Assembly: GCA_903916735.1 (NCBI GenBank)
Contig: CAIWXX010000113.1
Location: 1-64,000, forward strand
Origin: an uncultured Acidobacteriota bacterium
Lineage (GTDB): Bacteria; Acidobacteriota; CAIWXX01
DNA length: 64,000 bases
Reading direction: 5' to 3'
The stretch's first letter is position 1, and every line of letters starts with the position of its first letter. Below are positions 1-64,000 of the stretch, one piece after another. The notes beneath the pieces were generated by a model that saw only the letters and a program-made list of their open reading frames with translations, did not search any database and had not been told where the DNA came from. Made by a program: the position numbers and the translations under genes.

Positions 1-2
1 CA

Positions 3-107
3 CTCCCAGATTTTCTCGCGGTTGACGAATATGACCCAATCTTTGCGAAATTCCTCCGCGATAGAATTGATATCGAAAGAACGGAGGGTTCCAGACTCAT
101 CGCCTGA
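3..107 (+). CDS. C-terminal end of an unidentified protein (5' partial)
   Basis: An open frame enters from the left edge and ends with TGA at 105-107, giving about 34 residues rich in Asp, Ile, Phe and Arg. I do not recognise it. It could be the tail of a real upstream gene or chance. It matters mainly because the next gene lacks its expected N-terminus, so this may be a recombination junction. Confidence 0.25.
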   Translation, partial: LPDFLAVDEYDPIFAKFLRDRIDIERTEGSRLIA

Positions 108-145
108 CCGACGGATCACTAGAAATCGGTACTCTCAAGCTGTAC

Positions 146-2728
146 ATGAAATCGAGCGTGGATAGGATTGCGGAGCAGGAATTCACCTTTGGGTGCAACG
201 AGATTCAAAAGAAAATTGCCTACAGGCTTGATGACCATGCTCGCATCCTGCAAAGCGGTGCGGCGTTATTTGATGCATCCGAAATGGTCACGCGCGAGGA
301 ATGGCGTATTTTTACCCAACACCAGAAAGTTGAAAAAAGCCTTCCGGGGATTCAGGGCATTGGTTTCTCGCTTTTAATCCCGCGTGAAGAGCTGACTCGA
401 CACGTCCAAGGAATACGCCGTGAAGGTTTCCCGGAGTACAAGCTGAAACCGGATGGTGAACGGAAAATCTACTCATCCATTATCTATCTGGAACCGTTTT
501 CCGGCCGTAACTTGCGGGCCTTTGGCTATGACATGCTCTCGGAGCCTGTGCGCCGGACGGCCATGGAACGGGCGCGGGATACTGATACTGCTGCGCTCTC
601 CGGCAAAGTTGTTTTGGTTCAGGAAACCGACAAGGAAGTTCAGGCCGGCACCTTGATGTATGCCCCGGTGTACCGCAAAGACATGCCCATCCAAACAATA
701 GAACAGCGCCGTGCTGCAATCTATGGCTGGGTCTATAGTCCCTACCGGATGAACGACCTGATGCAGGGAATACTTGGTAACCTCAATCTGGAGAAAGAAA
801 AACAGCTGCGCATTCAGATCTTCGATGGCGTGCAAACTTCACCCCAAGGTCTGCTCTATGAAACTATTCCTGCGGGGGATAAAAAACTCCGGCCTGAAGT
901 GCGCTTCACTCGACAGATTCCGGTTGATTTCAATGGTCAACGCTGGACGCTGCGCTTTACACAAACCGGCGGCGCGTTCTCCACTGTGGATTACATTAGA
1001 GTATGGCTCACCATGGTCGGCGGCATTCTCATCACGTTACTGCTGTTCGCCCTGATCCGTTCTCTGCTGAACACCCGTGCCGAAGCGCAGCGTATGGCAG
1101 AGAATCTGACGGAGGAGCTGCAGGAGAGCGAGGAGAGATTCACTCTTGCGATCGAAGGTAACGGCGCGGGGCTTTGGGATTGGGATATGGTGAAAGATCA
1201 GGTCGTGTATTCCGCGCAATGGAAAATGATGCTTGGATATGAAGTTCATGAAGTTGAGGATACATTTTCCGGATGGAAAAACCTTTGGCATCCGGACGAT
1301 TGCGCAAATATCGAAAAAGCGATCCAGAACTACCTCGCGGGGGAAACCGATCAATATGAAATCATACACCGGCTGCGTCATAAAGATGGCGGCTGGCGGT
1401 GGATTCTCACTCGTGGCGACATTGTAAAAGATGCACAAGGAAAACCTTGCCGCTGGGTTGGGACGAATCTCGACATAACCGCCCAGAAGCAGGCAGCTGC
1501 GGAGAAGGCGGAAATCGAGTCCCAAAACCGGCAACTGCAGAAGGCCGAAAGCCTGGGCCGCATGGCCGGGGCCATCGCCCACCACTTCAACAATCAACTC
1601 GGAGTGGTGATCGGGAACCTTGAGATGGCCATTGATGAACTGCCCTTGGATGCGGGACCTATCGAGAACCTGACCACGGCCATGAAAGCTTCCAACAGGG
1701 CAGCGGAGATGAGCAGCCTGATGCTGACCTACCTCGGTCAATCGTTCGACAAACGTGAACCGCTGGATCTCTCCGATGCTTGCCGTAGGAGCCTGACCAT
1801 GCTCCAGGCCGTTAAGCCGAGCAACGTGGTCCTGGAAACCTATTTACCCTCCCCCGGGCCTGTTATCAGCACGAACGAGAATTACATACAACAGGTCATG
1901 ACCAACCTGATCACCAATGCCTGGGAGGCAGTTGGTGAGAGCCGGGGTTCTGTTCACATGACAGTCAAAACGGTTACAACGTCGGATATTCCCGAAGCGC
2001 ACCGCTTCCCAATCGGCTGGCAGCCGCAGGACCATGCCTATGCCTGTCTGGAAGTGGCGGACGAAGGCGGCGGGATCGCGGACAAGGATATCGAGAAAAT
2101 TTTCGACCCGTTTTTCTCCAGCAAGTTCACCGGTCGGGGTATGGGCCTGGCCGTGGTCCTGGGGATAATACGTGCCCATGACGGGGCAATAACGGTGGAG
2201 AGCGAACCGGGACGAGGGAGTACCTTCCGGGTTTTTTTCCCGGCGGTGTCTGGGGAAGAAGTCCCTCGGCAACCGGGCAATGGGAATTGTGGGGACACCT
2301 TGCGGCAAGGTGTCCCTACAATTCCCTCCCCCATCATGCCTTTGGAAGGGAGAGGGGGAACGGTACTGCTGGTCGAAGACGAGGAGATGGTGCGCAAAAT
2401 GGCCGCAGCCATGCTTAGGCATCTGGGGTTTTTGGTGCTCGAAGCAAAGGACGGCTTCGAAGCGGTTGAGGTACTCCGGCAGCGCCAGGATGAAATTCAT
2501 TGCGTACTTTGCGACCTTACCATGCCGCGCATGAACGGCTGGGAGACGTTGACAGCCTTGCGCAAACTCGTGCCGGACGTCCCGGTGATCCTGGCCAGTG
2601 GCTATGACAAGGCCCATGTCATGTCAGGTGACCATCCCGAATGGCCCCAGGTCTTCTTGGGCAAACCTTACAGGCTAAAGGAACTTAGCGACGCGATTAG
2701 CCAGGCCATGATCAAGAAGAAAAAATGA
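146..2728 (+). CDS. CHASE-PAS hybrid sensor histidine kinase, N-terminus truncated
   Basis: A membrane hybrid kinase of 860 residues. In order: a CHASE-type sensor region (about 10-200), one transmembrane helix (about 285-305), a PAS/PAC domain (about 330-450), HisKA with H-box AHHFNN (likely phospho-acceptor His479), HATPase, and a C-terminal receiver with Asp790 in CDLTMP. CHASE domains normally sit outside the cell between two helices. Here the first helix is missing: the ATG at 146 starts directly in CHASE-like sequence, and the in-frame open stretch upstream (from 71) has no hydrophobic segment. The protein is therefore probably 5'-truncated, and its topology as written is doubtful. The linker between HATPase and receiver (residues about 713-727) is encoded by a near-perfect palindrome. 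The soluble half looks intact. The cognate signal is unknown. Confidence 0.85.
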   Translation: MKSSVDRIAEQEFTFGCNEIQKKIAYRLDDHARILQSGAALFDASEMVTREEWRIFTQHQKVEKSLPGIQGIGFSLLIPREELTRHVQGIRREGFPEYKLKPDGERKIYSSIIYLEPFSGRNLRAFGYDMLSEPVRRTAMERARDTDTAALSGKVVLVQETDKEVQAGTLMYAPVYRKDMPIQTIEQRRAAIYGWVYSPYRMNDLMQGILGNLNLEKEKQLRIQIFDGVQTSPQGLLYETIPAGDKKLRPEVRFTRQIPVDFNGQRWTLRFTQTGGAFSTVDYIRVWLTMVGGILITLLLFALIRSLLNTRAEAQRMAENLTEELQESEERFTLAIEGNGAGLWDWDMVKDQVVYSAQWKMMLGYEVHEVEDTFSGWKNLWHPDDCANIEKAIQNYLAGETDQYEIIHRLRHKDGGWRWILTRGDIVKDAQGKPCRWVGTNLDITAQKQAAAEKAEIESQNRQLQKAESLGRMAGAIAHHFNNQLGVVIGNLEMAIDELPLDAGPIENLTTAMKASNRAAEMSSLMLTYLGQSFDKREPLDLSDACRRSLTMLQAVKPSNVVLETYLPSPGPVISTNENYIQQVMTNLITNAWEAVGESRGSVHMTVKTVTTSDIPEAHRFPIGWQPQDHAYACLEVADEGGGIADKDIEKIFDPFFSSKFTGRGMGLAVVLGIIRAHDGAITVESEPGRGSTFRVFFPAVSGEEVPRQPGNGNCGDTLRQGVPTIPSPIMPLEGRGGTVLLVEDEEMVRKMAAAMLRHLGFLVLEAKDGFEAVEVLRQRQDEIHCVLCDLTMPRMNGWETLTALRKLVPDVPVILASGYDKAHVMSGDHPEWPQVFLGKPYRLKELSDAISQAMIKKKK
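2282..2326. repeat. 45-nt near-perfect palindrome inside the kinase gene
   Basis: The arms pair around position 2304 over 22 positions: 21 Watson-Crick pairs plus one G-T (2291/2317). The left arm reads GGGAATTGTGGGGACACC and the right arm mirrors it. Its 45 nt are a multiple of three, so the frame is kept, and it encodes a linker between HATPase and receiver. The form resembles REP/RAYT-type mobile palindromes. No second copy was found in this window. Confidence 0.9.
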
Positions 2729-3094
2729 AAAATTTGGTGAAAAAGATTTCCTAACCTTTCAATCAGACGATACACAAGATTACAATTGGCAGCCATGAGG
2801 CCCGCTGCTCGGGTTGGGACCGTGGTATCACTTGTCACATTTTCTTTACTGGACTGCTCAGGCGGCTGTCTTCTTCGTCACTCGAAGCCTTACGGTGAGA
2901 GGCCCACCCTGCCGAGCATTTCCACAAGCCCGTCGATGCTGAAGAGACCCAAGTGGCCTCTCACGAGGTCACTCACCCGCGGTTGGGTCACGCCGATCGT
3001 CAACGAAGGCGCGCCATGGCATTCCGAGAGTCCCTCACCCCGCCGAGGGCCACAGGCCGTTGGTTTCCCGCGGATGCAACGCATCCGATGCACG
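2729..3094. other. Gap between kinase and radical SAM gene
   Basis: 366 nt between a plus-strand and a minus-strand gene that converge. Apart from the antitoxin remnant I see no intact gene and no clear terminator hairpin. Confidence 0.6.
2890..3015 (-). pseudogene. Remnant of an XRE/HigA2-like antitoxin (HTH) gene
   Basis: On the minus strand an open stretch ending near 2890 reads GVTQPRVSDLVRG followed by LFSIDGLVEMLGRVGL. That is the recognition helix and C-terminal part of XRE-family antitoxins of the HigA2 kind. The N-terminal part of the HTH is not present in frame and the residues before it are unrelated. No toxin gene lies beside it. I read it as a gene fossil. It is too short to be a working repressor. 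Confidence 0.55.
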
Positions 3095-4474
3095 TTACGC
3101 GCGGATGATAGAGTCCCGTTGACGCTTGAAGTCCGCGAGAGTTTTGCGGTTCAGCCGTAGGTTGTCCCGGTAGGAAAGATTGCATACCAGACTGATCAGC
3201 GGCTGGCGGCGTTGCCAGAAGCTGCTCCACATCCGGCGCAGAATACGCGGCAGAGAATAGAAGTCCCGGTCGCAGGAAAGCATTTCTTCGATGATGATGT
3301 CCAGAGACAATTGCTTGTACTGGGCCACCGGGAAGGTGAGCGTGTAATATTTCCAGTCCTCTGGAAACGCATCGAGGGCAATGCGGCCCTGGGCTTTCAT
3401 TTGATCCCACAGACGCGTGCCGGGCAAGGGAGTGAGAAACAACACGTTGAGAAAGTCCACTCCGTAATGTTCAGCCACTTCGGCAATGCATTTGCCGATA
3501 CCCGGTCCGTCGACGTCTAAACCGATGATAAAGGAACCCATAACCAGTATGTTGTGCCGTTGTATGCGCCGCATTGAGGTGCGGAAGTCACGGCCCTTAA
3601 GAAGGTTGAATTTCTTGCCTATCTCCAGGAGACCTTCCGTTGTGGGGGACTCAAATCCAATAAAAACTCCTGTGCACCCGGCCTTGGCGGCCAGGGTCAG
3701 GAGTTCTTCATCATCCGCGAAGTTCATGGTGGCTTGGCCAATCCACTTCTTCCGCAGGTTTGCCTTTGCCATGGCGCGGAACAGATCCTTGGCCCGGGCG
3801 ATGTGTTCAGGACGCGTGCCGATGAGGTTGTCGTCCACTACCAGAACATGTTTCTCACGGATCGACTGGAATTCCCGCACGACATCCGAAATGGGTCGCT
3901 GCCGGTAGAGCGCACCATTGAAGGCCGTCACGCTGCAAAAGTTGCAGTTCAATGGACAACCGCGCGTGGTCTGAATGGCTCCGAAAGCATATCTCGCAGG
4001 CAACAAATCCTGACGGGCTGACGGAACATCGTCTATTTCCGCGCGCCCTCCATCATAGCGGCGTTTCAGGCTGCCATGCCGGGCATCCTCCAAAACCTCA
4101 TGCCAGATACGCTCGGCTTCCCCCGTGACGACCGAGTCCACCCGCTGCATGGACTCTTCCAGGCACATGGTTGCATGAATACCACCCATGACAACGGGCA
4201 CGCCCAGACACCGGAAGTGAGCGGCCACTTCATAGGCGCGGTTCGCCTGCGAAGTGAAAGCGGTAATTCCCACCAGGTCCGGTCGAGGCATGGTCGGATA
4301 GTCCGGCACGCCGAGATTCTCGTCTATGATGGAGATATCCCACTCCGGTGGGGTCAAGCCGGCAAGAACCATGAGGCTGAGCGGTTTCCACACGCGGTAG
4401 CGGTTCCAGCGGCTTTCTTTGACGTTGACGATGCTGACAAGCGGGTTGGAGGGATTGATGAGATATAGTCGCAT
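3095..4474 (-). CDS. B12-binding-type radical SAM protein
   Basis: 459 residues. The N-terminal part (about 1-130) has the layout of the cobalamin-binding Rossmann domain of the BchE/P-methylase group, with IDEN near 50 and GGIHAT near 98. The classical DxHxxG motif is not evident, so cobalamin binding is uncertain. The radical SAM core follows, with the cluster motif CPLNCNFC (Cys173, Cys177, Cys180), then a C-terminal region typical of these proteins. Such enzymes carry out methylations, ring formations and other radical steps in the cytoplasm; the substrate here is unknown. The gene stands alone between decayed regions. A purine-rich AAGGAGGA lies about 20 nt upstream of the ATG, further than usual, so the exact start is not certain. 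Confidence 0.85.
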   Translation of the reverse strand: MRLYLINPSNPLVSIVNVKESRWNRYRVWKPLSLMVLAGLTPPEWDISIIDENLGVPDYPTMPRPDLVGITAFTSQANRAYEVAAHFRCLGVPVVMGGIHATMCLEESMQRVDSVVTGEAERIWHEVLEDARHGSLKRRYDGGRAEIDDVPSARQDLLPARYAFGAIQTTRGCPLNCNFCSVTAFNGALYRQRPISDVVREFQSIREKHVLVVDDNLIGTRPEHIARAKDLFRAMAKANLRKKWIGQATMNFADDEELLTLAAKAGCTGVFIGFESPTTEGLLEIGKKFNLLKGRDFRTSMRRIQRHNILVMGSFIIGLDVDGPGIGKCIAEVAEHYGVDFLNVLFLTPLPGTRLWDQMKAQGRIALDAFPEDWKYYTLTFPVAQYKQLSLDIIIEEMLSCDRDFYSLPRILRRMWSSFWQRRQPLISLVCNLSYRDNLRLNRKTLADFKRQRDSIIRA

Positions 4475-4827
4475 GGTATTAAATTCCGGGTAAGCTTTTC
4501 CTCCTTAACCTTTTCCCCAAAACACTGGGGTTATAGAATAACACGCCGCGGAGTCAGATGACCTCTGGCCAACGGCACCGCTCGCAATCCGTGACCAGCT
4601 AATTTGACCTAGATCCTATCAGGAAAACGGAGGTTGTCAAGAAGTCAGTTGGCACTCTATCCGCGAGTAAGCAGACACCTATTGCGACAAAATGACTTCG
4701 GAGCCTCTGCGGCATAGCGGCCGAAAATGATGACACGGGTTGGGACACCATCACTCAATGGGCCAATCAATCAGCTGAATGGATTCGGGACAGCCTCAAA
4801 AGAGCCGTCAATAATAACCAGGCTCAG

Positions 4828-5151
4828 ATGACATCAAACCCTTTGGAAGGGATGCGGGCCTTCCTGGAGGGCGTTCAGAGCTTCGAGTGGCAGGTGCAAG
4901 AGCAATATAGACGTGTGGTGTTCACGAGCTCGGCACTGAATAACGATGATGACCTTGTCCACGTCCATACTTTTATCTACCCTTCTGTTGATCCGGAGGT
5001 CCTGGCTCTGATGAGCCTTGGACTTACCAACAGCATGGGAACCCGCACCCTGACGGAACAGTTTTGGCCTATGGACTCCCGACCTCTGATCTGCAGTGGC
5101 CAGGGCTCCACCTGGAATGTCCAACTTCGCATCAGCCGAACTGACCAGTAA
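4828..5151 (+). CDS. Unidentified protein, possibly a gene fragment
   Basis: 107 residues from the only in-frame ATG. The frame is open upstream from 4696, and those residues (with Trp-Ala-Asn and Ser-Leu-Lys-Arg stretches) look as protein-like as the annotated part, so a longer gene may have lost its start. No signal peptide, membrane segment or known motif was seen. I do not recognise the family. No good ribosome-binding site precedes the ATG. It may be a pseudogene. Confidence 0.3.
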   Translation: MTSNPLEGMRAFLEGVQSFEWQVQEQYRRVVFTSSALNNDDDLVHVHTFIYPSVDPEVLALMSLGLTNSMGTRTLTEQFWPMDSRPLICSGQGSTWNVQLRISRTDQ

Positions 5152-5480
5152 TAGGTCATCACTGTTGGCCACGGTTCTGGTGTGCGCTCGATTGAAGGCG
5201 CATCCTTACAAGAAGCCGATAGAATGACTTTTCGCATCTGCCGAAAACGCCAACGTCACATCGCCTGAGACGAAATTAAAACCGGGAACCGATGACCGGC
5301 GACTCTCTCATTTCACATCTATCCCGTCTGCCTCTTCTGATATAGGATTCCTGCCGGGCAAGACCGATGAAGTTCATCAGCATTTTTTGGCGATGGACTC
5401 GGCCCGATCATGCGCAACTCGCCCTATATAGTAACTGGGGTTGGCCGAGTAGGATGTGTTCTGATACGCAATCTTCTCCG

Positions 5481-5624
5481 GATCCCGCGATAAGGGCACA
5501 TCTGCTTCGTTGCCTTCGTCGCTGCGGTGCTCACATACAAGGGCGTACGCGGGCGGCTCATCGCACCTGCGCCCTTCTCTCGCGGGCTGGAACGCTCAAT
5601 CCTTTGCGAGGTTGTCGCGGGATC
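5481..5624. repeat. Palindromic element with 10-bp perfect terminal inverted repeats
   Basis: GATCCCGCGA at 5481-5490 is the exact reverse complement of TCGCGGGATC at 5615-5624. A second nested inverted repeat joins 5484-5505 (CCCGCGATAAGGGC...) to 5563-5586 (...GCCCTTCTCTCGCGGG). The centre (about 5527-5552) holds GCTCACATAC and GCGTACGC facing each other. The whole could fold into a long cruciform or hairpin, as in non-autonomous palindromic mobile elements. Confidence 0.55.
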
Positions 5625-5777
5625 AGGATGAACCCACTCTGAAGTATCTGGACGGAGAAAGATTTGATGTAGAAATTCATATCGCGGGCAACCCGAAAAC
5701 TCATGGTTCGTTCACAATCGAGGCGGCATGATAAAGTGCTATTTCTATGACATGGTTATTTTATTAGAGATATTAAT

Positions 5778-7112
5778 ATGATGCTGAGATCTGTCAGCCG
5801 ACTAATTCACTGGGGGCGAGATCTGGTGAAGGGCTGGTCCGCGGACAAGGACCAGGCATTTCACGATTCACTCTTTGCACGGCAGCGTGAGAATTCATTT
5901 ACTTTCGCATATACAGGATATGTAACTATCTGTAGATTTGCGGATCTTGTATCTCCATATCTAACGAAAGCCACGATGGCACTCGACCTTGGATGTGGAT
6001 GCGGTGAGATCACGTGCGAACTGGCGAAGCGTTTCCCAACTGTGCGCTTTCTTGGCGTCGATCACAGTGAGAGAGGCATCCAAAGGGCGCGAGAACATTC
6101 GGAACACCTCCAGCTCACAAATGCCGCATTCGAAATCGCAGATGTGGAGCAGTTTGAACCGGTTGAAGCCGTAGATATCATCATGATGTTTGATGCCTTC
6201 CATCATCTCTCGGATCCTGATCGATTCGTAAAACGGATGTTAATGCGAACATCGCGCTTCATCCTGATTGAGCCTCGCGGGGATTGGAAAGGGACTTGGC
6301 GGAAAGACCTGGAGATGGATTGGCTGATTACGGAATTGGAAAAAATACGCGCTCGGATGGCCTATATGACGGGAGAGCACGAGAATCAGACGGCCGATAC
6401 TCTGCCTTCCATTCCGCCTCCTCACAACGAGGCCATCGAACACCGTTACTCGTATGAAGACTTCGAATCATTTTTCGAAGGGCTGTCACTGACTGTTCGC
6501 GGGACTGTGGCTGGACTTGAAATCTATCCTCCTGATCCATACTGGCCCAGTCCATCAAGGGAAAGATTCGGCCACTTAGCATATGACCTGCTGAAGGAAA
6601 CGGACGGCCTTCTCTACGATTGCAATCTGGATCTTTTTGCTAAGCATTGGGTAGTCTCGGCAGAACGCGACGGGCCGCGACTCCGGCGACGCTCGCCTCC
6701 CGACGATCATCAACAGCAGTTGCCGCCTCCGCAACTCGTGCAAGGTCCTTATGATGTGGAATATCTCTCGTATGAAGGCCCTCGCACCGCGGCGCCGGGC
6801 GAAGAAATATCCGCAATATTGTGCATTCGGAACAGAGGCTGGAAAGTGTGGTCCAGTCACGTCAATCAGAACCCTGTGCATATCAGCTATCATTGGCTGG
6901 ATCGAAAAGGAAGGATGCTGGTGGAAGACGGCAAGAGGAACCTGCTGCCGCGAGCGATTGGCCCGAACGAGGAGTGCATAGTGGAAATGAGGATCGTGAC
7001 ACTCGACCATTCAGGCCGCATTATTCTTGCGATCGACCTTGTGCATGAGGGTGTGACATGGTTCAGCCAGGCAGGCAGCCCTTGTCACAGAATTGAGTTT
7101 CGGGTTATTTAG
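5778..7112 (+). CDS. Class I SAM methyltransferase with C-terminal beta-rich domain
   Basis: 444 residues. Motif I of the Rossmann methyltransferase fold is clear (LDLGCGCGE, near 72), followed by GVDHSE, IADVEQF and FDAFHHLSD as later core motifs. The substrate is unknown. The last 120 residues or so (from about 325) form a separate beta-rich Ig-like segment with a pattern of Gly/Trp/Tyr found on some surface- or polysaccharide-related methyltransferases and glycosyltransferases. No signal peptide is visible, so the enzyme is probably cytoplasmic. ATG codons occur at 5778 and 5781; neither has a strong Shine-Dalgarno site. The gene is followed by 250 nt without a gene and is not in an obvious operon. 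Confidence 0.8.
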   Translation: MMLRSVSRLIHWGRDLVKGWSADKDQAFHDSLFARQRENSFTFAYTGYVTICRFADLVSPYLTKATMALDLGCGCGEITCELAKRFPTVRFLGVDHSERGIQRAREHSEHLQLTNAAFEIADVEQFEPVEAVDIIMMFDAFHHLSDPDRFVKRMLMRTSRFILIEPRGDWKGTWRKDLEMDWLITELEKIRARMAYMTGEHENQTADTLPSIPPPHNEAIEHRYSYEDFESFFEGLSLTVRGTVAGLEIYPPDPYWPSPSRERFGHLAYDLLKETDGLLYDCNLDLFAKHWVVSAERDGPRLRRRSPPDDHQQQLPPPQLVQGPYDVEYLSYEGPRTAAPGEEISAILCIRNRGWKVWSSHVNQNPVHISYHWLDRKGRMLVEDGKRNLLPRAIGPNEECIVEMRIVTLDHSGRIILAIDLVHEGVTWFSQAGSPCHRIEFRVI

Positions 7113-7366
7113 CAAATTTTCAATTGTCAGTTTCCAGTTCTCAGTCCGTTCTTTCTCCATTGCTGATAGAAAAACAGGCATACCATTCGGATCCGGCCTT
7201 CTCGGTCTTTACCTTGACATTTTCATCACCGAGGATCATCATTACTATCAGGTTCTAGGGGGCCGGCTCGGCAATACAGGAATAGCCTACCGAGTGGGAG
7301 TAACAAGAAGTATCCGGAACCTAGGAACAGACGGCTTTTAAGAGTCGCAAGCAGGAGGTCACAGGG

Positions 7367-8413
7367 ATGAGACGCCAGGCGTCAAAAATTTTCAGTCTTT
7401 TTATTACACTCATTATTACAATCCTTTTTCTCGGCTATAGCTGGGATGTTATCGCTCAAGGGCACCATACAAAGAAATTCCCGCTCTCGAAGGATGATCC
7501 TGCCGCCTGGCTGGATCCAGACGCCTATAAAAATGCCAAGCCCATTCCAGAGCCGCGGCTTAAGGGAAATCACCAGCAAGATACAACGCCCAGCACTCGA
7601 TGGGTCCTGCGAGATCTCCAGACAGGACGGATATGGGTGGAAGATCTGCCGATATCGCCGAGAACGACATCAGGTACCGGAGACCAATTTGCGAAAGGTT
7701 TACCCGGCCAGTTTCAGGATGAGAATGTTATTCCAGAATATTCATTCGGTCTCTTAAGTGTGATTGGACCTGACTCCCGCAAACCTGTCACGAACACTAC
7801 AACGTATCCTTGGTCTACAATCTGCAAGCTCTGGATGACTTTCCATGATGGCATATACATGGGCACAGGGGCGATGGTCGGTCTTAAAGGTACCGTCTGC
7901 CTAACCGCTGGTCATTGTATTTATGAAAGTGGGTCATGGGCTAAAGCCATTGAAGTCATTCCAGGCCTGTATCACAACTACAAGCCGTACGGATCATATT
8001 ATGGTTCCACGGTTGCCGTGCCGGAGAAATGGGTGACAAATCCCAGCTACGATTACGATATGGGAATCATCATCATGAAGAAAAATATCGGATACTACAC
8101 CGGCACACTCGGCTACGCCTATTTCAGCAATATTGACGGCAGCATCGGCAACCTCGCCGGCTATCCCGGCGACAAAGGAGATACAAAAGTAATGTACTGG
8201 GCATACGGGCCTGCTAAAAAATACGACTCTTTCATCCTCCAATACACAATCGATTGCGCCTCAGGTCAAAGCGGCAGCCCCGTTTATGGAATCGTCAATA
8301 ACAACCGCTGGACTTTCGCTGTTCACTCTCATCACAACCCGGCCGGAACAATGAACTATGGCACTTTTGTCGATAAGGTAAAATTCAACTGGATTAAAAA
8401 ATACGCAGGTTAG
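7367..8413 (+). CDS. Secreted V8-like trypsin-family serine protease
   Basis: 348 residues with an N-terminal signal sequence (basic MRRQ, then a hydrophobic stretch to about residue 30). The catalytic triad is readable: His183 in LTAGHC, Asp231 in YDYDMG, and Ser302 in GQSGSP. The form matches the glutamyl endopeptidase/V8 (S1B) branch. Residues 40-140 before the protease core may be a propeptide. It probably acts in the periplasm or outside the cell. AGGAGG lies about 10 nt upstream of the ATG. It stands alone, with decayed or empty DNA on both sides, which fits an accessory gene. Confidence 0.88.
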   Translation: MRRQASKIFSLFITLIITILFLGYSWDVIAQGHHTKKFPLSKDDPAAWLDPDAYKNAKPIPEPRLKGNHQQDTTPSTRWVLRDLQTGRIWVEDLPISPRTTSGTGDQFAKGLPGQFQDENVIPEYSFGLLSVIGPDSRKPVTNTTTYPWSTICKLWMTFHDGIYMGTGAMVGLKGTVCLTAGHCIYESGSWAKAIEVIPGLYHNYKPYGSYYGSTVAVPEKWVTNPSYDYDMGIIIMKKNIGYYTGTLGYAYFSNIDGSIGNLAGYPGDKGDTKVMYWAYGPAKKYDSFILQYTIDCASGQSGSPVYGIVNNNRWTFAVHSHHNPAGTMNYGTFVDKVKFNWIKKYAG

Positions 8414-8786
8414 CCCTGGCGCGCGTCGTGCGGAACACTGGAGCCAAACAAGAAAAAGAAACAGTCTAGACAGTTCGATGTCAAGAAAAATTGTGGCATG
8501 TCGCTTCTCACGGGACCGCAGAAAAATAAGTCTCCAGCTGGCTGCCCCCGTCAACTGGATCAAGCATCCCATTGGCCTCTTCGATCGATTCCCGCTCCTC
8601 CTCCGCGCGACGAACCAGTCCCGTCCACTTCAATCATCTCATCCCTGCTGTAAAAGCAGAGACTCCCCCGGCGGATCTGTGTTCATCCGTGATTGTTGAA
8701 AAATCCGATCTATTAACCGGTGACGCCCGAGGCAGTCAAAAGAACAAGACGGCAGTCATACGCCCCTTGCTGTCATCATTCATCAC
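8414..8786. other. Gap between convergent genes
   Basis: 373 nt between the protease (plus) and the GT-C protein (minus). A 41-codon open frame with a TTG start lies on the minus strand at 8508-8633 and is rich in Glu and Arg, but it has no recognised family. I saw no clear terminator. Confidence 0.5.
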
Positions 8787-11417
8787 TTACTCGATCAACT
8801 TCACGTAATCCACTGCCACTCCGAGAAGACGCGCATCCTGATTCCCAGGAATGTAATTTATCGGGCTGAAGGGGGCGACTTTGAAAGACAACGATACAGT
8901 GGCGCCGGCACGAGCAACGGCGCGTATCGCATCAGGGACGGCGAGCCGGTAGGTGGCCCAGTTCAGTGCCGGCCATATGATGCCGATCCGGATGCCGTTG
9001 AGCCAGAAAATGCACGAAGGCCGTCCCAGAAAATCCGGCCGCGGTCCAGCCATCATGTTGATATCGATATGGGTGACCTTATCGTTGAATGCTGGAAGGA
9101 AGACTCCGCCCTTATACGTCGACCAACGAAACGTCTGTGTCCCAAATGATTCGGGGGCAAAGAAATAGGAGACGAGCAAATCGTCGCCGGCTCCACCAAT
9201 ATCAGTCAATTCCCGGCTTTGGTCTGGTGGACCCGGAATGAGTTCATACACTTTATATGGCAAGCCGATCTGCGTCACCTTCTTTGGGAAGCCTTTGTAG
9301 AGCTGCTCGAGCTCCGGCATCCAAATAGTCTCCTCGCACACAAATCGCGGGTGATATCTCAGTGTCGCGACTTCCACTCCCCGCTGGATAATGACAAAAA
9401 TCCGTCCTCCTTTCGTCGATCTCCATTGATCGAAAAAGGAGTCAATCCTAGCCTGCGAAATATTATCGAAAACCATCTGCAGAACATTATCGCCATAGAC
9501 GCTCCAGAGCGGCAAAGACAGAGTCTGCAGGCTCCCGTTGAAGCGAGGTTCAAAAATGAGCAGATCGTTTTTATTGAAACGCTTCGCACAGCGATCCACG
9601 CCTTGAACGGCGCCCTGGAATTCATTCAGTTTGAAATATGTCCGGGACGTCGTCGTGGAGTGCCACCCGATCAGCGCCAAGGCGCAACATGCCAGTGAAC
9701 GCGACGCAACGCGCCTGACGCCCTCCCCGATCTGCCACAGGCGCCAGAGAAAAAGGCCGATCAGAATAAAGGACGCAGGCCAGATCACGGGCAGAAAGCG
9801 GCGCATCGCCCAGATCAGTTCAGGGTAGATCTGCAATCGATAAAAATAAAAACCAAAAAACGTGGCGATCATCAGCGTCAAAAGGATGTTGCGGCTCTTC
9901 TGACCATAGCCAAAGTACATCAGCGCCGAAACAAAAACGACCGTGGCCACACCCCCCAGATAATACGCAAAGTAGAGAAAGCTGTTGGCATTGCCTAGAT
10001 CCCAGGACCCTTGTGGATGAGTCGGTCGATAGAAGTAGGCAAACCACGCGGCGACCCCCACGAGGAAAGGCCAGGCGGCGGACAGCAGACGATTGAATGC
10101 ACCATCGGAGAGCAATTGGCGAATGCGATGTCTGAAAAGGTACAGGAGAAGCAATAGGATGAAGAATCCAGGCAGAGCAATCTCAGCCAGGAAGGGAACA
10201 ATTTTCAGTGCATTGATAATCGAAAGGACATAGGGGCGAGCGATGAACCAGAGATGACCGGCCGTCTGTATCAAGAACAGAAGAAAGGCGCCGCCGAAGT
10301 AGCGGACATTCCGTTCACCCGGGAGGGCGAGGAGATAGTAAGCGACGAGAAGGCAGACAGGGGCGAGCAGCAGGAGGCTGTCGATATGAGCGAGAAGAGC
10401 CAGGCCGAGTCCTGCGCCCGAGAGGGCCGCGCAGAGGCGGGAAGATCGCGCTTGAAAAAGCTGGAAAAAATAAAGCGATGACCAGAGAAACGCAAGCATA
10501 AGGATTTCGGAAGATGGATATCGCGAAAAATAAATCTGGATGGGACTCAAGATAAAGAGCGCGGTGGCGATGATTGCCGCCGGTGTGCCACCAAAGCGAA
10601 GCGTAAAATGATAGACACCCAGCATTCCGATGAGGCCGAAAAACGGGGTGATCCAGAGCAAGCCAGGGTAACCGAACAGCCATTTCGCGACGGCCAACCA
10701 CGCCGGGAAGAGATGCATGCCCTGCGGAACGAGTTTCTCAATCGGTGAGGATGCGTACCAGAAGCCCTGCAATCGTTCAGTCGTCATGATGCCGTGCGAA
10801 CTATAAACTCCGAGAAAAAAGCCGCGTATATCCTGCGGAAGCGTATCGATGAACGGGTCACGAAACGGGACACCTCCGGTCTTCGACATCATGATGCCGG
10901 CATTGACATAAACACCCGGATCACGCCCGCCAAGGATGTATTCGAACGGCCGATAAAACGGCAGGATGGCTATCGCGATGGCGAACGGCAACAGGGTCAG
11001 CCAAGAGCGGGATGTCGCGGCGAAGAAAGGAGAAGCGCCGAAAGGCTTCTGTCGAATCAGGGTCACGATGATCACCATGGCGCAAAAAATGATGGTGAGG
11101 CCTAGAACCCAGCCAAGCCTGAGCCGGCCGATTTCTGCCAGGGTGATCAAGAGCCAGGAGGCGAAATAAAGACCGATCGACAGCGAGATGAACACGATTT
11201 CGCCGGGAGCAAGATCATCGACAAACGATCGTCGGCTTGTCCGGAGCACCAATACTCCTATGGCAACAAGGACCAGAACCAGGAGGAGCAAAGGCATCAT
11301 CGGCATCGCAGCGGATTCTAGAACAATCGGGACGGTCAAGGCAATCACATCAATTAATAAGATGCTTTGCGGACGAAGCTGAGCATATGAAAAACATGGC
11401 TCATTGACAGGCGGCAC
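8787..11417 (-). CDS. Large polytopic membrane protein, GT-C glycosyltransferase type
   Basis: 876 residues with about a dozen hydrophobic helices in the first two thirds, then a soluble C-terminal part (about 600-876) that should face the periplasm. An acidic loop after the early helices reads GGRDPGVYVNAG, in the position where GT-C enzymes (ArnT/PMT-like) carry their catalytic acid. A lipid-linked sugar donor is therefore likely, but donor and acceptor are unknown. The start is uncertain: the longest frame begins at a GTG (11417). An ATG at 11306 just before a hydrophobic helix is a reasonable alternative. The gene diverges from kdsB, so a role in the cell envelope is plausible. Confidence 0.7.
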   Translation of the reverse strand: MPPVNEPCFSYAQLRPQSILLIDVIALTVPIVLESAAMPMMPLLLLVLVLVAIGVLVLRTSRRSFVDDLAPGEIVFISLSIGLYFASWLLITLAEIGRLRLGWVLGLTIIFCAMVIIVTLIRQKPFGASPFFAATSRSWLTLLPFAIAIAILPFYRPFEYILGGRDPGVYVNAGIMMSKTGGVPFRDPFIDTLPQDIRGFFLGVYSSHGIMTTERLQGFWYASSPIEKLVPQGMHLFPAWLAVAKWLFGYPGLLWITPFFGLIGMLGVYHFTLRFGGTPAAIIATALFILSPIQIYFSRYPSSEILMLAFLWSSLYFFQLFQARSSRLCAALSGAGLGLALLAHIDSLLLLAPVCLLVAYYLLALPGERNVRYFGGAFLLFLIQTAGHLWFIARPYVLSIINALKIVPFLAEIALPGFFILLLLLYLFRHRIRQLLSDGAFNRLLSAAWPFLVGVAAWFAYFYRPTHPQGSWDLGNANSFLYFAYYLGGVATVVFVSALMYFGYGQKSRNILLTLMIATFFGFYFYRLQIYPELIWAMRRFLPVIWPASFILIGLFLWRLWQIGEGVRRVASRSLACCALALIGWHSTTTSRTYFKLNEFQGAVQGVDRCAKRFNKNDLLIFEPRFNGSLQTLSLPLWSVYGDNVLQMVFDNISQARIDSFFDQWRSTKGGRIFVIIQRGVEVATLRYHPRFVCEETIWMPELEQLYKGFPKKVTQIGLPYKVYELIPGPPDQSRELTDIGGAGDDLLVSYFFAPESFGTQTFRWSTYKGGVFLPAFNDKVTHIDINMMAGPRPDFLGRPSCIFWLNGIRIGIIWPALNWATYRLAVPDAIRAVARAGATVSLSFKVAPFSPINYIPGNQDARLLGVAVDYVKLIE

Positions 11418-11602
11418 ACATCAACTCAGATACATGCTGATGCCCTATTTCAGGGTCCGTGTTCTTCGGTATGTGCATCTGTGGCTTTTTGGGGATGTGC
11501 GGGAAATCCCGGCCTGATCAGAGGCCTTAGAATAACTTCCCGGAGTCGATCAAAATCGCCTTTTGACAGTTCGCGCTCAGCCTGTTAGGATCACTGAACG
11601 TT
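11418..11602. promoter_or_regulatory. Divergent intergenic region before kdsB and the GT-C gene
   Basis: 185 nt between divergent genes must hold both promoters. I see no consensus -35/-10 pair or operator that I can assign with confidence. Confidence 0.3.
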
Positions 11603-13965
<2,363 letters not shown>

Positions 13966-13970
13966 GAAGA

Positions 13971-14003
13971 GTTCTCAGTTCCCGGTGCCTGGTTCCCAGT
14001 CCG
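13971..14003. repeat. Worn CAGTTCCC-type intergenic word (pyrG-kdsA spacer)
   Basis: GTTCTCAGTTCCCGGTGCC then TGGTTCCCAGTCC. The same kind of word occurs at 7121-7148 (TCAGTTTCCAGTTCTCAGTCC), in reverse at 45872-45894 (CTGGAAACTGGGAACCGG) and, weaker, at 52492-52508. They are probably diverged copies of one low-complexity family. Confidence 0.5.
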
Positions 14004-14026
14004 ATTCTGTTGAAGGGGGATGAGAG

Positions 14027-14881
14027 ATGAGTCGCCATCGAATCGACATCTGCGGCGTTATTTGCGGAGGGCCGCGCCTTTTCCTGATTGCCGGGCCGTG
14101 CGTCATCGAATCGGCAGCACACGTCGAGAAGATGGCGCTGAGCATCTCTGAGATCTGTCGCGAATGCAGAATGCCGCTCATTTTCAAAGCATCATTCGAC
14201 AAAGCCAACAGAACATCCCTGCGATCGTATCGTGGGCCGGGAATCAACGAGGGGTTGTCTATTCTCCTGGGTGTGAAACGAAAAGCCGGTGTCCCTGTCC
14301 TTTCGGACATTCATGATCCGGCTCAGGCAGAAATCGCTGCGCCGATCTTGGACATTCTGCAGATACCGGCCTTTCTCTCCCGGCAAACCGACCTGGTGAT
14401 CGCAGCGGCCAAGACTCAAAAACCGGTCAACATCAAAAAGGGCCAGTTCCTGGCGCCGTGGAATATGAAGGAAACGCTCGACAAGGCCCTATCCACCGGC
14501 AATTGTGACATCATGCTGACGGAACGCGGAGCCAGCTTCGGCTACAACAATCTGGTTGTCGACTTTCGTTCTTTTCCGATCATGAGTGAATGGGGGCAGC
14601 CCGTCATCCTGGACGTCACGCACAGCCTGCAACTTCCCGGCGCCGCGGGCGACTGCTCGGGCGGGCAACCGCAGTATATAGAGACATTGGCTCGAGCAGG
14701 AGTGGCCGCCGGAATCGACGGCCTCTTCATGGAGGTCCATGACAATCCCGCGCAGGCGCTGAGTGACGGGACAAATTCGTTGAACCTTCGCGACCTGCCT
14801 GCACTCCTCAAGCGACTTCTTCGCCTCCATGAGACAGTCAGTTCACTGGACTCAGTCGGCAAGCCGGCAGATCGCAGCTAA
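14027..14881 (+). CDS. kdsA: 3-deoxy-8-phosphooctulonate synthase
   Basis: 284 residues, the usual length. The motifs are IAGPCVIES near the N-terminus, FKASFDKANRTS, and NIKKGQFLAPWNM. It condenses arabinose-5-phosphate with phosphoenolpyruvate to Kdo-8-phosphate, the first committed Kdo step. It lies 61 nt after pyrG, and that spacer carries a low-complexity word (13971-14003). A purine-rich GGGGGATGAGAG precedes the ATG. The stop overlaps the ATG of a decayed DUF2461 frame. Confidence 0.96.
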   Translation: MSRHRIDICGVICGGPRLFLIAGPCVIESAAHVEKMALSISEICRECRMPLIFKASFDKANRTSLRSYRGPGINEGLSILLGVKRKAGVPVLSDIHDPAQAEIAAPILDILQIPAFLSRQTDLVIAAAKTQKPVNIKKGQFLAPWNMKETLDKALSTGNCDIMLTERGASFGYNNLVVDFRSFPIMSEWGQPVILDVTHSLQLPGAAGDCSGGQPQYIETLARAGVAAGIDGLFMEVHDNPAQALSDGTNSLNLRDLPALLKRLLRLHETVSSLDSVGKPADRS

Positions 14882-15136
14882 TGGCCAACCCCCAAAAAAG
14901 CCGAATCTGCTTTTTCAGGGTTTTCGAACGCGAGCATCCAATTTCTCCACGGCATCGAAAAAAACAACAACCAGGCCTGGTTTGAGCATCCTCGCGAAGA
15001 TTATGAACAACACCCACTTCAGCCGCTGAGGTCGCTGGTTGAGGATCTCGGCGGCGTGATGGTTATCTCCGATACGGGCATGCACCACCAAAGCGTCATG
15101 CCTCGCATGGCGGGAGCTGAGCGCAGCTCATCTTAA
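14881..15136 (+). pseudogene. Decayed DUF2461 (TIGR02453-like) gene
   Basis: An ATG at 14881 overlaps the kdsA stop (TAATG) and starts a dozen codons. After a frameshift near 14915 the next frame reads SGFSNASIQFL, then NNNQAWFEHPREDYE and LRSLVEDLGGVM, which is the N-terminal pattern of the DUF2461 family. The frame ends at TAA 15134-15136, about 85 codons in total against more than 200 in family members. Both a frameshift and loss of the C-terminal two thirds are visible. Confidence 0.65.
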
Positions 15137-15184
15137 GATTGACAGAGGCCTCGCCGTGCTGCTACGCTTCGGCCCAGTTCCACC

Positions 15185-17893
15185 ATGAAACAAGCCACAC
15201 AGAAGCGGCGTAGCGGCTGCATGCTTGGGTGCCTTGTCTGTTTCCTTGCCGCTGTGACAATCATCCAAATCGCATTGGTCTTCTGGCTCAACCCGAGCTG
15301 GTTCGATCGCATGGCTTTCTGGCGCCCAAAGCCGTATCCACACGAAGTGATCACGGTGATTGATCCGGCTGTTCGCCAGGTCATTGCGCGTGAGGACAGT
15401 GCCGTCATGGCGTCGTTCAGGCCACATGAGCCCGATGCGGCAGGGACGCTTTCGATGGCAGTTGTGTCGGCTCAGTATGAGCCTTCGAGCGGTGTGCGCA
15501 TCTCAGGCTACGACAAGACAGTTGTCGACATTCCACCCGGAGCCATCGCTGAGCCCACCCGCATCACGCTCACTCCCGTTACATCCCTACCGTCGACTTA
15601 CGCAGGGCCAATCGCCGGTCCGGCCTACGAACTCCGAATCGGCGACAGCGAGCACTATCGTTTCGCACGCCCTTTGCACATCACTCTCCCCTATCCAGCC
15701 GATGTTTTTGCAGCAGGTGAATCGCCGTCGATCGGCGTGTTCGAAGACAGCCGGTGGGTGACATTGCCGTCGACAGTGGGCAGCGCCAACCACATTGTGA
15801 GCGCCGATGTGCCGCACGCAAGCATCATGGGCGTATTAAATCCTGCATTGCCTCCTGTGGTATGGGTGCCGGCATTGGTTGTTGCCGGCGCCGCCGGAGT
15901 TGGCTGGGCGTGGTCGCCGACCGAGCGCGGCATGTTCTGGGCCGCCGCTTATCATGACTCGGAAAAAAGAACGACTCAAAATTTTGCAATACACTATTAC
16001 ATGAAGGGACCGAATGCGGTGACCGAGTCATTCGTCGATGAGGTTGGGGGATTGTTGGAGCAGTGCCGGTCGAACCTGGACTCGGTCGGAATGCCGGTCC
16101 CTGCTGTCAGTCTGATCCGTTACGACTGCTTTCTCGGCAAGCTCGACTGCTACGGCCAGAGCGCGCGAGGCGGGCCGCTTTTCATCACATCCGACTTGCG
16201 GGCAATGGCCCAGAAAGATGGTTTGGATCAGGCTCGCGTTGTACGCGCGATAGTCGCACATGAATTAATCCACGTTGCCCAGCAAAAATATTTCGGAATT
16301 ATCGCAGGCTATCGCTGCCGCTGGTGGCTCGAAGCGACGGCGGCCTACCTGGCCGACCGGTTCTGCCGTCTGGAGGGGTCACCGGCGGATGTCGCTCAAT
16401 CGCGCTATCTCAACAGCAGCTACGGCCGCCTCCTGAAGACTCCGATGTATAAATGCAAAGACCCCGACTTCTATGGATACGCATCTTTCTTGCGCTGGCT
16501 TGACGGCCAACAGGGAAACGGTGCCGAATTTGTGCGGAGGGTGAACGATGCGGGCGAGGCGTCGCTTTCGACCCTCGATTCAGTCTCACGCAGCGTCTTC
16601 GGCGGACAGGGGTTGGGCGACGAGTTCACACGATTCGCTCAGGACTTTTATCACGATGACCTGTGGTCCGGCGAGACGATGCCGTCGCTGCACAGCGGCA
16701 CCAGCCCTCGCACTCAGGCCTTTGCTCAGACCGTGGATGACAACGGCATCGAGTTTGCGGCGGTGACGCGCGCCACATGTGCAGATCAAGTCGTTATGAA
16801 TGCATGGTCGATGTCCGCATCAGGCGCCATTCCGTCTCTGAGCGCTCAGGCATTCATCATGAACATTGAGGAGCTTTCGCTGCCGGGCAAGATCGTCCTC
16901 AACATCGAGCAATCACAGGGCGGCACGACAGCCCCCAAGCTCTACATCGGCACAGGCATTTTGAATGGAAAATTGCCGAGTAGCGGCGAGAATAAAGGCT
17001 GGCAGACCGTGTCGCCATCCATGCACATCATCGACGGCATCGAAGCACCGGACGGCATCGATCGAGTCACTCTGCTGGCCGTCAACCCGTCGCTGACAGA
17101 CGACGCTTCCGGGATCACCGTGCAGCGATGGTTGCTGATCCCACCGGAGCTTGTGGCATCATTTCGCCAAGGCACCGGCAATCAGTGGCATATCGGGTGG
17201 AAAAGATCAGAACTGGCCAACTGCCCACAGATTTTTGCCGGATACAACGTCTATCGCCGAAAGGCCGGAGAGGATGAAAAGGCCTATCAGCTCGTCGTCG
17301 CCAAATGGGATAAGGAGTTCTACGACGAGACGGCGCCGGACGCCGAAGACTACGTCTACACGGCAAGCGTTGTCGACCAGAGCGGAAATGAGAGCCACAA
17401 GGCTGAGGTCACTGAAGGAGACCCATTCCAGGGACTCTGGAGCGGCAAAGTCGTGATGGAAGAAGGAAAGATCACCGAGCCGATGATGAAGTGGCTCGGC
17501 ACATGGCTGGGCGGCGGTAATGACTCGGGCTCAAGCCAGGTTCTCGACAAGGCGCGCAAGCTGTTGGATTTGGCCGAGAAGCTGCTCAAGGCCGGCATAC
17601 CGGCCCACGTCAGAATCTCGCGCGAACAGGAAAGATACTATTATCGAGTCGAGGAGGTTTTCTGGAAGAAGATCAGCCCGGCCGATTCGGAAAAGAAGGA
17701 GCTGGAGCGTCTGGGCGCTTACACGCTGCAGGTCAAGGGCACAGAAGGCGATCGGTCCATGCAGATACAGTTGTATCGGCCCGACGAAATTCGCACGAAA
17801 GTGCGGCTAGAACCAAAGCCGGGGAGCGGCCAAAGTGGCTACACCTGGCGAATCGAATTGGACAGGATCGATGAGGGCGATGCGCCGCCATGA
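15185..17893 (+). CDS. Membrane-anchored ZU5/HExxH metallopeptidase-like protein with Fn3-like domain
   Basis: 902 residues. An N-terminal hydrophobic helix (about 12-35) acts as an anchor or uncleaved signal. Residues about 105-215 resemble a ZU5-type beta domain (DIPPGAI...ITLTPV). Another hydrophobic stretch follows (about 222-242). A gluzincin-like zinc site is then visible: His359-Glu360-x-x-His363 in AHELIHVAQ and Glu383 in WWLEATAAYLADR, 23 residues beyond Glu360. A fibronectin-III-like segment lies near 660-750, and the C-terminus is an unassigned charged region. It likely works at the periplasmic face. The substrate is unknown. It lies within the Kdo block but shows no direct tie to Kdo chemistry. 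Confidence 0.65.
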   Translation: MKQATQKRRSGCMLGCLVCFLAAVTIIQIALVFWLNPSWFDRMAFWRPKPYPHEVITVIDPAVRQVIAREDSAVMASFRPHEPDAAGTLSMAVVSAQYEPSSGVRISGYDKTVVDIPPGAIAEPTRITLTPVTSLPSTYAGPIAGPAYELRIGDSEHYRFARPLHITLPYPADVFAAGESPSIGVFEDSRWVTLPSTVGSANHIVSADVPHASIMGVLNPALPPVVWVPALVVAGAAGVGWAWSPTERGMFWAAAYHDSEKRTTQNFAIHYYMKGPNAVTESFVDEVGGLLEQCRSNLDSVGMPVPAVSLIRYDCFLGKLDCYGQSARGGPLFITSDLRAMAQKDGLDQARVVRAIVAHELIHVAQQKYFGIIAGYRCRWWLEATAAYLADRFCRLEGSPADVAQSRYLNSSYGRLLKTPMYKCKDPDFYGYASFLRWLDGQQGNGAEFVRRVNDAGEASLSTLDSVSRSVFGGQGLGDEFTRFAQDFYHDDLWSGETMPSLHSGTSPRTQAFAQTVDDNGIEFAAVTRATCADQVVMNAWSMSASGAIPSLSAQAFIMNIEELSLPGKIVLNIEQSQGGTTAPKLYIGTGILNGKLPSSGENKGWQTVSPSMHIIDGIEAPDGIDRVTLLAVNPSLTDDASGITVQRWLLIPPELVASFRQGTGNQWHIGWKRSELANCPQIFAGYNVYRRKAGEDEKAYQLVVAKWDKEFYDETAPDAEDYVYTASVVDQSGNESHKAEVTEGDPFQGLWSGKVVMEEGKITEPMMKWLGTWLGGGNDSGSSQVLDKARKLLDLAEKLLKAGIPAHVRISREQERYYYRVEEVFWKKISPADSEKKELERLGAYTLQVKGTEGDRSMQIQLYRPDEIRTKVRLEPKPGSGQSGYTWRIELDRIDEGDAPP

Positions 17894-18037
17894 TCACGGC
17901 GCCCTTGACAATGAGTCTCAGGCCCGCTCGAATAGGGAGCGGCGTTTTGGTATTTTTGACAGGTCACAGAAATTTCATCGAGTCGCCAAAATGCCGGTCC
18001 GTCACTGACGTTTGTTTTTAGAGAAGAGGAGGAAAAA

Positions 18038-18688
18038 ATGATTCGGGGAATTCTCAAGTCGCTCGTCACCATCATGGGTCTGTTGATACTGCTGGCAGGA
18101 ATCGGTTACCAACCATCGATCATCCTGGCTCAAGATCCGGCGCCAGCAACGCCGACTGTCTCTCTACCTGAAGACATCGATGGGACGATCGTCAGTCTTG
18201 GCACAATAATGCCCAACTGGATGGCGCCACGCAGCATCAATAACAACTTTTTCAGAATTCACGTCACCGGCTTTTCGACACCTGAAGAAATCGTGCAATA
18301 CGCCAATCTTCTCAAAGAGAAAGGCCCCGATGCACTGGTGTCGGCTTTGGATAAGGCCCAAGAGAAAGGGTTTATTCAAATTGGATCAAGCCTCGGATAT
18401 CACATCGCGGCCATTCGCTCTATCGATACCGATACGGGTCGTATCATCCGAGCCGTCACGGATCGGCCGATTCAGTTCATCGAAGCCTTCGATCGGACAC
18501 GGACATATGACTACCCATTCGGCATTCTCGAAATCATTCTTGATAAGGACGGCAAGGGCGAAGGCAAGATGATCGCGGCAGCGAAGATCGACTTCAATAA
18601 TGACGGCAACATCCAGATCGAGAGCTATGACAACGCACCTTTCCGGCTGATGGGTGTCAAGGTGCAGCAATCTAAAGCGAAAAAATAA
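18038..18688 (+). CDS. Small secreted protein of unknown function
   Basis: 216 residues with a signal sequence (hydrophobic 8-30, cleavage probably after ILAQ). The mature part contains SLGYHIAAIRSI, VTDRPIQFIEA, YPFGILEIILDKDGKGEG and a tail SYDNAPFRLMGVKV. I know this pattern from secreted proteins that recur in Acidobacteriota genomes, with no assigned function. A strong ribosome-binding site (GAGGAGG) precedes the ATG. It lies between the ZU5 protein and kdsD in the same direction. Confidence 0.75.
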   Translation: MIRGILKSLVTIMGLLILLAGIGYQPSIILAQDPAPATPTVSLPEDIDGTIVSLGTIMPNWMAPRSINNNFFRIHVTGFSTPEEIVQYANLLKEKGPDALVSALDKAQEKGFIQIGSSLGYHIAAIRSIDTDTGRIIRAVTDRPIQFIEAFDRTRTYDYPFGILEIILDKDGKGEGKMIAAAKIDFNNDGNIQIESYDNAPFRLMGVKVQQSKAKK

Positions 18689-18746
18689 GCCGACTATTCC
18701 ATCATGGGGTGCGCCTGTGAGTGTGCCCCCTATTGCTTGACATGAA

Positions 18747-19724
18747 ATGCCGAGTATAATTCCGATCATGCAGCAGATTGCACATCGTGTGCTTCTCATC
18801 GAAGCAGCCGCCATCGAACGACTCGCATCCCGTCTCGACGAGGGATTCGTCAAAGCCGTGGACATGATCGCTGCAGGCCATGGGCGGCTCATCTGTACAG
18901 GGATGGGGAAAAGCGGGATCATCTGCCAAAAGCTGGCCGCAACTTTTACATCGACCGGCACACCGTCTCACTTCCTACATCCCGCCGAAGCCATCCATGG
19001 TGATCTCGGGATGGTCCGCGGGGACGATGTCGTTCTCGCTATCTCCTACAGTGGTGAAACCGAAGAGTTGCTCCGGCTGCTGGAAGTGCTGAAGCGTATC
19101 GGGACACCGCTCATTTCACTGACAGGCAATCTGCAGTCGACACTTGCCCGCCAATCGGATGTTGCCCTCGATGTCGGCGTCGAACAGGAAGCCTGCCCGA
19201 TGGGACTCGCCCCGACAGCCTCCACGACCGCCGCGCTCGCCATGGGCGACGCCCTGGCCATGGCGCTTATGGAACGTAAAGGATTCCGTCCCGAAGATTT
19301 CGCGGAACTCCATCCCGGCGGAGAACTCGGACGGAAGCTCCTCCGAGTCGACGCCGTCATGCATGCCGGTGATGACATCCCTGCTGTGCCGCGCGATACG
19401 CACATGAAAGACGTCATTTATGAAATTTCGCGGAAAGGGCTTGGCGTCACAGCCGTCATTGATGCTGACCACAGACCCCTCGGCATCATCACCGACGGTG
19501 ACCTGCGGAGACTTCTCGAGCGCCACGGCGGCAGCCTGCTCGATCATAGCGCCGGTCAATGCATGCATGAAAATCCCCGAACCATACGACCAGACGAACT
19601 CGCCACAACGGCCCTGCGCCTCATGGAAGAACGCCGGATCACATCGCTTCTTGTGACAGACCTGAGCGGGCTGCTCGTCGGCATCGTCCATCTCCACGAC
19701 CTCTGGCGCACGGAGATGATCTGA
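18747..19724 (+). CDS. kdsD: D-arabinose-5-phosphate isomerase
   Basis: 325 residues: a SIS isomerase domain (about 35-170, with GMGKSG and SYSGETEE) followed by two CBS domains (about 205-325). The layout and length match KdsD/KpsF. It converts ribulose-5-phosphate to arabinose-5-phosphate, the KdsA substrate. An in-frame ATG at 18768 is an alternative start; neither has a good Shine-Dalgarno site. TTGACA (18737) and TATAAT (18755) occur just here, but only 12 nt apart. kdsC follows after 9 nt. Confidence 0.95.
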   Translation: MPSIIPIMQQIAHRVLLIEAAAIERLASRLDEGFVKAVDMIAAGHGRLICTGMGKSGIICQKLAATFTSTGTPSHFLHPAEAIHGDLGMVRGDDVVLAISYSGETEELLRLLEVLKRIGTPLISLTGNLQSTLARQSDVALDVGVEQEACPMGLAPTASTTAALAMGDALAMALMERKGFRPEDFAELHPGGELGRKLLRVDAVMHAGDDIPAVPRDTHMKDVIYEISRKGLGVTAVIDADHRPLGIITDGDLRRLLERHGGSLLDHSAGQCMHENPRTIRPDELATTALRLMEERRITSLLVTDLSGLLVGIVHLHDLWRTEMI

Positions 19725-19733
19725 GGCGACAGG

Positions 19734-20276
19734 ATGACAGAAGGCCGGACGACGTCGAAGCTCAGCCGCATTCTGAAGCAGATGAAGATCATTCTGCTCG
19801 ATGTCGATGGCGTTTTGACCGACGGCTCCATCATCCTGCTGCCGGACGGCGATGAGCGGAAGATATTCAATGTTAAGGACGGCACAGGCATCGTTTGGGC
19901 TGGATGGGCGGGGTTGACCGTGGCGCTAATCACCGGGCGACAAAGCAGCGCCCTCGAAATGCGCGCGAAAGAACTGGGCGTGAAATTTTTGCGACAGCGA
20001 GCATCAGATAAAGTGGCGGCGGCTTCCGAGATTCTTGAATCCTGCGGCCTCGCTTTCAACGAGGCGGCGGCCATGGGAGATGACTTCGGCGATATCGCTC
20101 TGCTCCAACATGTCGCTCTTCCCGCCTGTCCTTCGGATGCGCATCCCGATGTTGCGCGTCTCTGCCTCTGGAAATCCAAACACCCGGGAGGGCACGGCGC
20201 CGTGAGGGAATTCATCGAAAAAATCCTGAGGGCACAGAAAAAAATGCCGGGCATCAGGGCACACTACGGCATCTGA
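19734..20276 (+). CDS. kdsC: Kdo-8-phosphate phosphatase (HAD family, type C0)
   Basis: 180 residues. The HAD motif I LLDVDGVLTDG gives catalytic Asp23 and Asp25. ITGRQS (motif II region) and MGDDFGD (motif IV) follow. The small size without a large cap is typical of KdsC tetramers. It removes phosphate from Kdo-8-phosphate, making free Kdo for KdsB. With kdsA, kdsB and kdsD it completes the CMP-Kdo pathway within this window. Confidence 0.95.
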   Translation: MTEGRTTSKLSRILKQMKIILLDVDGVLTDGSIILLPDGDERKIFNVKDGTGIVWAGWAGLTVALITGRQSSALEMRAKELGVKFLRQRASDKVAAASEILESCGLAFNEAAAMGDDFGDIALLQHVALPACPSDAHPDVARLCLWKSKHPGGHGAVREFIEKILRAQKKMPGIRAHYGI

Positions 20277-20822
20277 GTCTTTCATACAGCAGTATTCTTC
20301 CTGACTCTGGGAATACTCAGCATTAACCTTTTCATCAGGCCGCCTGTGGTCGTGGCGAGTTTCCTCGAACCGCACGTCGCGAGGGCGGGCTTTTCAAATC
20401 AGCAACGGTTCTTCTTTGTTGCTGATCATGGATGCTTTTTCACAAATGAAAATGATCTGCTCCAGCCTCGAATTCCTCATGTATTCGTGGAGATGACGTT
20501 GACAGAACGATCGGTACAGCCACGGAATCCCCTCAGCTTGGCTCAAAGGAACTGATGTTTTGACTCTGTAATTAAAGTCCTCATAACCGGGAAATCGTTT
20601 TACGGAGATCAGCTCAAGAAAATCGAGGAAATCCAGGTTCTCTTGGAACAGCACCAGATCCGACAGTCAAGACCAACATCCAATAGAATCAGATTGATTT
20701 GTTGAATCTGTCGCATTTTCGTGACAAGAGGTATTCTATTGTTGTAGAATTATTGTGTATTTTAGGATAAGAGTCATACGCGAAGTTTTCTGTGAGAATC
20801 ATGATCATCGGAAGCGCTTCGA
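20277..20822. other. Gap between kdsC and hybrid kinase
   Basis: 546 nt. A hairpin AGTATTC/GAATACT (20291-20317, 13-nt loop) lies just after kdsC and may end its transcript, though no T-run follows directly. A minus-strand open frame lies at 20394-20654. An AT-rich stretch (about 20720-20770) just before the kinase probably holds its promoter; I cannot name the elements. Confidence 0.45.
20394..20654 (-). CDS. Unidentified small protein or gene fragment
   Basis: 86 codons on the minus strand, beginning at a GTG. The sequence alternates hydrophobic and charged residues (LFQENLDFLDFLELI near the start) and has normal protein composition with Trp, Tyr and Cys. No family was recognised. The frame is closed by a stop a few codons upstream. 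There is no clear ribosome-binding site. It may be the tail of a lost gene. Confidence 0.25.
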   Translation of the reverse strand: MLFQENLDFLDFLELISVKRFPGYEDFNYRVKTSVPLSQAEGIPWLYRSFCQRHLHEYMRNSRLEQIIFICEKASMISNKEEPLLI

Positions 20823-23096
20823 ATGCGTAAAGAGAATCGAGCGAAATGGGCCGGCCTGGCGATTGGGGCCATAGGAGTTCTCCTCGCCATCATCGGCATT
20901 TTTCTGACTGGAAACGCAAAGTGGCTGTCGGTCTTTGGAGCGATCGTTGCCTTTGGGAGCGGCATTCTGATTCTTTGGGAGTCGGAACAGGAAATTCGAA
21001 ATCTCGCCGAAGAGAACGAATCGCTGACCTCGGCTGTGGGCCACATGGACGCTCTCGTGCGGGCCACCAGCCACATCGCCCTTGCGCGCCCTCTGGGTGA
21101 GATTCTCGACGAGATATACACCATCGGAAGCCGGCTTCTCAAAAACGATATCTGTGCCGTCTTCGAAGCTAATGATGAGTTGCAGATTCTTTATACTCGC
21201 GGTATTCCTCCCGCTTTCTCCAAGGCGATGAGGGAATCCTATGCAAGCCGAACAGGCCTTTTCGCATCGGCACGTTATGAAATCGTTCCAATCGAGAACT
21301 GTATTCAAGACCGGCGGCTGGCGCCGGCACGTTCCGTCCTGGAAACCGAGAGACTTCGTTCGCTGCTGTTTATTCCACTTGTCTATGAACGTTTGATTCT
21401 GGGGTTTTTGTTTCTTTTCTACGACCAGCCTCGCGTCTTTACGGTTGAAGAGTTGTCGCTCGCCGCGGCGTTCGGAAGCCAGGCGGCGATTGCGATCAGG
21501 AACGGACAACTCCGGCAGGAGCTCGATACCGCCGTCCGGGAGTATCGAAACATGTTCGATAATGCCAGCGACCTGATCTGGGTCATCAATCCCGATCTCC
21601 GCTGCACGTCGATCAACCGTCGTGGTGAGGAGCTCACCGGTCGGAAGACTCAACAATGGCTTGATCACTCCTTCACCGAGTTTGTCGCGGAGGTTGATCG
21701 TGCGCTTTTCAAGGAAAAAGCGTCTGCCACCTTTGCCGGCCGTTCTCAAAAATTCGAACTCCGGCTCACAACAGAGCAGAACCGGGAGATTTACCTTTCT
21801 GTTAATACAACACCACTTTACCATGAAGGCGAGGTCCTCTCAGCAGTGGCCTTTGGGCACGATCTATCCGATGAAAGAAGGCTGATTGAACAACTCCTGC
21901 TGGCCCAGCGCATGGAAAGCCTCGGAACACTGGCCAGAGGCATTGCCCATGATTTCAACAACATCTTGAGTTCGATTCTTGGCCACGCGGCCCTGCTCCG
22001 ATCGAAGTTGGACGATGCCAATCCAGGGCTCCGACATGTTGGATTGATCGAAACCTCGGCCAAGAGAGCCGCGCGTCTCACCGCTCAGCTCCTCGGCTTC
22101 GCACACCGCGGTCGCTACAAGATCGAGTCAATCGATCTGAACTCCCTGATTCAGGAGACATTGACCTTGCTTGATCGCGGGGGCGACCAGACAATCGAAA
22201 CGCGCCTGGAGCTCTCTGAAAACCTCCCACCCATCACCGGAGATCCAACTCAAATCCAGCAGGTTCTCATGAACCTTGTCATGAACGCGCGGGACGCAAT
22301 GGGGAGCAGCGGCACTCTCCGGGTGAAAACCCTGCGCGCCACATTGAATGAGTCGATGGCGCTGGAGCTCGAAATGAAACCTGGCCCCTGCGTCGTCGTG
22401 GGAGTTCGAGATACAGGGCCTGGGGTTAAGCCGGAAGATCGTGCGCATATCTTTGAGCCCTTCTACTTGTCGAAAAGTCAGGGCAAGGGCAGTGGACTCG
22501 GACTCTCTCTCGTTCACGGAATCATGAAACACCATGGAGGCACCGTGCAGGTGGCCAGCATCTCCGGCCATGGATCCACATTCACCTTGTACTTCCCCCC
22601 GGGCCGCGGCAGTCTTCTCGGTGATGCGGCGCGTTTGGGACGGGAACCTGAGGCGGCTGGTGGCGGCACCGAAACCATCCTTGTCGTTGATGACGAAGAA
22701 ACGGTCCTCGAATTCGTTTCTGAGGCTCTCCGGAGAGCTGGATATCACGTTTACACTTCGAGTGACGGCCTGGCAGGCCTGGCAGCCTACGAGGAAAAAC
22801 GCGGAGAGATCAACGCGGTCATCCTTGATCTCGTCATGCCGCGTATGGACGGGAAAGAGACATTTTTCAAGATACGGGAGAAGGACCCCAACATGCCCGT
22901 GCTGGTCATGAGTGGACGAGGTACGGATGAAGACGTGCAGGCTCTTTTAAGTGCCGGTGTTGACGGCTACTTGCGAAAGCCGTTTCTGCTCAATGAGCTT
23001 CTCAACCATGTACGGGATGCCATCAGCAAAAGGCAATCGGAGCCCGGACGAATTCTGGTCATGAAGCAAACTGCTGGGGCACAGAAAACTTCGTAA
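20823..23096 (+). CDS. GAF-PAS hybrid sensor histidine kinase
   Basis: 757 residues. Two N-terminal transmembrane helices with a very short loop (about 9-30 and 36-54) anchor it, so sensing is probably cytoplasmic. Next come a GAF-like domain (about 80-225), a PAS domain (about 235-355), HisKA with His376 in GIAHDFNN, HATPase (N-box NLVMNARDAM, G-box GKGSGLGLS) and a C-terminal receiver with Asp669 in ILDLVMPRMDG. A purely cytoplasmic signal is likely. There is no response regulator with a DNA-binding domain beside it. The kinase core resembles those of the first and last kinases here, but the sensor part differs. Confidence 0.9.
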   Translation: MRKENRAKWAGLAIGAIGVLLAIIGIFLTGNAKWLSVFGAIVAFGSGILILWESEQEIRNLAEENESLTSAVGHMDALVRATSHIALARPLGEILDEIYTIGSRLLKNDICAVFEANDELQILYTRGIPPAFSKAMRESYASRTGLFASARYEIVPIENCIQDRRLAPARSVLETERLRSLLFIPLVYERLILGFLFLFYDQPRVFTVEELSLAAAFGSQAAIAIRNGQLRQELDTAVREYRNMFDNASDLIWVINPDLRCTSINRRGEELTGRKTQQWLDHSFTEFVAEVDRALFKEKASATFAGRSQKFELRLTTEQNREIYLSVNTTPLYHEGEVLSAVAFGHDLSDERRLIEQLLLAQRMESLGTLARGIAHDFNNILSSILGHAALLRSKLDDANPGLRHVGLIETSAKRAARLTAQLLGFAHRGRYKIESIDLNSLIQETLTLLDRGGDQTIETRLELSENLPPITGDPTQIQQVLMNLVMNARDAMGSSGTLRVKTLRATLNESMALELEMKPGPCVVVGVRDTGPGVKPEDRAHIFEPFYLSKSQGKGSGLGLSLVHGIMKHHGGTVQVASISGHGSTFTLYFPPGRGSLLGDAARLGREPEAAGGGTETILVVDDEETVLEFVSEALRRAGYHVYTSSDGLAGLAAYEEKRGEINAVILDLVMPRMDGKETFFKIREKDPNMPVLVMSGRGTDEDVQALLSAGVDGYLRKPFLLNELLNHVRDAISKRQSEPGRILVMKQTAGAQKTS

Positions 23097-23334
23097 TTTT
23101 TTTTCCGCCATCTGAACCCTCGCGATCCACGACAATGGTTTCGAAGCCCTCCATACATAGGACTTGACCAAAGCGGCCTTGTCGCGTCATACTTCTATAG
23201 TGAAACAGCGGTAAACGGGGTCTCGTCCTTAGTTTCGTCATTATACCGCTACCCGGCTCGAAGTTTGGATAACTCGGGATGGGCTATTTTCAAAGGCAAT
23301 ACAACAAATGGTTAGAGAAAGGTAGGGAAATCGC
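23097..23334. promoter_or_regulatory. Intergenic region upstream of the Ig/barrel protein
   Basis: 238 nt. A T-run (23098-23105) follows the kinase stop but has no hairpin. TTGACC at 23163-23168 followed after 18 nt by CATACT is a possible weak promoter for the next gene. AGGTAGGG precedes its ATG. Confidence 0.25.
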
Positions 23335-24816
23335 ATGAGAAAAGGAATCCTTTGCACCGTTGTTCTAACGAGTGCAGTCGCCTTGCTGGCCGCGAATCAC
23401 GCCGCAGCAACAGCTCGCAAGGTGACGCATCTCGGAAATTCCCGAACAACATTCTGCAAGCCAGGCCTTAAGGGTGAGAAGGACGTCCGCCTTATGGTCC
23501 AGAAAAAAAAGGCCGACATGCAGACGATTTTGCAGATTACAGGTTGGACCGGGGATGTTGAGGACATCGCGCGTGCAGCTCAAGATCCGGCAACCACGAT
23601 CACAAAAACTACAATCGATCCCGGCGCCAACATCCCTTATATGGCAATGCGACGCCATGGCAAGCCCCAGATTCTCGAAGATGTCATCTGGGCTGGGAAA
23701 AAATCGATCGATGTTTACGTCATGGAGTTCATTTCGGGGAAACATAAATACCGCCTCTATGTCCCTGCGCAGTGCGGCAACTTTTGGATCGAGCAGCTTC
23801 CTGGCGACGCCACAACCATTTCAACGCTGCCCGTCACGGTCAGCGTCTCGGCGATCGCTGAGGCTTGTGTGACCCAGAGTGTCCCGGTCACTGTCAACGT
23901 GACCAATGCGGCGTCGGATGCTCAGGTATCGGTCACCGCCGACGGCCAGCAGCCTGCTACAGGCGTTGCGACAGGCGGTGTTTTCCAGACGACACTTCCT
24001 GGATATCGCGAGCCGGGCCGTCACGAAATCAAGGCCACTGTCGGCGATGTCAGCAATTCGAGCGTCGTCACGATCAATCCGTGCCCACCAACATGCAGCC
24101 TATCGGTTGCGCCTCCGACACTTCTCCGCGGCAAACCGATTCTCGTCGATGGATCAGGATCGAAAGTGGCGCCCAATGTGACTGTCGGTCTCAAATCCGT
24201 CACCGTCGATGTTGACCGCAATGGGGCGAAATTTGAGACATTCGATCTACTGCCTCCGTCCTTGCGGCGCGACGACTACAGATTGGGGAAACCCGGCGCC
24301 TATACCTTCAAAGCAACAGCCATCGACGAAGTCGGCCAGAAGTCTACAAACGCATGCGAAGCCGCAGTCGAGGTCAAGAGGCCGCCATTGCTGTTCGGTG
24401 GCGTCTTCTTCGGCAAAGAGCGGCTTGATCGAGAAGAGTTCAACGGCGGCCATTGCGCTCCACTATTCGGAGCGAAAATCGGCATACTTTCGGAGATCGC
24501 CGAAAACGTGCAGTTGGAAGCTTCTGTCGGAGTCAAGGTTGATGTTGATGACACGGGTAATTCGAGTGCATTCCTTGATTTCGCCCTCAACTATCTGCTC
24601 TCCAAAGGCTTCATCGGCGGCGGTGTCAGCGCATGGAACATCACCGACAGTGACACCCGCGCGGCGGCGCTCCTCTTGCAGGGCGGCATGGATGTCACCA
24701 AGGACGGATGTTTCCAGTTCGTCGTGGAAGGCCGCCTGCCGTTCAATCAGATGGACAACATCGCCAACAACTACCAATTCTGGGGAGGCGTCCGAATTCG
24801 GGGAGCCTATCGATAA
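23335..24816 (+). CDS. Secreted Ig-repeat protein with C-terminal outer-membrane barrel-like domain
   Basis: 493 residues with a signal peptide (about 1-26). Residues about 30-160 are an unassigned globular region. Two Ig/PKD-like beta domains follow (about 165-245 and 250-350, the second with DGSGS). The last 140 residues alternate aromatic, Gly and polar residues (GGVFFGKER, FLDFALNYLL, YQFWGGVRIRGAY) and end in an aromatic-Arg C-terminus, like small beta-barrels. I infer an outer-membrane or surface protein. It has no co-directional partner. A strong hairpin follows. Confidence 0.65.
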   Translation: MRKGILCTVVLTSAVALLAANHAAATARKVTHLGNSRTTFCKPGLKGEKDVRLMVQKKKADMQTILQITGWTGDVEDIARAAQDPATTITKTTIDPGANIPYMAMRRHGKPQILEDVIWAGKKSIDVYVMEFISGKHKYRLYVPAQCGNFWIEQLPGDATTISTLPVTVSVSAIAEACVTQSVPVTVNVTNAASDAQVSVTADGQQPATGVATGGVFQTTLPGYREPGRHEIKATVGDVSNSSVVTINPCPPTCSLSVAPPTLLRGKPILVDGSGSKVAPNVTVGLKSVTVDVDRNGAKFETFDLLPPSLRRDDYRLGKPGAYTFKATAIDEVGQKSTNACEAAVEVKRPPLLFGGVFFGKERLDREEFNGGHCAPLFGAKIGILSEIAENVQLEASVGVKVDVDDTGNSSAFLDFALNYLLSKGFIGGGVSAWNITDSDTRAAALLLQGGMDVTKDGCFQFVVEGRLPFNQMDNIANNYQFWGGVRIRGAYR

Positions 24817-24842
24817 GTCAATAATCCTACAGTACTATTGAT

Positions 24843-24865
24843 GCTGCGTTTCACTGAAACGCAGC
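24843..24865. terminator. Strong hairpin between convergent genes
   Basis: GCTGCGTTTC (24843-24852), a 3-nt loop and GAAACGCAGC (24856-24865) form a perfect 10-bp stem. It sits between the ends of the Ig/barrel gene (plus) and the GT4 gene (minus), so it can serve both as a terminator. The T-run is weak (TTGACTTCC on the plus side). Confidence 0.7.
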
Positions 24866-24919
24866 TTGACTTCCTGCAAGGGGCTGGGGGACTGGGATCC
24901 AGAAGCCGGTGCTTCTGAT

Positions 24920-26098
24920 CTATTCTCCAGCCCCAGCTTGTTCCGGCGAACCAGCAACAAGCTCCAGATACAGCTCTTCTTGCTGCCGCACCATCGTCCT
25001 CTGATCGAATTCGACGAGTCCATTTCGACCACTCTCGCCCATCTGCCGGCACCGATCGGGATTCATGAGCAGCGAAATAATACGGGATGCCATTGTCGCA
25101 CAATCGCCGGGCCTGCACAGATAGCCGCTCTCACCATCAGTAACAGCCTCGACGGTTCCATCCACAGCTGTCGCCACAACGGCTATGCCGGCCGCGCGAG
25201 CCTGTATGACAGCTCGCGGCAATCCCTCCCAGTGCGATGTCAGCACGAAAACATCCAAAAGATGCAACAGTTCGGCAACATCCTCTCGCCATCCCAGCAT
25301 ATGGAGCCGATCCGAGAGTCCGGCTTCCCGTACGCGATGTTCCACCTGAGGACGCATCTCACCGTCTCCGATGAGGAGGAAATGAGCGTCAGGGGCCGTG
25401 TTGGTCACTTGTCGGCAGACGTCGACAAAGTCGAGTGGGGCTTTTTGCGGCTTGAGGCAGGAAATCGAGCCGATCAGAGGGACGCCTTCGGGAACTCCAA
25501 CTTTTCTGCGCAAATCCGGAGGCGCCGAGGCCGATGCAAAATATTCGATGTCGATGCCGCTTCTAATGAGCCTGACCTTCTCTGAACCGAACAGCCCAAG
25601 CTCGATGCCCTTCTCGATGTTCCGCCGGCTCACAGCGACAAACGCCTCAGTCCAGCGGGCGGCCGTTTTCTCGGCTGTCAGATAAGCATCGCGTACCGGC
25701 CATGCCTGTTCATCGTGAAAGGGAAAGCCGTGAATCGAATGAATAATGTGCCGGATGCCGGCAGCGCGTGCCGCCGCACGTCCAAGAATTCCCGCTTTCG
25801 AAGAATGGGTGTGAACGATTGCCGGTGAGATCCGTTTCAGTTCTCGCCGCAAAGAGCGATAGGCACTGAGATCCTTCCAAGGACGGATCTCGCGGACAAG
25901 CTCGGGAAGGAAACAGGCGCGCTCCCCGAGCAACCGCACGGCCTCTCCGTCCAAATAGCCACCCTCCCCGGCCAACAAGTAGACATCGAAACGGGCTGGA
26001 TCTAATTTACTACATGTGTAGAGTGTATTTTGCTGTGCTCCACCGAGCTCGAGCAGGGTGATCACATGACAGACGCGGATCAGGTTTCTTTGGCCCAT
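24920..26098 (-). CDS. GT4-family glycosyltransferase
   Basis: 392 residues from the ATG at 26098. A longer frame begins at a GTG (26152), but the residues before MGQRNLIRVCHVITLLELGG are not typical. The GT-B fold is visible: N-terminal GGAQQNT, a middle VHTHSSKAGILGR, the linker RSGIDIEYF, and the C-terminal donor site HWEGLPRAVIQARAAGIAVVAT. It transfers a sugar from an activated nucleotide donor to a glycan on the cytoplasmic face; the specific sugar is unknown. It is the last gene of the polysaccharide operon and overlaps the flavoprotein gene by 19 nt. Confidence 0.9.
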   Translation of the reverse strand: MGQRNLIRVCHVITLLELGGAQQNTLYTCSKLDPARFDVYLLAGEGGYLDGEAVRLLGERACFLPELVREIRPWKDLSAYRSLRRELKRISPAIVHTHSSKAGILGRAAARAAGIRHIIHSIHGFPFHDEQAWPVRDAYLTAEKTAARWTEAFVAVSRRNIEKGIELGLFGSEKVRLIRSGIDIEYFASASAPPDLRRKVGVPEGVPLIGSISCLKPQKAPLDFVDVCRQVTNTAPDAHFLLIGDGEMRPQVEHRVREAGLSDRLHMLGWREDVAELLHLLDVFVLTSHWEGLPRAVIQARAAGIAVVATAVDGTVEAVTDGESGYLCRPGDCATMASRIISLLMNPDRCRQMGESGRNGLVEFDQRTMVRQQEELYLELVAGSPEQAGAGE

Positions 26099-27345
26099 GC
26101 GGCAGCTTCCCGGCCATCCAGTATCGCCTGCTCCATATAGCTGTATTTCCACCCGCCGTACCGGCCCGTACTCAGGATGCCGTGTTTCATGAGTTTCGTC
26201 AGAGCTGCAGGGACGGCCTCTCGGCGAAAATGGTCATAGACCACATAGGCGCACGGGATGACAAAACAATGCTCGACAATGGGATCTTCTTTCAGGCCGA
26301 GAGCCGCCAGCAGCGTGAGGCACTGATGAAGCACAGATTCCCGATCGGAATCCGGATGGGCAAGCGATGCCTCGATATAGAGATTTGAACATCCTGGAGG
26401 GGCCAGGGTCGATTCGATATTCGAAGCCACGCCCACTCGATAGAATGGAAAAGACCGTTCGGGGAAATACACCCAGTGCTTTCGGCCGAAAAAGCATCCT
26501 TTGATGCCGAGACTGATCGCCAAAATCGAAATGCGCTTCAGACCGCGAGCGATCACCTTCCATTCATCAGGGCTGTTTTCCGCCATCATGAGCAACTCAT
26601 CCAGGGGAAGGCTTGATACAAGTCGATCATACGATTCTTCGCGCCCGTTATCGAAGAGGACTCTCCGCCGCAGAACATCTATTTTGACTGCGCGATGATT
26701 GGTTTCCAGATGGCGGCACTTGCGCGCAAAGGCCGCTGGGAGCACCTCGATTCCATATTTCCGTGGATACCAGAAGACAGGGTTATACCCCATGTTTCGA
26801 TGGACAATCCCTATGGCGCCGTCGATGATCTCTTCGAGACTGGGCCGAGGAATCGACCAGGAGCACCACTCATGGGTGAGGCTTTCCAGCGGGACTCGCC
26901 AAAGTTTCTCATTATATGGCTGCATAAAATAACGATAAATCCCCTCCCCGAATGTCGTGAGCGCCCACTCCTGGAAGGTGTCGGGGTTCTTAATCTGCGG
27001 TGCACGGATGTACCCAAGCACGCACTCTCGAACAACGGCTCTCGGAAGTCCGTATGTATGAGCCTGAAAAGGATATGGCGTCATTGTTCCATGAGAATGA
27101 ATAAAGGCTCGCCGTGAATGCTTCTTGAAAACTCCGGGCAGGAGTTCTTCAAAAACCAGTTTTTGACAAGAAGGATCCCGGAGGTGGAGGAGATGGCCGG
27201 TGCGATCGAATGTGAATCCGTTGATGGTGTCTGATCGGCAGAGGCCTCCTGGCCGCTGTTCTGCTTCGAAGAGCCGGTAGGACGTATCACCGAGATGATA
27301 GGCACAACTCAAGCCCGTCAGCCCGGCGCCCAGGATGATGATCAT
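26080..27345 (-). CDS. FAD-dependent NAD(P)-binding protein, UDP-galactopyranose-mutase/amine-oxidase-like
   Basis: About 421 residues from the ATG at 27345, where the dinucleotide motif MIIILGAGLTGLSCAYHLG begins. The frame is open upstream to 27438, but those residues overlap the WecA-type gene and look unrelated. EAEQRPGGLCRS and DRTGHLLHLRD follow, as in proteins annotated protoporphyrinogen-oxidase-like or UGM-like in polysaccharide clusters. The chemistry on a nucleotide sugar or a carrier is not known from sequence. It is operonic with GT4 and WecA. Confidence 0.8.
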   Translation of the reverse strand: MIIILGAGLTGLSCAYHLGDTSYRLFEAEQRPGGLCRSDTINGFTFDRTGHLLHLRDPSCQKLVFEELLPGVFKKHSRRAFIHSHGTMTPYPFQAHTYGLPRAVVRECVLGYIRAPQIKNPDTFQEWALTTFGEGIYRYFMQPYNEKLWRVPLESLTHEWCSWSIPRPSLEEIIDGAIGIVHRNMGYNPVFWYPRKYGIEVLPAAFARKCRHLETNHRAVKIDVLRRRVLFDNGREESYDRLVSSLPLDELLMMAENSPDEWKVIARGLKRISILAISLGIKGCFFGRKHWVYFPERSFPFYRVGVASNIESTLAPPGCSNLYIEASLAHPDSDRESVLHQCLTLLAALGLKEDPIVEHCFVIPCAYVVYDHFRREAVPAALTKLMKHGILSTGRYGGWKYSYMEQAILDGREAAAWAKET

Positions 27346-27397
27346 ATCCACCAGCCGTATCGAGCGCCTGCCGGGAGACTGGAGAAGCCTTGCAGAA

Positions 27398-28399
27398 TCA
27401 TTCTTCCATTTTAACGCGGGACAACACGACACCAGCAATGATCATAACGAGGATGACTGTCGTGAAGAGAGCTGTCGAAATGACTTCGTTCGCATAAATC
27501 ACAAGGAATGCCATATTCGCAAGCATGACACCGGCCACATAAAAGATATTGACGATCTGCATTTCAGTCAGTCCGAGTTTCTGGAGACGGAGGGCCAGAT
27601 GATCTCGGCTGCCGAAAAACATCGATCGCCCATGGAGAGTCCGTAAGATCATCACATAGGCCGTATCGTAAATGGGAATTCCAAGCAGCATGAGAGGGCT
27701 GACGAAGGCAATTCGATGGTTGAAAGTCCACTGTCCCGTGATACTCAACGCCCCCAACATCAGTCCGATAAAAAGGCTTCCGGCATCGCCCATATAAATC
27801 TGCGCCGGATGATAATTATAACGAAGAAATCCAAGCATGCTCCCGGCCAGCGCCGCCGTGATGATCGAGATCGAATCGTTCTGATTGATGATAGAAAGCG
27901 CCAGCAGGAATATCGTTGCGATCAGCCCCACTCCGCAGCTCAACCCATCCATGACATCAATGATGTTAAAAGCGTTGGTGATCCCGACCAGCCAGATCAG
28001 AGTCAGCCCGATATTGATGTAATCTGGAAAAAATGGAAACTGAATCCAGATGCCGCTTTTGATGAGGCACGAAGCCGCCAGAACCTGGCCGGCGAGTTTG
28101 ATGCCGGGAGTGAGGACACCGAAATCATCGACGAGCCCGAGGAGGACAACAATAGAACCGCCCAGGAGCATCCCCAACAGTTGCCGGTCGAAATTGAAAA
28201 CAAGCGCCAGAGCCACGAGGAAAGATACGAAGATACTGAGCCCGCCCAGATAGGGCACCGGCTCTCTCTGCGTTTTAAGTCTTCCGTCGGGGTGATCGAC
28301 AATTCCGAATCTGATGGCTGCTTTCCTGGCCATGGGTGTTCCGCGCAAACAGAGGAGAAAAGCCAGAAAGAAAACAAGGATGATCTGAGCGATGATCAT
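27398..28399 (-). CDS. Undecaprenyl-phosphate glycosyl-1-phosphate transferase (WecA/MraY family)
   Basis: 333 residues with about ten transmembrane helices. Family motifs are present: PYLGGLSIF after the first helix, GLVDDF (Asp pair), NAFNIIDVMDGL and the cytoplasmic YMGDAGSLFIG. RDHLALRL near 265 is the His-containing loop. It starts glycan synthesis by loading a sugar-1-phosphate onto undecaprenyl phosphate. Which sugar (GlcNAc or another) cannot be read off. It overlaps the ligase-like gene upstream by 4 nt. Confidence 0.93.
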   Translation of the reverse strand: MIIAQIILVFFLAFLLCLRGTPMARKAAIRFGIVDHPDGRLKTQREPVPYLGGLSIFVSFLVALALVFNFDRQLLGMLLGGSIVVLLGLVDDFGVLTPGIKLAGQVLAASCLIKSGIWIQFPFFPDYINIGLTLIWLVGITNAFNIIDVMDGLSCGVGLIATIFLLALSIINQNDSISIITAALAGSMLGFLRYNYHPAQIYMGDAGSLFIGLMLGALSITGQWTFNHRIAFVSPLMLLGIPIYDTAYVMILRTLHGRSMFFGSRDHLALRLQKLGLTEMQIVNIFYVAGVMLANMAFLVIYANEVISTALFTTVILVMIIAGVVLSRVKMEE

Positions 28400-30285
28400 T
28401 CGAACTCCCGTTTCATGGCATCAGTCACGGAAAGAATCCCTTTGAATTGGTCGACATCCGCCTGCATCGAAAAACGGCGATAGAGATCCTTGAGGCGCAG
28501 GGTTTGGGCATCGTAGGAAATCCAATCGCTTCGTGCCTTGAAGATCTTGCGCAATTCGTAATGCGCCATGAGGAAATTCGGTTCCAAGGCAATAGCCTCT
28601 CGAAGCTTCCTCTCGGCTTCGTTCACTCTTCCCAGCCGCACATCCAGCCGGGCCAGATCGAGAAGGGGCAACGGAGATTTGGGATTCAAGAGGAACTCGC
28701 GATGAAGTGCCGCAGTATAGGTCTGCACAAATTCCTCAGTCGCTTGGCCGCGTTCCAGTGCGGTCGAATACAGAAATGCCAGCTGTCTCTGGAAACCCCA
28801 ATCATTAGGGTTGAGTGACGCCGCTTCTTCAAGCTGGTCAACGGCTCGCGCGAAAGCATCCATGTTGCCGGTTTTCATGTAAAAGATCGAATAGAGGTCG
28901 GCCATGGCTTCGTGATAGTAAGGCTGGATAGGGACAAGAGCAAGAGCACGACGAAGTGAGGCCTGGGCCATCGGTAGATTATCGAGAATTTTTCCCGCTT
29001 TTTCCATCTGACGCGCCGCCTCGAAAGGCATCCAAATTGCCGAAACCCAGATGAAAAGAAGCAACAACAATCCCATGGCGATGGCTCGTTTCCGACCTGG
29101 TTTGATGTCAATCGATTGACGACCGCTCTGAGGAATGAACTTCGGGAGAGCAGCCAGAAGGACAAACCAGAGGAGCAAGAGCCCGGTCGTCAGGAGAAGA
29201 TGGTGAAAGAGGCAATGGATTCCAAGCCCCATGAGCGCCCAGCAGGCTCGAAGGGCATGCTCCGGAAGTCGTCCTGACAAGAATGTGAGGAGGGGGCAGA
29301 GGAGAAGTGCGAGGATCACGATGCCTCCGGGAAACCCCAATTCGACAAAGGCTTGGAGAAGATCACTGTGAGCGGCTCGAGCAATCTTTGAGAATCGTAC
29401 AGGTTGTTCATCGAGTGGGAAATTGTACTGCGGGGCCACCCACGGAAACTGCCCGAGGCCGATGCCCAGGGCCGGGGACGAAGCCAACATCCTGAGATCC
29501 ATCTTATAAATATTCAAACGTTGCAAAGCCAGCGGATCAATTCGTTTTGGATGCAGGATTTTCTCGCGAACAGGCGAAAAGAAAATCATCGCCAAAAGGA
29601 GGAGTCCGATTGGAAGATAGGCACACCATGAACGACGCTCTCGCAATGCGAGAAGCGTAATCAAAAGGGCGCCCAACAACCCGCCACGTGATTGAGAAAG
29701 CACGGTGGCAGCGAGAAGGAGTAGGCAGATCGTCAGTCTCAGAAAGACAGCTGATCTGCGGCCGAACCCCCGATCCACTGACCGTGGAAGCACCATCGCC
29801 AGTCCAATGTTGGAGAACGCCGCCAGGCTATTCGGATCTTCGAAGAAACCATGGGCTCGTCCGCCTTCGATGGCGACCAGCCCGAGCGAATAGGCAGCGG
29901 CTATCGACGCCGACGCACCGACAACGAATGGGAATAAACTTCCAGAATGCGGGTTCTCACTGAACCATATCCGCGTGCAGAGATACAAGACAACCCCGGC
30001 TGCAATTGAAATCACCCTGAGAATAGCGGCATAGCGGTAGTCCGCGACGACAACAGAAACGAAACAGACTCCGAGATAGAGCCCAATAAGGAGATCAATG
30101 TGATCATAAAGGATGGGCTGGGGAGATGATGACAAGGTCCACGAGAAGATGATCGCCAGAGCGAGGATGAGCGTTTGAGCCAGGAAAAGCTCAAAATTGT
30201 TCTGAAGACCATTGCCGATCGGTATGATGAGGAGAAGAGCCATGATGATCCACCCGGTAATTCGAGAGGCGTGATGTATCTTCAT
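28396..30285 (-). CDS. O-antigen ligase/polymerase-like membrane protein with TPR tail (copy 2)
   Basis: 629 residues. About a dozen membrane helices are followed by a cytoplasmic or periplasmic tail (from about 420) with TPR-like repeats. Between helices a periplasmic loop reads GIGLGQFPWVAPQYN...ARAAHSDLLQAFVELGFPGG; the conserved Arg and His pattern is that of WaaL/Wzy-type O-antigen ligase domains. It should either polymerise repeat units or attach glycan to a carrier. It lies directly after a second protein of the same kind (30282-32090), overlapping by 4 nt. Its sequence differs enough that recent duplication is unlikely. Confidence 0.85.
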   Translation of the reverse strand: MKIHHASRITGWIIMALLLIIPIGNGLQNNFELFLAQTLILALAIIFSWTLSSSPQPILYDHIDLLIGLYLGVCFVSVVVADYRYAAILRVISIAAGVVLYLCTRIWFSENPHSGSLFPFVVGASASIAAAYSLGLVAIEGGRAHGFFEDPNSLAAFSNIGLAMVLPRSVDRGFGRRSAVFLRLTICLLLLAATVLSQSRGGLLGALLITLLALRERRSWCAYLPIGLLLLAMIFFSPVREKILHPKRIDPLALQRLNIYKMDLRMLASSPALGIGLGQFPWVAPQYNFPLDEQPVRFSKIARAAHSDLLQAFVELGFPGGIVILALLLCPLLTFLSGRLPEHALRACWALMGLGIHCLFHHLLLTTGLLLLWFVLLAALPKFIPQSGRQSIDIKPGRKRAIAMGLLLLLFIWVSAIWMPFEAARQMEKAGKILDNLPMAQASLRRALALVPIQPYYHEAMADLYSIFYMKTGNMDAFARAVDQLEEAASLNPNDWGFQRQLAFLYSTALERGQATEEFVQTYTAALHREFLLNPKSPLPLLDLARLDVRLGRVNEAERKLREAIALEPNFLMAHYELRKIFKARSDWISYDAQTLRLKDLYRRFSMQADVDQFKGILSVTDAMKREFE

Positions 30286-32090
30286 AGTTGCGATTTCCCG
30301 GCAGAAGCCGTGAGCGCAGCGAAGAGCTCATCCCGGCGAGCCGCTGCCGATTGATCTGCCGGGTATAATTCCGCCGCGCGCAAGGCATGACGGTAGGCCT
30401 GAAAGAGCTCTCCCCGGGCCACGCATGCATAGCTCATCCCGCGATGGAGCGACGCCGTGTATGGGGACAACATCAGAGCCCGGAGATACAGCGACCGCGC
30501 ATCCCCGATGGCTTTCGCATTGTTTTTCGGGCTGGAGAGCCACTGGGATGCAAGGATTTCATAAGCAGGATACGAAAGTGGATCACGCCTGATGGAGGAA
30601 ACCGCATTCTGTTCCGCCTCCTCGATCCGCCCTTCAGAATAGAGATCCAGGGACTCACGATAGTCGATCTTCGCAAGCAACAGGCGGCGACAGAGCAGCG
30701 CACTTCCCACACCAAGCCCCAGCAGGATGGTTGCCAACGACCATCTCCAGAGAGGTGTGAGAGGGGGTTTGGGATTTCGAGATGCAGCCAGATCATCCAC
30801 CGAAACGAGCGGTCGATCCAACAGACCGATCAACATGAAGGATAGGCATCCAAGGCTCGGCAGGTAAATACCGATGTCGAGAAGATTTTGAAAAAAAAGA
30901 GCCAGGAAGGAGAGGGCCAATCCTTTATTTTCCCATGATTCTTCATCTGATCGCCGCAAAATGCGCCATGCCCGCGCGAGCCAGCGGAAAAGGAGTAGAA
31001 GAAATGCCACTCCGCCGACAATGCCTGTTTCGGCAAAGATTTCAATCGGCGCGCTGTGAGCGTGCCGCGCCTGAGGCTCTCCGGCGCGCATATACTGCGT
31101 GTAGACGGTTTGATAATTATCGGGGCCAACGCCGATAATCGGGTGATCCAGACCAGCCTCGATACCGATTCGCCAGTTAATCATTCTGAGCGCGAGAGGG
31201 TTTTCGCGAATGACCTCGACAAAAATGATCTTGCGGACATAGAGAAGATAGAAGAAGGCTGCTGCGAAAAAAGCCAGAAGAATACTTGCTGTCAACCATT
31301 TCTTCTTCAGGACTCGAAAGCCGCTTCTCCCCGCGAAATAAAAGGCCCCGGCACAGAAAACCAGAGAGAGAAATCCCGTGAAGGAACGAGTCAGGAGCAA
31401 TGCCCACATATTGATCGCCAGCAGACAAGAAATCACGAGGAGACGGATCGGCTTCCTGGCAGAGCTGATGAGAAGAGCGATATTAATGGGAAACGTCATT
31501 GCGAGGAAATCGCAGAGAGTGGTCGGCAGAGCGAACACCGACATAATCCTCTTCGTCTCCAACCTGAATCGTACGGCATCCCCGACTGATGACGACACAC
31601 TTCCCAGTGCTTTTGCAGCGGACTCCAAAGAGGTCCACAGGTAAAAATATTGATAGAGCCCATAGGCTGCAATGCAAACACTCACTGAAAAGACGCCCCA
31701 CAGGATAGGCCTCAGGCTCTGAAGAGGGCTGTCCCGAAAAGCAATATAGAGCAGGGCGTACACAAGGAGCATGAGGAACATATCCCGCGAGCGCGCAAAG
31801 TGGATTCGAGCAAACAGACCTGAGATGCCGGCCGCGACCAGGAGAATGATGAAGGAAGCCGGCGGAGCTGCGATGCCGAATCGGTCTGTATTCTGCCGGA
31901 GAACCCATACCGCCGCAAAGAGGCTCGCCAGCACCAACGTGACCGCGGCCACCAGCCATTGCGGCCAGATATGGATCTCCCCCGGGAAGAGAAGGTTCGC
32001 CAGCACCGGCGCCGCGAGCAGCCAGATGAGTGAATCCTGAGGCCGTTCTGTTCTTGTCAAGATGGAAATCGATTTTAGCCGTTTTGCCAC
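30282..32090 (-). CDS. O-antigen ligase/polymerase-like membrane protein with TPR tail (copy 1)
   Basis: 602 residues, with helices through about residue 440 and a TPR-like tail (about 450-595). The signature loop reads GVGPDNYQTVYTQYM...RHAHSAPIEIFAETGIVGG, the O-antigen ligase pattern. It is the first gene of the polysaccharide operon. The start is a GTG at 32090 without a close ribosome-binding site. A strong AAGGAGG and a 10-codon frame (32075-32107) overlap it, suggesting coupled translation. Two ligase-like proteins in series suggest one polymerase and one ligase, but I cannot say which is which. Confidence 0.85.
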   Translation of the reverse strand: MAKRLKSISILTRTERPQDSLIWLLAAPVLANLLFPGEIHIWPQWLVAAVTLVLASLFAAVWVLRQNTDRFGIAAPPASFIILLVAAGISGLFARIHFARSRDMFLMLLVYALLYIAFRDSPLQSLRPILWGVFSVSVCIAAYGLYQYFYLWTSLESAAKALGSVSSSVGDAVRFRLETKRIMSVFALPTTLCDFLAMTFPINIALLISSARKPIRLLVISCLLAINMWALLLTRSFTGFLSLVFCAGAFYFAGRSGFRVLKKKWLTASILLAFFAAAFFYLLYVRKIIFVEVIRENPLALRMINWRIGIEAGLDHPIIGVGPDNYQTVYTQYMRAGEPQARHAHSAPIEIFAETGIVGGVAFLLLLFRWLARAWRILRRSDEESWENKGLALSFLALFFQNLLDIGIYLPSLGCLSFMLIGLLDRPLVSVDDLAASRNPKPPLTPLWRWSLATILLGLGVGSALLCRRLLLAKIDYRESLDLYSEGRIEEAEQNAVSSIRRDPLSYPAYEILASQWLSSPKNNAKAIGDARSLYLRALMLSPYTASLHRGMSYACVARGELFQAYRHALRAAELYPADQSAAARRDELFAALTASAGKSQL

Positions 32091-32107
32091 GATGACGTCA
32101 AAGCCAT
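32075..32107 (-). CDS. 10-codon leader frame overlapping the ligase-like gene start
   Basis: ATG at 32107-32105, encoding MALTSSWQNG then TAA at 32077-32075. AAGGAGG (32110-32116) precedes this ATG with very short spacing, whereas the following GTG start (32090) has none. The frame overlaps that GTG and ends just inside the gene, a layout used for translational coupling. No regulatory content is visible in the peptide. Confidence 0.35.
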   Translation of the reverse strand: MALTSSWQNG

Positions 32108-32249
32108 GCCCTCCTTGAAAAAAATCCCATTTCTAGGTCATGCAGCAGAACTATTGTAATATGGCGGATCGACCAGGCGGGAAGGCTTTTCACAATACGA
32201 CGGGCTAACATGATGCAGCCGGGCCAGTAACCAAACACGGAATGCAAGA
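32091..32249. promoter_or_regulatory. Divergent intergenic region of the polysaccharide genes
   Basis: 159 nt between the minus-strand operon and the plus-strand GT-C gene must hold both promoters. The AT-rich part near 32150-32165 is the likely place. No assignable operator was seen. Confidence 0.3.
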
Positions 32250-35045
32250 ATGGAACAAACTCAGATGACGAAAGCACCGGAAGTAACTAAGCGATTTAGG
32301 TTCTGGATTCTGCCGGCAGTGGCTTCTCTCACTGCCGGCATATCGCTGTGGTTTATCCAAGGCTCACTGGACATCTTTCCTGGACCACAAGGGGCCGTTC
32401 GTGTCGCCATGCTGCCTTCAGGATGGAACCTTCTCCTCTGCATGATCCTCTCCCTCATCGCCGGAATCGCCATCGCCCTGGTAGCGAACCGAATCATGAT
32501 AGGGCCGGCTCCGGCTGTGCAGCAATTATTTCTGCCGCTTTTCGCACTGTCCATGCTCGCCCTCCCCTACCTTCCTTGGCTGGCTGATCATGTGCCGGTC
32601 CTTCTCATCCTGGCCGGCCCCGCTGGCGTCCTGCTCTGGTTCATCGTGCTGGCGCAGAGCGTCTGTATCGGATATTCGACATGGAAACGGATAGCCATGG
32701 AAAGAGGTGTCATCACAGGATCCTCACTACATTATCAGCCCGCCTTGGCTATTTTTATTATGAGTGTCATTATCTTCGGCGCCTCCGCGATCAACCTCAC
32801 GCGTCAGGGGTTATTTCCAACAGGCGATGAGCCGCACTACATGGTCATCATGCAAAGTCTTCTACGCGACGGGAATTTGAAGGTCGAAAACAATTACCTG
32901 CTCAAGCAATACAAGGAATACTATCAGCTGACCCTCAGGCCGCATTACATCGCTCGTGGCCGTGATGGAGAAATCTACTCGATCCACCCGGTCGGCATGC
33001 CGGTTCTTGCCGCACCGGCGTTCGCAGTGGCCGGGTACCCCGGGGTCGTCGGGTTTCTTGTTCTGGTTGGATCCGCCGCGGCGACGCTCATGTGGCGATG
33101 GGTCAGAGATGCATGGGGTTCCTTGTCGGCTGCCACTTTCGCATGGGCCGCTGCATGCTTGACCGGTCCATATCTGTTCAACACATTCACGGTATATCCG
33201 GAAATTGTCGGAGCGCTTTGTGTGATGATTGGAATGACGTGGAATCCGGGCCCGGCATCGACGAAGACACAGGAATCCAGGGGCGTCGTATGGCGGCTGA
33301 TTATACAAGGGCTTGCCATCGGGCTGTTGCCCTGGTTAAGCACAAAATATGCTCCAATGTCCGCTGCTCTCATCGCGATCACACTCTGGCGACTTCGTGG
33401 AAACATGCGAGCATCCTTGGCGGCACTCACCCCATACGCACTCAGCCTCGCTGCCTGGTTCAGCTTTTTCTACTTGATTTGGGGATCCTTCAATCCCAGT
33501 GCGCCTTATGGTAAGTCCAGAATGACCCAACTTTCGAATTTGCCCGCCGGAGGCATGGGGCTCTTTTTTGACCAGGAATACGGAATTCTCATCTACGCGC
33601 CGGTTTTTATCCTCGGACTGACGGGCCTTATTTTCATGTTCCTCCGACGCGGCGAGACAGCCCGGCGCTCTATCGAGATCGGGATGGTCGGGGGTGCACT
33701 GCTTGTTACGGTCGGCTCCTTTGAGATTTGGTGGGGAGGCGCAGCGGCTCCTTGCCGGCCTGTCGCGTCGGGACTTCTGCTACTGGGATTGCCGATCGCA
33801 TGGAGTTATTTACAGGCAACCGGCCGGCCGCTTCGCCGGGCGTTTCAAAATCTGTTTCTTCTGACAGGTCTTTCACTCAGTGCGACATTAGTCCTCACTC
33901 AAAGAGGTCTCTTGACATTGAACAACCGGGATGGCATTTCCGAACTGCTCAATTGGATTTCGCCGAATTGGAACTTCTGGGCTCTGTTTCCAAGTTTCAT
34001 TTTTCACACTCCAGCGATCGCCAGTGCACACGTCATGCTGTGGATGATGGCAGCGGGGATCCTCGCGCTTCTCGCCAGGTATCTGAAGGTGAGCGGGCCC
34101 GGACAAGCCGCCCTCATCGCCACCTGCAGCACAGCCGTCGTTTTCATCGGCTTTTCGATAATTGTGCCATCAATCCTTGGTGATAGAAGCCAGCCACCAG
34201 TTGATCTCGAAGCCCGGTTTAATAGCACGATCCTGGATCACTACGATTCAGTTGCCCGGCCAGTCTCGATCATTTACACCCCCTTCACAAAAGTGCCCGC
34301 CGAATCAGTGCCTCCACTCTTGAGCTTCATCGCATCACCCCGGCATCAACGCGATGCACAGGTGATTCCATTGCTCTGGAACGCTCGGTTCTCATTGCCG
34401 GCTGGTCAATATAAAGTAATGCTTCGGCCGCAGGGATCGGGAGGGCTATCCGGGCGATTGGGGCTGCAGGTGGGAAGAAACGGCCCGCCCCTTGAAGAGT
34501 GGACTGTCGAATCATCGGCCGGCATGCCATGGGAAAAGCAGTTTGCACTACCGATCGACTCCACTTTCGTCGGGTTCCGTTCATTGGATTCCATAGCAAC
34601 ATCAGCCGGCGAACTTGAACTCAGGCCGCTGTCGATCGTCAATGCCTCCCAACGTCCGCCTCCAGCGCAGATCATCGCCGCCGCCGCCTATCCACAGGCA
34701 ATTGTCTTTTTTCACGACGACCAGACGTATCCACAGTCGGGTGATTTCTGGATCAAGGGTTGGTCGAAAGCCGACATGTCCATCCTGCCGCTGACAAGAG
34801 AATCCGCTCTCCGATTGAATCTCCGTAGCGGTATCGATATGACCGTCACTCTGAAGACCGAGACAACCACCCAACAAGTAACCCTGACTCAGAATCAGGC
34901 TCGTGATGTCATCATCCCTGTGACAGGGAAAATGATACGCCTCTCAATCAAGACGCCAGCCGGCTATGTGCCGTCCGAACTCAATCCCGCCGATCCCGAT
35001 TGGCGGAGGCTTGGGTGCCGGATCGAATTTGTCGGCATTCGCTGA
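32250..35045 (+). CDS. Large polytopic membrane protein, GT-C glycosyltransferase type
   Basis: 931 residues. About a dozen hydrophobic helices occupy residues 18-640, followed by a soluble beta-rich part (about 660-931). After the early helices, TGDEPHYMVIMQSLLRDG gives an Asp-Glu acid pair in the first large loop, the hallmark position in GT-C (PMT/ArnT-like) enzymes. A lipid-linked sugar donor is expected. It diverges from the polysaccharide operon, so it may add a decorating sugar to that glycan. Substrate and partner are unknown. Confidence 0.72.
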   Translation: MEQTQMTKAPEVTKRFRFWILPAVASLTAGISLWFIQGSLDIFPGPQGAVRVAMLPSGWNLLLCMILSLIAGIAIALVANRIMIGPAPAVQQLFLPLFALSMLALPYLPWLADHVPVLLILAGPAGVLLWFIVLAQSVCIGYSTWKRIAMERGVITGSSLHYQPALAIFIMSVIIFGASAINLTRQGLFPTGDEPHYMVIMQSLLRDGNLKVENNYLLKQYKEYYQLTLRPHYIARGRDGEIYSIHPVGMPVLAAPAFAVAGYPGVVGFLVLVGSAAATLMWRWVRDAWGSLSAATFAWAAACLTGPYLFNTFTVYPEIVGALCVMIGMTWNPGPASTKTQESRGVVWRLIIQGLAIGLLPWLSTKYAPMSAALIAITLWRLRGNMRASLAALTPYALSLAAWFSFFYLIWGSFNPSAPYGKSRMTQLSNLPAGGMGLFFDQEYGILIYAPVFILGLTGLIFMFLRRGETARRSIEIGMVGGALLVTVGSFEIWWGGAAAPCRPVASGLLLLGLPIAWSYLQATGRPLRRAFQNLFLLTGLSLSATLVLTQRGLLTLNNRDGISELLNWISPNWNFWALFPSFIFHTPAIASAHVMLWMMAAGILALLARYLKVSGPGQAALIATCSTAVVFIGFSIIVPSILGDRSQPPVDLEARFNSTILDHYDSVARPVSIIYTPFTKVPAESVPPLLSFIASPRHQRDAQVIPLLWNARFSLPAGQYKVMLRPQGSGGLSGRLGLQVGRNGPPLEEWTVESSAGMPWEKQFALPIDSTFVGFRSLDSIATSAGELELRPLSIVNASQRPPPAQIIAAAAYPQAIVFFHDDQTYPQSGDFWIKGWSKADMSILPLTRESALRLNLRSGIDMTVTLKTETTTQQVTLTQNQARDVIIPVTGKMIRLSIKTPAGYVPSELNPADPDWRRLGCRIEFVGIR

Positions 35046-35353
35046 CCTGACTGACAAAGCCCACTCTATCATGCACGGCACAATTGAGGATTCGATGGCA
35101 TACGCAGCCGGGAGTTGCACCAATGTTGTTCGGTTAATATGGATAGTATGGCCGGGGCTAATCGTCAAGAACCTGACTCTGACCCGTGATGTTTTTCAGC
35201 TGTGCTTCGAAAACGGAACGATCTATTTTCTCCAGCCCATCGAAGGCTGCACGGTCGGCGCCGTCCGGTGAGGATCTCTGCTCGTTGAAAAAGCGGGGAC
35301 CAATCTCATAAGATTAGACAGTGGAATCCAGTTCGTTCTTGCAAGGAGGAGGG
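35046..35353. other. Gap before the DHS-like gene
   Basis: 308 nt between co-directional genes. It contains the M1-peptidase-like fragment (35095-35271) and a good ribosome-binding site (GGAGGAGG) directly before the ATG at 35354. I see no clear promoter. Confidence 0.5.
35095..35271 (+). pseudogene. Remnant resembling the N-terminus of an M1-type peptidase
   Basis: 58 codons from an ATG. The last 35 or so read LTLTRDVFQLCFENGTIYFL followed by PIEGCTVGAV. This matches the pattern at the start of the M1-like aminopeptidases common in Acidobacteriota (a Lys/Arg-Asp, then Gly-Thr-hydrophobic-Tyr-Phe, then Thr-Gly-Ala-Val). A stop then cuts it off and no peptidase core follows. Confidence 0.45.
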
Positions 35354-36496
35354 ATGAAGTACTTGACGGGGAAGAAAATCGCGCCGCGTCCCATCACAAA
35401 AAATACGACCATTGTAGAATTGGTGGAAGATACATTCTTCGCCTACAATTCGGCCCGCCTCCAGGAAGGCTGCCGGCTGTTCGCCGAGAAAATGCTCGAA
35501 GATGATGTGACTGTCGCTTGTTCAATCACCGGAGCATTAACACCGGCCGGACTTGCTCAATCATGCCTTATCCCGCTCATCGAGCACGGCTTCATCGACT
35601 GGATGACCTCCACTGGCGCCAACCTCTACCATGACACACACTTCGGAATCGGGCTCGATCTGCACTGCGGTTCCCCCGCCGTCTCCGACATCGAACTTCG
35701 GCAGAAGGGCGTCGTCCGCATTTATGACATCCTTTTTCACTATCAGGTCCTTTTGCAAACTGACGCATTCTATCGGCAACTGATCACGGCCCCGGAGTTT
35801 CAGCGGACAATGTCAACCGCTGAGTTTCATTATCGGGTGGGTCGTTATGTGAAAGCTCGGGAAAAAGCCCTCGGCCTCGGACGCTGCTCGCTCCTTTCGG
35901 CGGCTCACGACCTGCAGGTTCCCATTTACACTCCCTCTCCTGGTGACAGTTCTATCGGCATGAACATCGCAGCCAAAGCCCTCGAAGGCAATGGCCTGAA
36001 CGTGGATGTTTCCGCTGACGTCAATGAAACGGCCGCGATCGTTCTCGCCGCCAAGCGCGCCGGGGGCAAGAGCGCCGTGCTGATACTCGGAGGTGGCTCG
36101 CCAAAAAACTTCCTCCTGCAAACCGAACCACAGATCCAGGAGGTTCTGGGAATCCAAGAGCGTGGTCACGATTATTTCCTGCAGATCACGGATGCCCGAC
36201 CGGATACAGGCGGTCTCTCCGGGGCGACGCCGAGCGAAGCCGTGAGCTGGGGCAAGATGGATCCCGAAAAACTCCCTGATGCCGTAGTCTGTTATCTCGA
36301 TATTACTGTCGCCCTCCCGATTCTGACGGCCTACGCAATTGCCAGGCGACGAAAACGAAAGGTGAAGCGCCTCTATGGGCAGAGGGGAAAGTTCATGCTC
36401 CTTCTGAAAGAAGAATATGAAAAGGCCCGGCAACGCCGGCGAAGATCAAAAAAAAGCGAAGCTCCACGCACGCATCCTTCTCGCCGAAAGGACTAG
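35354..36496 (+). CDS. Deoxyhypusine-synthase-like protein
   Basis: 380 residues from the ATG at 35354, which has GGAGGAGG 4 nt upstream; the longer frame to a GTG at 35321 is less likely. The NAD-dependent DHS fold is visible. The region containing the catalytic lysine is well kept (EAVSWGK, Lys301). The preceding GGGSPKNF replaces the HH-containing GGG..KHH of eukaryotic DHS with Asn. In bacteria such proteins act on small polyamines (homospermidine-type chemistry) or have no known role, since bacteria lack the eIF5A substrate. The C-terminus is strongly basic (about 345-380). The gene heads a run with DUF2203 and hpnC-D-E. Confidence 0.85.
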
Positions 36497-36497
36497 G

Positions 36498-36839
36498 ATG
36501 ACTGGACAAAGCACCGAAAAAAGAATCTTCACGCTGGGAGAAGCACAGCAGCTTCTGCCCGAAGTGAAGCGGGTGACTCAAGGGGCCTATGAAAGCGTTG
36601 CCCGAATCATCGATTCAACATCACCATCAGCGACCGAAGCCGAAACCCTTTCCCAAGCCAACGACCTCATCGCCTCATGGATCCGCTCCATCATTGCCCT
36701 GGGCTGTGATGTCAAAGGGCTTTGGTTGGTCGACTTCGACTGCGGACATGGCTACTTCTGCTGGCAGCACCCGGAACAAAACCTCAGCCATTATCATTCC
36801 TATGATGACGGCTTAGCCGGGCGGATGAAAATCATCTGA
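36498..36839 (+). CDS. DUF2203 family protein
   Basis: 113 residues from the ATG at 36498, one base after the stop of the DHS-like gene (TAGGATG). FTLGEAQQLLPEVKRV at the start, GCDVKGLWLVDFD, and the tail CWQHPEQNLSHYHSYDDGLAGR are the DUF2203 pattern. No biochemical role is known to me. It is a small cytoplasmic protein without signal or membrane segment. It is certainly co-translated with the DHS-like gene. Confidence 0.88.
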   Translation: MTGQSTEKRIFTLGEAQQLLPEVKRVTQGAYESVARIIDSTSPSATEAETLSQANDLIASWIRSIIALGCDVKGLWLVDFDCGHGYFCWQHPEQNLSHYHSYDDGLAGRMKII

Positions 36840-36922
36840 ACGGCATGAATTTCTGAGGCCGTATGTCCGTACGATCCATGATATCCACCGAGGCTCATGC
36901 CGGAAGAGGGGGAAGCCGGGTA

Positions 36923-37786
36923 ATGAAATCGACGATCGATCTCTCGACCACGCCATCGCTGGAGGCGGCCTATGCCTGCTGCCGACAGCTGGCTCGTTCT
37001 CATTATGAAAATTTCCCGGTGGTCTCACTCTGCGTCCCACGACATCTGCGACGCCATTTCTATTCGATCTACGCGTACTGCCGTGTGAGCGACGACCTTG
37101 GAGATGAAGGCGATCCGTCATGCCGGTCCAAGGCGCTGGAGGATTGGGAAAGACAAGTGCGCGATGCTTTCCTCGGTTCTCCACAAGGCCCGATACTCCT
37201 GGCTCTCGCCGATACGGTTAAGAATTTCGACATTCCTCAACAGCTCTTCTTCGATCTCCTCCATGCCTTTAAGCTCGATCAGGTAAAAACATCCTATGCA
37301 ACAGAGCAAGAGCTGTTGGAATACAGCCGCTACTCAGCTCAGCCGGTTGGGCGCATCGTCCTGCAACTTCTCGGAAACGATACGGAGGAGGCCCTGAATC
37401 TCTCAGATTTAATTTGCGCAGGATTGCAACTCTCCAATTTCTGCCAGGATGTCGCCATGGACTATAAGAAGGGGCGTGTCTACATACCTGCTGCTGATAT
37501 GCGGGAATGCGGGTATTCCATCAATGATCTCGATCGCCGCCGCTACAACAGCGCGTTCATCGAAGTCATGAAAAAGCAGGTGGCTCGTGCTCGATGTTTC
37601 CTGATCAATGGAATGCCGCTTGCGCGGCTTCTCTCGACCCGGATGGGCGTCGAGATCAAGCTTATCTGCATGGGGAGTCTTCGCCTTCTTGAAAAGATCG
37701 AAAAGAATGGATATCGCGTACTTGAGAACAGGCCGGTACTCACACGATCGGATTTCCTCCTCATTTGCACAAGGCTCTTCAAATGA
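36923..37786 (+). CDS. hpnC: Squalene synthase HpnC (hydroxysqualene synthase type)
   Basis: 287 residues from the ATG at 36923, preceded by GGGGAAG; the frame is open to an ATG at 36863, which has a weaker site. The HpnC signature SHYENFPV lies near the N-terminus. The two Asp-rich sites are VSDDLGDE and NFCQDVAMDYKKGRVYIP. In the three-step route it converts presqualene diphosphate to hydroxysqualene. The stop overlaps the hpnD start (ATGA). Confidence 0.93.
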   Translation: MKSTIDLSTTPSLEAAYACCRQLARSHYENFPVVSLCVPRHLRRHFYSIYAYCRVSDDLGDEGDPSCRSKALEDWERQVRDAFLGSPQGPILLALADTVKNFDIPQQLFFDLLHAFKLDQVKTSYATEQELLEYSRYSAQPVGRIVLQLLGNDTEEALNLSDLICAGLQLSNFCQDVAMDYKKGRVYIPAADMRECGYSINDLDRRRYNSAFIEVMKKQVARARCFLINGMPLARLLSTRMGVEIKLICMGSLRLLEKIEKNGYRVLENRPVLTRSDFLLICTRLFK

Positions 37787-38640
37787 CGATTGTCAATGCC
37801 GACGAATATTGTGCCGAAATAGCCCGGAAGAGCGGCTCCTCGTTTTTTTACTCGTTTAAACTCCTGCCGGCTGAAAAACGGACGGGCATGTACACTCTCT
37901 ACGCCTTCTTCCGCCATACCGATGATATCGTGGATGAAGCCGCCATTAACTCATCATCAGACCGGTCGCCGGCCTCGGCGCTTGATCAGTGGCAGCAGGA
38001 ATTCGAACGCTGCTGCGACGGCCGCCCACAGCATCCGATCACTATTTCGCTTCGCAATAAAATGGATCGATTTGGAATTCAGCGAATGCCTTTCGATAAA
38101 ATTATCGAAGGCGTGCGGATGGATCTGGAGAAAACCAGCTACTCGACATTCGCCGACCTCTATGAATATTGCTTCCGGGTCGCGGCGGCACCCGGCATGG
38201 CCTGTATCAATATCCTGGGACGGATTGGTGATCGCTCTGAGATGTATGCTGAAAACCTCGGCCTGGCACTGCAGCTCACCAACATCATCAGGGACGTCGG
38301 AGAAGATGCGGCGCGAGGTCGCATCTATTTACCCGGCGAAGACCTCGAACGATTCGGCTGCCGCCGCACGGACATACGAGAGGCGAAATCGACTCCATCC
38401 TTCATCGCAATGATGCGCTTCCAGAGCGATCGGGCACGATCCTATTTCCAAAAGGCCAGGGAAATCCTGAGGCGTGAAGATCGACGGACGGTCCTCTGCC
38501 CCGAAATCATGTCCTCCATTTACCAAGCCCTGCTGACGAAAATTGAAAATACAAACTTCGATGTCCTCGCCCGGCGTATCCGGATCCCCACAACGAAGAA
38601 ACTCCTCCTCGCGCTCGGGGTTTATGCCAAATCCTTGTGA
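37783..38640 (+). CDS. hpnD: Presqualene diphosphate synthase HpnD
   Basis: 285 residues from the ATG at 37783, overlapping the hpnC stop by 4 nt. The trans-isoprenyl synthase motifs are HTDDIVDEA and NIIRDVGEDAARGRIYLP. It joins two farnesyl diphosphates to presqualene diphosphate, the first step of squalene synthesis in hopanoid producers. The tight coupling with hpnC fits their sequential reactions. Confidence 0.94.
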   Translation: MTIVNADEYCAEIARKSGSSFFYSFKLLPAEKRTGMYTLYAFFRHTDDIVDEAAINSSSDRSPASALDQWQQEFERCCDGRPQHPITISLRNKMDRFGIQRMPFDKIIEGVRMDLEKTSYSTFADLYEYCFRVAAAPGMACINILGRIGDRSEMYAENLGLALQLTNIIRDVGEDAARGRIYLPGEDLERFGCRRTDIREAKSTPSFIAMMRFQSDRARSYFQKAREILRREDRRTVLCPEIMSSIYQALLTKIENTNFDVLARRIRIPTTKKLLLALGVYAKSL

Positions 38641-38689
38641 ACGGAATGCCCTCCTTTCCGTGAGGTTCATAAAATCCAGGGAATGGAGG

Positions 38690-38770
38690 ATGACGATGTC
38701 GCCTTATATGGACAGGCATTTTGCCGTTGAGAGGCTTCTTCTCGAAGGTCGCATGTTCCCAAAACCATAG
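38690..38770 (+). CDS. 26-residue small open frame between hpnD and hpnE
   Basis: ATG preceded by GGAATGGAGG, then 26 codons (begins MTMSPYMDRHFAVE, ends MFPKP) and TAG three bases before the hpnE ATG. It has a usable ribosome-binding site and could couple translation into hpnE, which has no strong site of its own. No family is known, and it may be chance. Confidence 0.3.
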   Translation: MTMSPYMDRHFAVERLLLEGRMFPKP

Positions 38771-38773
38771 AAC

Positions 38774-40054
38774 ATGATGCGCAATCGAACCGCCGTTATC
38801 GGCGCGGGAGTCGCCGGCCTCTCCAGTGCCGTCGAACTGTTACAGGCGGGACATCAGGTTGTGCTAATCGAACAGACCCGCAGTTGCGGTGGGAGGGCGC
38901 GATCGTTTTGCTGGTCGGAGGCCGGGTGCCATGTCGATACGGGGCCTCATTTGATGATGGGCTGCTATCAGAACTTCCGATGGCTGCTGAACGCCGCCGG
39001 CACGACGTTGCCTCTCCAGAAGAGGTTCACAGTTGAGCTCCTCGGGCGGCATGGCGAAAAAATTGTTTTCGCTGGAGCCACGAAGAGGCCGGAACTGGCC
39101 CTGCTGCGGGCGCAAGGGCTTGGAATTCTAGATAAGTGGGGATTGATCCGCGGCCTGATGAAAGCATCTCATCTACAAAATACTACCTATGTAGAAGAAT
39201 GGCTGAGTGCTCTTCATCAGCCGCCACTTGCCCGCCATGCCTTCTGGGACCCCTTTGTAACGGCGGTTCTTAACCAAAGCCCGGCCACGGGGCTTTCTCG
39301 ACAATTGATCACCGTCCTTCATCATGCATTCCTGGATTCCGATGCCGATCCGCGTCTCAGCATTTCGGATCGCTGTCTTGACGAGTTGTATGTTCAGCCG
39401 GTCGTTGACCTGATCCGACGCTTGGGGTGCGAAGTGATTCTCGGAGATGGGGTCGTCTCCCTTGAGGACAATGCCCACGGCCTCATCAGAGCCGCTATCA
39501 CACGGCACGGTCATCATATCGAGGCCGAAAGTTACATCATTGCAGTACCGCCGGACGCGCTCCAACAACTGCTGCCGGCGTCTTTCATTCCTTGTTTTCG
39601 GCCGAGTCCGATCGTGAGTGTCCACGCTCTCCTGGCTGACGCTCCTTTCTTTCCACCAGGCACTTTCATGGGACTATTGGATTCGCCATTTCACTGGGTA
39701 TTCTCACGATCAGTAGGCAACCGATGCCTTCTCTCGCTGCTCACAAGTCATGCCCAAAAGCTTGCCGGCCTCTCGCCGGATGAAATCACATCTGCTGCTC
39801 GCGATACGCTTAGCACCTTTTTCCCCGGATTTCACCCTCACAATATTCTTTCCATCATTTCAATAAAGGAACGAAAAGCAACGTATCAATTAACCAGCCC
39901 GGGACAGCCGTTTGAAATAGCAGGCATGCCGGACAACGCTTTCATCGCGGGAGACTGGATTGAGCCGAACTACCCGTGCACAATCGAATCCGCTGCATTG
40001 AGCGGGCGGCGCGCCGCTATGGCTGTCATCAAGCATGGAAGTGATAATCATTAG
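38774..40054 (+). CDS. hpnE: Squalene-associated FAD-dependent desaturase HpnE
   Basis: 426 residues. The dinucleotide-binding motif AVIGAGVAGLSSAVEL and the following CGGRARSF are those of carotenoid desaturase/HpnE flavoproteins. The C-terminal FIAGDWIEPNYPCTIESAALSGRRAA is the FAD-contact block. It completes squalene formation by reductive removal of the hydroxyl from hydroxysqualene. No squalene-hopene cyclase lies in this window, so whether the end product is a hopanoid is inferred. Confidence 0.93.
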   Translation: MMRNRTAVIGAGVAGLSSAVELLQAGHQVVLIEQTRSCGGRARSFCWSEAGCHVDTGPHLMMGCYQNFRWLLNAAGTTLPLQKRFTVELLGRHGEKIVFAGATKRPELALLRAQGLGILDKWGLIRGLMKASHLQNTTYVEEWLSALHQPPLARHAFWDPFVTAVLNQSPATGLSRQLITVLHHAFLDSDADPRLSISDRCLDELYVQPVVDLIRRLGCEVILGDGVVSLEDNAHGLIRAAITRHGHHIEAESYIIAVPPDALQQLLPASFIPCFRPSPIVSVHALLADAPFFPPGTFMGLLDSPFHWVFSRSVGNRCLLSLLTSHAQKLAGLSPDEITSAARDTLSTFFPGFHPHNILSIISIKERKATYQLTSPGQPFEIAGMPDNAFIAGDWIEPNYPCTIESAALSGRRAAMAVIKHGSDNH

Positions 40055-40392
40055 CGCTACTCATGTCATGCGCCGGAAATGCCTGATCATATCCGACGCC
40101 TTATTAATGCCCCGCTCTGCGCTGGTCTCTTTATGAGCGTAGACGTCAACATAAACATGGACGAATTCCGCCCACGAGGACATCGACCTGGTTTTCGGCC
40201 TGAAATCACGGATGAAACCTGTGTCGCTTGAAACATTTCCCCTGTGACACCGTAATAAAGGCACGATGGGGAGGGAATTAAGTAATCTCAGCGAAATCAT
40301 CATTTCCAGGGATCATGCCTTTTTAGTGAAAAGAAGGGAATTTTCAGATAGGATCATTCGATTCGTCGAAGTTTAAGCGTAAGGAGGAATCG
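40055..40392. other. Gap with GACGT-type repeat words
   Basis: 338 nt after hpnE. The stretch 40137-40170 has alternating GTAGACGTCAACATAAACATGG-like words, echoed in reverse at 48154-48198. No gene with recognisable family was seen. AAGGAGG (40381-40387) precedes the Yip1 gene. Confidence 0.5.
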
Positions 40393-41175
40393 ATGAATGA
40401 CATGATATCCGACACACAACCTGGGGGAATGCCATCAGCCGGGATGTCGCCTGATGGGACTCCCATCGCTCCCCCGCCTTCGACCGCCGAAGCGCTGGTG
40501 GGAGTCCTGACGGCTCCCAGCTCAACCTTCAAAGCGCTCGCCGCCAGGCCGACATGGAGCTTTCTGGCGCCCCTCGTCATTCTCCTCATCGTCGCCACTC
40601 TAAGCAATTTCTTTTTCATGAAGCGCGCCGATATGGAGCAGGTCATCAGGACCCAAATTCGGCAGAGCCCAAATTCAGCGCAGATGACACAGGCGAATAT
40701 GGATCAAGCGGTTCAAATGGGACTGAAGATTGCAAAATATTCGATGTATTTTTCCTTTGTGATCATGCCCATCTTCTTGGTTGTGATGGCATTGATCTTC
40801 TGGCTAGCCATTCTCATCTCGGGAGAAAGGATCACTTTCGGCAATTGCTTTCGTGTCATCTGCTGGGGGCAAATTCCCAGAGCTCTCTCTCTGCTCCTTT
40901 TCATTCTCATTATCTTTCTCAAGGATCCGACTTACATTGACCCAGGGAATCCCATCATGTCGAATCTCGGAGCCATTCTCGGTCTGGACCGCCTTGGGAA
41001 GCCTCTCTACGCACTCCTCTCCGATCTGGATATTTTCGCCGTCTGGACTCTCTGGCTCTATTCAGTGGGCTTCGCGGCATTTGCAAAGAGCAAGACCGGA
41101 AAGATGGCCGGGGTTGTTTTCGGTCTGTATGCCATTTATATCGCGGGGCATGTTGCTTTCAAAGCGATTTTCTAA
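40393..41175 (+). CDS. Yip1-domain membrane protein
   Basis: 260 residues. A proline-rich N-terminal 35 residues (PGGMPSAGMSPDG) is followed by about five membrane helices. The region FWLAILISGERITFGNCFRVICWGQIPR is typical of the Yip1 family. Bacterial Yip1 proteins have no settled function. It lies 12 nt before the MacA-like gene, suggesting one transcript. It may assist the transporter; this is inference from order only. Confidence 0.75.
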   Translation: MNDMISDTQPGGMPSAGMSPDGTPIAPPPSTAEALVGVLTAPSSTFKALAARPTWSFLAPLVILLIVATLSNFFFMKRADMEQVIRTQIRQSPNSAQMTQANMDQAVQMGLKIAKYSMYFSFVIMPIFLVVMALIFWLAILISGERITFGNCFRVICWGQIPRALSLLLFILIIFLKDPTYIDPGNPIMSNLGAILGLDRLGKPLYALLSDLDIFAVWTLWLYSVGFAAFAKSKTGKMAGVVFGLYAIYIAGHVAFKAIF

Positions 41176-41187
41176 GGATAGTACGAT

Positions 41188-42408
41188 ATGAAGAAACGCC
41201 TGTTCATTCTCGTTGGAGTCGCCCTTCTGCTCATCGCCGTCGTCGTGCTCTCGGTCAAGCTCTCGAGCCCCAAGGGTGAGGAGGTCGAAGTTCAGAAGGT
41301 CGAAAAGGGAGATGTCGCGCCGACGGTCACAGCCGATGGCCTCATCACGGCGAAGGTGACTGTGAACATCTCATCTCAGGTTATGGGTGAAATCCAGCAG
41401 ATGCCTTTCAAAGAAGGCGCCCGTGTGAAGAAGGGTGATATCCTTGTCGAGATCAATCCGGACACGTATCAGCGGGATGTGTCCTCGGGGCTCGCCAATA
41501 TGAACGCCGTCGAAGTCGCGTCCCGGCAAGCCATGGTGACACTCGCACAGCGGAAATTGGAATGGGACAGAGCCAACGATCTTTTTCTTAAGGGCGTTTT
41601 GTCCACGCAGGAACGGGACAATTCAAAGCTCGCTCTGGATTCCGCGACTCTTTCTGCCGAACAGGCGCTCACGCAGGTGGCGCAGGCCAAGGCTTTCTAC
41701 CAAAAAGCCCAGGACAACCTTAACAAAACCGTCATGCGATCGCCCATTGACGGGGTTGTCACGGCCGTCAATGCCAAAGAAGGCGAAACCGCCATTATGG
41801 GAACAATGAATTTCGCCGGTACCGTCATCCTGACAGTTTCGGATCTCTCCGAGATCATCACCGAAGTGCAGGTTGATGAGGTGGATCTTCCGCGGCTGAG
41901 ACTGGAGCAGCCGGCGCTCGTGACGGTGGATGCCCTCAATCAGAAGCAGTATGAAGGCACGGTCATCGAAATCGGCGCCTCGGCGCACGCCAGCCAGACC
42001 GGTGTTCAATCCAACATCAGGCAGTTCACTGTGAAGGTCGCCATTACAAAGCCGGACATCGAACTCAAGCCGGGCATCACGGCCCGCGTGAGATTGATTG
42101 CGGACAGACGGAAGAGCGTTCTGCGTGTTTCGTTGGGAGCAGTCCGTACCGAGGAGAAAGAAGGGCAGCAGATCTTTTCTGTGTTCACCGTTGAGAAGAA
42201 CAAGGTGCTCATGAAGGTGATTCGAACCGGCCTTTCAGACGATCTCTATACGGAGGTCACTAGCGGGTTGAAAGAAGGGGATCAGGTTGTGACAGGGCCC
42301 TATCGCCTGCTGCGAACGATGCGTGAGGGAGATCGCGTGAGACCCAAGGTTGTCACGATGGAAGAACTCAAGAGGGCCAAGCAAGAAAAGAAAGAAAACG
42401 GAGATTGA
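41188..42408 (+). CDS. Periplasmic adaptor of an efflux/export pump (MacA/HlyD family)
   Basis: 406 residues. One N-terminal membrane helix (about 4-24) acts as anchor. The barrel-sandwich lipoyl halves (VTADGLITAKVTVNISSQV and SPIDGVVTAVNAKEGE) flank a coiled-coil hairpin (about 95-180), followed by a beta-barrel and membrane-proximal domain. It bridges the inner-membrane ABC transporter to an outer-membrane channel. It lacks a lipobox Cys. No TolC-like gene lies in the window. The ABC ATPase follows after about 190 nt. Confidence 0.88.
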   Translation: MKKRLFILVGVALLLIAVVVLSVKLSSPKGEEVEVQKVEKGDVAPTVTADGLITAKVTVNISSQVMGEIQQMPFKEGARVKKGDILVEINPDTYQRDVSSGLANMNAVEVASRQAMVTLAQRKLEWDRANDLFLKGVLSTQERDNSKLALDSATLSAEQALTQVAQAKAFYQKAQDNLNKTVMRSPIDGVVTAVNAKEGETAIMGTMNFAGTVILTVSDLSEIITEVQVDEVDLPRLRLEQPALVTVDALNQKQYEGTVIEIGASAHASQTGVQSNIRQFTVKVAITKPDIELKPGITARVRLIADRRKSVLRVSLGAVRTEEKEGQQIFSVFTVEKNKVLMKVIRTGLSDDLYTEVTSGLKEGDQVVTGPYRLLRTMREGDRVRPKVVTMEELKRAKQEKKENGD

Positions 42409-42600
42409 GACCATTCATATCAATGAAAGTGCTTCGTCGCGTCGCCTGTTGGTGTGGCTGCTTCAGCACGGCGGATCAGTGGCATCCGGCACTCAAGCCA
42501 TATTCGGCGGCCCTGGAAGAGCGAGCGACTTCGGAAATGATGACACGAACAGAGCAATGCCGCAGTGCGTCATTCCGCTCTGGAGCTGACGGAGGCGATT
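42409..42600. other. 192-nt gap between adaptor and ABC ATPase genes
   Basis: This is long for such operons. A plus-strand frame (from 42424) encodes a stretch with WHPALKPYSAALEERAT, but I see no family and no start signal. A lost small gene is possible. The ATPase has its own GGAGG site at 42593-42597. Confidence 0.35.
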
Positions 42601-43305
42601 ATGACCACAGTTGATTCCGAGATACTCATACAGGCCACCGATCTCGTCAAGGATTACCCGATGGGCGAAGGCTCATACCGGGCTCTCAATGGAGTCGATC
42701 TGACGGTGCGTCGAGGCGAGTTCATTGCCATCATGGGTCCGTCGGGATCGGGCAAGTCGACACTCCTCCATATCCTTGGATGCCTCGATACACCATCATC
42801 AGGCCGGTATCTTCTGGCAGGAACGCCGGTTCACTCACTGGCCCCCGACGAACTGGCGGGGTTGCGCAACAGGGAGATTGGTTTCATTTTTCAGATGTTC
42901 TTTCTTCTTCCCCGTTCCAGCGCCGTTGAGAACGTCGAGTTGCCTCTTGTGTACGCCAAACTGCCGCCCTCGACACGGCATCACATGGCTCTGGATGCAC
43001 TGCGGTTTCTGAATCTCGAGACTCATGCCAAGCATCGCCCAAACCAGCTTTCGGGCGGCCAAAGGCAGCAGATCGCCATCGCGAGAGCCCTTGTGAATAA
43101 GCCTTCACTGATACTGGCAGACGAACCCACCGGCAACCTGGATAGCGTCACGTCGGGCAACATCATGGGCCTATTAAAGAAGCTCAACGAAATGGGCAAT
43201 ACACTCATCCTTGTGACCCATGAACAGGATATCGCAGCCTACGCACGGCGACAGGTGCGAATCAGGGATGGAAAGATCGTCAGCGACGAGGTGATAAGAT
43301 CATGA
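42601..43305 (+). CDS. ABC transporter ATP-binding protein (MacB/LolD type)
   Basis: 234 residues from the ATG at 42601 with GGAGG upstream (the longer frame starts at 42565). Walker A is GPSGSGKST, the signature motif is LSGGQRQQIAIARAL and Walker B is LILADEPTGNLD. HEQDIAAYA carries the switch His. The family couples ATP hydrolysis to FtsX-like permeases. It overlaps the permease gene by 4 nt. Together with the adaptor upstream it forms a MacAB-like tripartite system; the substrate is unknown. Confidence 0.95.
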   Translation: MTTVDSEILIQATDLVKDYPMGEGSYRALNGVDLTVRRGEFIAIMGPSGSGKSTLLHILGCLDTPSSGRYLLAGTPVHSLAPDELAGLRNREIGFIFQMFFLLPRSSAVENVELPLVYAKLPPSTRHHMALDALRFLNLETHAKHRPNQLSGGQRQQIAIARALVNKPSLILADEPTGNLDSVTSGNIMGLLKKLNEMGNTLILVTHEQDIAAYARRQVRIRDGKIVSDEVIRS

Positions 43306-44576
43306 CCAGCAGACGAACGGAGGAGCTCTTCGGTTTCTGGGGCGCAGTATTCGAGCTGTTTCGGATTGCGCTGCGCGCCATTCTCAGCAGCAAGATGCGA
43401 TCGTTCCTCACGGTGCTCGGCATCATCATCGGCGTGCTGGCGGTCGTCGCCGTCGTCTCCATCCTGCAAGGTGTCTTCGCGTCATTTCTTTCGCAATTCG
43501 AATCGCTGGGCGGCGATACACTCTTCGTCCGGCCGAACTATGAAATGTTCAAATCACATCAAGAGGGAGTACGCCGCCTGAAGATGACATACGAGGACGC
43601 GCTGGCCATCGCGCGCGACGTCTCACAGGTCAAAGAGATCTGTCCCTTCCTCATGCGGACCGATACGATTGCCTATCATGGTCGGAACGACTCGACCCAG
43701 ATCATCGGCACGACAGAATCGTATCCGCAGATCAATTCATTTTTCCCGGAGCAAGGGCGGTTTCTCGCGCCCATGGATGTGGCGGCGCGCCGTAAGGTTT
43801 GCATCATCGGCCAGGACATCCTGGATAAACTGGCAATGCCGCTGCAGAGTCTTGGCGAAGAAATCCAGATTGGCCGTGGCACCTACACGGTCATGGGAAT
43901 TCTGGAAAAGAAAGGCGGATCGTTCGGGCAAAGCGAGGATGATCAGATTTTCATCCCCCTTCCAACCGCCATCGTGCAATATGGCCAGGACGCCGCCAAT
44001 AGTATTTTTATCGAGGTGCAGGTTCGCGACGCTCAGAAAATGGATGATGCCGTTGAACGGATCTCGGCTGTTCTGCGGCGCGAGCATGGACTCAAATTCG
44101 GCGATGTCGACGATTTTCGTGTCTTCACCCGCGATGAGATTCTCAAGATCATCAAGCAGTTCACATCGGTTTCGACACTGATCGTCGGAGCCATCGTCAG
44201 CATCACTCTGATCGTCGGCGGCATCGGAATCATGAACATCATGCTCGTATCGGTCACCGAGCGGACGCGCGAAATCGGAATACGAATGGCTGTTGGAGCC
44301 AAGCGCATCCATATTCTTTATCAGTTCCTGATTGAATCGGTGACACTGTCGACACTCGGCGGAGTCGTGGGACTCGGTTGCGGCACAGGCGTGGCGCATC
44401 TGACGGTTTTCATCTTGAGAAAAACGGTTTCTGAAACCTTCCCGGCCGCATTTATCCCTTATTGGGTAGTGCTGCTGAGCCTGAGCTTTGCCGCTCTCAC
44501 AGGAGCCATCTTCGGCGTCTACCCCGCCGTGAAGGCATCCAGGCTGGATCCGATCGATGCGCTGCGATATGAGTAG
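43302..44576 (+). CDS. ABC transporter permease, MacB/FtsX type
   Basis: 424 residues. An N-terminal membrane helix (about 25-55, with LTVLGIIIGVLAVVAVVS) is followed by a large periplasmic MacB-PCD-like domain (about 60-285) and three C-terminal helices with the FtsX motif MNIMLVSVTERTREIGIRMAVGA. It mechanically drives export through the adaptor. In this operon ATPase and permease are separate polypeptides, unlike E. coli MacB where they are fused. Confidence 0.94.
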   Translation: MTSRRTEELFGFWGAVFELFRIALRAILSSKMRSFLTVLGIIIGVLAVVAVVSILQGVFASFLSQFESLGGDTLFVRPNYEMFKSHQEGVRRLKMTYEDALAIARDVSQVKEICPFLMRTDTIAYHGRNDSTQIIGTTESYPQINSFFPEQGRFLAPMDVAARRKVCIIGQDILDKLAMPLQSLGEEIQIGRGTYTVMGILEKKGGSFGQSEDDQIFIPLPTAIVQYGQDAANSIFIEVQVRDAQKMDDAVERISAVLRREHGLKFGDVDDFRVFTRDEILKIIKQFTSVSTLIVGAIVSITLIVGGIGIMNIMLVSVTERTREIGIRMAVGAKRIHILYQFLIESVTLSTLGGVVGLGCGTGVAHLTVFILRKTVSETFPAAFIPYWVVLLSLSFAALTGAIFGVYPAVKASRLDPIDALRYE

Positions 44577-45004
44577 TGATTTTGCAGCCGGACACGAGTC
44601 AACGCATTATCCGGCTCAATTGATTTCGAGAATTTTGTTCCCGTTTGATTGAGCTCGCCGATGGGTTCGAGCTCATACGGTGATATGACATCCACGCTGC
44701 AACTGGGCCGGGTACATTTATTGAAGAGAGCGAATTACAACTCTCTTCTCGGCACATACTGGGTCTTTTTGATCCAAGCGGCTGATGAGCCGGATCCCAC
44801 AACCACGTAGCATGCCCATCAGAAGCCTGATTTTTGATATACAATTCAAAGTATGCACTCATGACAATGGAGTGCATTTAACTGATCGAGTTGGTAGCAC
44901 AAGATTTGAACCCTTGGTGGAGGGCCGGACCTTTGCCACGCGCATCCAACTTGCTGCTCGCAGGGACTTGTATGCGATAATTCTTCGAAAACTATTGAAC
45001 CCTG

Positions 45005-45082
45005 GATGAACGGCGAGCGAGCGTGGTTCTCGGACCGAGGCATGTGGGGAAGACGGTCCTTTTACAGCAGATCGTGGTTTAA
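45005..45082 (+). pseudogene. Walker-A fragment of an AAA-type ATPase
   Basis: 26 codons read DERRASVVLGPRHVGKTVLL then QQIVV and a stop. This is the P-loop segment of DUF4143-associated AAA ATPases, which characteristically have GPRxVGKT. The upstream frame is closed by a stop and the frame ends after the P-loop, so only a fossil remains. Confidence 0.5.
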
Positions 45083-45904
45083 CTCATCAGCGAGGGATGG
45101 TCTGTCCTTCGTCTCGCGGCAGCAGTTTTCAAAACGGTAAAGACTCCTACGAACTCTGAGGTGCTCTTCGACTTGGCAATCTTCGGTGTCTCGCAATGGG
45201 TTCTACGTCCTGGCTCACCTACGTCCATCGGCTACAAGTTTACGGAGAACGAGAGGCAATGTGTGAGGACCCTCTCTTCCTGCCAGGGACCAGTTCGATT
45301 CCATATGAGCGAGCTACTTGCCGAACCTGATCGGTGTGCTTTTCAAGTGATCCGTTTCATCTATCAGGCGTTTGGATATTTCGCGGCCATGCTTGTCATG
45401 CGACCTACTTCTTCCATTCCTGCCACTCGGAAACCGTAGCTCCAAGTGCATCCTGGTATGCATCAATTTCCATCGCCATCGCGGGCTCGACGTAACCATG
45501 CCTTTCAGGGTTCTTCTTGGCCGGCTGAAACTGGAGGCTGGTGCTGGAGCAAGGAGACTGTTGAAAGAGCTCGGTAGCGGTGGAATCGGAACGGCTGGAT
45601 GTCGTAATCTCCGAGCCGGCGAAACGCTATCTTCCATTGAAGCACGTGATGGGCGCCGAGCTCATACCCTTCTAAAAACTCAGCGGCCTGACACCTCAGA
45701 TGATCGCCGAGAAGGTGTGATCTCTATCCCCATTTCGCCCAAGTGAGATGCTGCTGCTGCTGCTGTGAAGCCGCCGCCGGCACGACGTCATTATCATTAC
45801 GGTTCTAAAACCGCGCGTTACACTCTCTTAAAGCCTGTGACTGCATGGGTACTCCCCTCAGCAGTATCACTCTGGAAACTGGGAACCGGCAACTCGCAAT
45901 AAAT

Positions 45905-45936
45905 GGAAAAGGGGCAACCCTTCCGCTGCCCCTCTA
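45905..45936 (-). terminator. Terminator hairpin after flgE
   Basis: On the minus strand GGGGCA and TGCCCC form a 6-bp stem with a 10-nt loop (arms at 45911-45916 and 45927-45932), followed by CTTTTCC. It lies 16 nt past the flgE stop. It is a moderate intrinsic terminator for the flgD-flgE unit. Confidence 0.6.
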
Positions 45937-45951
45937 AATCTTATCTTCCGG

Positions 45952-47208
45952 CTATCTCTTGATCGACAGTGCTTCCTGCATCAGTTCGTCGCTCGTCGTG
46001 ATGACGCGCGAATTGGCCTGGTAGCCGCGTTGAGCGGTGATGATATTGGTGAATTCCTGTGCAATGTCGACGTTGCTCAGTTCCAATGCGCCGCCGGCGA
46101 TGGCGGCTCGTCCACCAGTTTGCGCTTCACCAACACTCGGTGCACCCGATGTGACCGTTTCCGCGTATCGGTTTGCACCAAGTTTTATTAATCCTTGCGG
46201 ATCATTGAATGAGGCCAGCGCCACCTGAGCTAATTCTGCTGTTTGCCCGTTTGAGTAAACTGCTTCAATGACGCCATCCGTGCGAACTACAATTGAACTG
46301 ATATTGCCGGCACCATATCCATCTTGGGTTGTGGAAGAAGTTGATGAAGGCGATCCATATTGGGTGATGTTGCCCGTAGCTGGTGTTCCACTGGCGATAT
46401 CCCAGTTCATTGTTTGTGTGAATGGAGCTGTCCCGTTAAGCCACGTGAAGGTGAGTGCTTGGTCGGCGGGCCCAATGAGCTGTCCAGTATTGTCGAAGGT
46501 GAAGTTGATCGTGCCACCTGGGGGAGCAGTGACACTCCCATCAGCAGCAGGCACACCGACAGTGCAGGTCCAGGCATTGGCCGCCGTCTTGGCGAATGTG
46601 AATGTAACGGTGTGAGAGGCGCCGAGTGTGTCGTAGACTACGATCGACGTGCTATATTGCGCTCCAATGGCTGCACTGGCATCGAGGTTTGTGACATGGG
46701 CGAGCGTGGTTGTCGCCTTCGGAGGATTAATATCACCCTGATTGATCACAATATTCGATAAAGCTGTATTCGCGATGATTTTTCCAGTCAAATCCTTCGT
46801 TTCCCAACCTTGGATGAAACTTCCGTCTGGAGCGACCAAATTGCCCGATTTATCGAGCGTAAAATTACCCGCTCGTGTATAGCTCGTCGTTCCATTCGCA
46901 TTCTTCGAAATGAAGAAGCCACCACCGAGTAACGCCATGTTGGTGGCCTCGCCGGTGAACATGAGACTTCCCTGGGTAAAGAGCGAGGTGGTCGAGAGGA
47001 GCTGTGTGCCAAGGCCGATCTGCATCGGGTTGCCGGCGCCGTTGACGACGGCGCCTCCGGTGAGGGTCTGCGAAAGGAGATCTCCAAAAGTCGTCAGGTT
47101 TGCCTTGAATCCGATCGTGTTGATGTTCGCAAGGTTGTTGCCGATGATGCTCAGGTAGAGCGCATTGGCGTTCAATCCGGAAAGAGCAGCGTAAAACGAT
47201 GTTAACAT
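45952..47208 (-). CDS. flgE: Flagellar hook protein FlgE
   Basis: 418 residues. The N-terminal rod/hook signature reads MLTSFYAALSGLNANALYLS then GNNLANINTIGFK. The C-terminal block ELSNVDIAQEFTNIITAQRGYQ is the paired helix of the same family. The middle domain is variable, rich in Thr and Ala. It polymerises into the hook outside the cell and is exported by the type III machinery. TGGAGG (minus strand) precedes the ATG, and a 7-bp hairpin stands just upstream of that site. Confidence 0.95.
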   Translation of the reverse strand: MLTSFYAALSGLNANALYLSIIGNNLANINTIGFKANLTTFGDLLSQTLTGGAVVNGAGNPMQIGLGTQLLSTTSLFTQGSLMFTGEATNMALLGGGFFISKNANGTTSYTRAGNFTLDKSGNLVAPDGSFIQGWETKDLTGKIIANTALSNIVINQGDINPPKATTTLAHVTNLDASAAIGAQYSTSIVVYDTLGASHTVTFTFAKTAANAWTCTVGVPAADGSVTAPPGGTINFTFDNTGQLIGPADQALTFTWLNGTAPFTQTMNWDIASGTPATGNITQYGSPSSTSSTTQDGYGAGNISSIVVRTDGVIEAVYSNGQTAELAQVALASFNDPQGLIKLGANRYAETVTSGAPSVGEAQTGGRAAIAGGALELSNVDIAQEFTNIITAQRGYQANSRVITTSDELMQEALSIKR

Positions 47209-47220
47209 GATTTACCTCCA

Positions 47221-47238
47221 CCGGCAGGGCTCTGCCGG
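47221..47238 (-). promoter_or_regulatory. Hairpin in the flgD-flgE spacer
   Basis: CCGGCAG and CTGCCGG with a GGCT loop form a 7-bp stem directly upstream of the flgE ribosome-binding site on the transcribed strand. It could affect flgE translation or mRNA stability. No T-run follows, so it is not a normal terminator. Confidence 0.4.
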
Positions 47239-47379
47239 AAGCTCAGCCGATGCCCCAATTCGAAAAAGAAAAAGATCCGGCACCATCCGCATTCTGGGAC
47301 TTCTCGAAATTCGTCGGGTTCTATTCGATTCATGCCGGATCACCATATTCGTCGCTATGGATATGCGGTCCATCCACTC

Positions 47380-47673
47380 CTATGTGCTCGTATCGCCGCC
47401 GGTGCTGTCCCCAGTGGTTTTTTGTTGTTTCGTGAGCAGTTCCTGGATCTTGAGGAGAGTGTCGTTCATGCCTGCAAGCTGTTCAAGTGAGCTGAAAGTC
47501 GCCAACTGTGTCACGAACTCGGTGTCCTTGATCGGATCCAACGGGTTCTGATTCTTGAGCTGCGATACAAGGAGCTGCAAAAACTGATCCTTGCCTATCT
47601 GATTGCCGCCCGACAAAGCCTGGAGCACGCTGGGATCGATTGTCCCGGTGCTGGTCACTGAATCTATTGTCAT
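47380..47673 (-). CDS. flgD: Flagellar hook assembly scaffold FlgD, short form
   Basis: 97 residues with the conserved FlgD N-terminal part: LGKDQFLQLLVSQLKNQNPLDP-type sequence (here GKDQFLQLLVSQLKNQNPLD), EFVTQLATFSSLEQL. The usual C-terminal Tudor/Fn3 part (another 100 or more residues) is absent; the protein ends in a Thr/Gly/Ser tail. FlgD caps the growing hook. Similar short forms exist in several phyla, so it may work as is. GGAGG precedes the ATG and a perfect sigma54 promoter lies about 35 nt upstream. Confidence 0.9.
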   Translation of the reverse strand: MTIDSVTSTGTIDPSVLQALSGGNQIGKDQFLQLLVSQLKNQNPLDPIKDTEFVTQLATFSSLEQLAGMNDTLLKIQELLTKQQKTTGDSTGGDTST

Positions 47674-48402
47674 TTCATTCCTCCATCATTCCTTACTCTG
47701 ATTAAGCAACCATCGTGCCAATCGGCAACGGTTTACAACTGCCTTTATTTTCATAGAAATAGCTGGTCGGACGCCCCCTTGCTCACAGCCATCCTTGGGC
47801 AAAAAAATCGCCGGCCGGAAAAAAATACCTACCATGGGGAAGGCAATGGATTGTCCGGATGGCATATTTCCTGACGCGGCATAGCCACAACCAAACAAGA
47901 TGGCTTCGACAACCATCGCTCCCGAACCTCTCAAGAATACAGAAAGAGAAGAAAACAGGGACGGATTGTGGTTTCATAAGTCATTCCTGCATTCCTTTGT
48001 TCCTGGCTTCCTGAGAGGAATTCACGACTCTGCCGTATCACAACTTTTGCCATTTTGTGCACAGATTTCACCGATCGGATACGAGCTTCATTCCACGGCT
48101 CTCCGCCTTGAATGAAGGACTCGTTACGCTCGCAGACCACGTGGTCGATCCACGCGTTTCGTATACGTTTACGTCCACGACTGCGTCTACGATACGCGCT
48201 CTGGAAACTCTGACAACATGTTGGTAAGGATCGTGCGCTAAGGAGCCTAAGAAACTATTTTCATTGATGAAGGATTTCGGCGTGCCTCGTCGAATGAACC
48301 TAACCGCACATGTACCACCGACCGTTGCCTTGCTATGCGATGCATTCGGAGATTTCCGTCACCCCCTGGTGGCGATGCCTATTCGACGGGGATCAAGTCC
48401 GC
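47674..48402. other. Gap between fliK and flgD
   Basis: 729 nt. The sigma54 promoter of flgD lies at its left end. The middle has worn words (AGGAA-type around 47985-48015 and GACGT-type at 48154-48198). No intact gene was recognised. The gap separates the fliK-side and flgD-side transcription units. Confidence 0.55.
47705..47721 (-). promoter_or_regulatory. Sigma54 promoter of flgD-flgE
   Basis: On the minus strand TTGGCACGATGGTTGCT matches the -24/-12 consensus TGGCACG-N4-TTGCT exactly, with correct spacing. Predicted transcription starts about 12 nt past the GC, leaving a leader of about 20 nt with the flgD ribosome-binding site. Confidence 0.88.
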
Positions 48403-49878
48403 TCAGGCCATGATTCCGACTTTTGGCTGTTTCCTGCCGGACGATTTGGATCCCGGGAAGTTCCCTTCATCATCCTGTCGATTTCGTCGATCATCATCCT
48501 GTCGATTTCGTGGATCATCATTCTGTGATTGTGCATGGCTGCCGTCGTCGGACTGACGCCCTTCGGACTGCTGATCGGATTTGTGGGTGTCGGCCACCTG
48601 GATGGTGATGCGGTTGAGTTTCAGGCCGTTTGCTTCGAGCGCGTTCTGAAGGCTCTGAAGCTGCGACTCGAGCAGGTTTTTCACCTGGTGATTCTGCACC
48701 GTCACCTCGGCGTTCATGAGCCGTTCCACAACCTCGACCCGCATGAAGAGCTTGCCGAGAATATCGGGCTTGAGCTGGATCTCAATGGTTTCCTGGCCGT
48801 TGCGGGGGACGAGTCGAGCCCGCTGCACGATCAGGTCGGCGAGATCCGGAACTTCGGCCGGTGATTTTTGATTTTCTACATTTGTAGTATCCGATTTGGC
48901 GGCATCCACCGTAAGCCTGCGTGCAAAGGTCGACATTGCATCCTTGGTCGTGTCCGCGCCCATCTTGCCGTCGGCGGATTCAGCCTGGCCCTGTTTTTGA
49001 ACCTGCTGAGTGGCGGCTTGAGCATCCATTTCCTGAGACGATTGCGCCTTTGCATCCTCGGATGTCGCGGCATCCTTGCGATGCGCCGTTCCCGATTCCC
49101 TTGTCTGGTTCAGCGTATCGCGGAAGGCCGCCGTTGCATCGAGTTTGTCGATTGGCGGCGCCTGGGCTGTTTCGACATTTTTGGCTGCAACGGACGCCGT
49201 CGACTCGGCATTCGATTTTTCCGAGGCCGTTTTCGACTCCGGTTCAATGGTCGGTATTTGCTCATCAACTCGCACCGGCAGCTCGGCTTTCTCCGCCGCT
49301 TTTGCATTGGAATGCACCAATTCAACCGCCTGCTTGCCCTTGTTATCAAAAAGGGGAGCCGGATTTTTCCCGTCGCTCAACGACTGGGTCTTCAGCAATT
49401 GAAATGAATTGGCCGAGGTATCTTTCAGCTTGACAAGAAGATTCAGATCCTGATTGGCGTGCAAGATCGAGGAAGCCAGATCCTTGGAAGAAACCGTCGC
49501 CTCTCCTGCTCCCTTCGATTGAGTGGAGGTTGTAGAGTCCGCCAAAGTCTTATTGTATGCGGCGGCCTGTCCTTTTTCCTGGGAGTCATTATCTTTCGAT
49601 GTCTGCTGCTGGTCGTGCACTTCGCAATGCTTCTCTGTGGCCGGAGCTGCGTCAGTCGTGCCTTCGGACTCCTGTTTTGTCTTTTTCTTGACACTCTTCG
49701 GCTCGTCCCTTTTCTCCTCCGGCTTCTGTACTCGATCTCTCTGTACCGAGGCCTGATCCTTCTTCATGACTTCGAAGATCTGGGCGAAGGAACCATCTTT
49801 TTCCTTTCGATCAGCCCTCGTTATGCTGGTGGCGGCAGTATCGGACTTGATCTCTGGGATCATCGGCGTTGTGTTCAT
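48403..49878 (-). CDS. fliK: Flagellar hook-length control protein FliK
   Basis: 491 residues, hydrophilic, rich in Lys, Glu, Gln and Ala in the first 340. The C-terminal Flg-hook domain (about 350-435) has IEIQLKPDILGKLFMRVEV and LESQLQSLQNALEANGLKL. A tail after it contains repeats of NRQDD encoded by a 24-nt tandem repeat (48468-48515). FliK measures hook length and switches export specificity. GAAGGAGG precedes the ATG. Confidence 0.9.
   Translation of the reverse strand: MNTTPMIPEIKSDTAATSITRADRKEKDGSFAQIFEVMKKDQASVQRDRVQKPEEKRDEPKSVKKKTKQESEGTTDAAPATEKHCEVHDQQQTSKDNDSQEKGQAAAYNKTLADSTTSTQSKGAGEATVSSKDLASSILHANQDLNLLVKLKDTSANSFQLLKTQSLSDGKNPAPLFDNKGKQAVELVHSNAKAAEKAELPVRVDEQIPTIEPESKTASEKSNAESTASVAAKNVETAQAPPIDKLDATAAFRDTLNQTRESGTAHRKDAATSEDAKAQSSQEMDAQAATQQVQKQGQAESADGKMGADTTKDAMSTFARRLTVDAAKSDTTNVENQKSPAEVPDLADLIVQRARLVPRNGQETIEIQLKPDILGKLFMRVEVVERLMNAEVTVQNHQVKNLLESQLQSLQNALEANGLKLNRITIQVADTHKSDQQSEGRQSDDGSHAQSQNDDPRNRQDDDRRNRQDDEGNFPGSKSSGRKQPKVGIMA
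48468..48527. repeat. 24-nt tandem repeat within fliK
   Basis: Units 48468-48491 and 48492-48515 differ at one position (TTCGTCGAT versus TTCGTGGAT), and a partial third unit follows to about 48527. On the coding strand they encode the repeated Asp/Arg-Asn-Arg-Gln-Asp-Asp. Slippage could change the tail length without breaking the frame. Confidence 0.85.
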
Positions 49879-49910
49879 ATCAGGCCTCCTTCTTCAATCT
49901 CGCGGAACCG

Positions 49911-50366
49911 TCATTCTATCTCCTCGCGAATTCGCTTGTGCCGTATCGAGGAGATATCGTCGATTCCTTTTTGTTCTTCCTTGTCGATTTCTGTCAGATA
50001 CCGGGAATGTTCGTGTCCGCGATGGATGTCGATAATTTTACGATTTCGCGTCGCCACCAGCAGCGTTTCACGCTTTTTGAAGAACTCCACCTCAAGCTGC
50101 TTGATGCGTTCCTTGGTGTGATGGATCTCCATCTCGAGGATGGTGAGATATTCGCGATAAAGCCTGGACTCATTGATATCGAAATGAGTTTTTTCCTTTT
50201 CAGCGAGCTCCTGAGCCAGCACTTCGTACTGCTTGATCTGAGTCTCCAGCAGATCGCGTTCTTTCGCCAGGCGCCGGGCGATCGTCGCAAAGCCAAGCTG
50301 CTCGGCTTCTTCGAGAATTTTCCGGTGAGCAAGCACCGCTTCGAGTTGGTAGGCAAATTTCTTCAT
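49911..50366 (-). CDS. fliJ: Flagellar export chaperone FliJ
   Basis: 151 residues, almost entirely charged coiled coil (AHRKILEEAEQLG, then KERDLLETQIKQYEVLAQEL). Size, composition and position right after fliI mark it as FliJ, the stalk-like partner of the export ATPase. It starts within the end of fliI (4-nt overlap). Confidence 0.88.
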   Translation of the reverse strand: MKKFAYQLEAVLAHRKILEEAEQLGFATIARRLAKERDLLETQIKQYEVLAQELAEKEKTHFDINESRLYREYLTILEMEIHHTKERIKQLEVEFFKKRETLLVATRNRKIIDIHRGHEHSRYLTEIDKEEQKGIDDISSIRHKRIREEIE

Positions 50367-51706
50367 GGCCCAGCCACCTCGATGAGCTCGGCCACTGCCT
50401 GTGGGAGTGTCACTCTCTGTTCGACTGGTTGTCTGAGGTAGGCGTTAATGGCGTCGATTCTTTGGAGGGCTTCATCGATCTTAGGGTTGCTTCCCTTGAC
50501 ATAGGCGCCAATGTTGATCAAATCCTCGGCCTTTTTCAGTGCCGAAAGCAAATCACGCACCTTGCCGGCAGCTCGTTTCTGTTCGGGTTTTGCCAGATCC
50601 GACATCAATCGGGAAATGGATGGCAGAACATCGATGGATGGGAAATGGTTGCGCGCCGCAAATTCACGCGACAACACGATATGCCCATCGAGGATCGCCC
50701 GGACAGCGTCCGAAATTGGTTCGTTCATGTCGTCTCCTTCGACGAGCACCGTGTAGAAACCCGTGATGCTGCCTCCATTCCCAAAATTGCCGGCGCGTTC
50801 GAGGAGTCGCGGGAGCAGCGCGAAGACGGAAGGTGTATACCCCTTCGATGATGGCGGTTCGCCTGTCGCAAGCCCCACTTCCCGCTGCGCCATGGCAAAG
50901 CGAGTGACCGAGTCCATGACCAGCAGCACGTCCTTGCCTTTCGAACAGAAATATTCGGCAATGGCTGTCGCAGTAAGCGCGGCTCGGATGCGGATGAGCG
51001 GTGGTTGTTCTGAGGTGGAACAGACAACGACGCTGCGCCGGAGGCCCTCTTCGCCCAGATCTTTTTCGATGAAGGCGCGCAACTCGCGGCCACGCTCACC
51101 CACGAGCGATATCACGTTGACATCGGCGCTTGTGTAGCGAGCCATCATCCCGAGGAGTGTGGATTTGCCGACACCGCTCCCACCGAAGATCCCAACGCGC
51201 TGCCCTTTGCCGACCGTGAGCATTCCATCAATTGCTCGAATGCCGACAGAAAGAGGCTCATCGATATTTCGACGCTGAAGCGGATTGGTAGGGACGCCAT
51301 GCAGCGGCATCTCGGCGCTGAGTGTCAGTGAGCCTTTTTCATCGATCACACAGCCGAGCCCGTCGATGACGCGGCCGAGCAGTTGGTCGCCAACGCGGAC
51401 TGTGGCCGATGCCGTGCGCGAGACGATGCGATCGCCGAGCCTGACGCCTTGGAGATTTCCGAGCGGCATCGAAAGAACCACCTTCTCGCGAAATCCAACC
51501 ACTTCGACAGGGACCGGTGCTTCGCCGGCTGAGTTAACCACTTCACAGACTTCGCCAACCGATGCCGGAGGCCCCTGAGATTCGATCACAATCCCGACGG
51601 CTTTCTGCACACGACCAAAACTCAGCATCGGGTGGAGCTTGGCAAGGCGCTCGAAATACGGCGCCATGTTGAGCGCAGGTGTCTCCGGTACGGCTTGTTC
51701 AGGCAT
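50363..51706 (-). CDS. fliI: Flagellum-specific export ATPase FliI
   Basis: 447 residues. Walker A GGSGVGKST lies near 178 and VISLVGERGREL near 208. LLVMDSVTRFAMAQREVGLATGEPP is the F1-beta-like block. It powers type III export of rod and hook proteins. The C-terminal helical part includes the segment binding FliJ. It follows fliH after 53 nt and overlaps fliJ. Confidence 0.96.
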   Translation of the reverse strand: MPEQAVPETPALNMAPYFERLAKLHPMLSFGRVQKAVGIVIESQGPPASVGEVCEVVNSAGEAPVPVEVVGFREKVVLSMPLGNLQGVRLGDRIVSRTASATVRVGDQLLGRVIDGLGCVIDEKGSLTLSAEMPLHGVPTNPLQRRNIDEPLSVGIRAIDGMLTVGKGQRVGIFGGSGVGKSTLLGMMARYTSADVNVISLVGERGRELRAFIEKDLGEEGLRRSVVVCSTSEQPPLIRIRAALTATAIAEYFCSKGKDVLLVMDSVTRFAMAQREVGLATGEPPSSKGYTPSVFALLPRLLERAGNFGNGGSITGFYTVLVEGDDMNEPISDAVRAILDGHIVLSREFAARNHFPSIDVLPSISRLMSDLAKPEQKRAAGKVRDLLSALKKAEDLINIGAYVKGSNPKIDEALQRIDAINAYLRQPVEQRVTLPQAVAELIEVAGP

Positions 51707-51759
51707 GGCAATCCCGAAAAAGGAAAAAGTAAAAACCTCTTGAGATGCTCATGGATTCG

Positions 51760-52455
51760 TCAGTTCCCCAGGAGACCTCGTTCAATTTCACGGAACTGCT
51801 CATCGATCCTCGCGTCAACACTCCCCATTTCGGTATCGATGAGACATCCACCCCGAGTGATTGAGTGATCTTCGACGAGCGTCATACCGGCCAGATCGCT
51901 CGGTGTGCCGAGCCGGCTCTTGTGATCGATGACGATCTTGAAATCAATCGGATTCAGGCGAATCGTCACCAATGACTTTTCGCCGATCCGCGACAAAGCG
52001 ATCCGTGCCATCGTGAGGATGATCTCCTGATCGATCTGAATCTCGCGCTGTATAATCCGTTTGGAAATCGCAACAGCCAATTTGACCACATCCTTTTCAA
52101 CCCGCAGCAGCATATCGCCCTTGAGTCGTGCGAATTCATCGAGCGTCGAGGCGTATCGTTTGAGTTGGGCGTCGACCCTTTTCTCCGCCATCTCTTTCCC
52201 AGTTCGCTCGCCCTGCATGAACCCCTTTTCGTAAGCATCCTTCTCGATCATCATGACCCGTTCCTGAGCCTGTTGGAGCATGCGCTGTGCTGCAATACTG
52301 AGCTCCTGTTCGGAGACTGGAGCTGTACTGCGAAGCGGTTCGGCATGCGGGCGCTGCGGGGGCATGTGACCTACGGCGGGATGATGCCCTGCATGTTCCT
52401 GCAGAGCCAGCGGTGTCACCTGCCTGCTGCCAAGATCCTTTTTCTTAATGATCAT
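51760..52455 (-). CDS. fliH: Flagellar export ATPase regulator FliH
   Basis: 231 residues. A Gln/His/Pro-rich N-terminal part (about 1-50) is followed by a coiled coil (about 50-130) and the FliH/V-ATPase-E C-terminal domain (AVAISKRIIQREIQID, then ITRGGCLIDTEMGSVDARID). It binds and restrains FliI and links it to the C-ring. The preceding 295-nt gap to fliG is long for this operon. Confidence 0.9.
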   Translation of the reverse strand: MIIKKKDLGSRQVTPLALQEHAGHHPAVGHMPPQRPHAEPLRSTAPVSEQELSIAAQRMLQQAQERVMMIEKDAYEKGFMQGERTGKEMAEKRVDAQLKRYASTLDEFARLKGDMLLRVEKDVVKLAVAISKRIIQREIQIDQEIILTMARIALSRIGEKSLVTIRLNPIDFKIVIDHKSRLGTPSDLAGMTLVEDHSITRGGCLIDTEMGSVDARIDEQFREIERGLLGN

Positions 52456-52643
52456 AAGCGCTCACCGCTAGGAGAGATCGAGGGAAAGGGGGCTGGGAAC
52501 CAGGGGTCAAAAATAAAAAGGAAGTTGGGAAAGGACATTCGCTCAGCGCATTTGGTCGCATTGCCGTTTTTTCTTCGAGCGCATCCGACCAATATGACTG
52601 AGTCTCATGACTGAGCCATCCATTCTCCGTACCCTTTCCCGAC

Positions 52644-52668
52644 CCATTCCTTTCGGGAAAGGAAATGG
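52644..52668 (-). promoter_or_regulatory. Hairpin in the fliG-fliH gap
   Basis: CCATTCCTTTC (52644-52654) faces GAAAGGAAATGG (52657-52668), an 11-bp stem with a single bulge and a 2-nt loop. It lies about midway in the unusually long gap and has no clear T-run. It may reduce read-through from fliG or protect an mRNA end. Confidence 0.45.
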
Positions 52669-52750
52669 CATGCGGAATCTCGCGGATTCCCAACCATCGC
52701 AATGAATCAACTAGCATCTCAGCCCCTGGTCCCTCATCCCGAGCTCCTTT

Positions 52751-53776
52751 TTAGGTAACGTATTCGTCTCCGCCTCCACCTACCGTAATCACGCCCTCTT
52801 CGTTGAGCTTCGTGACGAGTGCGACGACCTCCTGTTGCGCTTTCTCGACTTCACGCACCTTCACTGGTCCGAGCACTTCCATTTCTTCTTTCATGATCTC
52901 CACGGCTCTTTGGCTCATATTCTTGAAAAAGAGCTGCTGGAGTTCCGGGGAGGTACCTTTGAGTGCCAAGGTAAGAGCCTTCTTATCGGCACGCTGCAGG
53001 ATTTCGCGAATCCCGGCGTCATCGACAAGGAGCAGATCATCGAAGACAAACATCATGTCGCGAATGCTGATGGCAAGCTGCGGGTTTTCCTGCTCGACTT
53101 TTTCAAGCACTCCTCGGGATGTCGACCGTTCCATCCTGTTCAACACTTCGGCGACGGCGCGTACACCACCATGGCTTTCACGTCCGAAGCTGCCGATCGC
53201 TTTGAGTTTTTTCGCGATGAATGCAGACACGCGTTCGACGACATCCGGTGAGATGTCCTTGAGAGAGGCCATTCGAAGCGCGACATTGGCTCGCAGATTT
53301 TCGGGAAGTGCCGTCAGCAGCTCCGCAGCCTTCGTCGAGTCCAATTGTGCCAGGATCAGTGCCACAGTCTGCGGGTGTTCGTTTTGAATGAATTTAGAGA
53401 GTTGTGTCGGGTCGATGTTTTCCAGTGAGTAGAACCCTTCGGTTGATTGCAGCATTTTCATGATCCTGTCGATGATCTTGCGTGCCTCCTCAGGTCCCAG
53501 CGATTTGATGAGGATGGCCTTGGCATATTCAACACCGCCTTCAGCAACGTAGGATTTCGCCATCGAGAGCGTGTAGAACTCCTCCAGGATGGTGTCTTTT
53601 TCGGTGGGCTGGATGATGCCTATCATCGAAATTTCACGCGTCAACTGTTCAATGTCATCTTCACGCAGGTGCTTGAAGACTTCTGCGGCGGCATCTTCGC
53701 CGAGCGAGAGCATCAGAATCGCGGCTTTGCGCAACCCTGTGGTCAGGGTGGGAGTTGGTGCCGTTTGAGTGCCCAT
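52751..53776 (-). CDS. fliG: Flagellar motor switch protein FliG
   Basis: 341 residues. LRKAAILMLSLGEDAAAEVFKHL at the N-terminus, HPQTVALILAQL and MASLKDISPDVVERV in the middle, and MFVFDDLLLVDDAGIREIL followed by KNMSQRAVEIMKEEM in the C-terminal torque domain. It sits between the MS-ring (FliF) and the C-ring and transmits torque. It follows fliF by 12 nt. Confidence 0.96.
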   Translation of the reverse strand: MGTQTAPTPTLTTGLRKAAILMLSLGEDAAAEVFKHLREDDIEQLTREISMIGIIQPTEKDTILEEFYTLSMAKSYVAEGGVEYAKAILIKSLGPEEARKIIDRIMKMLQSTEGFYSLENIDPTQLSKFIQNEHPQTVALILAQLDSTKAAELLTALPENLRANVALRMASLKDISPDVVERVSAFIAKKLKAIGSFGRESHGGVRAVAEVLNRMERSTSRGVLEKVEQENPQLAISIRDMMFVFDDLLLVDDAGIREILQRADKKALTLALKGTSPELQQLFFKNMSQRAVEIMKEEMEVLGPVKVREVEKAQQEVVALVTKLNEEGVITVGGGGDEYVT

Positions 53777-53788
53777 CTTCTCCTCGCC

Positions 53789-55489
53789 TTACATGCGTCG
53801 TTTGAACCGTTTGTCTTCAGCGAGCCAGGTTTTCACCATCTGGGCGGCCGCTTCCGGTTCTTTCTTCACAAGCTCAGTGACCTTTTTCTTGACAACGGTT
53901 CCTCTCCTGGCCTCCTTGGTCGGCAGAGCCAATTCATTTTCAAGCTCGTTATCCAGTTCGGCTTCAATGTCTCCCACTCGCCGCGGCAATTGCGGCCGCA
54001 CATGACCTTCAATCAAGCCTTCGGCGGAAGCTCCAGCCGGCAGCATCATCTCATCCACCTGATGAGACCCGCCGAGAACATCTCTATAAACACGAGCTCC
54101 AGTCGGCTTGAGCACGAGCTTGTAGATCAGCAAGAAGAGCAGCAGGAAAGCGAGGTATTTCACAACGGGAATGATGTAATCCGAGTACGTCGATAAAAAC
54201 GACGGCTCTTCGATTTGTGTCACCTCCGTGCGCACACCGAAAGAGAGGTTCTCGACAGTCACCAAGTCTCCTCGCGCGGCGTCTATCCCGATGACGGCGC
54301 TCACGAGATCCCGATACTTCTTCAAATCATCCGCTGATCTCGCGACAAATGCTGTTTGCACCGCACCACGCTTGTCTTTCGTCGACTTAAGCTGATCATC
54401 GACAATGACAGCGGCGGTCACTTTCTTCACCGTGCCATAGGGATCAATGCGATGACGAACCGTCTTGTTGATCTCATAGTTAGTGGTCTCGGTTGTCCGC
54501 AGGAAATTTTGGCTATTGGGACCGGTTGTCGTGGCAACGGTCGTGCCTTGCGGCTGGTTGGATTGTGTCCCCGGCGGACCTCCCGGCGCTTGTGGCCCTG
54601 TCGTCTCGTTGCTCTTCTGCTGGCTCCGGATCACAGCACTCTGCGGATCATACGTCTCCTGCGTTTCTTCAACCTTGTCCAGAGACAGCTCCGCGGCGAC
54701 ATTCGCCCTCACACGGCCCTCTCCAACGATCGGCTCGAGGATCGAAATGATCTTTCCCGAATACTGTTTTTCGATTTCGGCTTTGAGCCTGTTCTGGGAA
54801 TCAGTGAGCATTTCGGTCGCATCCCCTGAGGTCGGTTTTGAGAGCATGCGACCGTAGGCATCCAGCACCGTGACGCTGTCGGGTCTGATCCCCTCGACAC
54901 TCGATGCAATCAGATTGACGATTCCCTGTACAGCTCCCTGCGAAAGCGATTGGCCCATTTTCAGTTTCACGACAACAGAGGCTTTTCCCTCGGACTCCTC
55001 ATTCGCAAAGAGCGTCTCTTTCGGCAAAACAAGGTGAACACGAGTCTGCGATACCTCGGAGAGGCCCGTGATCGTCCGCGCCAATTCGCCTTCGAGCGCA
55101 CGCTTGTAATTCACCTGCTGCACAAAATCGGTGACGCCGAAGTTGGTTTTATCGAAAATTTCAAACCCGATTCCGCCGCCGATCGGAGCGCCGGAACCAG
55201 CCAACAGAACTCGAAGCTCATCGGCACGAGTTGCCGGAACCCGGATCGTACGCCCGCCATCATCCAGGCGAAAATCGACTTTCTGTTCTCTCAATCGCAC
55301 AACAACCGCGTTGGCATCTTCCGGGCTCAGGTTCGCGTACAAGACCACATATTCCACGCGATTCATGAAATACACAAGGCCCATGATGAACCCGGTGACG
55401 GTCAGCACAAGCAGAAACATCGCGACGACCTGGGCCGGCGTCAACCGCCGGAAAAATGTCGCAATCTGCACTAAAATAGGATGCGCCAT
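53789..55489 (-). CDS. fliF: Flagellar MS-ring protein FliF
   Basis: 566 residues. The N-terminal membrane helix (about 20-42), the ring-building YscJ domain (YANLSPEDANAVVVRL...GGRTIRVPA), the central domain with GEGRVRANVAAEL, and a second helix (about 435-460) are in place. The last residues (AAQMVKTWLAEDKRFKRRM) are the FliG-binding tail. It forms the base of the flagellum in the inner membrane. Confidence 0.96.
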   Translation of the reverse strand: MAHPILVQIATFFRRLTPAQVVAMFLLVLTVTGFIMGLVYFMNRVEYVVLYANLSPEDANAVVVRLREQKVDFRLDDGGRTIRVPATRADELRVLLAGSGAPIGGGIGFEIFDKTNFGVTDFVQQVNYKRALEGELARTITGLSEVSQTRVHLVLPKETLFANEESEGKASVVVKLKMGQSLSQGAVQGIVNLIASSVEGIRPDSVTVLDAYGRMLSKPTSGDATEMLTDSQNRLKAEIEKQYSGKIISILEPIVGEGRVRANVAAELSLDKVEETQETYDPQSAVIRSQQKSNETTGPQAPGGPPGTQSNQPQGTTVATTTGPNSQNFLRTTETTNYEINKTVRHRIDPYGTVKKVTAAVIVDDQLKSTKDKRGAVQTAFVARSADDLKKYRDLVSAVIGIDAARGDLVTVENLSFGVRTEVTQIEEPSFLSTYSDYIIPVVKYLAFLLLFLLIYKLVLKPTGARVYRDVLGGSHQVDEMMLPAGASAEGLIEGHVRPQLPRRVGDIEAELDNELENELALPTKEARRGTVVKKKVTELVKKEPEAAAQMVKTWLAEDKRFKRRM

Positions 55490-55652
55490 TTAAAGCCCCC
55501 CAGTCCCCAATCCCCGGATATCAAGGGCATCGAGACCACATTGAAAATGCAGAGGTGAAGAGGAGCGGAGGTGCAGATGGGCCGGCGATCTCCCCTTACT
55601 CTCGGCTCCTCGGCACGTCCGCAGATTCATCCTGAGCTCCTCATGCAGCCGG

Positions 55653-55955
55653 TTAAACCGGCATCCTCATGACTTCCTGGTACGCCGAAATAATCTTGTT
55701 CCTGACCTGCATCAACATTTGGAAAGATGTGTCGGCTCGCTGCAGAGCGATCATCGCGGTATGAATATCTTTTGATTCGCCGCTGATGAATTTCTGCACT
55801 TCGGTTTCCGATCCGATCTGCAGCTTGTTGACATCCTCAATCGCCTCTTTCAGCATCTCCCCAAAAGGGACTTGCGACTTTTCAGTTGCCTTGAGACCTT
55901 TCAGCTCGGGGACTTCGAGATTGGCTTCGAGGTTTTTAATTCTAATGTCGTCCAT
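55653..55955 (-). CDS. fliE: Flagellar hook-basal body protein FliE
   Basis: 100 residues. The C-terminal pattern DIHTAMIALQRADTSFQMLMQVRNK is the FliE family signature. It joins the MS-ring to the proximal rod and is needed to start rod export. It lies 3 nt after flgC and 160 nt before fliF, a spacer that carries a low-complexity word. Confidence 0.95.
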   Translation of the reverse strand: MDDIRIKNLEANLEVPELKGLKATEKSQVPFGEMLKEAIEDVNKLQIGSETEVQKFISGESKDIHTAMIALQRADTSFQMLMQVRNKIISAYQEVMRMPV

Positions 55956-55958
55956 GGC

Positions 55959-56393
55959 TTACCTTCCGAGATCTATGGATTTTTGGGCCATATCTTTAAC
56001 GGCATTGATGGCGGCCACACTGGCTTCGAAGGCCCGCGCCGACTCCACCAAATTCACCATTTCCTCAACCGGGTTGACGTTCGGATATTGCACATAGCCT
56101 TTCGCGTCTGCATCGGGATGGTTGGGTTCGTAACGGCTGACAAACGGAGTATTGTCATCGACAACCCTGGCCGAGATTCGGGTCAGCTGTCGTTCTTGTG
56201 CATTCGTCAGCGCCTCTTCGAAACTGACTGGCGGCGGTGCGGCTTCGAAAACAACTTCTTTCCGGCGATAGGGTCCACCGCCGGCGGTCTTGGTGACAGC
56301 GGCATTGGCCAGGTTGGAAGAAAGCGTCTCGATGCGGAGACGCTGTGCATCCAAAGCACTGCTGTTGATTTCAAGTGCTGTTAGAAGTCCCAT
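55959..56393 (-). CDS. flgC: Flagellar rod protein FlgC
   Basis: 144 residues. The N-terminal ALEINSSALDAQRLRIETLS then NLANA is the rod-family start. YPNVNPVEEMVNLVESARAFEASVAAIN is the C-terminal block. It is a proximal rod subunit exported by the type III machinery. It follows flgB by 3 nt. Confidence 0.95.
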   Translation of the reverse strand: MGLLTALEINSSALDAQRLRIETLSSNLANAAVTKTAGGGPYRRKEVVFEAAPPPVSFEEALTNAQERQLTRISARVVDDNTPFVSRYEPNHPDADAKGYVQYPNVNPVEEMVNLVESARAFEASVAAINAVKDMAQKSIDLGR

Positions 56394-56396
56394 ACG

Positions 56397-56792
56397 CTAC
56401 CTTCCTTCCAGGATGGCCTGCTTGATAGTTCGCAGGCGAAGTTGGTACATCTGAGCCGTCGCGGAAAACCGGATGGCAATTTCCGCCAGCTTGGTGGCCT
56501 CGCGATCCAGGCTCACATTATTATGATCCAACCGCGACGGCAGATCTTTGACTTCCATGATCCGCCCGCCTGAAGGCAAACCATCTCCCGTTAAGTGGTG
56601 GGGATCTGTACGGTGGAGTGTCCCACCGAGCGCTTCGTCAAGATTGTTGCTGAATTCGACATCCTTCGCCTTATATCCGGGCGTGTCGATGTTGGCCACG
56701 TTGGTCGCCACGACCGTTTGTCGTTGGACAAGCCGGTCCAGATATGCCGTCATCTCCCGCATCACCGGATTGCTGATAAGGTCTGTGCTCAT
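56397..56792 (-). CDS. flgB: Flagellar rod protein FlgB
   Basis: 131 residues. LDRLVQRQTVVATNVANIDTPG and the following YKAKDVEF are the FlgB signature. It is the first gene of the rod/MS-ring/export operon. GGAG lies 8 nt before the ATG. A sigma54 -24/-12 element is centred about 28 nt upstream, so the leader is very short. Confidence 0.95.
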   Translation of the reverse strand: MSTDLISNPVMREMTAYLDRLVQRQTVVATNVANIDTPGYKAKDVEFSNNLDEALGGTLHRTDPHHLTGDGLPSGGRIMEVKDLPSRLDHNNVSLDREATKLAEIAIRFSATAQMYQLRLRTIKQAILEGR

Positions 56793-56811
56793 ATTAAGCT
56801 CCGACTAGGTT

Positions 56812-56828
56812 AGCAAGCTTTATGCCAG
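56812..56828 (-). promoter_or_regulatory. Sigma54 promoter of the flgB operon
   Basis: The minus strand reads CTGGCATAAAGCTTGCT: GG and GC are spaced as in the -24/-12 consensus, with T for C at one position of TGGCAC. Predicted start is close to the ribosome-binding site of flgB. Confidence 0.8.
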
Positions 56829-56898
56829 CCGGCAGATCATTGATTCACGCTCAACTCATTCATTTCTTTAATGTTAAGGCATTCGGAATTTTGACATC

Positions 56899-56911
56899 GG
56901 CAATAATTGCC
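56899..56911. promoter_or_regulatory. Palindrome upstream of the flgB promoter, candidate activator site
   Basis: GGCAATAATTGCC is a perfect 13-nt palindrome, flanked by GACA (56893-56896) and TGTC (56912-56915). It lies about 75 nt upstream of the sigma54 promoter, a usual distance for an enhancer of an NtrC-type activator such as the one encoded next door. Binding is inferred only. Confidence 0.4.
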
Positions 56912-57115
56912 TGTCGGAAAAGACGAAAATGTCCAGGCCCCTGCGACGACCCGGCAGTCCTTGATGGATCGGAATAAATAGGGCGGTTGGTAGTGTACGG
57001 GTGGCAGCGAAGGGGCAGACGGGCGGAGGAGCGGAGGTGTCGGATCACACAGGCTCCTCTGTGCCTCGGCTCGGCCGTTCCTCTGTGGCCGTGAAAAACT
57101 AAAAACTCCCATTTT

Positions 57116-58420
57116 TCATGCCTCCATCCGGTACTCACGGAGTTTATTGCGAAGAGTACGAAGAGAGATGCCCAGGGCCTTCGCTGCATGAGTCCGATTG
57201 CCGCTCTTTTCTTCCAACGTCTTTAGGATTAATTCCCGCTCCATCCCATCGATAGTTTGCAGAGAATCGATCGACGCCCGGTGAGCCGGAGATTCGCCCA
57301 GGAAGAGATGTTCCGGCTGCACGATAGGACCTTCGCAGATGGCGACCGCACGCAAGATGCTGTTCTGGAGCTCGCGGACATTGCCCGGCCAGTCGTTGGC
57401 TTCGAGGAGCCGGAGAGCGTCGTCGTTCAAATGGAGCCGCAGCGGAGCAGCAGCCTTTTCCAAAAAATGCACAGCCAGGAGTGCAATGTCGGATCGGCGC
57501 TCGCGCAGTGGAGGCAGACGGAGCGGCACGACATTCAACCTGAAGAACAGATCTTCGCGAAACAGGCCTTGCTTAACGAGTTGCCCCAGCTCCCGGTTGG
57601 TCGTCGCGACGATGCGGATGTCGACGGAAACCGGATGTCGTGCACCGATCCGATCGACTTCGCGTTCCTGCAAGACTCGCAGCAACTTTGCCTGCAAAAG
57701 CATGCTCATCTCACCGATTTCGTCCAGCAGAAGCGTGCCACCGTGAGCGAGCTCGAATTTTCCCGGCTTGGATGAAATGGCGCCCGTGAATGCGCCCTTC
57801 TCGTATCCGAAGAGCTCGGATTCGAGCAGATTGTCGGGGATCGCCGCGCAATTGACGGCGACGAAAGGACCCTGCGACCGTTGGCTTTCGGAATGGATCA
57901 TTCGTGCCAGCACTTCCTTGCCGGTTCCACTTTCTCCACTGATTAATACCGTCGAATTGCTTCGTGCGATCCGCACAGCCATCTCGACAAGTTGCTTGGT
58001 GCGAGGATCCCGGGTCAGGAAACCAGATCGGTTCGCTGCCGCCGAAAGGTCGCGGCTTGTTTCAAAAACCCGATTCACAACAGCCTGCAGATCTTCGGGG
58101 GCAAAGGGTTTGAGAATATAGTCGGAGGCCCCGAGTTTCATGGCTTCGACGGCATTCTGGACCGTGCCATAGGCAGTCATGATCACGACAGGGACGCCCG
58201 GTGAAGCCGCGTGAACCTGCTGCATCAACTCAATGCCGTCGGTCTTATTCATCCGCAAATCGGTGATCACGAGGTTGAAGGGCGAATCCTTCACCTTGTC
58301 GATCGCCTCATCAGGGCTGAGGGCCGTTTCGACATCGTAGCCATCACCGCTCAAGACGGCGCCTACCGCCTGAACCATTTCGAAGTCATCGTCGAGGACA
58401 AGTATTTTTTCCATTTCCAA
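57116..58420 (-). CDS. Sigma54-dependent response regulator (NtrC family, FlrC/FlgR-like)
   Basis: 434 residues. The receiver has Asp54 in ITDLRMNKTDG. The AAA activator domain has Walker A GESGTGKEVLA, the sigma54-contacting EKGAFTGAISS and LLDEIGEM. The C-terminal Fis-type helix-turn-helix has THAAKALGISLRTLRNKL. It should drive sigma54 promoters when phosphorylated. Its place beside flgB, with sigma54 sites before flgB and flgD, makes it the likely flagellar activator. The partner kinase gene lies 8 nt upstream. Confidence 0.93.
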   Translation of the reverse strand: MEMEKILVLDDDFEMVQAVGAVLSGDGYDVETALSPDEAIDKVKDSPFNLVITDLRMNKTDGIELMQQVHAASPGVPVVIMTAYGTVQNAVEAMKLGASDYILKPFAPEDLQAVVNRVFETSRDLSAAANRSGFLTRDPRTKQLVEMAVRIARSNSTVLISGESGTGKEVLARMIHSESQRSQGPFVAVNCAAIPDNLLESELFGYEKGAFTGAISSKPGKFELAHGGTLLLDEIGEMSMLLQAKLLRVLQEREVDRIGARHPVSVDIRIVATTNRELGQLVKQGLFREDLFFRLNVVPLRLPPLRERRSDIALLAVHFLEKAAAPLRLHLNDDALRLLEANDWPGNVRELQNSILRAVAICEGPIVQPEHLFLGESPAHRASIDSLQTIDGMERELILKTLEEKSGNRTHAAKALGISLRTLRNKLREYRMEA

Positions 58421-58428
58421 TCCTGAGT

Positions 58429-59775
58429 TCAGAGTTCCGAGTTATGAGTCTGGTGTCTTTCGGATGACACTGAGCATGCAGAGAATTCCCTGGCTCTTCC
58501 CGCTCCCGTTCGCAAACCTTCTGTCCTGTGCTCTTCGTACGTCAAGATCCGGCGGACAGCAGGAAGTGCCAGCCGGAAAGTGGTGCCTTCGCCCGTGCGG
58601 CTTTCGACTCCAATCGCTCCTCCATGTTTTTCAACGATTGTGTGGACGATGGATAGCCCCAATCCCGTGCCATTTCTGTTGGTCGTAAAGAATGGATCAA
58701 AGATACGGTTGAGGTTTTCGGAAGGAATGCCGCGTCCTGTATCGCCCACCGAAAGAAGCAGGCGGGGATCGGGCGTGTTGGGCGCCAGGCCGGTTGTCAA
58801 AGTGAGAGTTCCTCCACGAGGCATTGCCTGGATCGCATTCAGAATCAGATTGAGCAGCGCTTGTTTCAACAGTTCTGGATCGGCTCTCGCCAGCAATCCG
58901 TCCTCGCCGAAATCCGTATGCAGCCGGACTCCTCGCTGTTCCATCAGCGGCGCAACAAAGGTGGTGCATTGTTCGACGAGCGCCTGGAGTTGTACGGCTT
59001 CGAATTTCGGTGAAAGGACTTTCGAAAAATTGAGCATGTTGGTGAGCGTGTTGTTGAGAAAGCGAGCCGATGAAAGGATGCAGGATGCGTAGCGCCGCGG
59101 CTCTGATCCCTCCGGGGCCTGTTTTTCAAGCATCGACGCGAAAAGCTCGATCGAGCCGAGAGGGTTGCGGATTTCATGAGCAAGCTGGCAGCTCATGGCG
59201 CCCATCACCCGCAGCCGCTCACCACGCCTGTTTTCCTCTTCCAATATTTTCAACCGCGTGATGTCTGTGAGGATGAGAATCACCCCGCCCTCGCCCTCTG
59301 CTTTCGTGGCAACCGGCGAAGATCGCACGAGCAAGTGCCGGGAACCGGACGGGCGGTGAAGTGAAATTTCGCGTTCATCCGGAACGCCGGCGCCGCCAAT
59401 GAGATCGCGAAGAGTATCCGGTGTTTCGATCGGTTCACCGAGAAGCGCGGCCGCCTGCGGGTTGGTCGTCCGCATTTTTCCATCCTCGCCAAGGACCACC
59501 ACTCCGCACGGCAGCGATTGAAGAATATTGTCCAGATAGCTCTTCACTCGCTCTTTTTCAGCCAAGTTGATTTCAAGCTGACGGTTCTTTTCCTCGAGCT
59601 CCATCTGCAGAGATTGAGCCTGCTTCTGCAGCTCCCCATAAGCCGACTCCAGCTTCTGGGATGCCTGGATGAAGGACTGAAACGCCTCCACCATGAGATT
59701 GTATTCCCGGCTGACTTCCGGTGACTCTATGGCAACCGGCATTGTGACACCATCACTTCCGATCTGGCACATCAT
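58429..59775 (-). CDS. PAS-domain sensor histidine kinase, partner of the sigma54 activator
   Basis: 448 residues with no membrane segment, so cytoplasmic. A coiled coil (about 35-85), a PAS domain (about 85-175), HisKA with His200 in LAHEIRNPL and HATPase with GNGTGLGLS-type box (RNGTGLGLS). The C-terminal 40 or so residues are unrelated to the family. It is the FlrB/FlgS type, whose signal is thought to be an assembly state of the flagellar base. It is co-transcribed with the regulator. Two ATGs at the very start leave the exact N-terminus open. Confidence 0.9.
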   Translation of the reverse strand: MMCQIGSDGVTMPVAIESPEVSREYNLMVEAFQSFIQASQKLESAYGELQKQAQSLQMELEEKNRQLEINLAEKERVKSYLDNILQSLPCGVVVLGEDGKMRTTNPQAAALLGEPIETPDTLRDLIGGAGVPDEREISLHRPSGSRHLLVRSSPVATKAEGEGGVILILTDITRLKILEEENRRGERLRVMGAMSCQLAHEIRNPLGSIELFASMLEKQAPEGSEPRRYASCILSSARFLNNTLTNMLNFSKVLSPKFEAVQLQALVEQCTTFVAPLMEQRGVRLHTDFGEDGLLARADPELLKQALLNLILNAIQAMPRGGTLTLTTGLAPNTPDPRLLLSVGDTGRGIPSENLNRIFDPFFTTNRNGTGLGLSIVHTIVEKHGGAIGVESRTGEGTTFRLALPAVRRILTYEEHRTEGLRTGAGRAREFSACSVSSERHQTHNSEL

Positions 59776-59906
59776 TGTGTTCGCTTAATTCGTGAGCATG
59801 CTGTCGGGCTCTCGGCAACAGTGGAGGAGCCGACGCGCACCGGCTCGTTCTCTCCACCGTTCCTCTGCTCCTTCGCAAAAGCAAGCTCATGTTGTCATTC
59901 ACCTGA
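59776..59906. repeat. Intergenic inverted repeat upstream of the PAS kinase
   Basis: GTGGAG (59821-59826) faces CTCCAC (59852-59857), and within it GAGCCG faces CGGCTC. It can form a hairpin that would act as terminator or processing site between the GAF/HisKA gene and the kinase. No strong T-run. Confidence 0.45.
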
Positions 59907-61172
59907 TTATTTCGTCGAAAGATCAAGGTCCAGCATCTTGGTCTTCGGCTGGTAATCGGTGACGATGGTTCTCTTGACGGCGGCGATCTTTTCGGTCACG
60001 GCTCGAATCCTCCTGACACTGCTCTCAATCGATTCGATCCGCTTCTTGATTTTTTCCTGTTCCGGCGTCAGCGACATCAGGAGGAGTTGCGTGTCGAGGA
60101 CAATGGCGCAGAGAGGATTGTTGATTTCGTGATTGATCGAGGCGGCCATGGCGCCGAGGGCTGCAAGACGCTCGGCTTCAACCAGCTGTTTCTGAGTTTG
60201 CAGCACTTCTTCTCTGGATTGGAGAATGTCATAGTAAAGGCGGGCGTTTTCGATGGCGATCCCTGCATGACCGCAGAGCATCTCGGCGCGGCGGACATCG
60301 TCCGGCGTGATGGGACGGCTCGTTCGGATGTTATCCGATGTGATGGTCCCGATCACATGCCCTTTCACGATCATCGGAACTTTCACGAAGGGCGTTGGAT
60401 ACAGCCGCGCTGCAGGCGTGCCTTGGTATGCCGGATCGGCACCCGGATTCGCCACAACCGTTTTCCTGCCTTCGAGGATATCCCCCATCCACGGATTGGC
60501 CGGGTCATCAAGATTCCAACATTGCTTGCGGAATTCCTCATCGTCCGATCCCGTCGATAGCTTCGCCTCCTCGATCATCTTGTCTTTGTTGATGAGCGCA
60601 AGGACAACCCGGTCGAAATCCAAAACTCGATGGATGCCATCCAGGATGATGCGCAGGATTTCCTCGAGATTGAGCGTCGATGTCATGGCACGAGCGATGT
60701 CGTTCAGGACTTGCATCTCTTCCCGATCTCTTAACAAGCGTTGGCTCTGCTCTTCCAGTTCCAGAGTGCGTTCCCTCACTTCATGTGACAGGTTGGTCAC
60801 TTCGACGAAGAGTTTCTGGTTATCGAGGCCCCGCTTCACGGATCGAAGCAGCGTTTCCTGGCATACCGGGCGCAACAGGAAATCGAATACACCTCTCCTC
60901 ACAGCCCAGATCACCTGATCCGCGGGAGGGTCGGTGGCAACAGCGAGCACGCAGAGGCCCGAGCGCACTCGATGAAAATCATCCATCAAAGCACCGTTAT
61001 TGGCCAGAATCAGCTCGATATCGCAGATCAGAATCTGATGCTTCTCCGCCGCCAGCCGCGATAGAGCCTCATCCGGCGATGCCGCATATTCGCCACGCAT
61101 TCCTGCATCGGACAGGCTGTCAAGTATTTGGCTTCCATTTTCACCCAGAATCAGAATTCTTGCTTCTGTCAT
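59907..61172 (-). CDS. Pseudo-receiver/GAF/HisKA protein lacking an ATPase domain
   Basis: 421 residues. Residues 1-120 have the receiver fold, but the acidic pair near the N-terminus is replaced (GENG), while an Asp (51) remains at the usual acceptor place. A coiled coil (about 125-160), a GAF domain (about 165-320) and a HisKA helix pair follow, with His348 in INHEINNPL. It ends 74 residues later, without any HATPase domain. It cannot autophosphorylate unless another kinase acts on it. A sigma54 promoter lies just upstream, so it belongs to the flagellar regulon. Confidence 0.85.
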   Translation of the reverse strand: MTEARILILGENGSQILDSLSDAGMRGEYAASPDEALSRLAAEKHQILICDIELILANNGALMDDFHRVRSGLCVLAVATDPPADQVIWAVRRGVFDFLLRPVCQETLLRSVKRGLDNQKLFVEVTNLSHEVRERTLELEEQSQRLLRDREEMQVLNDIARAMTSTLNLEEILRIILDGIHRVLDFDRVVLALINKDKMIEEAKLSTGSDDEEFRKQCWNLDDPANPWMGDILEGRKTVVANPGADPAYQGTPAARLYPTPFVKVPMIVKGHVIGTITSDNIRTSRPITPDDVRRAEMLCGHAGIAIENARLYYDILQSREEVLQTQKQLVEAERLAALGAMAASINHEINNPLCAIVLDTQLLLMSLTPEQEKIKKRIESIESSVRRIRAVTEKIAAVKRTIVTDYQPKTKMLDLDLSTK

Positions 61173-61196
61173 AATGCGCCTCTGGCCACGGACAGA

Positions 61197-61213
61197 AGCA
61201 AGTTGTATGCCAG
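61197..61213 (-). promoter_or_regulatory. Sigma54 promoter of the GAF/HisKA gene
   Basis: The minus strand reads CTGGCATACAACTTGCT, with -24 GG and -12 GC correctly spaced and the same TGGCAT variant as the flgB promoter. The leader is about 15 nt with AGAGGCG before the ATG. Confidence 0.8.
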
Positions 61214-61394
61214 TAATTAAGTAATAGATTTTTCAATGAAATGTGACCCGGAGGTGATGGCCTGTCGAAGTGATTCCAACGGCACTGTCAAAAAGATGAC
61301 GGTGGGAGACGGGCACTCAATTCTCAAACCGCATCGACACGATCAACGATGTGATGCCATATCGCGATGCCATGCAAGATGTCCGTCATTGCTT

Positions 61395-63887
61395 TCACCG
61401 ATCCAGCGCCTCCCGGACCTTGGCGGCCAGGTCTTCCATTGAGAACGGCTTCTGGATGAAATACACCCCTTCATCCAGCACGCCGTGGTGGGCGATGACA
61501 TTGGCCGTATATCCCGACATGAACAGGCGCTTGAGGTCCGGATAGAGGGACAAGAGGTTTTTGGCCAGGTCCCGGCCGTTCATCTCGGGCATGACCACGT
61601 CGGTCATGAGCAGATGGATCTCGCCGGCGTGCTCCCTGGACAGGAGGATGGCCTCGCCCGGGGTGCTTGCCGCCAGCACGGTGAAGCCCTGCCGTTCGAG
61701 CATCACCTTGGTCAGTTTCAGGATGGCAGGCTCGTCTTCCACCAGCAGGACCGTCTCGTGGCCGCGCGCAGCAAGCGTCGCCGGACCTTTGTTCTGCATC
61801 TGCCCGGCCTTGCCCGCATGCCGGGGCAGATATATCTTGAACGTCGTTCCCAGTCCCGGCTCGCTGTAGGCATTGATGAAGCCATTGTTTTGCTTGACGG
61901 AGCCGTACACCGTGGCCAACCCGAGGCCGGTGCCCCTGCCGACGCCTTTGGTTGTGAAGAACGGTTCGAAAAGATGCGACATCGTTTCCTTGTCCATGCC
62001 GCAGCCGTTGTCGCTCACGGCGATCAGTACATACTCCCCGGGCTCAAAGCCCGCGTGATCGGCGCAATAGTCAGCGTCGAAGACGCTGTTTCCCGTCTCG
62101 ATCGTGATCCTGCCGATGTCGGCGATGGCGTCCCGGGCGTTGACGCACAGGTTGGCCAGGATCTGGTCTATCTGGGACGGGTCCACCTTGACCGGCCACA
62201 GATCCGCCGCCGGCTGCCAGTTGAGGTCGATATCCTCGCCGATGAGCCGTTGCAGCATCTTGAGCATGCCCGCCACTGTCTCGTTCAGGTCCAGCACCTT
62301 GGGGGCAACTGTCTGCTTGCGGGCAAAGGCCAGCAGTTGCCGGGTGAGGTCAGCGGAGCGAACGGCCGCCTTGCGGATTTCCATAAGGTCGTTATGGAGC
62401 GGCTGGGCCGGGTCCACCTGCTCGAGAGCCAACTCCGCATGCCCAAGGATCACACTCAGCATGTTGTTGAAGTCATGGGCCACGCCCCCCGCCAGCCGCC
62501 CCACCGACTCCATCTTCTGGGCCTGCTGGAGCTGGCCTTCGAGATTGGCCTTCTCCTCCTCCGCCCGCTTGCGCTCGGTGATGTCTTCGATGCTGGACAG
62601 AATAAAGGATTCGTTGTTGAGATAAATGATCTTGGCGGAGAGCGAACCTGTAATGATTTCGCCATTTTTTTTATTGAACAGGCACTCCATTCCATACACT
62701 TCCCTGCCTTCAAGAAGAGCGGATACCACCTGCTTTCGTTCTTCTATATCTACCCACAGGTTAAGTCCAACCGAAGAATTGGCGATTACCTCTTCCCTGG
62801 TGAAGCCCGTAATCGAGGTAAAGGCATCGTTGAATTCGATGTATTTTCCATCTTTCAAACGCGTGATAGTGATTGCATAAGGGGATGTCAGGAAAGCCTT
62901 GGAATATTTTTCCTCGCTCTTCCTCAGCGCCTCCTCGGCCTGCTTGCGCTCGGTGATATCACGGGCGATCCCCATATAGCCAATCAATTTGCCGCCGGCA
63001 TCGCTCATGGGTGACCCGTTCGAGGAATGCCACCGCCAGGTGCCGTCCTTGTGTTGTATTCGATATTCGATCCCGCCTGCTTTTTCCCCCGTCGTTATGA
63101 TCCGCTCCAGAAAAGCCCGACACGCCGGAACGTCATCCGGATGCACAAAGCGCGCAAATGATTGACCGATGACTTCATGGGCGTCATGCCCGAGTATGGC
63201 TTTCCAGTTGGGGGAGATATAGATAATGATGCCATTTGGCTCCAGCGTGTAGATGATATCATTGGCATTTTCCACGAAAGAGCGGAACCATTCTTCGCTC
63301 TCCCGCAGTGCCGCCTCGGCCTGCTTGCGCTCGGTCATGTCGCTCAGCATGATGCGGCAGACGGGCGCGCCGCCGGCGTCCTGCGCGGCGGTGGCTTCCA
63401 GCCGCGCCCAGAATGCCGTTCCGTCATTTTTCACCATCCGCAGTTCCCACGCCTGCGGCTCGCCGGTTTCAAAGAGTTGTTTGCGGTGCAGGTAGTAGTT
63501 GTCCTGGTCTTCCTTGAGGACGAACCGGGTCAAAAGCTGTTTGATCATCGCGGCCCGCGCCACGCCCAGCAAAGTCTCGGTGGCGAGGTTGGCCTCCAGG
63601 ATCATCCCCTGCTCGCTGACGGTGACATAGCCCACCGGCGCCAGGTCGTAGAGGTCGAAGTAGCGTACCCGCGCGGCATCCAGTTCCGCCTGCACCCGTC
63701 GCAGTTCCTCGTTCTGCATTTCAAGCTCGATCTTATGCACGCACAGTTCATGGATCATCTGCCGCATTTCTTCGGGCGACTGGGCTTCGAGGTTTTCCGG
63801 CGACTGGGCCGCCTTTTTCCGGGCGATCTCGCCGGCCTGCCTGCGTAGTTCTGTGGCTTGTTCGGGTTTGCTATCCTTGCTTTTCAT
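61395..63887 (-). CDS. Triple-PAS hybrid sensor histidine kinase
   Basis: 830 residues with no membrane helix. An N-terminal coiled coil (about 1-70) is followed by three PAS/PAC domains (about 70-190, 195-320 and 325-445), each followed by an ITERK/MTERK helix. HisKA (GVAHDFNN), HATPase with GVGRGTGLGLATVYG and a C-terminal receiver (TDVVMPEMNG) complete it. It is a cytoplasmic multi-signal sensor. Its ATG overlaps the stop of the upstream partial gene (ATGA), so the two are coupled. The core is like that of the kinase at 146-2728. A role in the flagellar circuit is not supported. Confidence 0.93.
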   Translation of the reverse strand: MKSKDSKPEQATELRRQAGEIARKKAAQSPENLEAQSPEEMRQMIHELCVHKIELEMQNEELRRVQAELDAARVRYFDLYDLAPVGYVTVSEQGMILEANLATETLLGVARAAMIKQLLTRFVLKEDQDNYYLHRKQLFETGEPQAWELRMVKNDGTAFWARLEATAAQDAGGAPVCRIMLSDMTERKQAEAALRESEEWFRSFVENANDIIYTLEPNGIIIYISPNWKAILGHDAHEVIGQSFARFVHPDDVPACRAFLERIITTGEKAGGIEYRIQHKDGTWRWHSSNGSPMSDAGGKLIGYMGIARDITERKQAEEALRKSEEKYSKAFLTSPYAITITRLKDGKYIEFNDAFTSITGFTREEVIANSSVGLNLWVDIEERKQVVSALLEGREVYGMECLFNKKNGEIITGSLSAKIIYLNNESFILSSIEDITERKRAEEEKANLEGQLQQAQKMESVGRLAGGVAHDFNNMLSVILGHAELALEQVDPAQPLHNDLMEIRKAAVRSADLTRQLLAFARKQTVAPKVLDLNETVAGMLKMLQRLIGEDIDLNWQPAADLWPVKVDPSQIDQILANLCVNARDAIADIGRITIETGNSVFDADYCADHAGFEPGEYVLIAVSDNGCGMDKETMSHLFEPFFTTKGVGRGTGLGLATVYGSVKQNNGFINAYSEPGLGTTFKIYLPRHAGKAGQMQNKGPATLAARGHETVLLVEDEPAILKLTKVMLERQGFTVLAASTPGEAILLSREHAGEIHLLMTDVVMPEMNGRDLAKNLLSLYPDLKRLFMSGYTANVIAHHGVLDEGVYFIQKPFSMEDLAAKVREALDR

Positions 63888-64000
63888 TGTGCACCACCAT
63901 CATTTTCCGGCGCACTTCCGTGGTCCTGCCCGAACCCGGAATACAGTTTTGTCATGCACTCAGGGCAGATGCTGTGGCTGAACTCGGCTTCGGTATGGTC
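63884..64000 (-). CDS. C-terminal end of a protein with a SHxxCPxC tail (partial)
   Basis: The last 38 codons of a gene entering from the right edge. The tail reads FSHSICPECMTKLYSGF, a motif found at the C-terminus of many PAS/GAF or receiver proteins of signalling clusters. The Cys pair may bind metal. Its stop overlaps the ATG of the triple-PAS kinase by 4 nt, so they are translationally coupled. Confidence 0.8.
   Translation of the reverse strand, partial: DHTEAEFSHSICPECMTKLYSGFGQDHGSAPENDGGAQ

Follow-up and report, generated by a model that had tools for sequence, protein, structure and literature searches.

Rod and hook genes of polar flagellates are controlled by the two-component pairs FlrB-FlrC, FleS-FleR and FlgS-FlgR, each made of a PAS kinase and a sigma54 activator, and sigma54 promoters precede the flagellar operons. 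Accessory proteins of such regulators are known: FlrD is a proposed accessory of FlrBC, and FliX is an accessory of FlbD (PMC3930126). The signal of FlrB/FleS-type kinases, and any factor that ties them to flagellar or MS-ring assembly, is an open question (PMC7064773).

HisKA proteins that lack a HATPase domain form a known class. A SMART census counted 1556 of them among 42417 HisKA proteins (3.7%), 711 of which carry the phosphatase motif (PMC3591291). In HisKA proteins, the Glu beside the His is needed for kinase and not for phosphatase activity, the Asn or Thr at position +4 is needed for phosphatase and not for kinase activity, and the DHp domain of NtrB or EnvZ alone suffices for phosphatase activity (PMC3510030). 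RetS, with a degenerate HATPase and an intact HExxT motif, dephosphorylates and inhibits its partner kinase (PMC5992135).

The acidobacterial locus analyzed here lies in a window of 64,000 nucleotides, the whole stretch of DNA under study, and resembles the flagellar systems above with one addition. An intact gene, here called X, is the first gene of an X-flrB-flrC operon, which is followed by the rod and MS-ring genes flgB-flgC-fliE-fliF; kinase and activator adjoin these genes as in an FlrBC-type flagellar system. The main features are:

61197 to 61212, reverse strand: predicted sigma54 (-24/-12) promoter TGGCATACAACTTGCT of the X-flrB-flrC operon, 40 nt before the X start
59907 to 61172, reverse strand: gene X, pseudo-receiver/coiled-coil/GAF/HisKA protein without HATPase (open reading frame, Pfam, structure model)
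58429 to 59775, reverse strand: FlrB/FleS-type PAS-HisKA-HATPase kinase, complete with its own His, N, G1 and G2 boxes (Pfam, motifs)
57116 to 58420, reverse strand: FlrC/FleR-type activator, receiver-AAA(sigma54)-HTH (Pfam)
56812 to 56827, reverse strand: predicted sigma54 promoter TGGCATAAAGCTTGCT before flgB-flgC-fliE-fliF (pattern match; counterpart at 9905-9920 of contig L011)

An earlier, sequence-only reading had placed the gene at 59907-61213, next to the flagellar two-component pair. The neighborhood is as described, with the PAS kinase gene flrB and flrC directly downstream, and the gene is present; its coding sequence, however, is shorter, the extra stretch being the promoter. At 183 nt upstream of the X promoter lies the end of a complete PAS-PAS-PAS-HisKA-HATPase-receiver hybrid kinase (61395-63887, also reverse strand); in L011 it is not found upstream of X.

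The product of X has 421 residues, which are divided as follows:

60819 to 61172, reverse strand: degenerate receiver domain, residues 1-118 (Response_reg match below cut-off, alignment, receiver-like fold in the model)
60681 to 60818, reverse strand: coiled-coil helix, residues 119-164 (model)
60243 to 60680, reverse strand: GAF domain, residues 165-310, the presumed sensor (Pfam GAF_2, Foldseek matches to GAF domains)
59961 to 60164, reverse strand: HisKA/DHp helical hairpin, residues 337-404 (Pfam HisKA; H-box invariant in the five proteins compared below)
59910 to 59960, reverse strand: C-terminal tail TDYQPKTKMLDLDLSTK, in place of a HATPase linker (helix 2 plus tail profile)

Pfam identified the GAF domain with 52 bits (GAF_2, E 9.4e-14) and HisKA with 34 bits, above the curated cut-off of 26.9, and found no HATPase in the protein. 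The Response_reg match reached 21.6 bits, under its cut-off of 30.2, and the receiver is therefore labelled 'pseudo'. Its beta3 Asp (D51) is kept, the acidic pocket is reduced to GEN and the beta5 Lys is replaced by Arg (RPV), so that the set of residues of a true receiver (acidic pair, phospho-Asp, Thr/Ser, Lys) is incomplete; according to the alignment, decay is further along in the relatives L010 and L077, in which the Asp is absent too. The HExxN motif comprises H348 (codon 60129-60131), E349 and N352, and with HEINN at 348-352 the protein belongs to the HATPase-less HisKA proteins with a phosphatase motif (HE/DxxN/T). An AlphaFold2 model built from five sequences (mean pLDDT 70) places an alpha/beta domain of receiver-like fold before a long helix, followed by a GAF domain that is modelled with confidence; another long helix then leads into a two-helix DHp hairpin, which is only moderately confident, and residues 405-421 are unstructured. 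Foldseek matched the model to GAF and dual-sensor kinase structures. The layout proposed from the sequence, a pseudo-receiver, a GAF domain and a HisKA dimer without HATPase, agrees with these matches and with the model.

The missing HATPase might reflect a decaying gene or an assembly error, in which a normal kinase lost its catalytic domain by frameshift. X is the sole exception among the 55 HisKA domains of its own genome, since in the other 54 a HATPase follows in frame within 500 nt. A frameshifted HATPase in the 131-nt gap between X and flrB (59776-59906) had been named as the observation that would undo the proposal; no such domain was found there in any reading frame, and the ends of four related proteins coincide with that of X, in a conserved tail. 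The differences per codon position between the two closest relatives (0.32/0.20/0.61) are a sign of purifying selection. In favor of a broken gene nothing was found. A frameshifted or truncated kinase is thus ruled out, and decay or misassembly of any kind is very improbable. The gap itself (reverse strand) contains a strong predicted hairpin (-44.9 kcal/mol, z -1.88) without a T run; it is nearly absent in the relatives.

The search for orthologs with the same truncation, proposed by the sequence-only reading, yielded four, so that with X five proteins from three acidobacterial families are available, none of which is a complete sensor histidine kinase with a HATPase in the same protein. The closest is 58% identical and comes from a groundwater Acidobacteria metagenome-assembled genome of the same family (L009 and L011, the same contig). 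Two relatives in a second family (L010/L076 and L014/L077) are 31% identical overall and about 35-41% over the aligned part, and the fifth protein, in a third family, shows 23% identity (genome G279, L048/L074). Their HisKA domains score 29.9, 27.1 and 32.1 bits, with that of L014, at 23.2, under the cut-off. All five proteins end a few residues past the second DHp helix, in a tail of the form EY...M..L. Conservation is concentrated in the H-box, where 10 of 15 positions are invariant, including the core NHEINNPL, compared to 12 of 146 in the GAF domain and 2 of 118 in the pseudo-receiver. The phospho-acceptor His348, Glu349 and Asn352 at +4 are kept in every protein, while other parts fall to about 10-20% identity. 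Given the known roles of these residues, X looks chemically competent, as judged from its sequence, both for phosphorylation in trans and for dephosphorylating a receiver.

RetS, PhyT, Spo0B and RocA are functional analogues. RetS, a modulator of GacS in P. aeruginosa, is kinase-like, keeps HExxT/N, cannot autophosphorylate and acts on another kinase, as is proposed for X; unlike X, which has no HATPase at all, it retains a degenerate HATPase and receiver domains. PhyT/PhyP, Spo0B and ChpT, phosphotransferases that descend from histidine kinases, have a phospho-acceptor His and handle phosphate without kinase activity; the likeness to X is read from its sequence. Spo0B and ChpT pass phosphoryl groups in relays. 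These proteins keep a degenerate catalytic-like domain; X lacks one, and differs also in its GAF and pseudo-receiver parts. RocA, the pseudokinase accessory of CovRS, resembles X as a kinase-like accessory of a complete kinase; it is a membrane protein of another phylum and has no link to sigma54 or flagella. What is new is a conserved HATPase-less member that is built into a flagellar regulatory operon and bears a tail signature. In line with the earlier claim that no flagellar regulator of this layout has been described, the literature search found no flagellar example of an ATPase-less HisKA protein, no ATPase-less GAF/DHp third component of FlrB-FlrC, FleS-FleR or FlgS-FlgR, and no paper on acidobacterial flagellar regulation with such a layout; FlrD and FliX belong to other families.

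In all five genomes X lies in the operon of the flrB kinase. It is directly upstream of flrB-flrC in four, the spacing being 131 nt in the window and 2 nt in L011, and the genes of L076 and L077 overlapping by 4 nt; in G279 a gene for a TPR protein (L074 5946-7862) stands directly upstream of flrB, between the two. The slot upstream of flrB is also occupied elsewhere: two f25 genomes have long ORFs, TPR-like by eye (L108 7383-9281, L109 2424-4076), and family f27 has a small receiver plus coiled-coil protein of 189-214 residues (L086 3043-3612, L087 3358-4002, L091 464-1060). Small ORFs of 99 and 103 residues directly upstream of X (L076 5302-5601, forward strand; L074 9055-9366, reverse strand) have similar C-termini ending in LIDFF and no Pfam match, and are possibly divergent FlgM-like proteins.

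A sigma54 promoter for X had been proposed, and a near-consensus site is indeed conserved. Among the four X loci with upstream sequence (the L077 contig starts within the X gene), the predicted element lies 40 nt (window), 38 nt (L011), 56 nt (L010) and 36 nt (L074) before the X start; since the mechanical ORF start of L010 overlaps the promoter, a downstream TTG (L010 1171) was taken as its start. A conserved upstream -24/-12 element with GG-N10-GC spacing marks the operon as a predicted sigma54-dependent one. The strict pattern has three matches in the window compared to 0.22 expected (none of 100 shuffles reached three), and all three precede flagellar operons. A perfect-consensus site TGGCACGATGGTTGCT at 47705-47720 (reverse strand) lies upstream of an FlgE-like hook gene (45952-47208). 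Several flrBC operons without X, for example in f27 genomes, have sigma54-like sites near flrB too. The site therefore belongs to the whole operon, and a promoter private to X, as originally envisaged, is ruled out. As the promoter of the operon, it suggests autoregulation of X-flrB-flrC by FlrC.

The truncation, the place in the operon and the sigma54 promoter recur in distant relatives, the H-box is the best conserved part of the protein, purifying selection acts between the two closest relatives, the HExxN motif is invariant in a shared operon, and RetS offers a precedent. On these grounds we tentatively favor X as a functional, conserved accessory of the acidobacterial FlrBC system, most likely lowering FlrC~P as a signal-gated feedback, a reading that is quite possible though short of probable. 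FlrC~P and sigma54 would activate the X operon, and the level of X would consequently rise as the rod/hook stage switches on. Through its GAF/pseudo-receiver part, X would sense a ligand or partner that sets the state of the DHp domain, which would then act on the FlrB/FlrC pair and most likely lower FlrC~P, by transmitter-phosphatase activity of the HExxN DHp, by acceptance of phosphate from the FlrB catalytic domain, or both. The outcome would be a signal-gated feedback on flagellar gene expression. Of the roles suggested by the sequence-only reading, phosphotransfer partner and feedback sensor are possible; a pure decoy for the PAS kinase is less likely, given the invariance of the phospho-acceptor His, the Glu and the +4 Asn in five proteins whose other parts diverge.

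One residue points elsewhere: Glu349 is dispensable for phosphatase activity, and its invariance argues rather for phosphorylation in trans. In such a phosphorelay or split kinase, the catalytic domain of FlrB or of another kinase would phosphorylate His348, and X would pass the phosphoryl group to FlrC or another receiver. H348 and E349 are invariant throughout, genome G376 encodes a direct fusion between a receiver and a DHp domain that has the same tail (see below), HATPase-less HisKA proteins have been proposed as split kinases (PMC3591291), and PhyT, by way of its His, transfers the phosphate of a receiver to a response regulator (PMC5898713). The census proteins share with X the HisKA domain, the HE/DxxN/T motif and the lack of a HATPase, the census giving numbers only. 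However, FlrB comes with a DHp and a catalytic domain of its own, both complete, so X is not needed as a substrate and a strict split kinase is unnecessary; true split pairs have a partner devoid of a phospho-acceptor. Moreover, the receiver of FlrC is the sole one in the operon besides the degenerate domain of X. A relay through X is unlikely, although a serious contender.

It is also conceivable that X acts without enzymatic activity, as an adaptor that forms mixed complexes with FlrB via the DHp or the coiled coil and couples FlrB to a cue, either a ligand or flagellar assembly. RocA plays such a part for the kinase CovS, as does FliX for FlbD, and the same is proposed of FlrD for FlrBC. 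The TPR protein between X and flrB in G279 would fit such a scheme, as would the known accessory proteins FlrD and FliX (PMC3930126), and a direct contact between FlrB/FleS and the MS ring could not be shown, which leaves room for a further factor (PMC7064773). A pure scaffold would not require the catalytic H-box residues, yet these are the best conserved ones of X, and the adaptor is accordingly rather doubtful.

The accessory role in FlrBC signaling has to accommodate two further observations. Residues +7, +8, +11, +12 and +15 from the His in DHp helix 1 usually set receiver choice. Examples of this set are C,A,L,D,L and C,N,L,I,T for X, and G,S,L,F,M and T,G,L,F,L for FlrB; X may therefore fail to dock FlrC in the manner of FlrB. 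FlrBC without X, furthermore, occurs in most related families, which counts against a role as FlrB/FlrC modulator. The X profile is strong in four of 396 acidobacterial genomes, to which a DHp plus tail profile adds G279, and the carriers are some soil and groundwater Acidobacteria. The presence of X in every flrBC-bearing acidobacterium is ruled out by X-less FlrB relatives in families f7, f25, f27, f36, f40, f42, f51 and f64 (for f42, a contig end leaves little upstream sequence). The X-bearing FlrBs do not form one clade, as the G279 FlrB groups with that of the X-less f51 (support 99). This patchy, scattered distribution indicates an accessory gene with a history of repeated loss or of movement between lineages. 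Origin as a recent FlrB duplicate is ruled out by separate DHp clades (support 99 for X, 96 for FlrB); in the tree, which rests on a short alignment with weak deep branches, the X DHp is nearer to two other kinases of its own genome than to FlrB.

Patchiness, differing docking residues and the scatter of X-bearing FlrBs in the tree would also fit a partner of X outside the flagellar pair, the promoter being merely shared. X is nevertheless always in the flrBC operon across three families, is coupled to flrB by 2 nt or an overlap in three genomes, and has no second copy in those genomes at the same profile score; a partner elsewhere is improbable.

The tail was followed beyond X. A helix 2 plus tail profile detected six clear proteins and a weak one in about 392 acidobacterial genomes, none with an in-frame HATPase: the five X proteins, a G376 protein and, weakly, a receiver-DHp protein of G279. 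The eighth match (G085) is marginal and restricted to helix 2. The G376 protein (L075 6189-8651, reverse strand; 820 residues) is a GAF-GAF-PAS-HisKA-tail-receiver protein without HATPase, with an EY...M.DL tail between the DHp and an apparently intact receiver. The G279 protein (L124, contig C526, reverse strand; about 234 residues) combines a receiver with a DHp (NHEINQPL), lacks a HATPase, ends in EEYIKDRNMVV and adjoins a kinase fragment with HATPase motifs; it, too, seems to belong to the ATPase-less DHp proteins with this tail. Among plasmids, a search with the X-family DHp plus tail found no match, and one with the G376 module gave only ten weak matches below 40% identity. Within the Acidobacteriota, the phylum searched, the EY...M..L tail may mark those DHp domains that function without a catalytic one. 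More speculatively, and unlikely to hold in full, the tail would define an unnamed class of stand-alone DHp signaling proteins that carry a short peptide in place of the catalytic domain, with X as a dedicated third FlrBC component that gates the rod/hook checkpoint via phospho-histidine chemistry.

X thus provides a natural minimal test case for what a DHp domain is capable of without a catalytic domain, and a concrete candidate for the factor that links an FlrB-type kinase to flagellar assembly in the Acidobacteriota.
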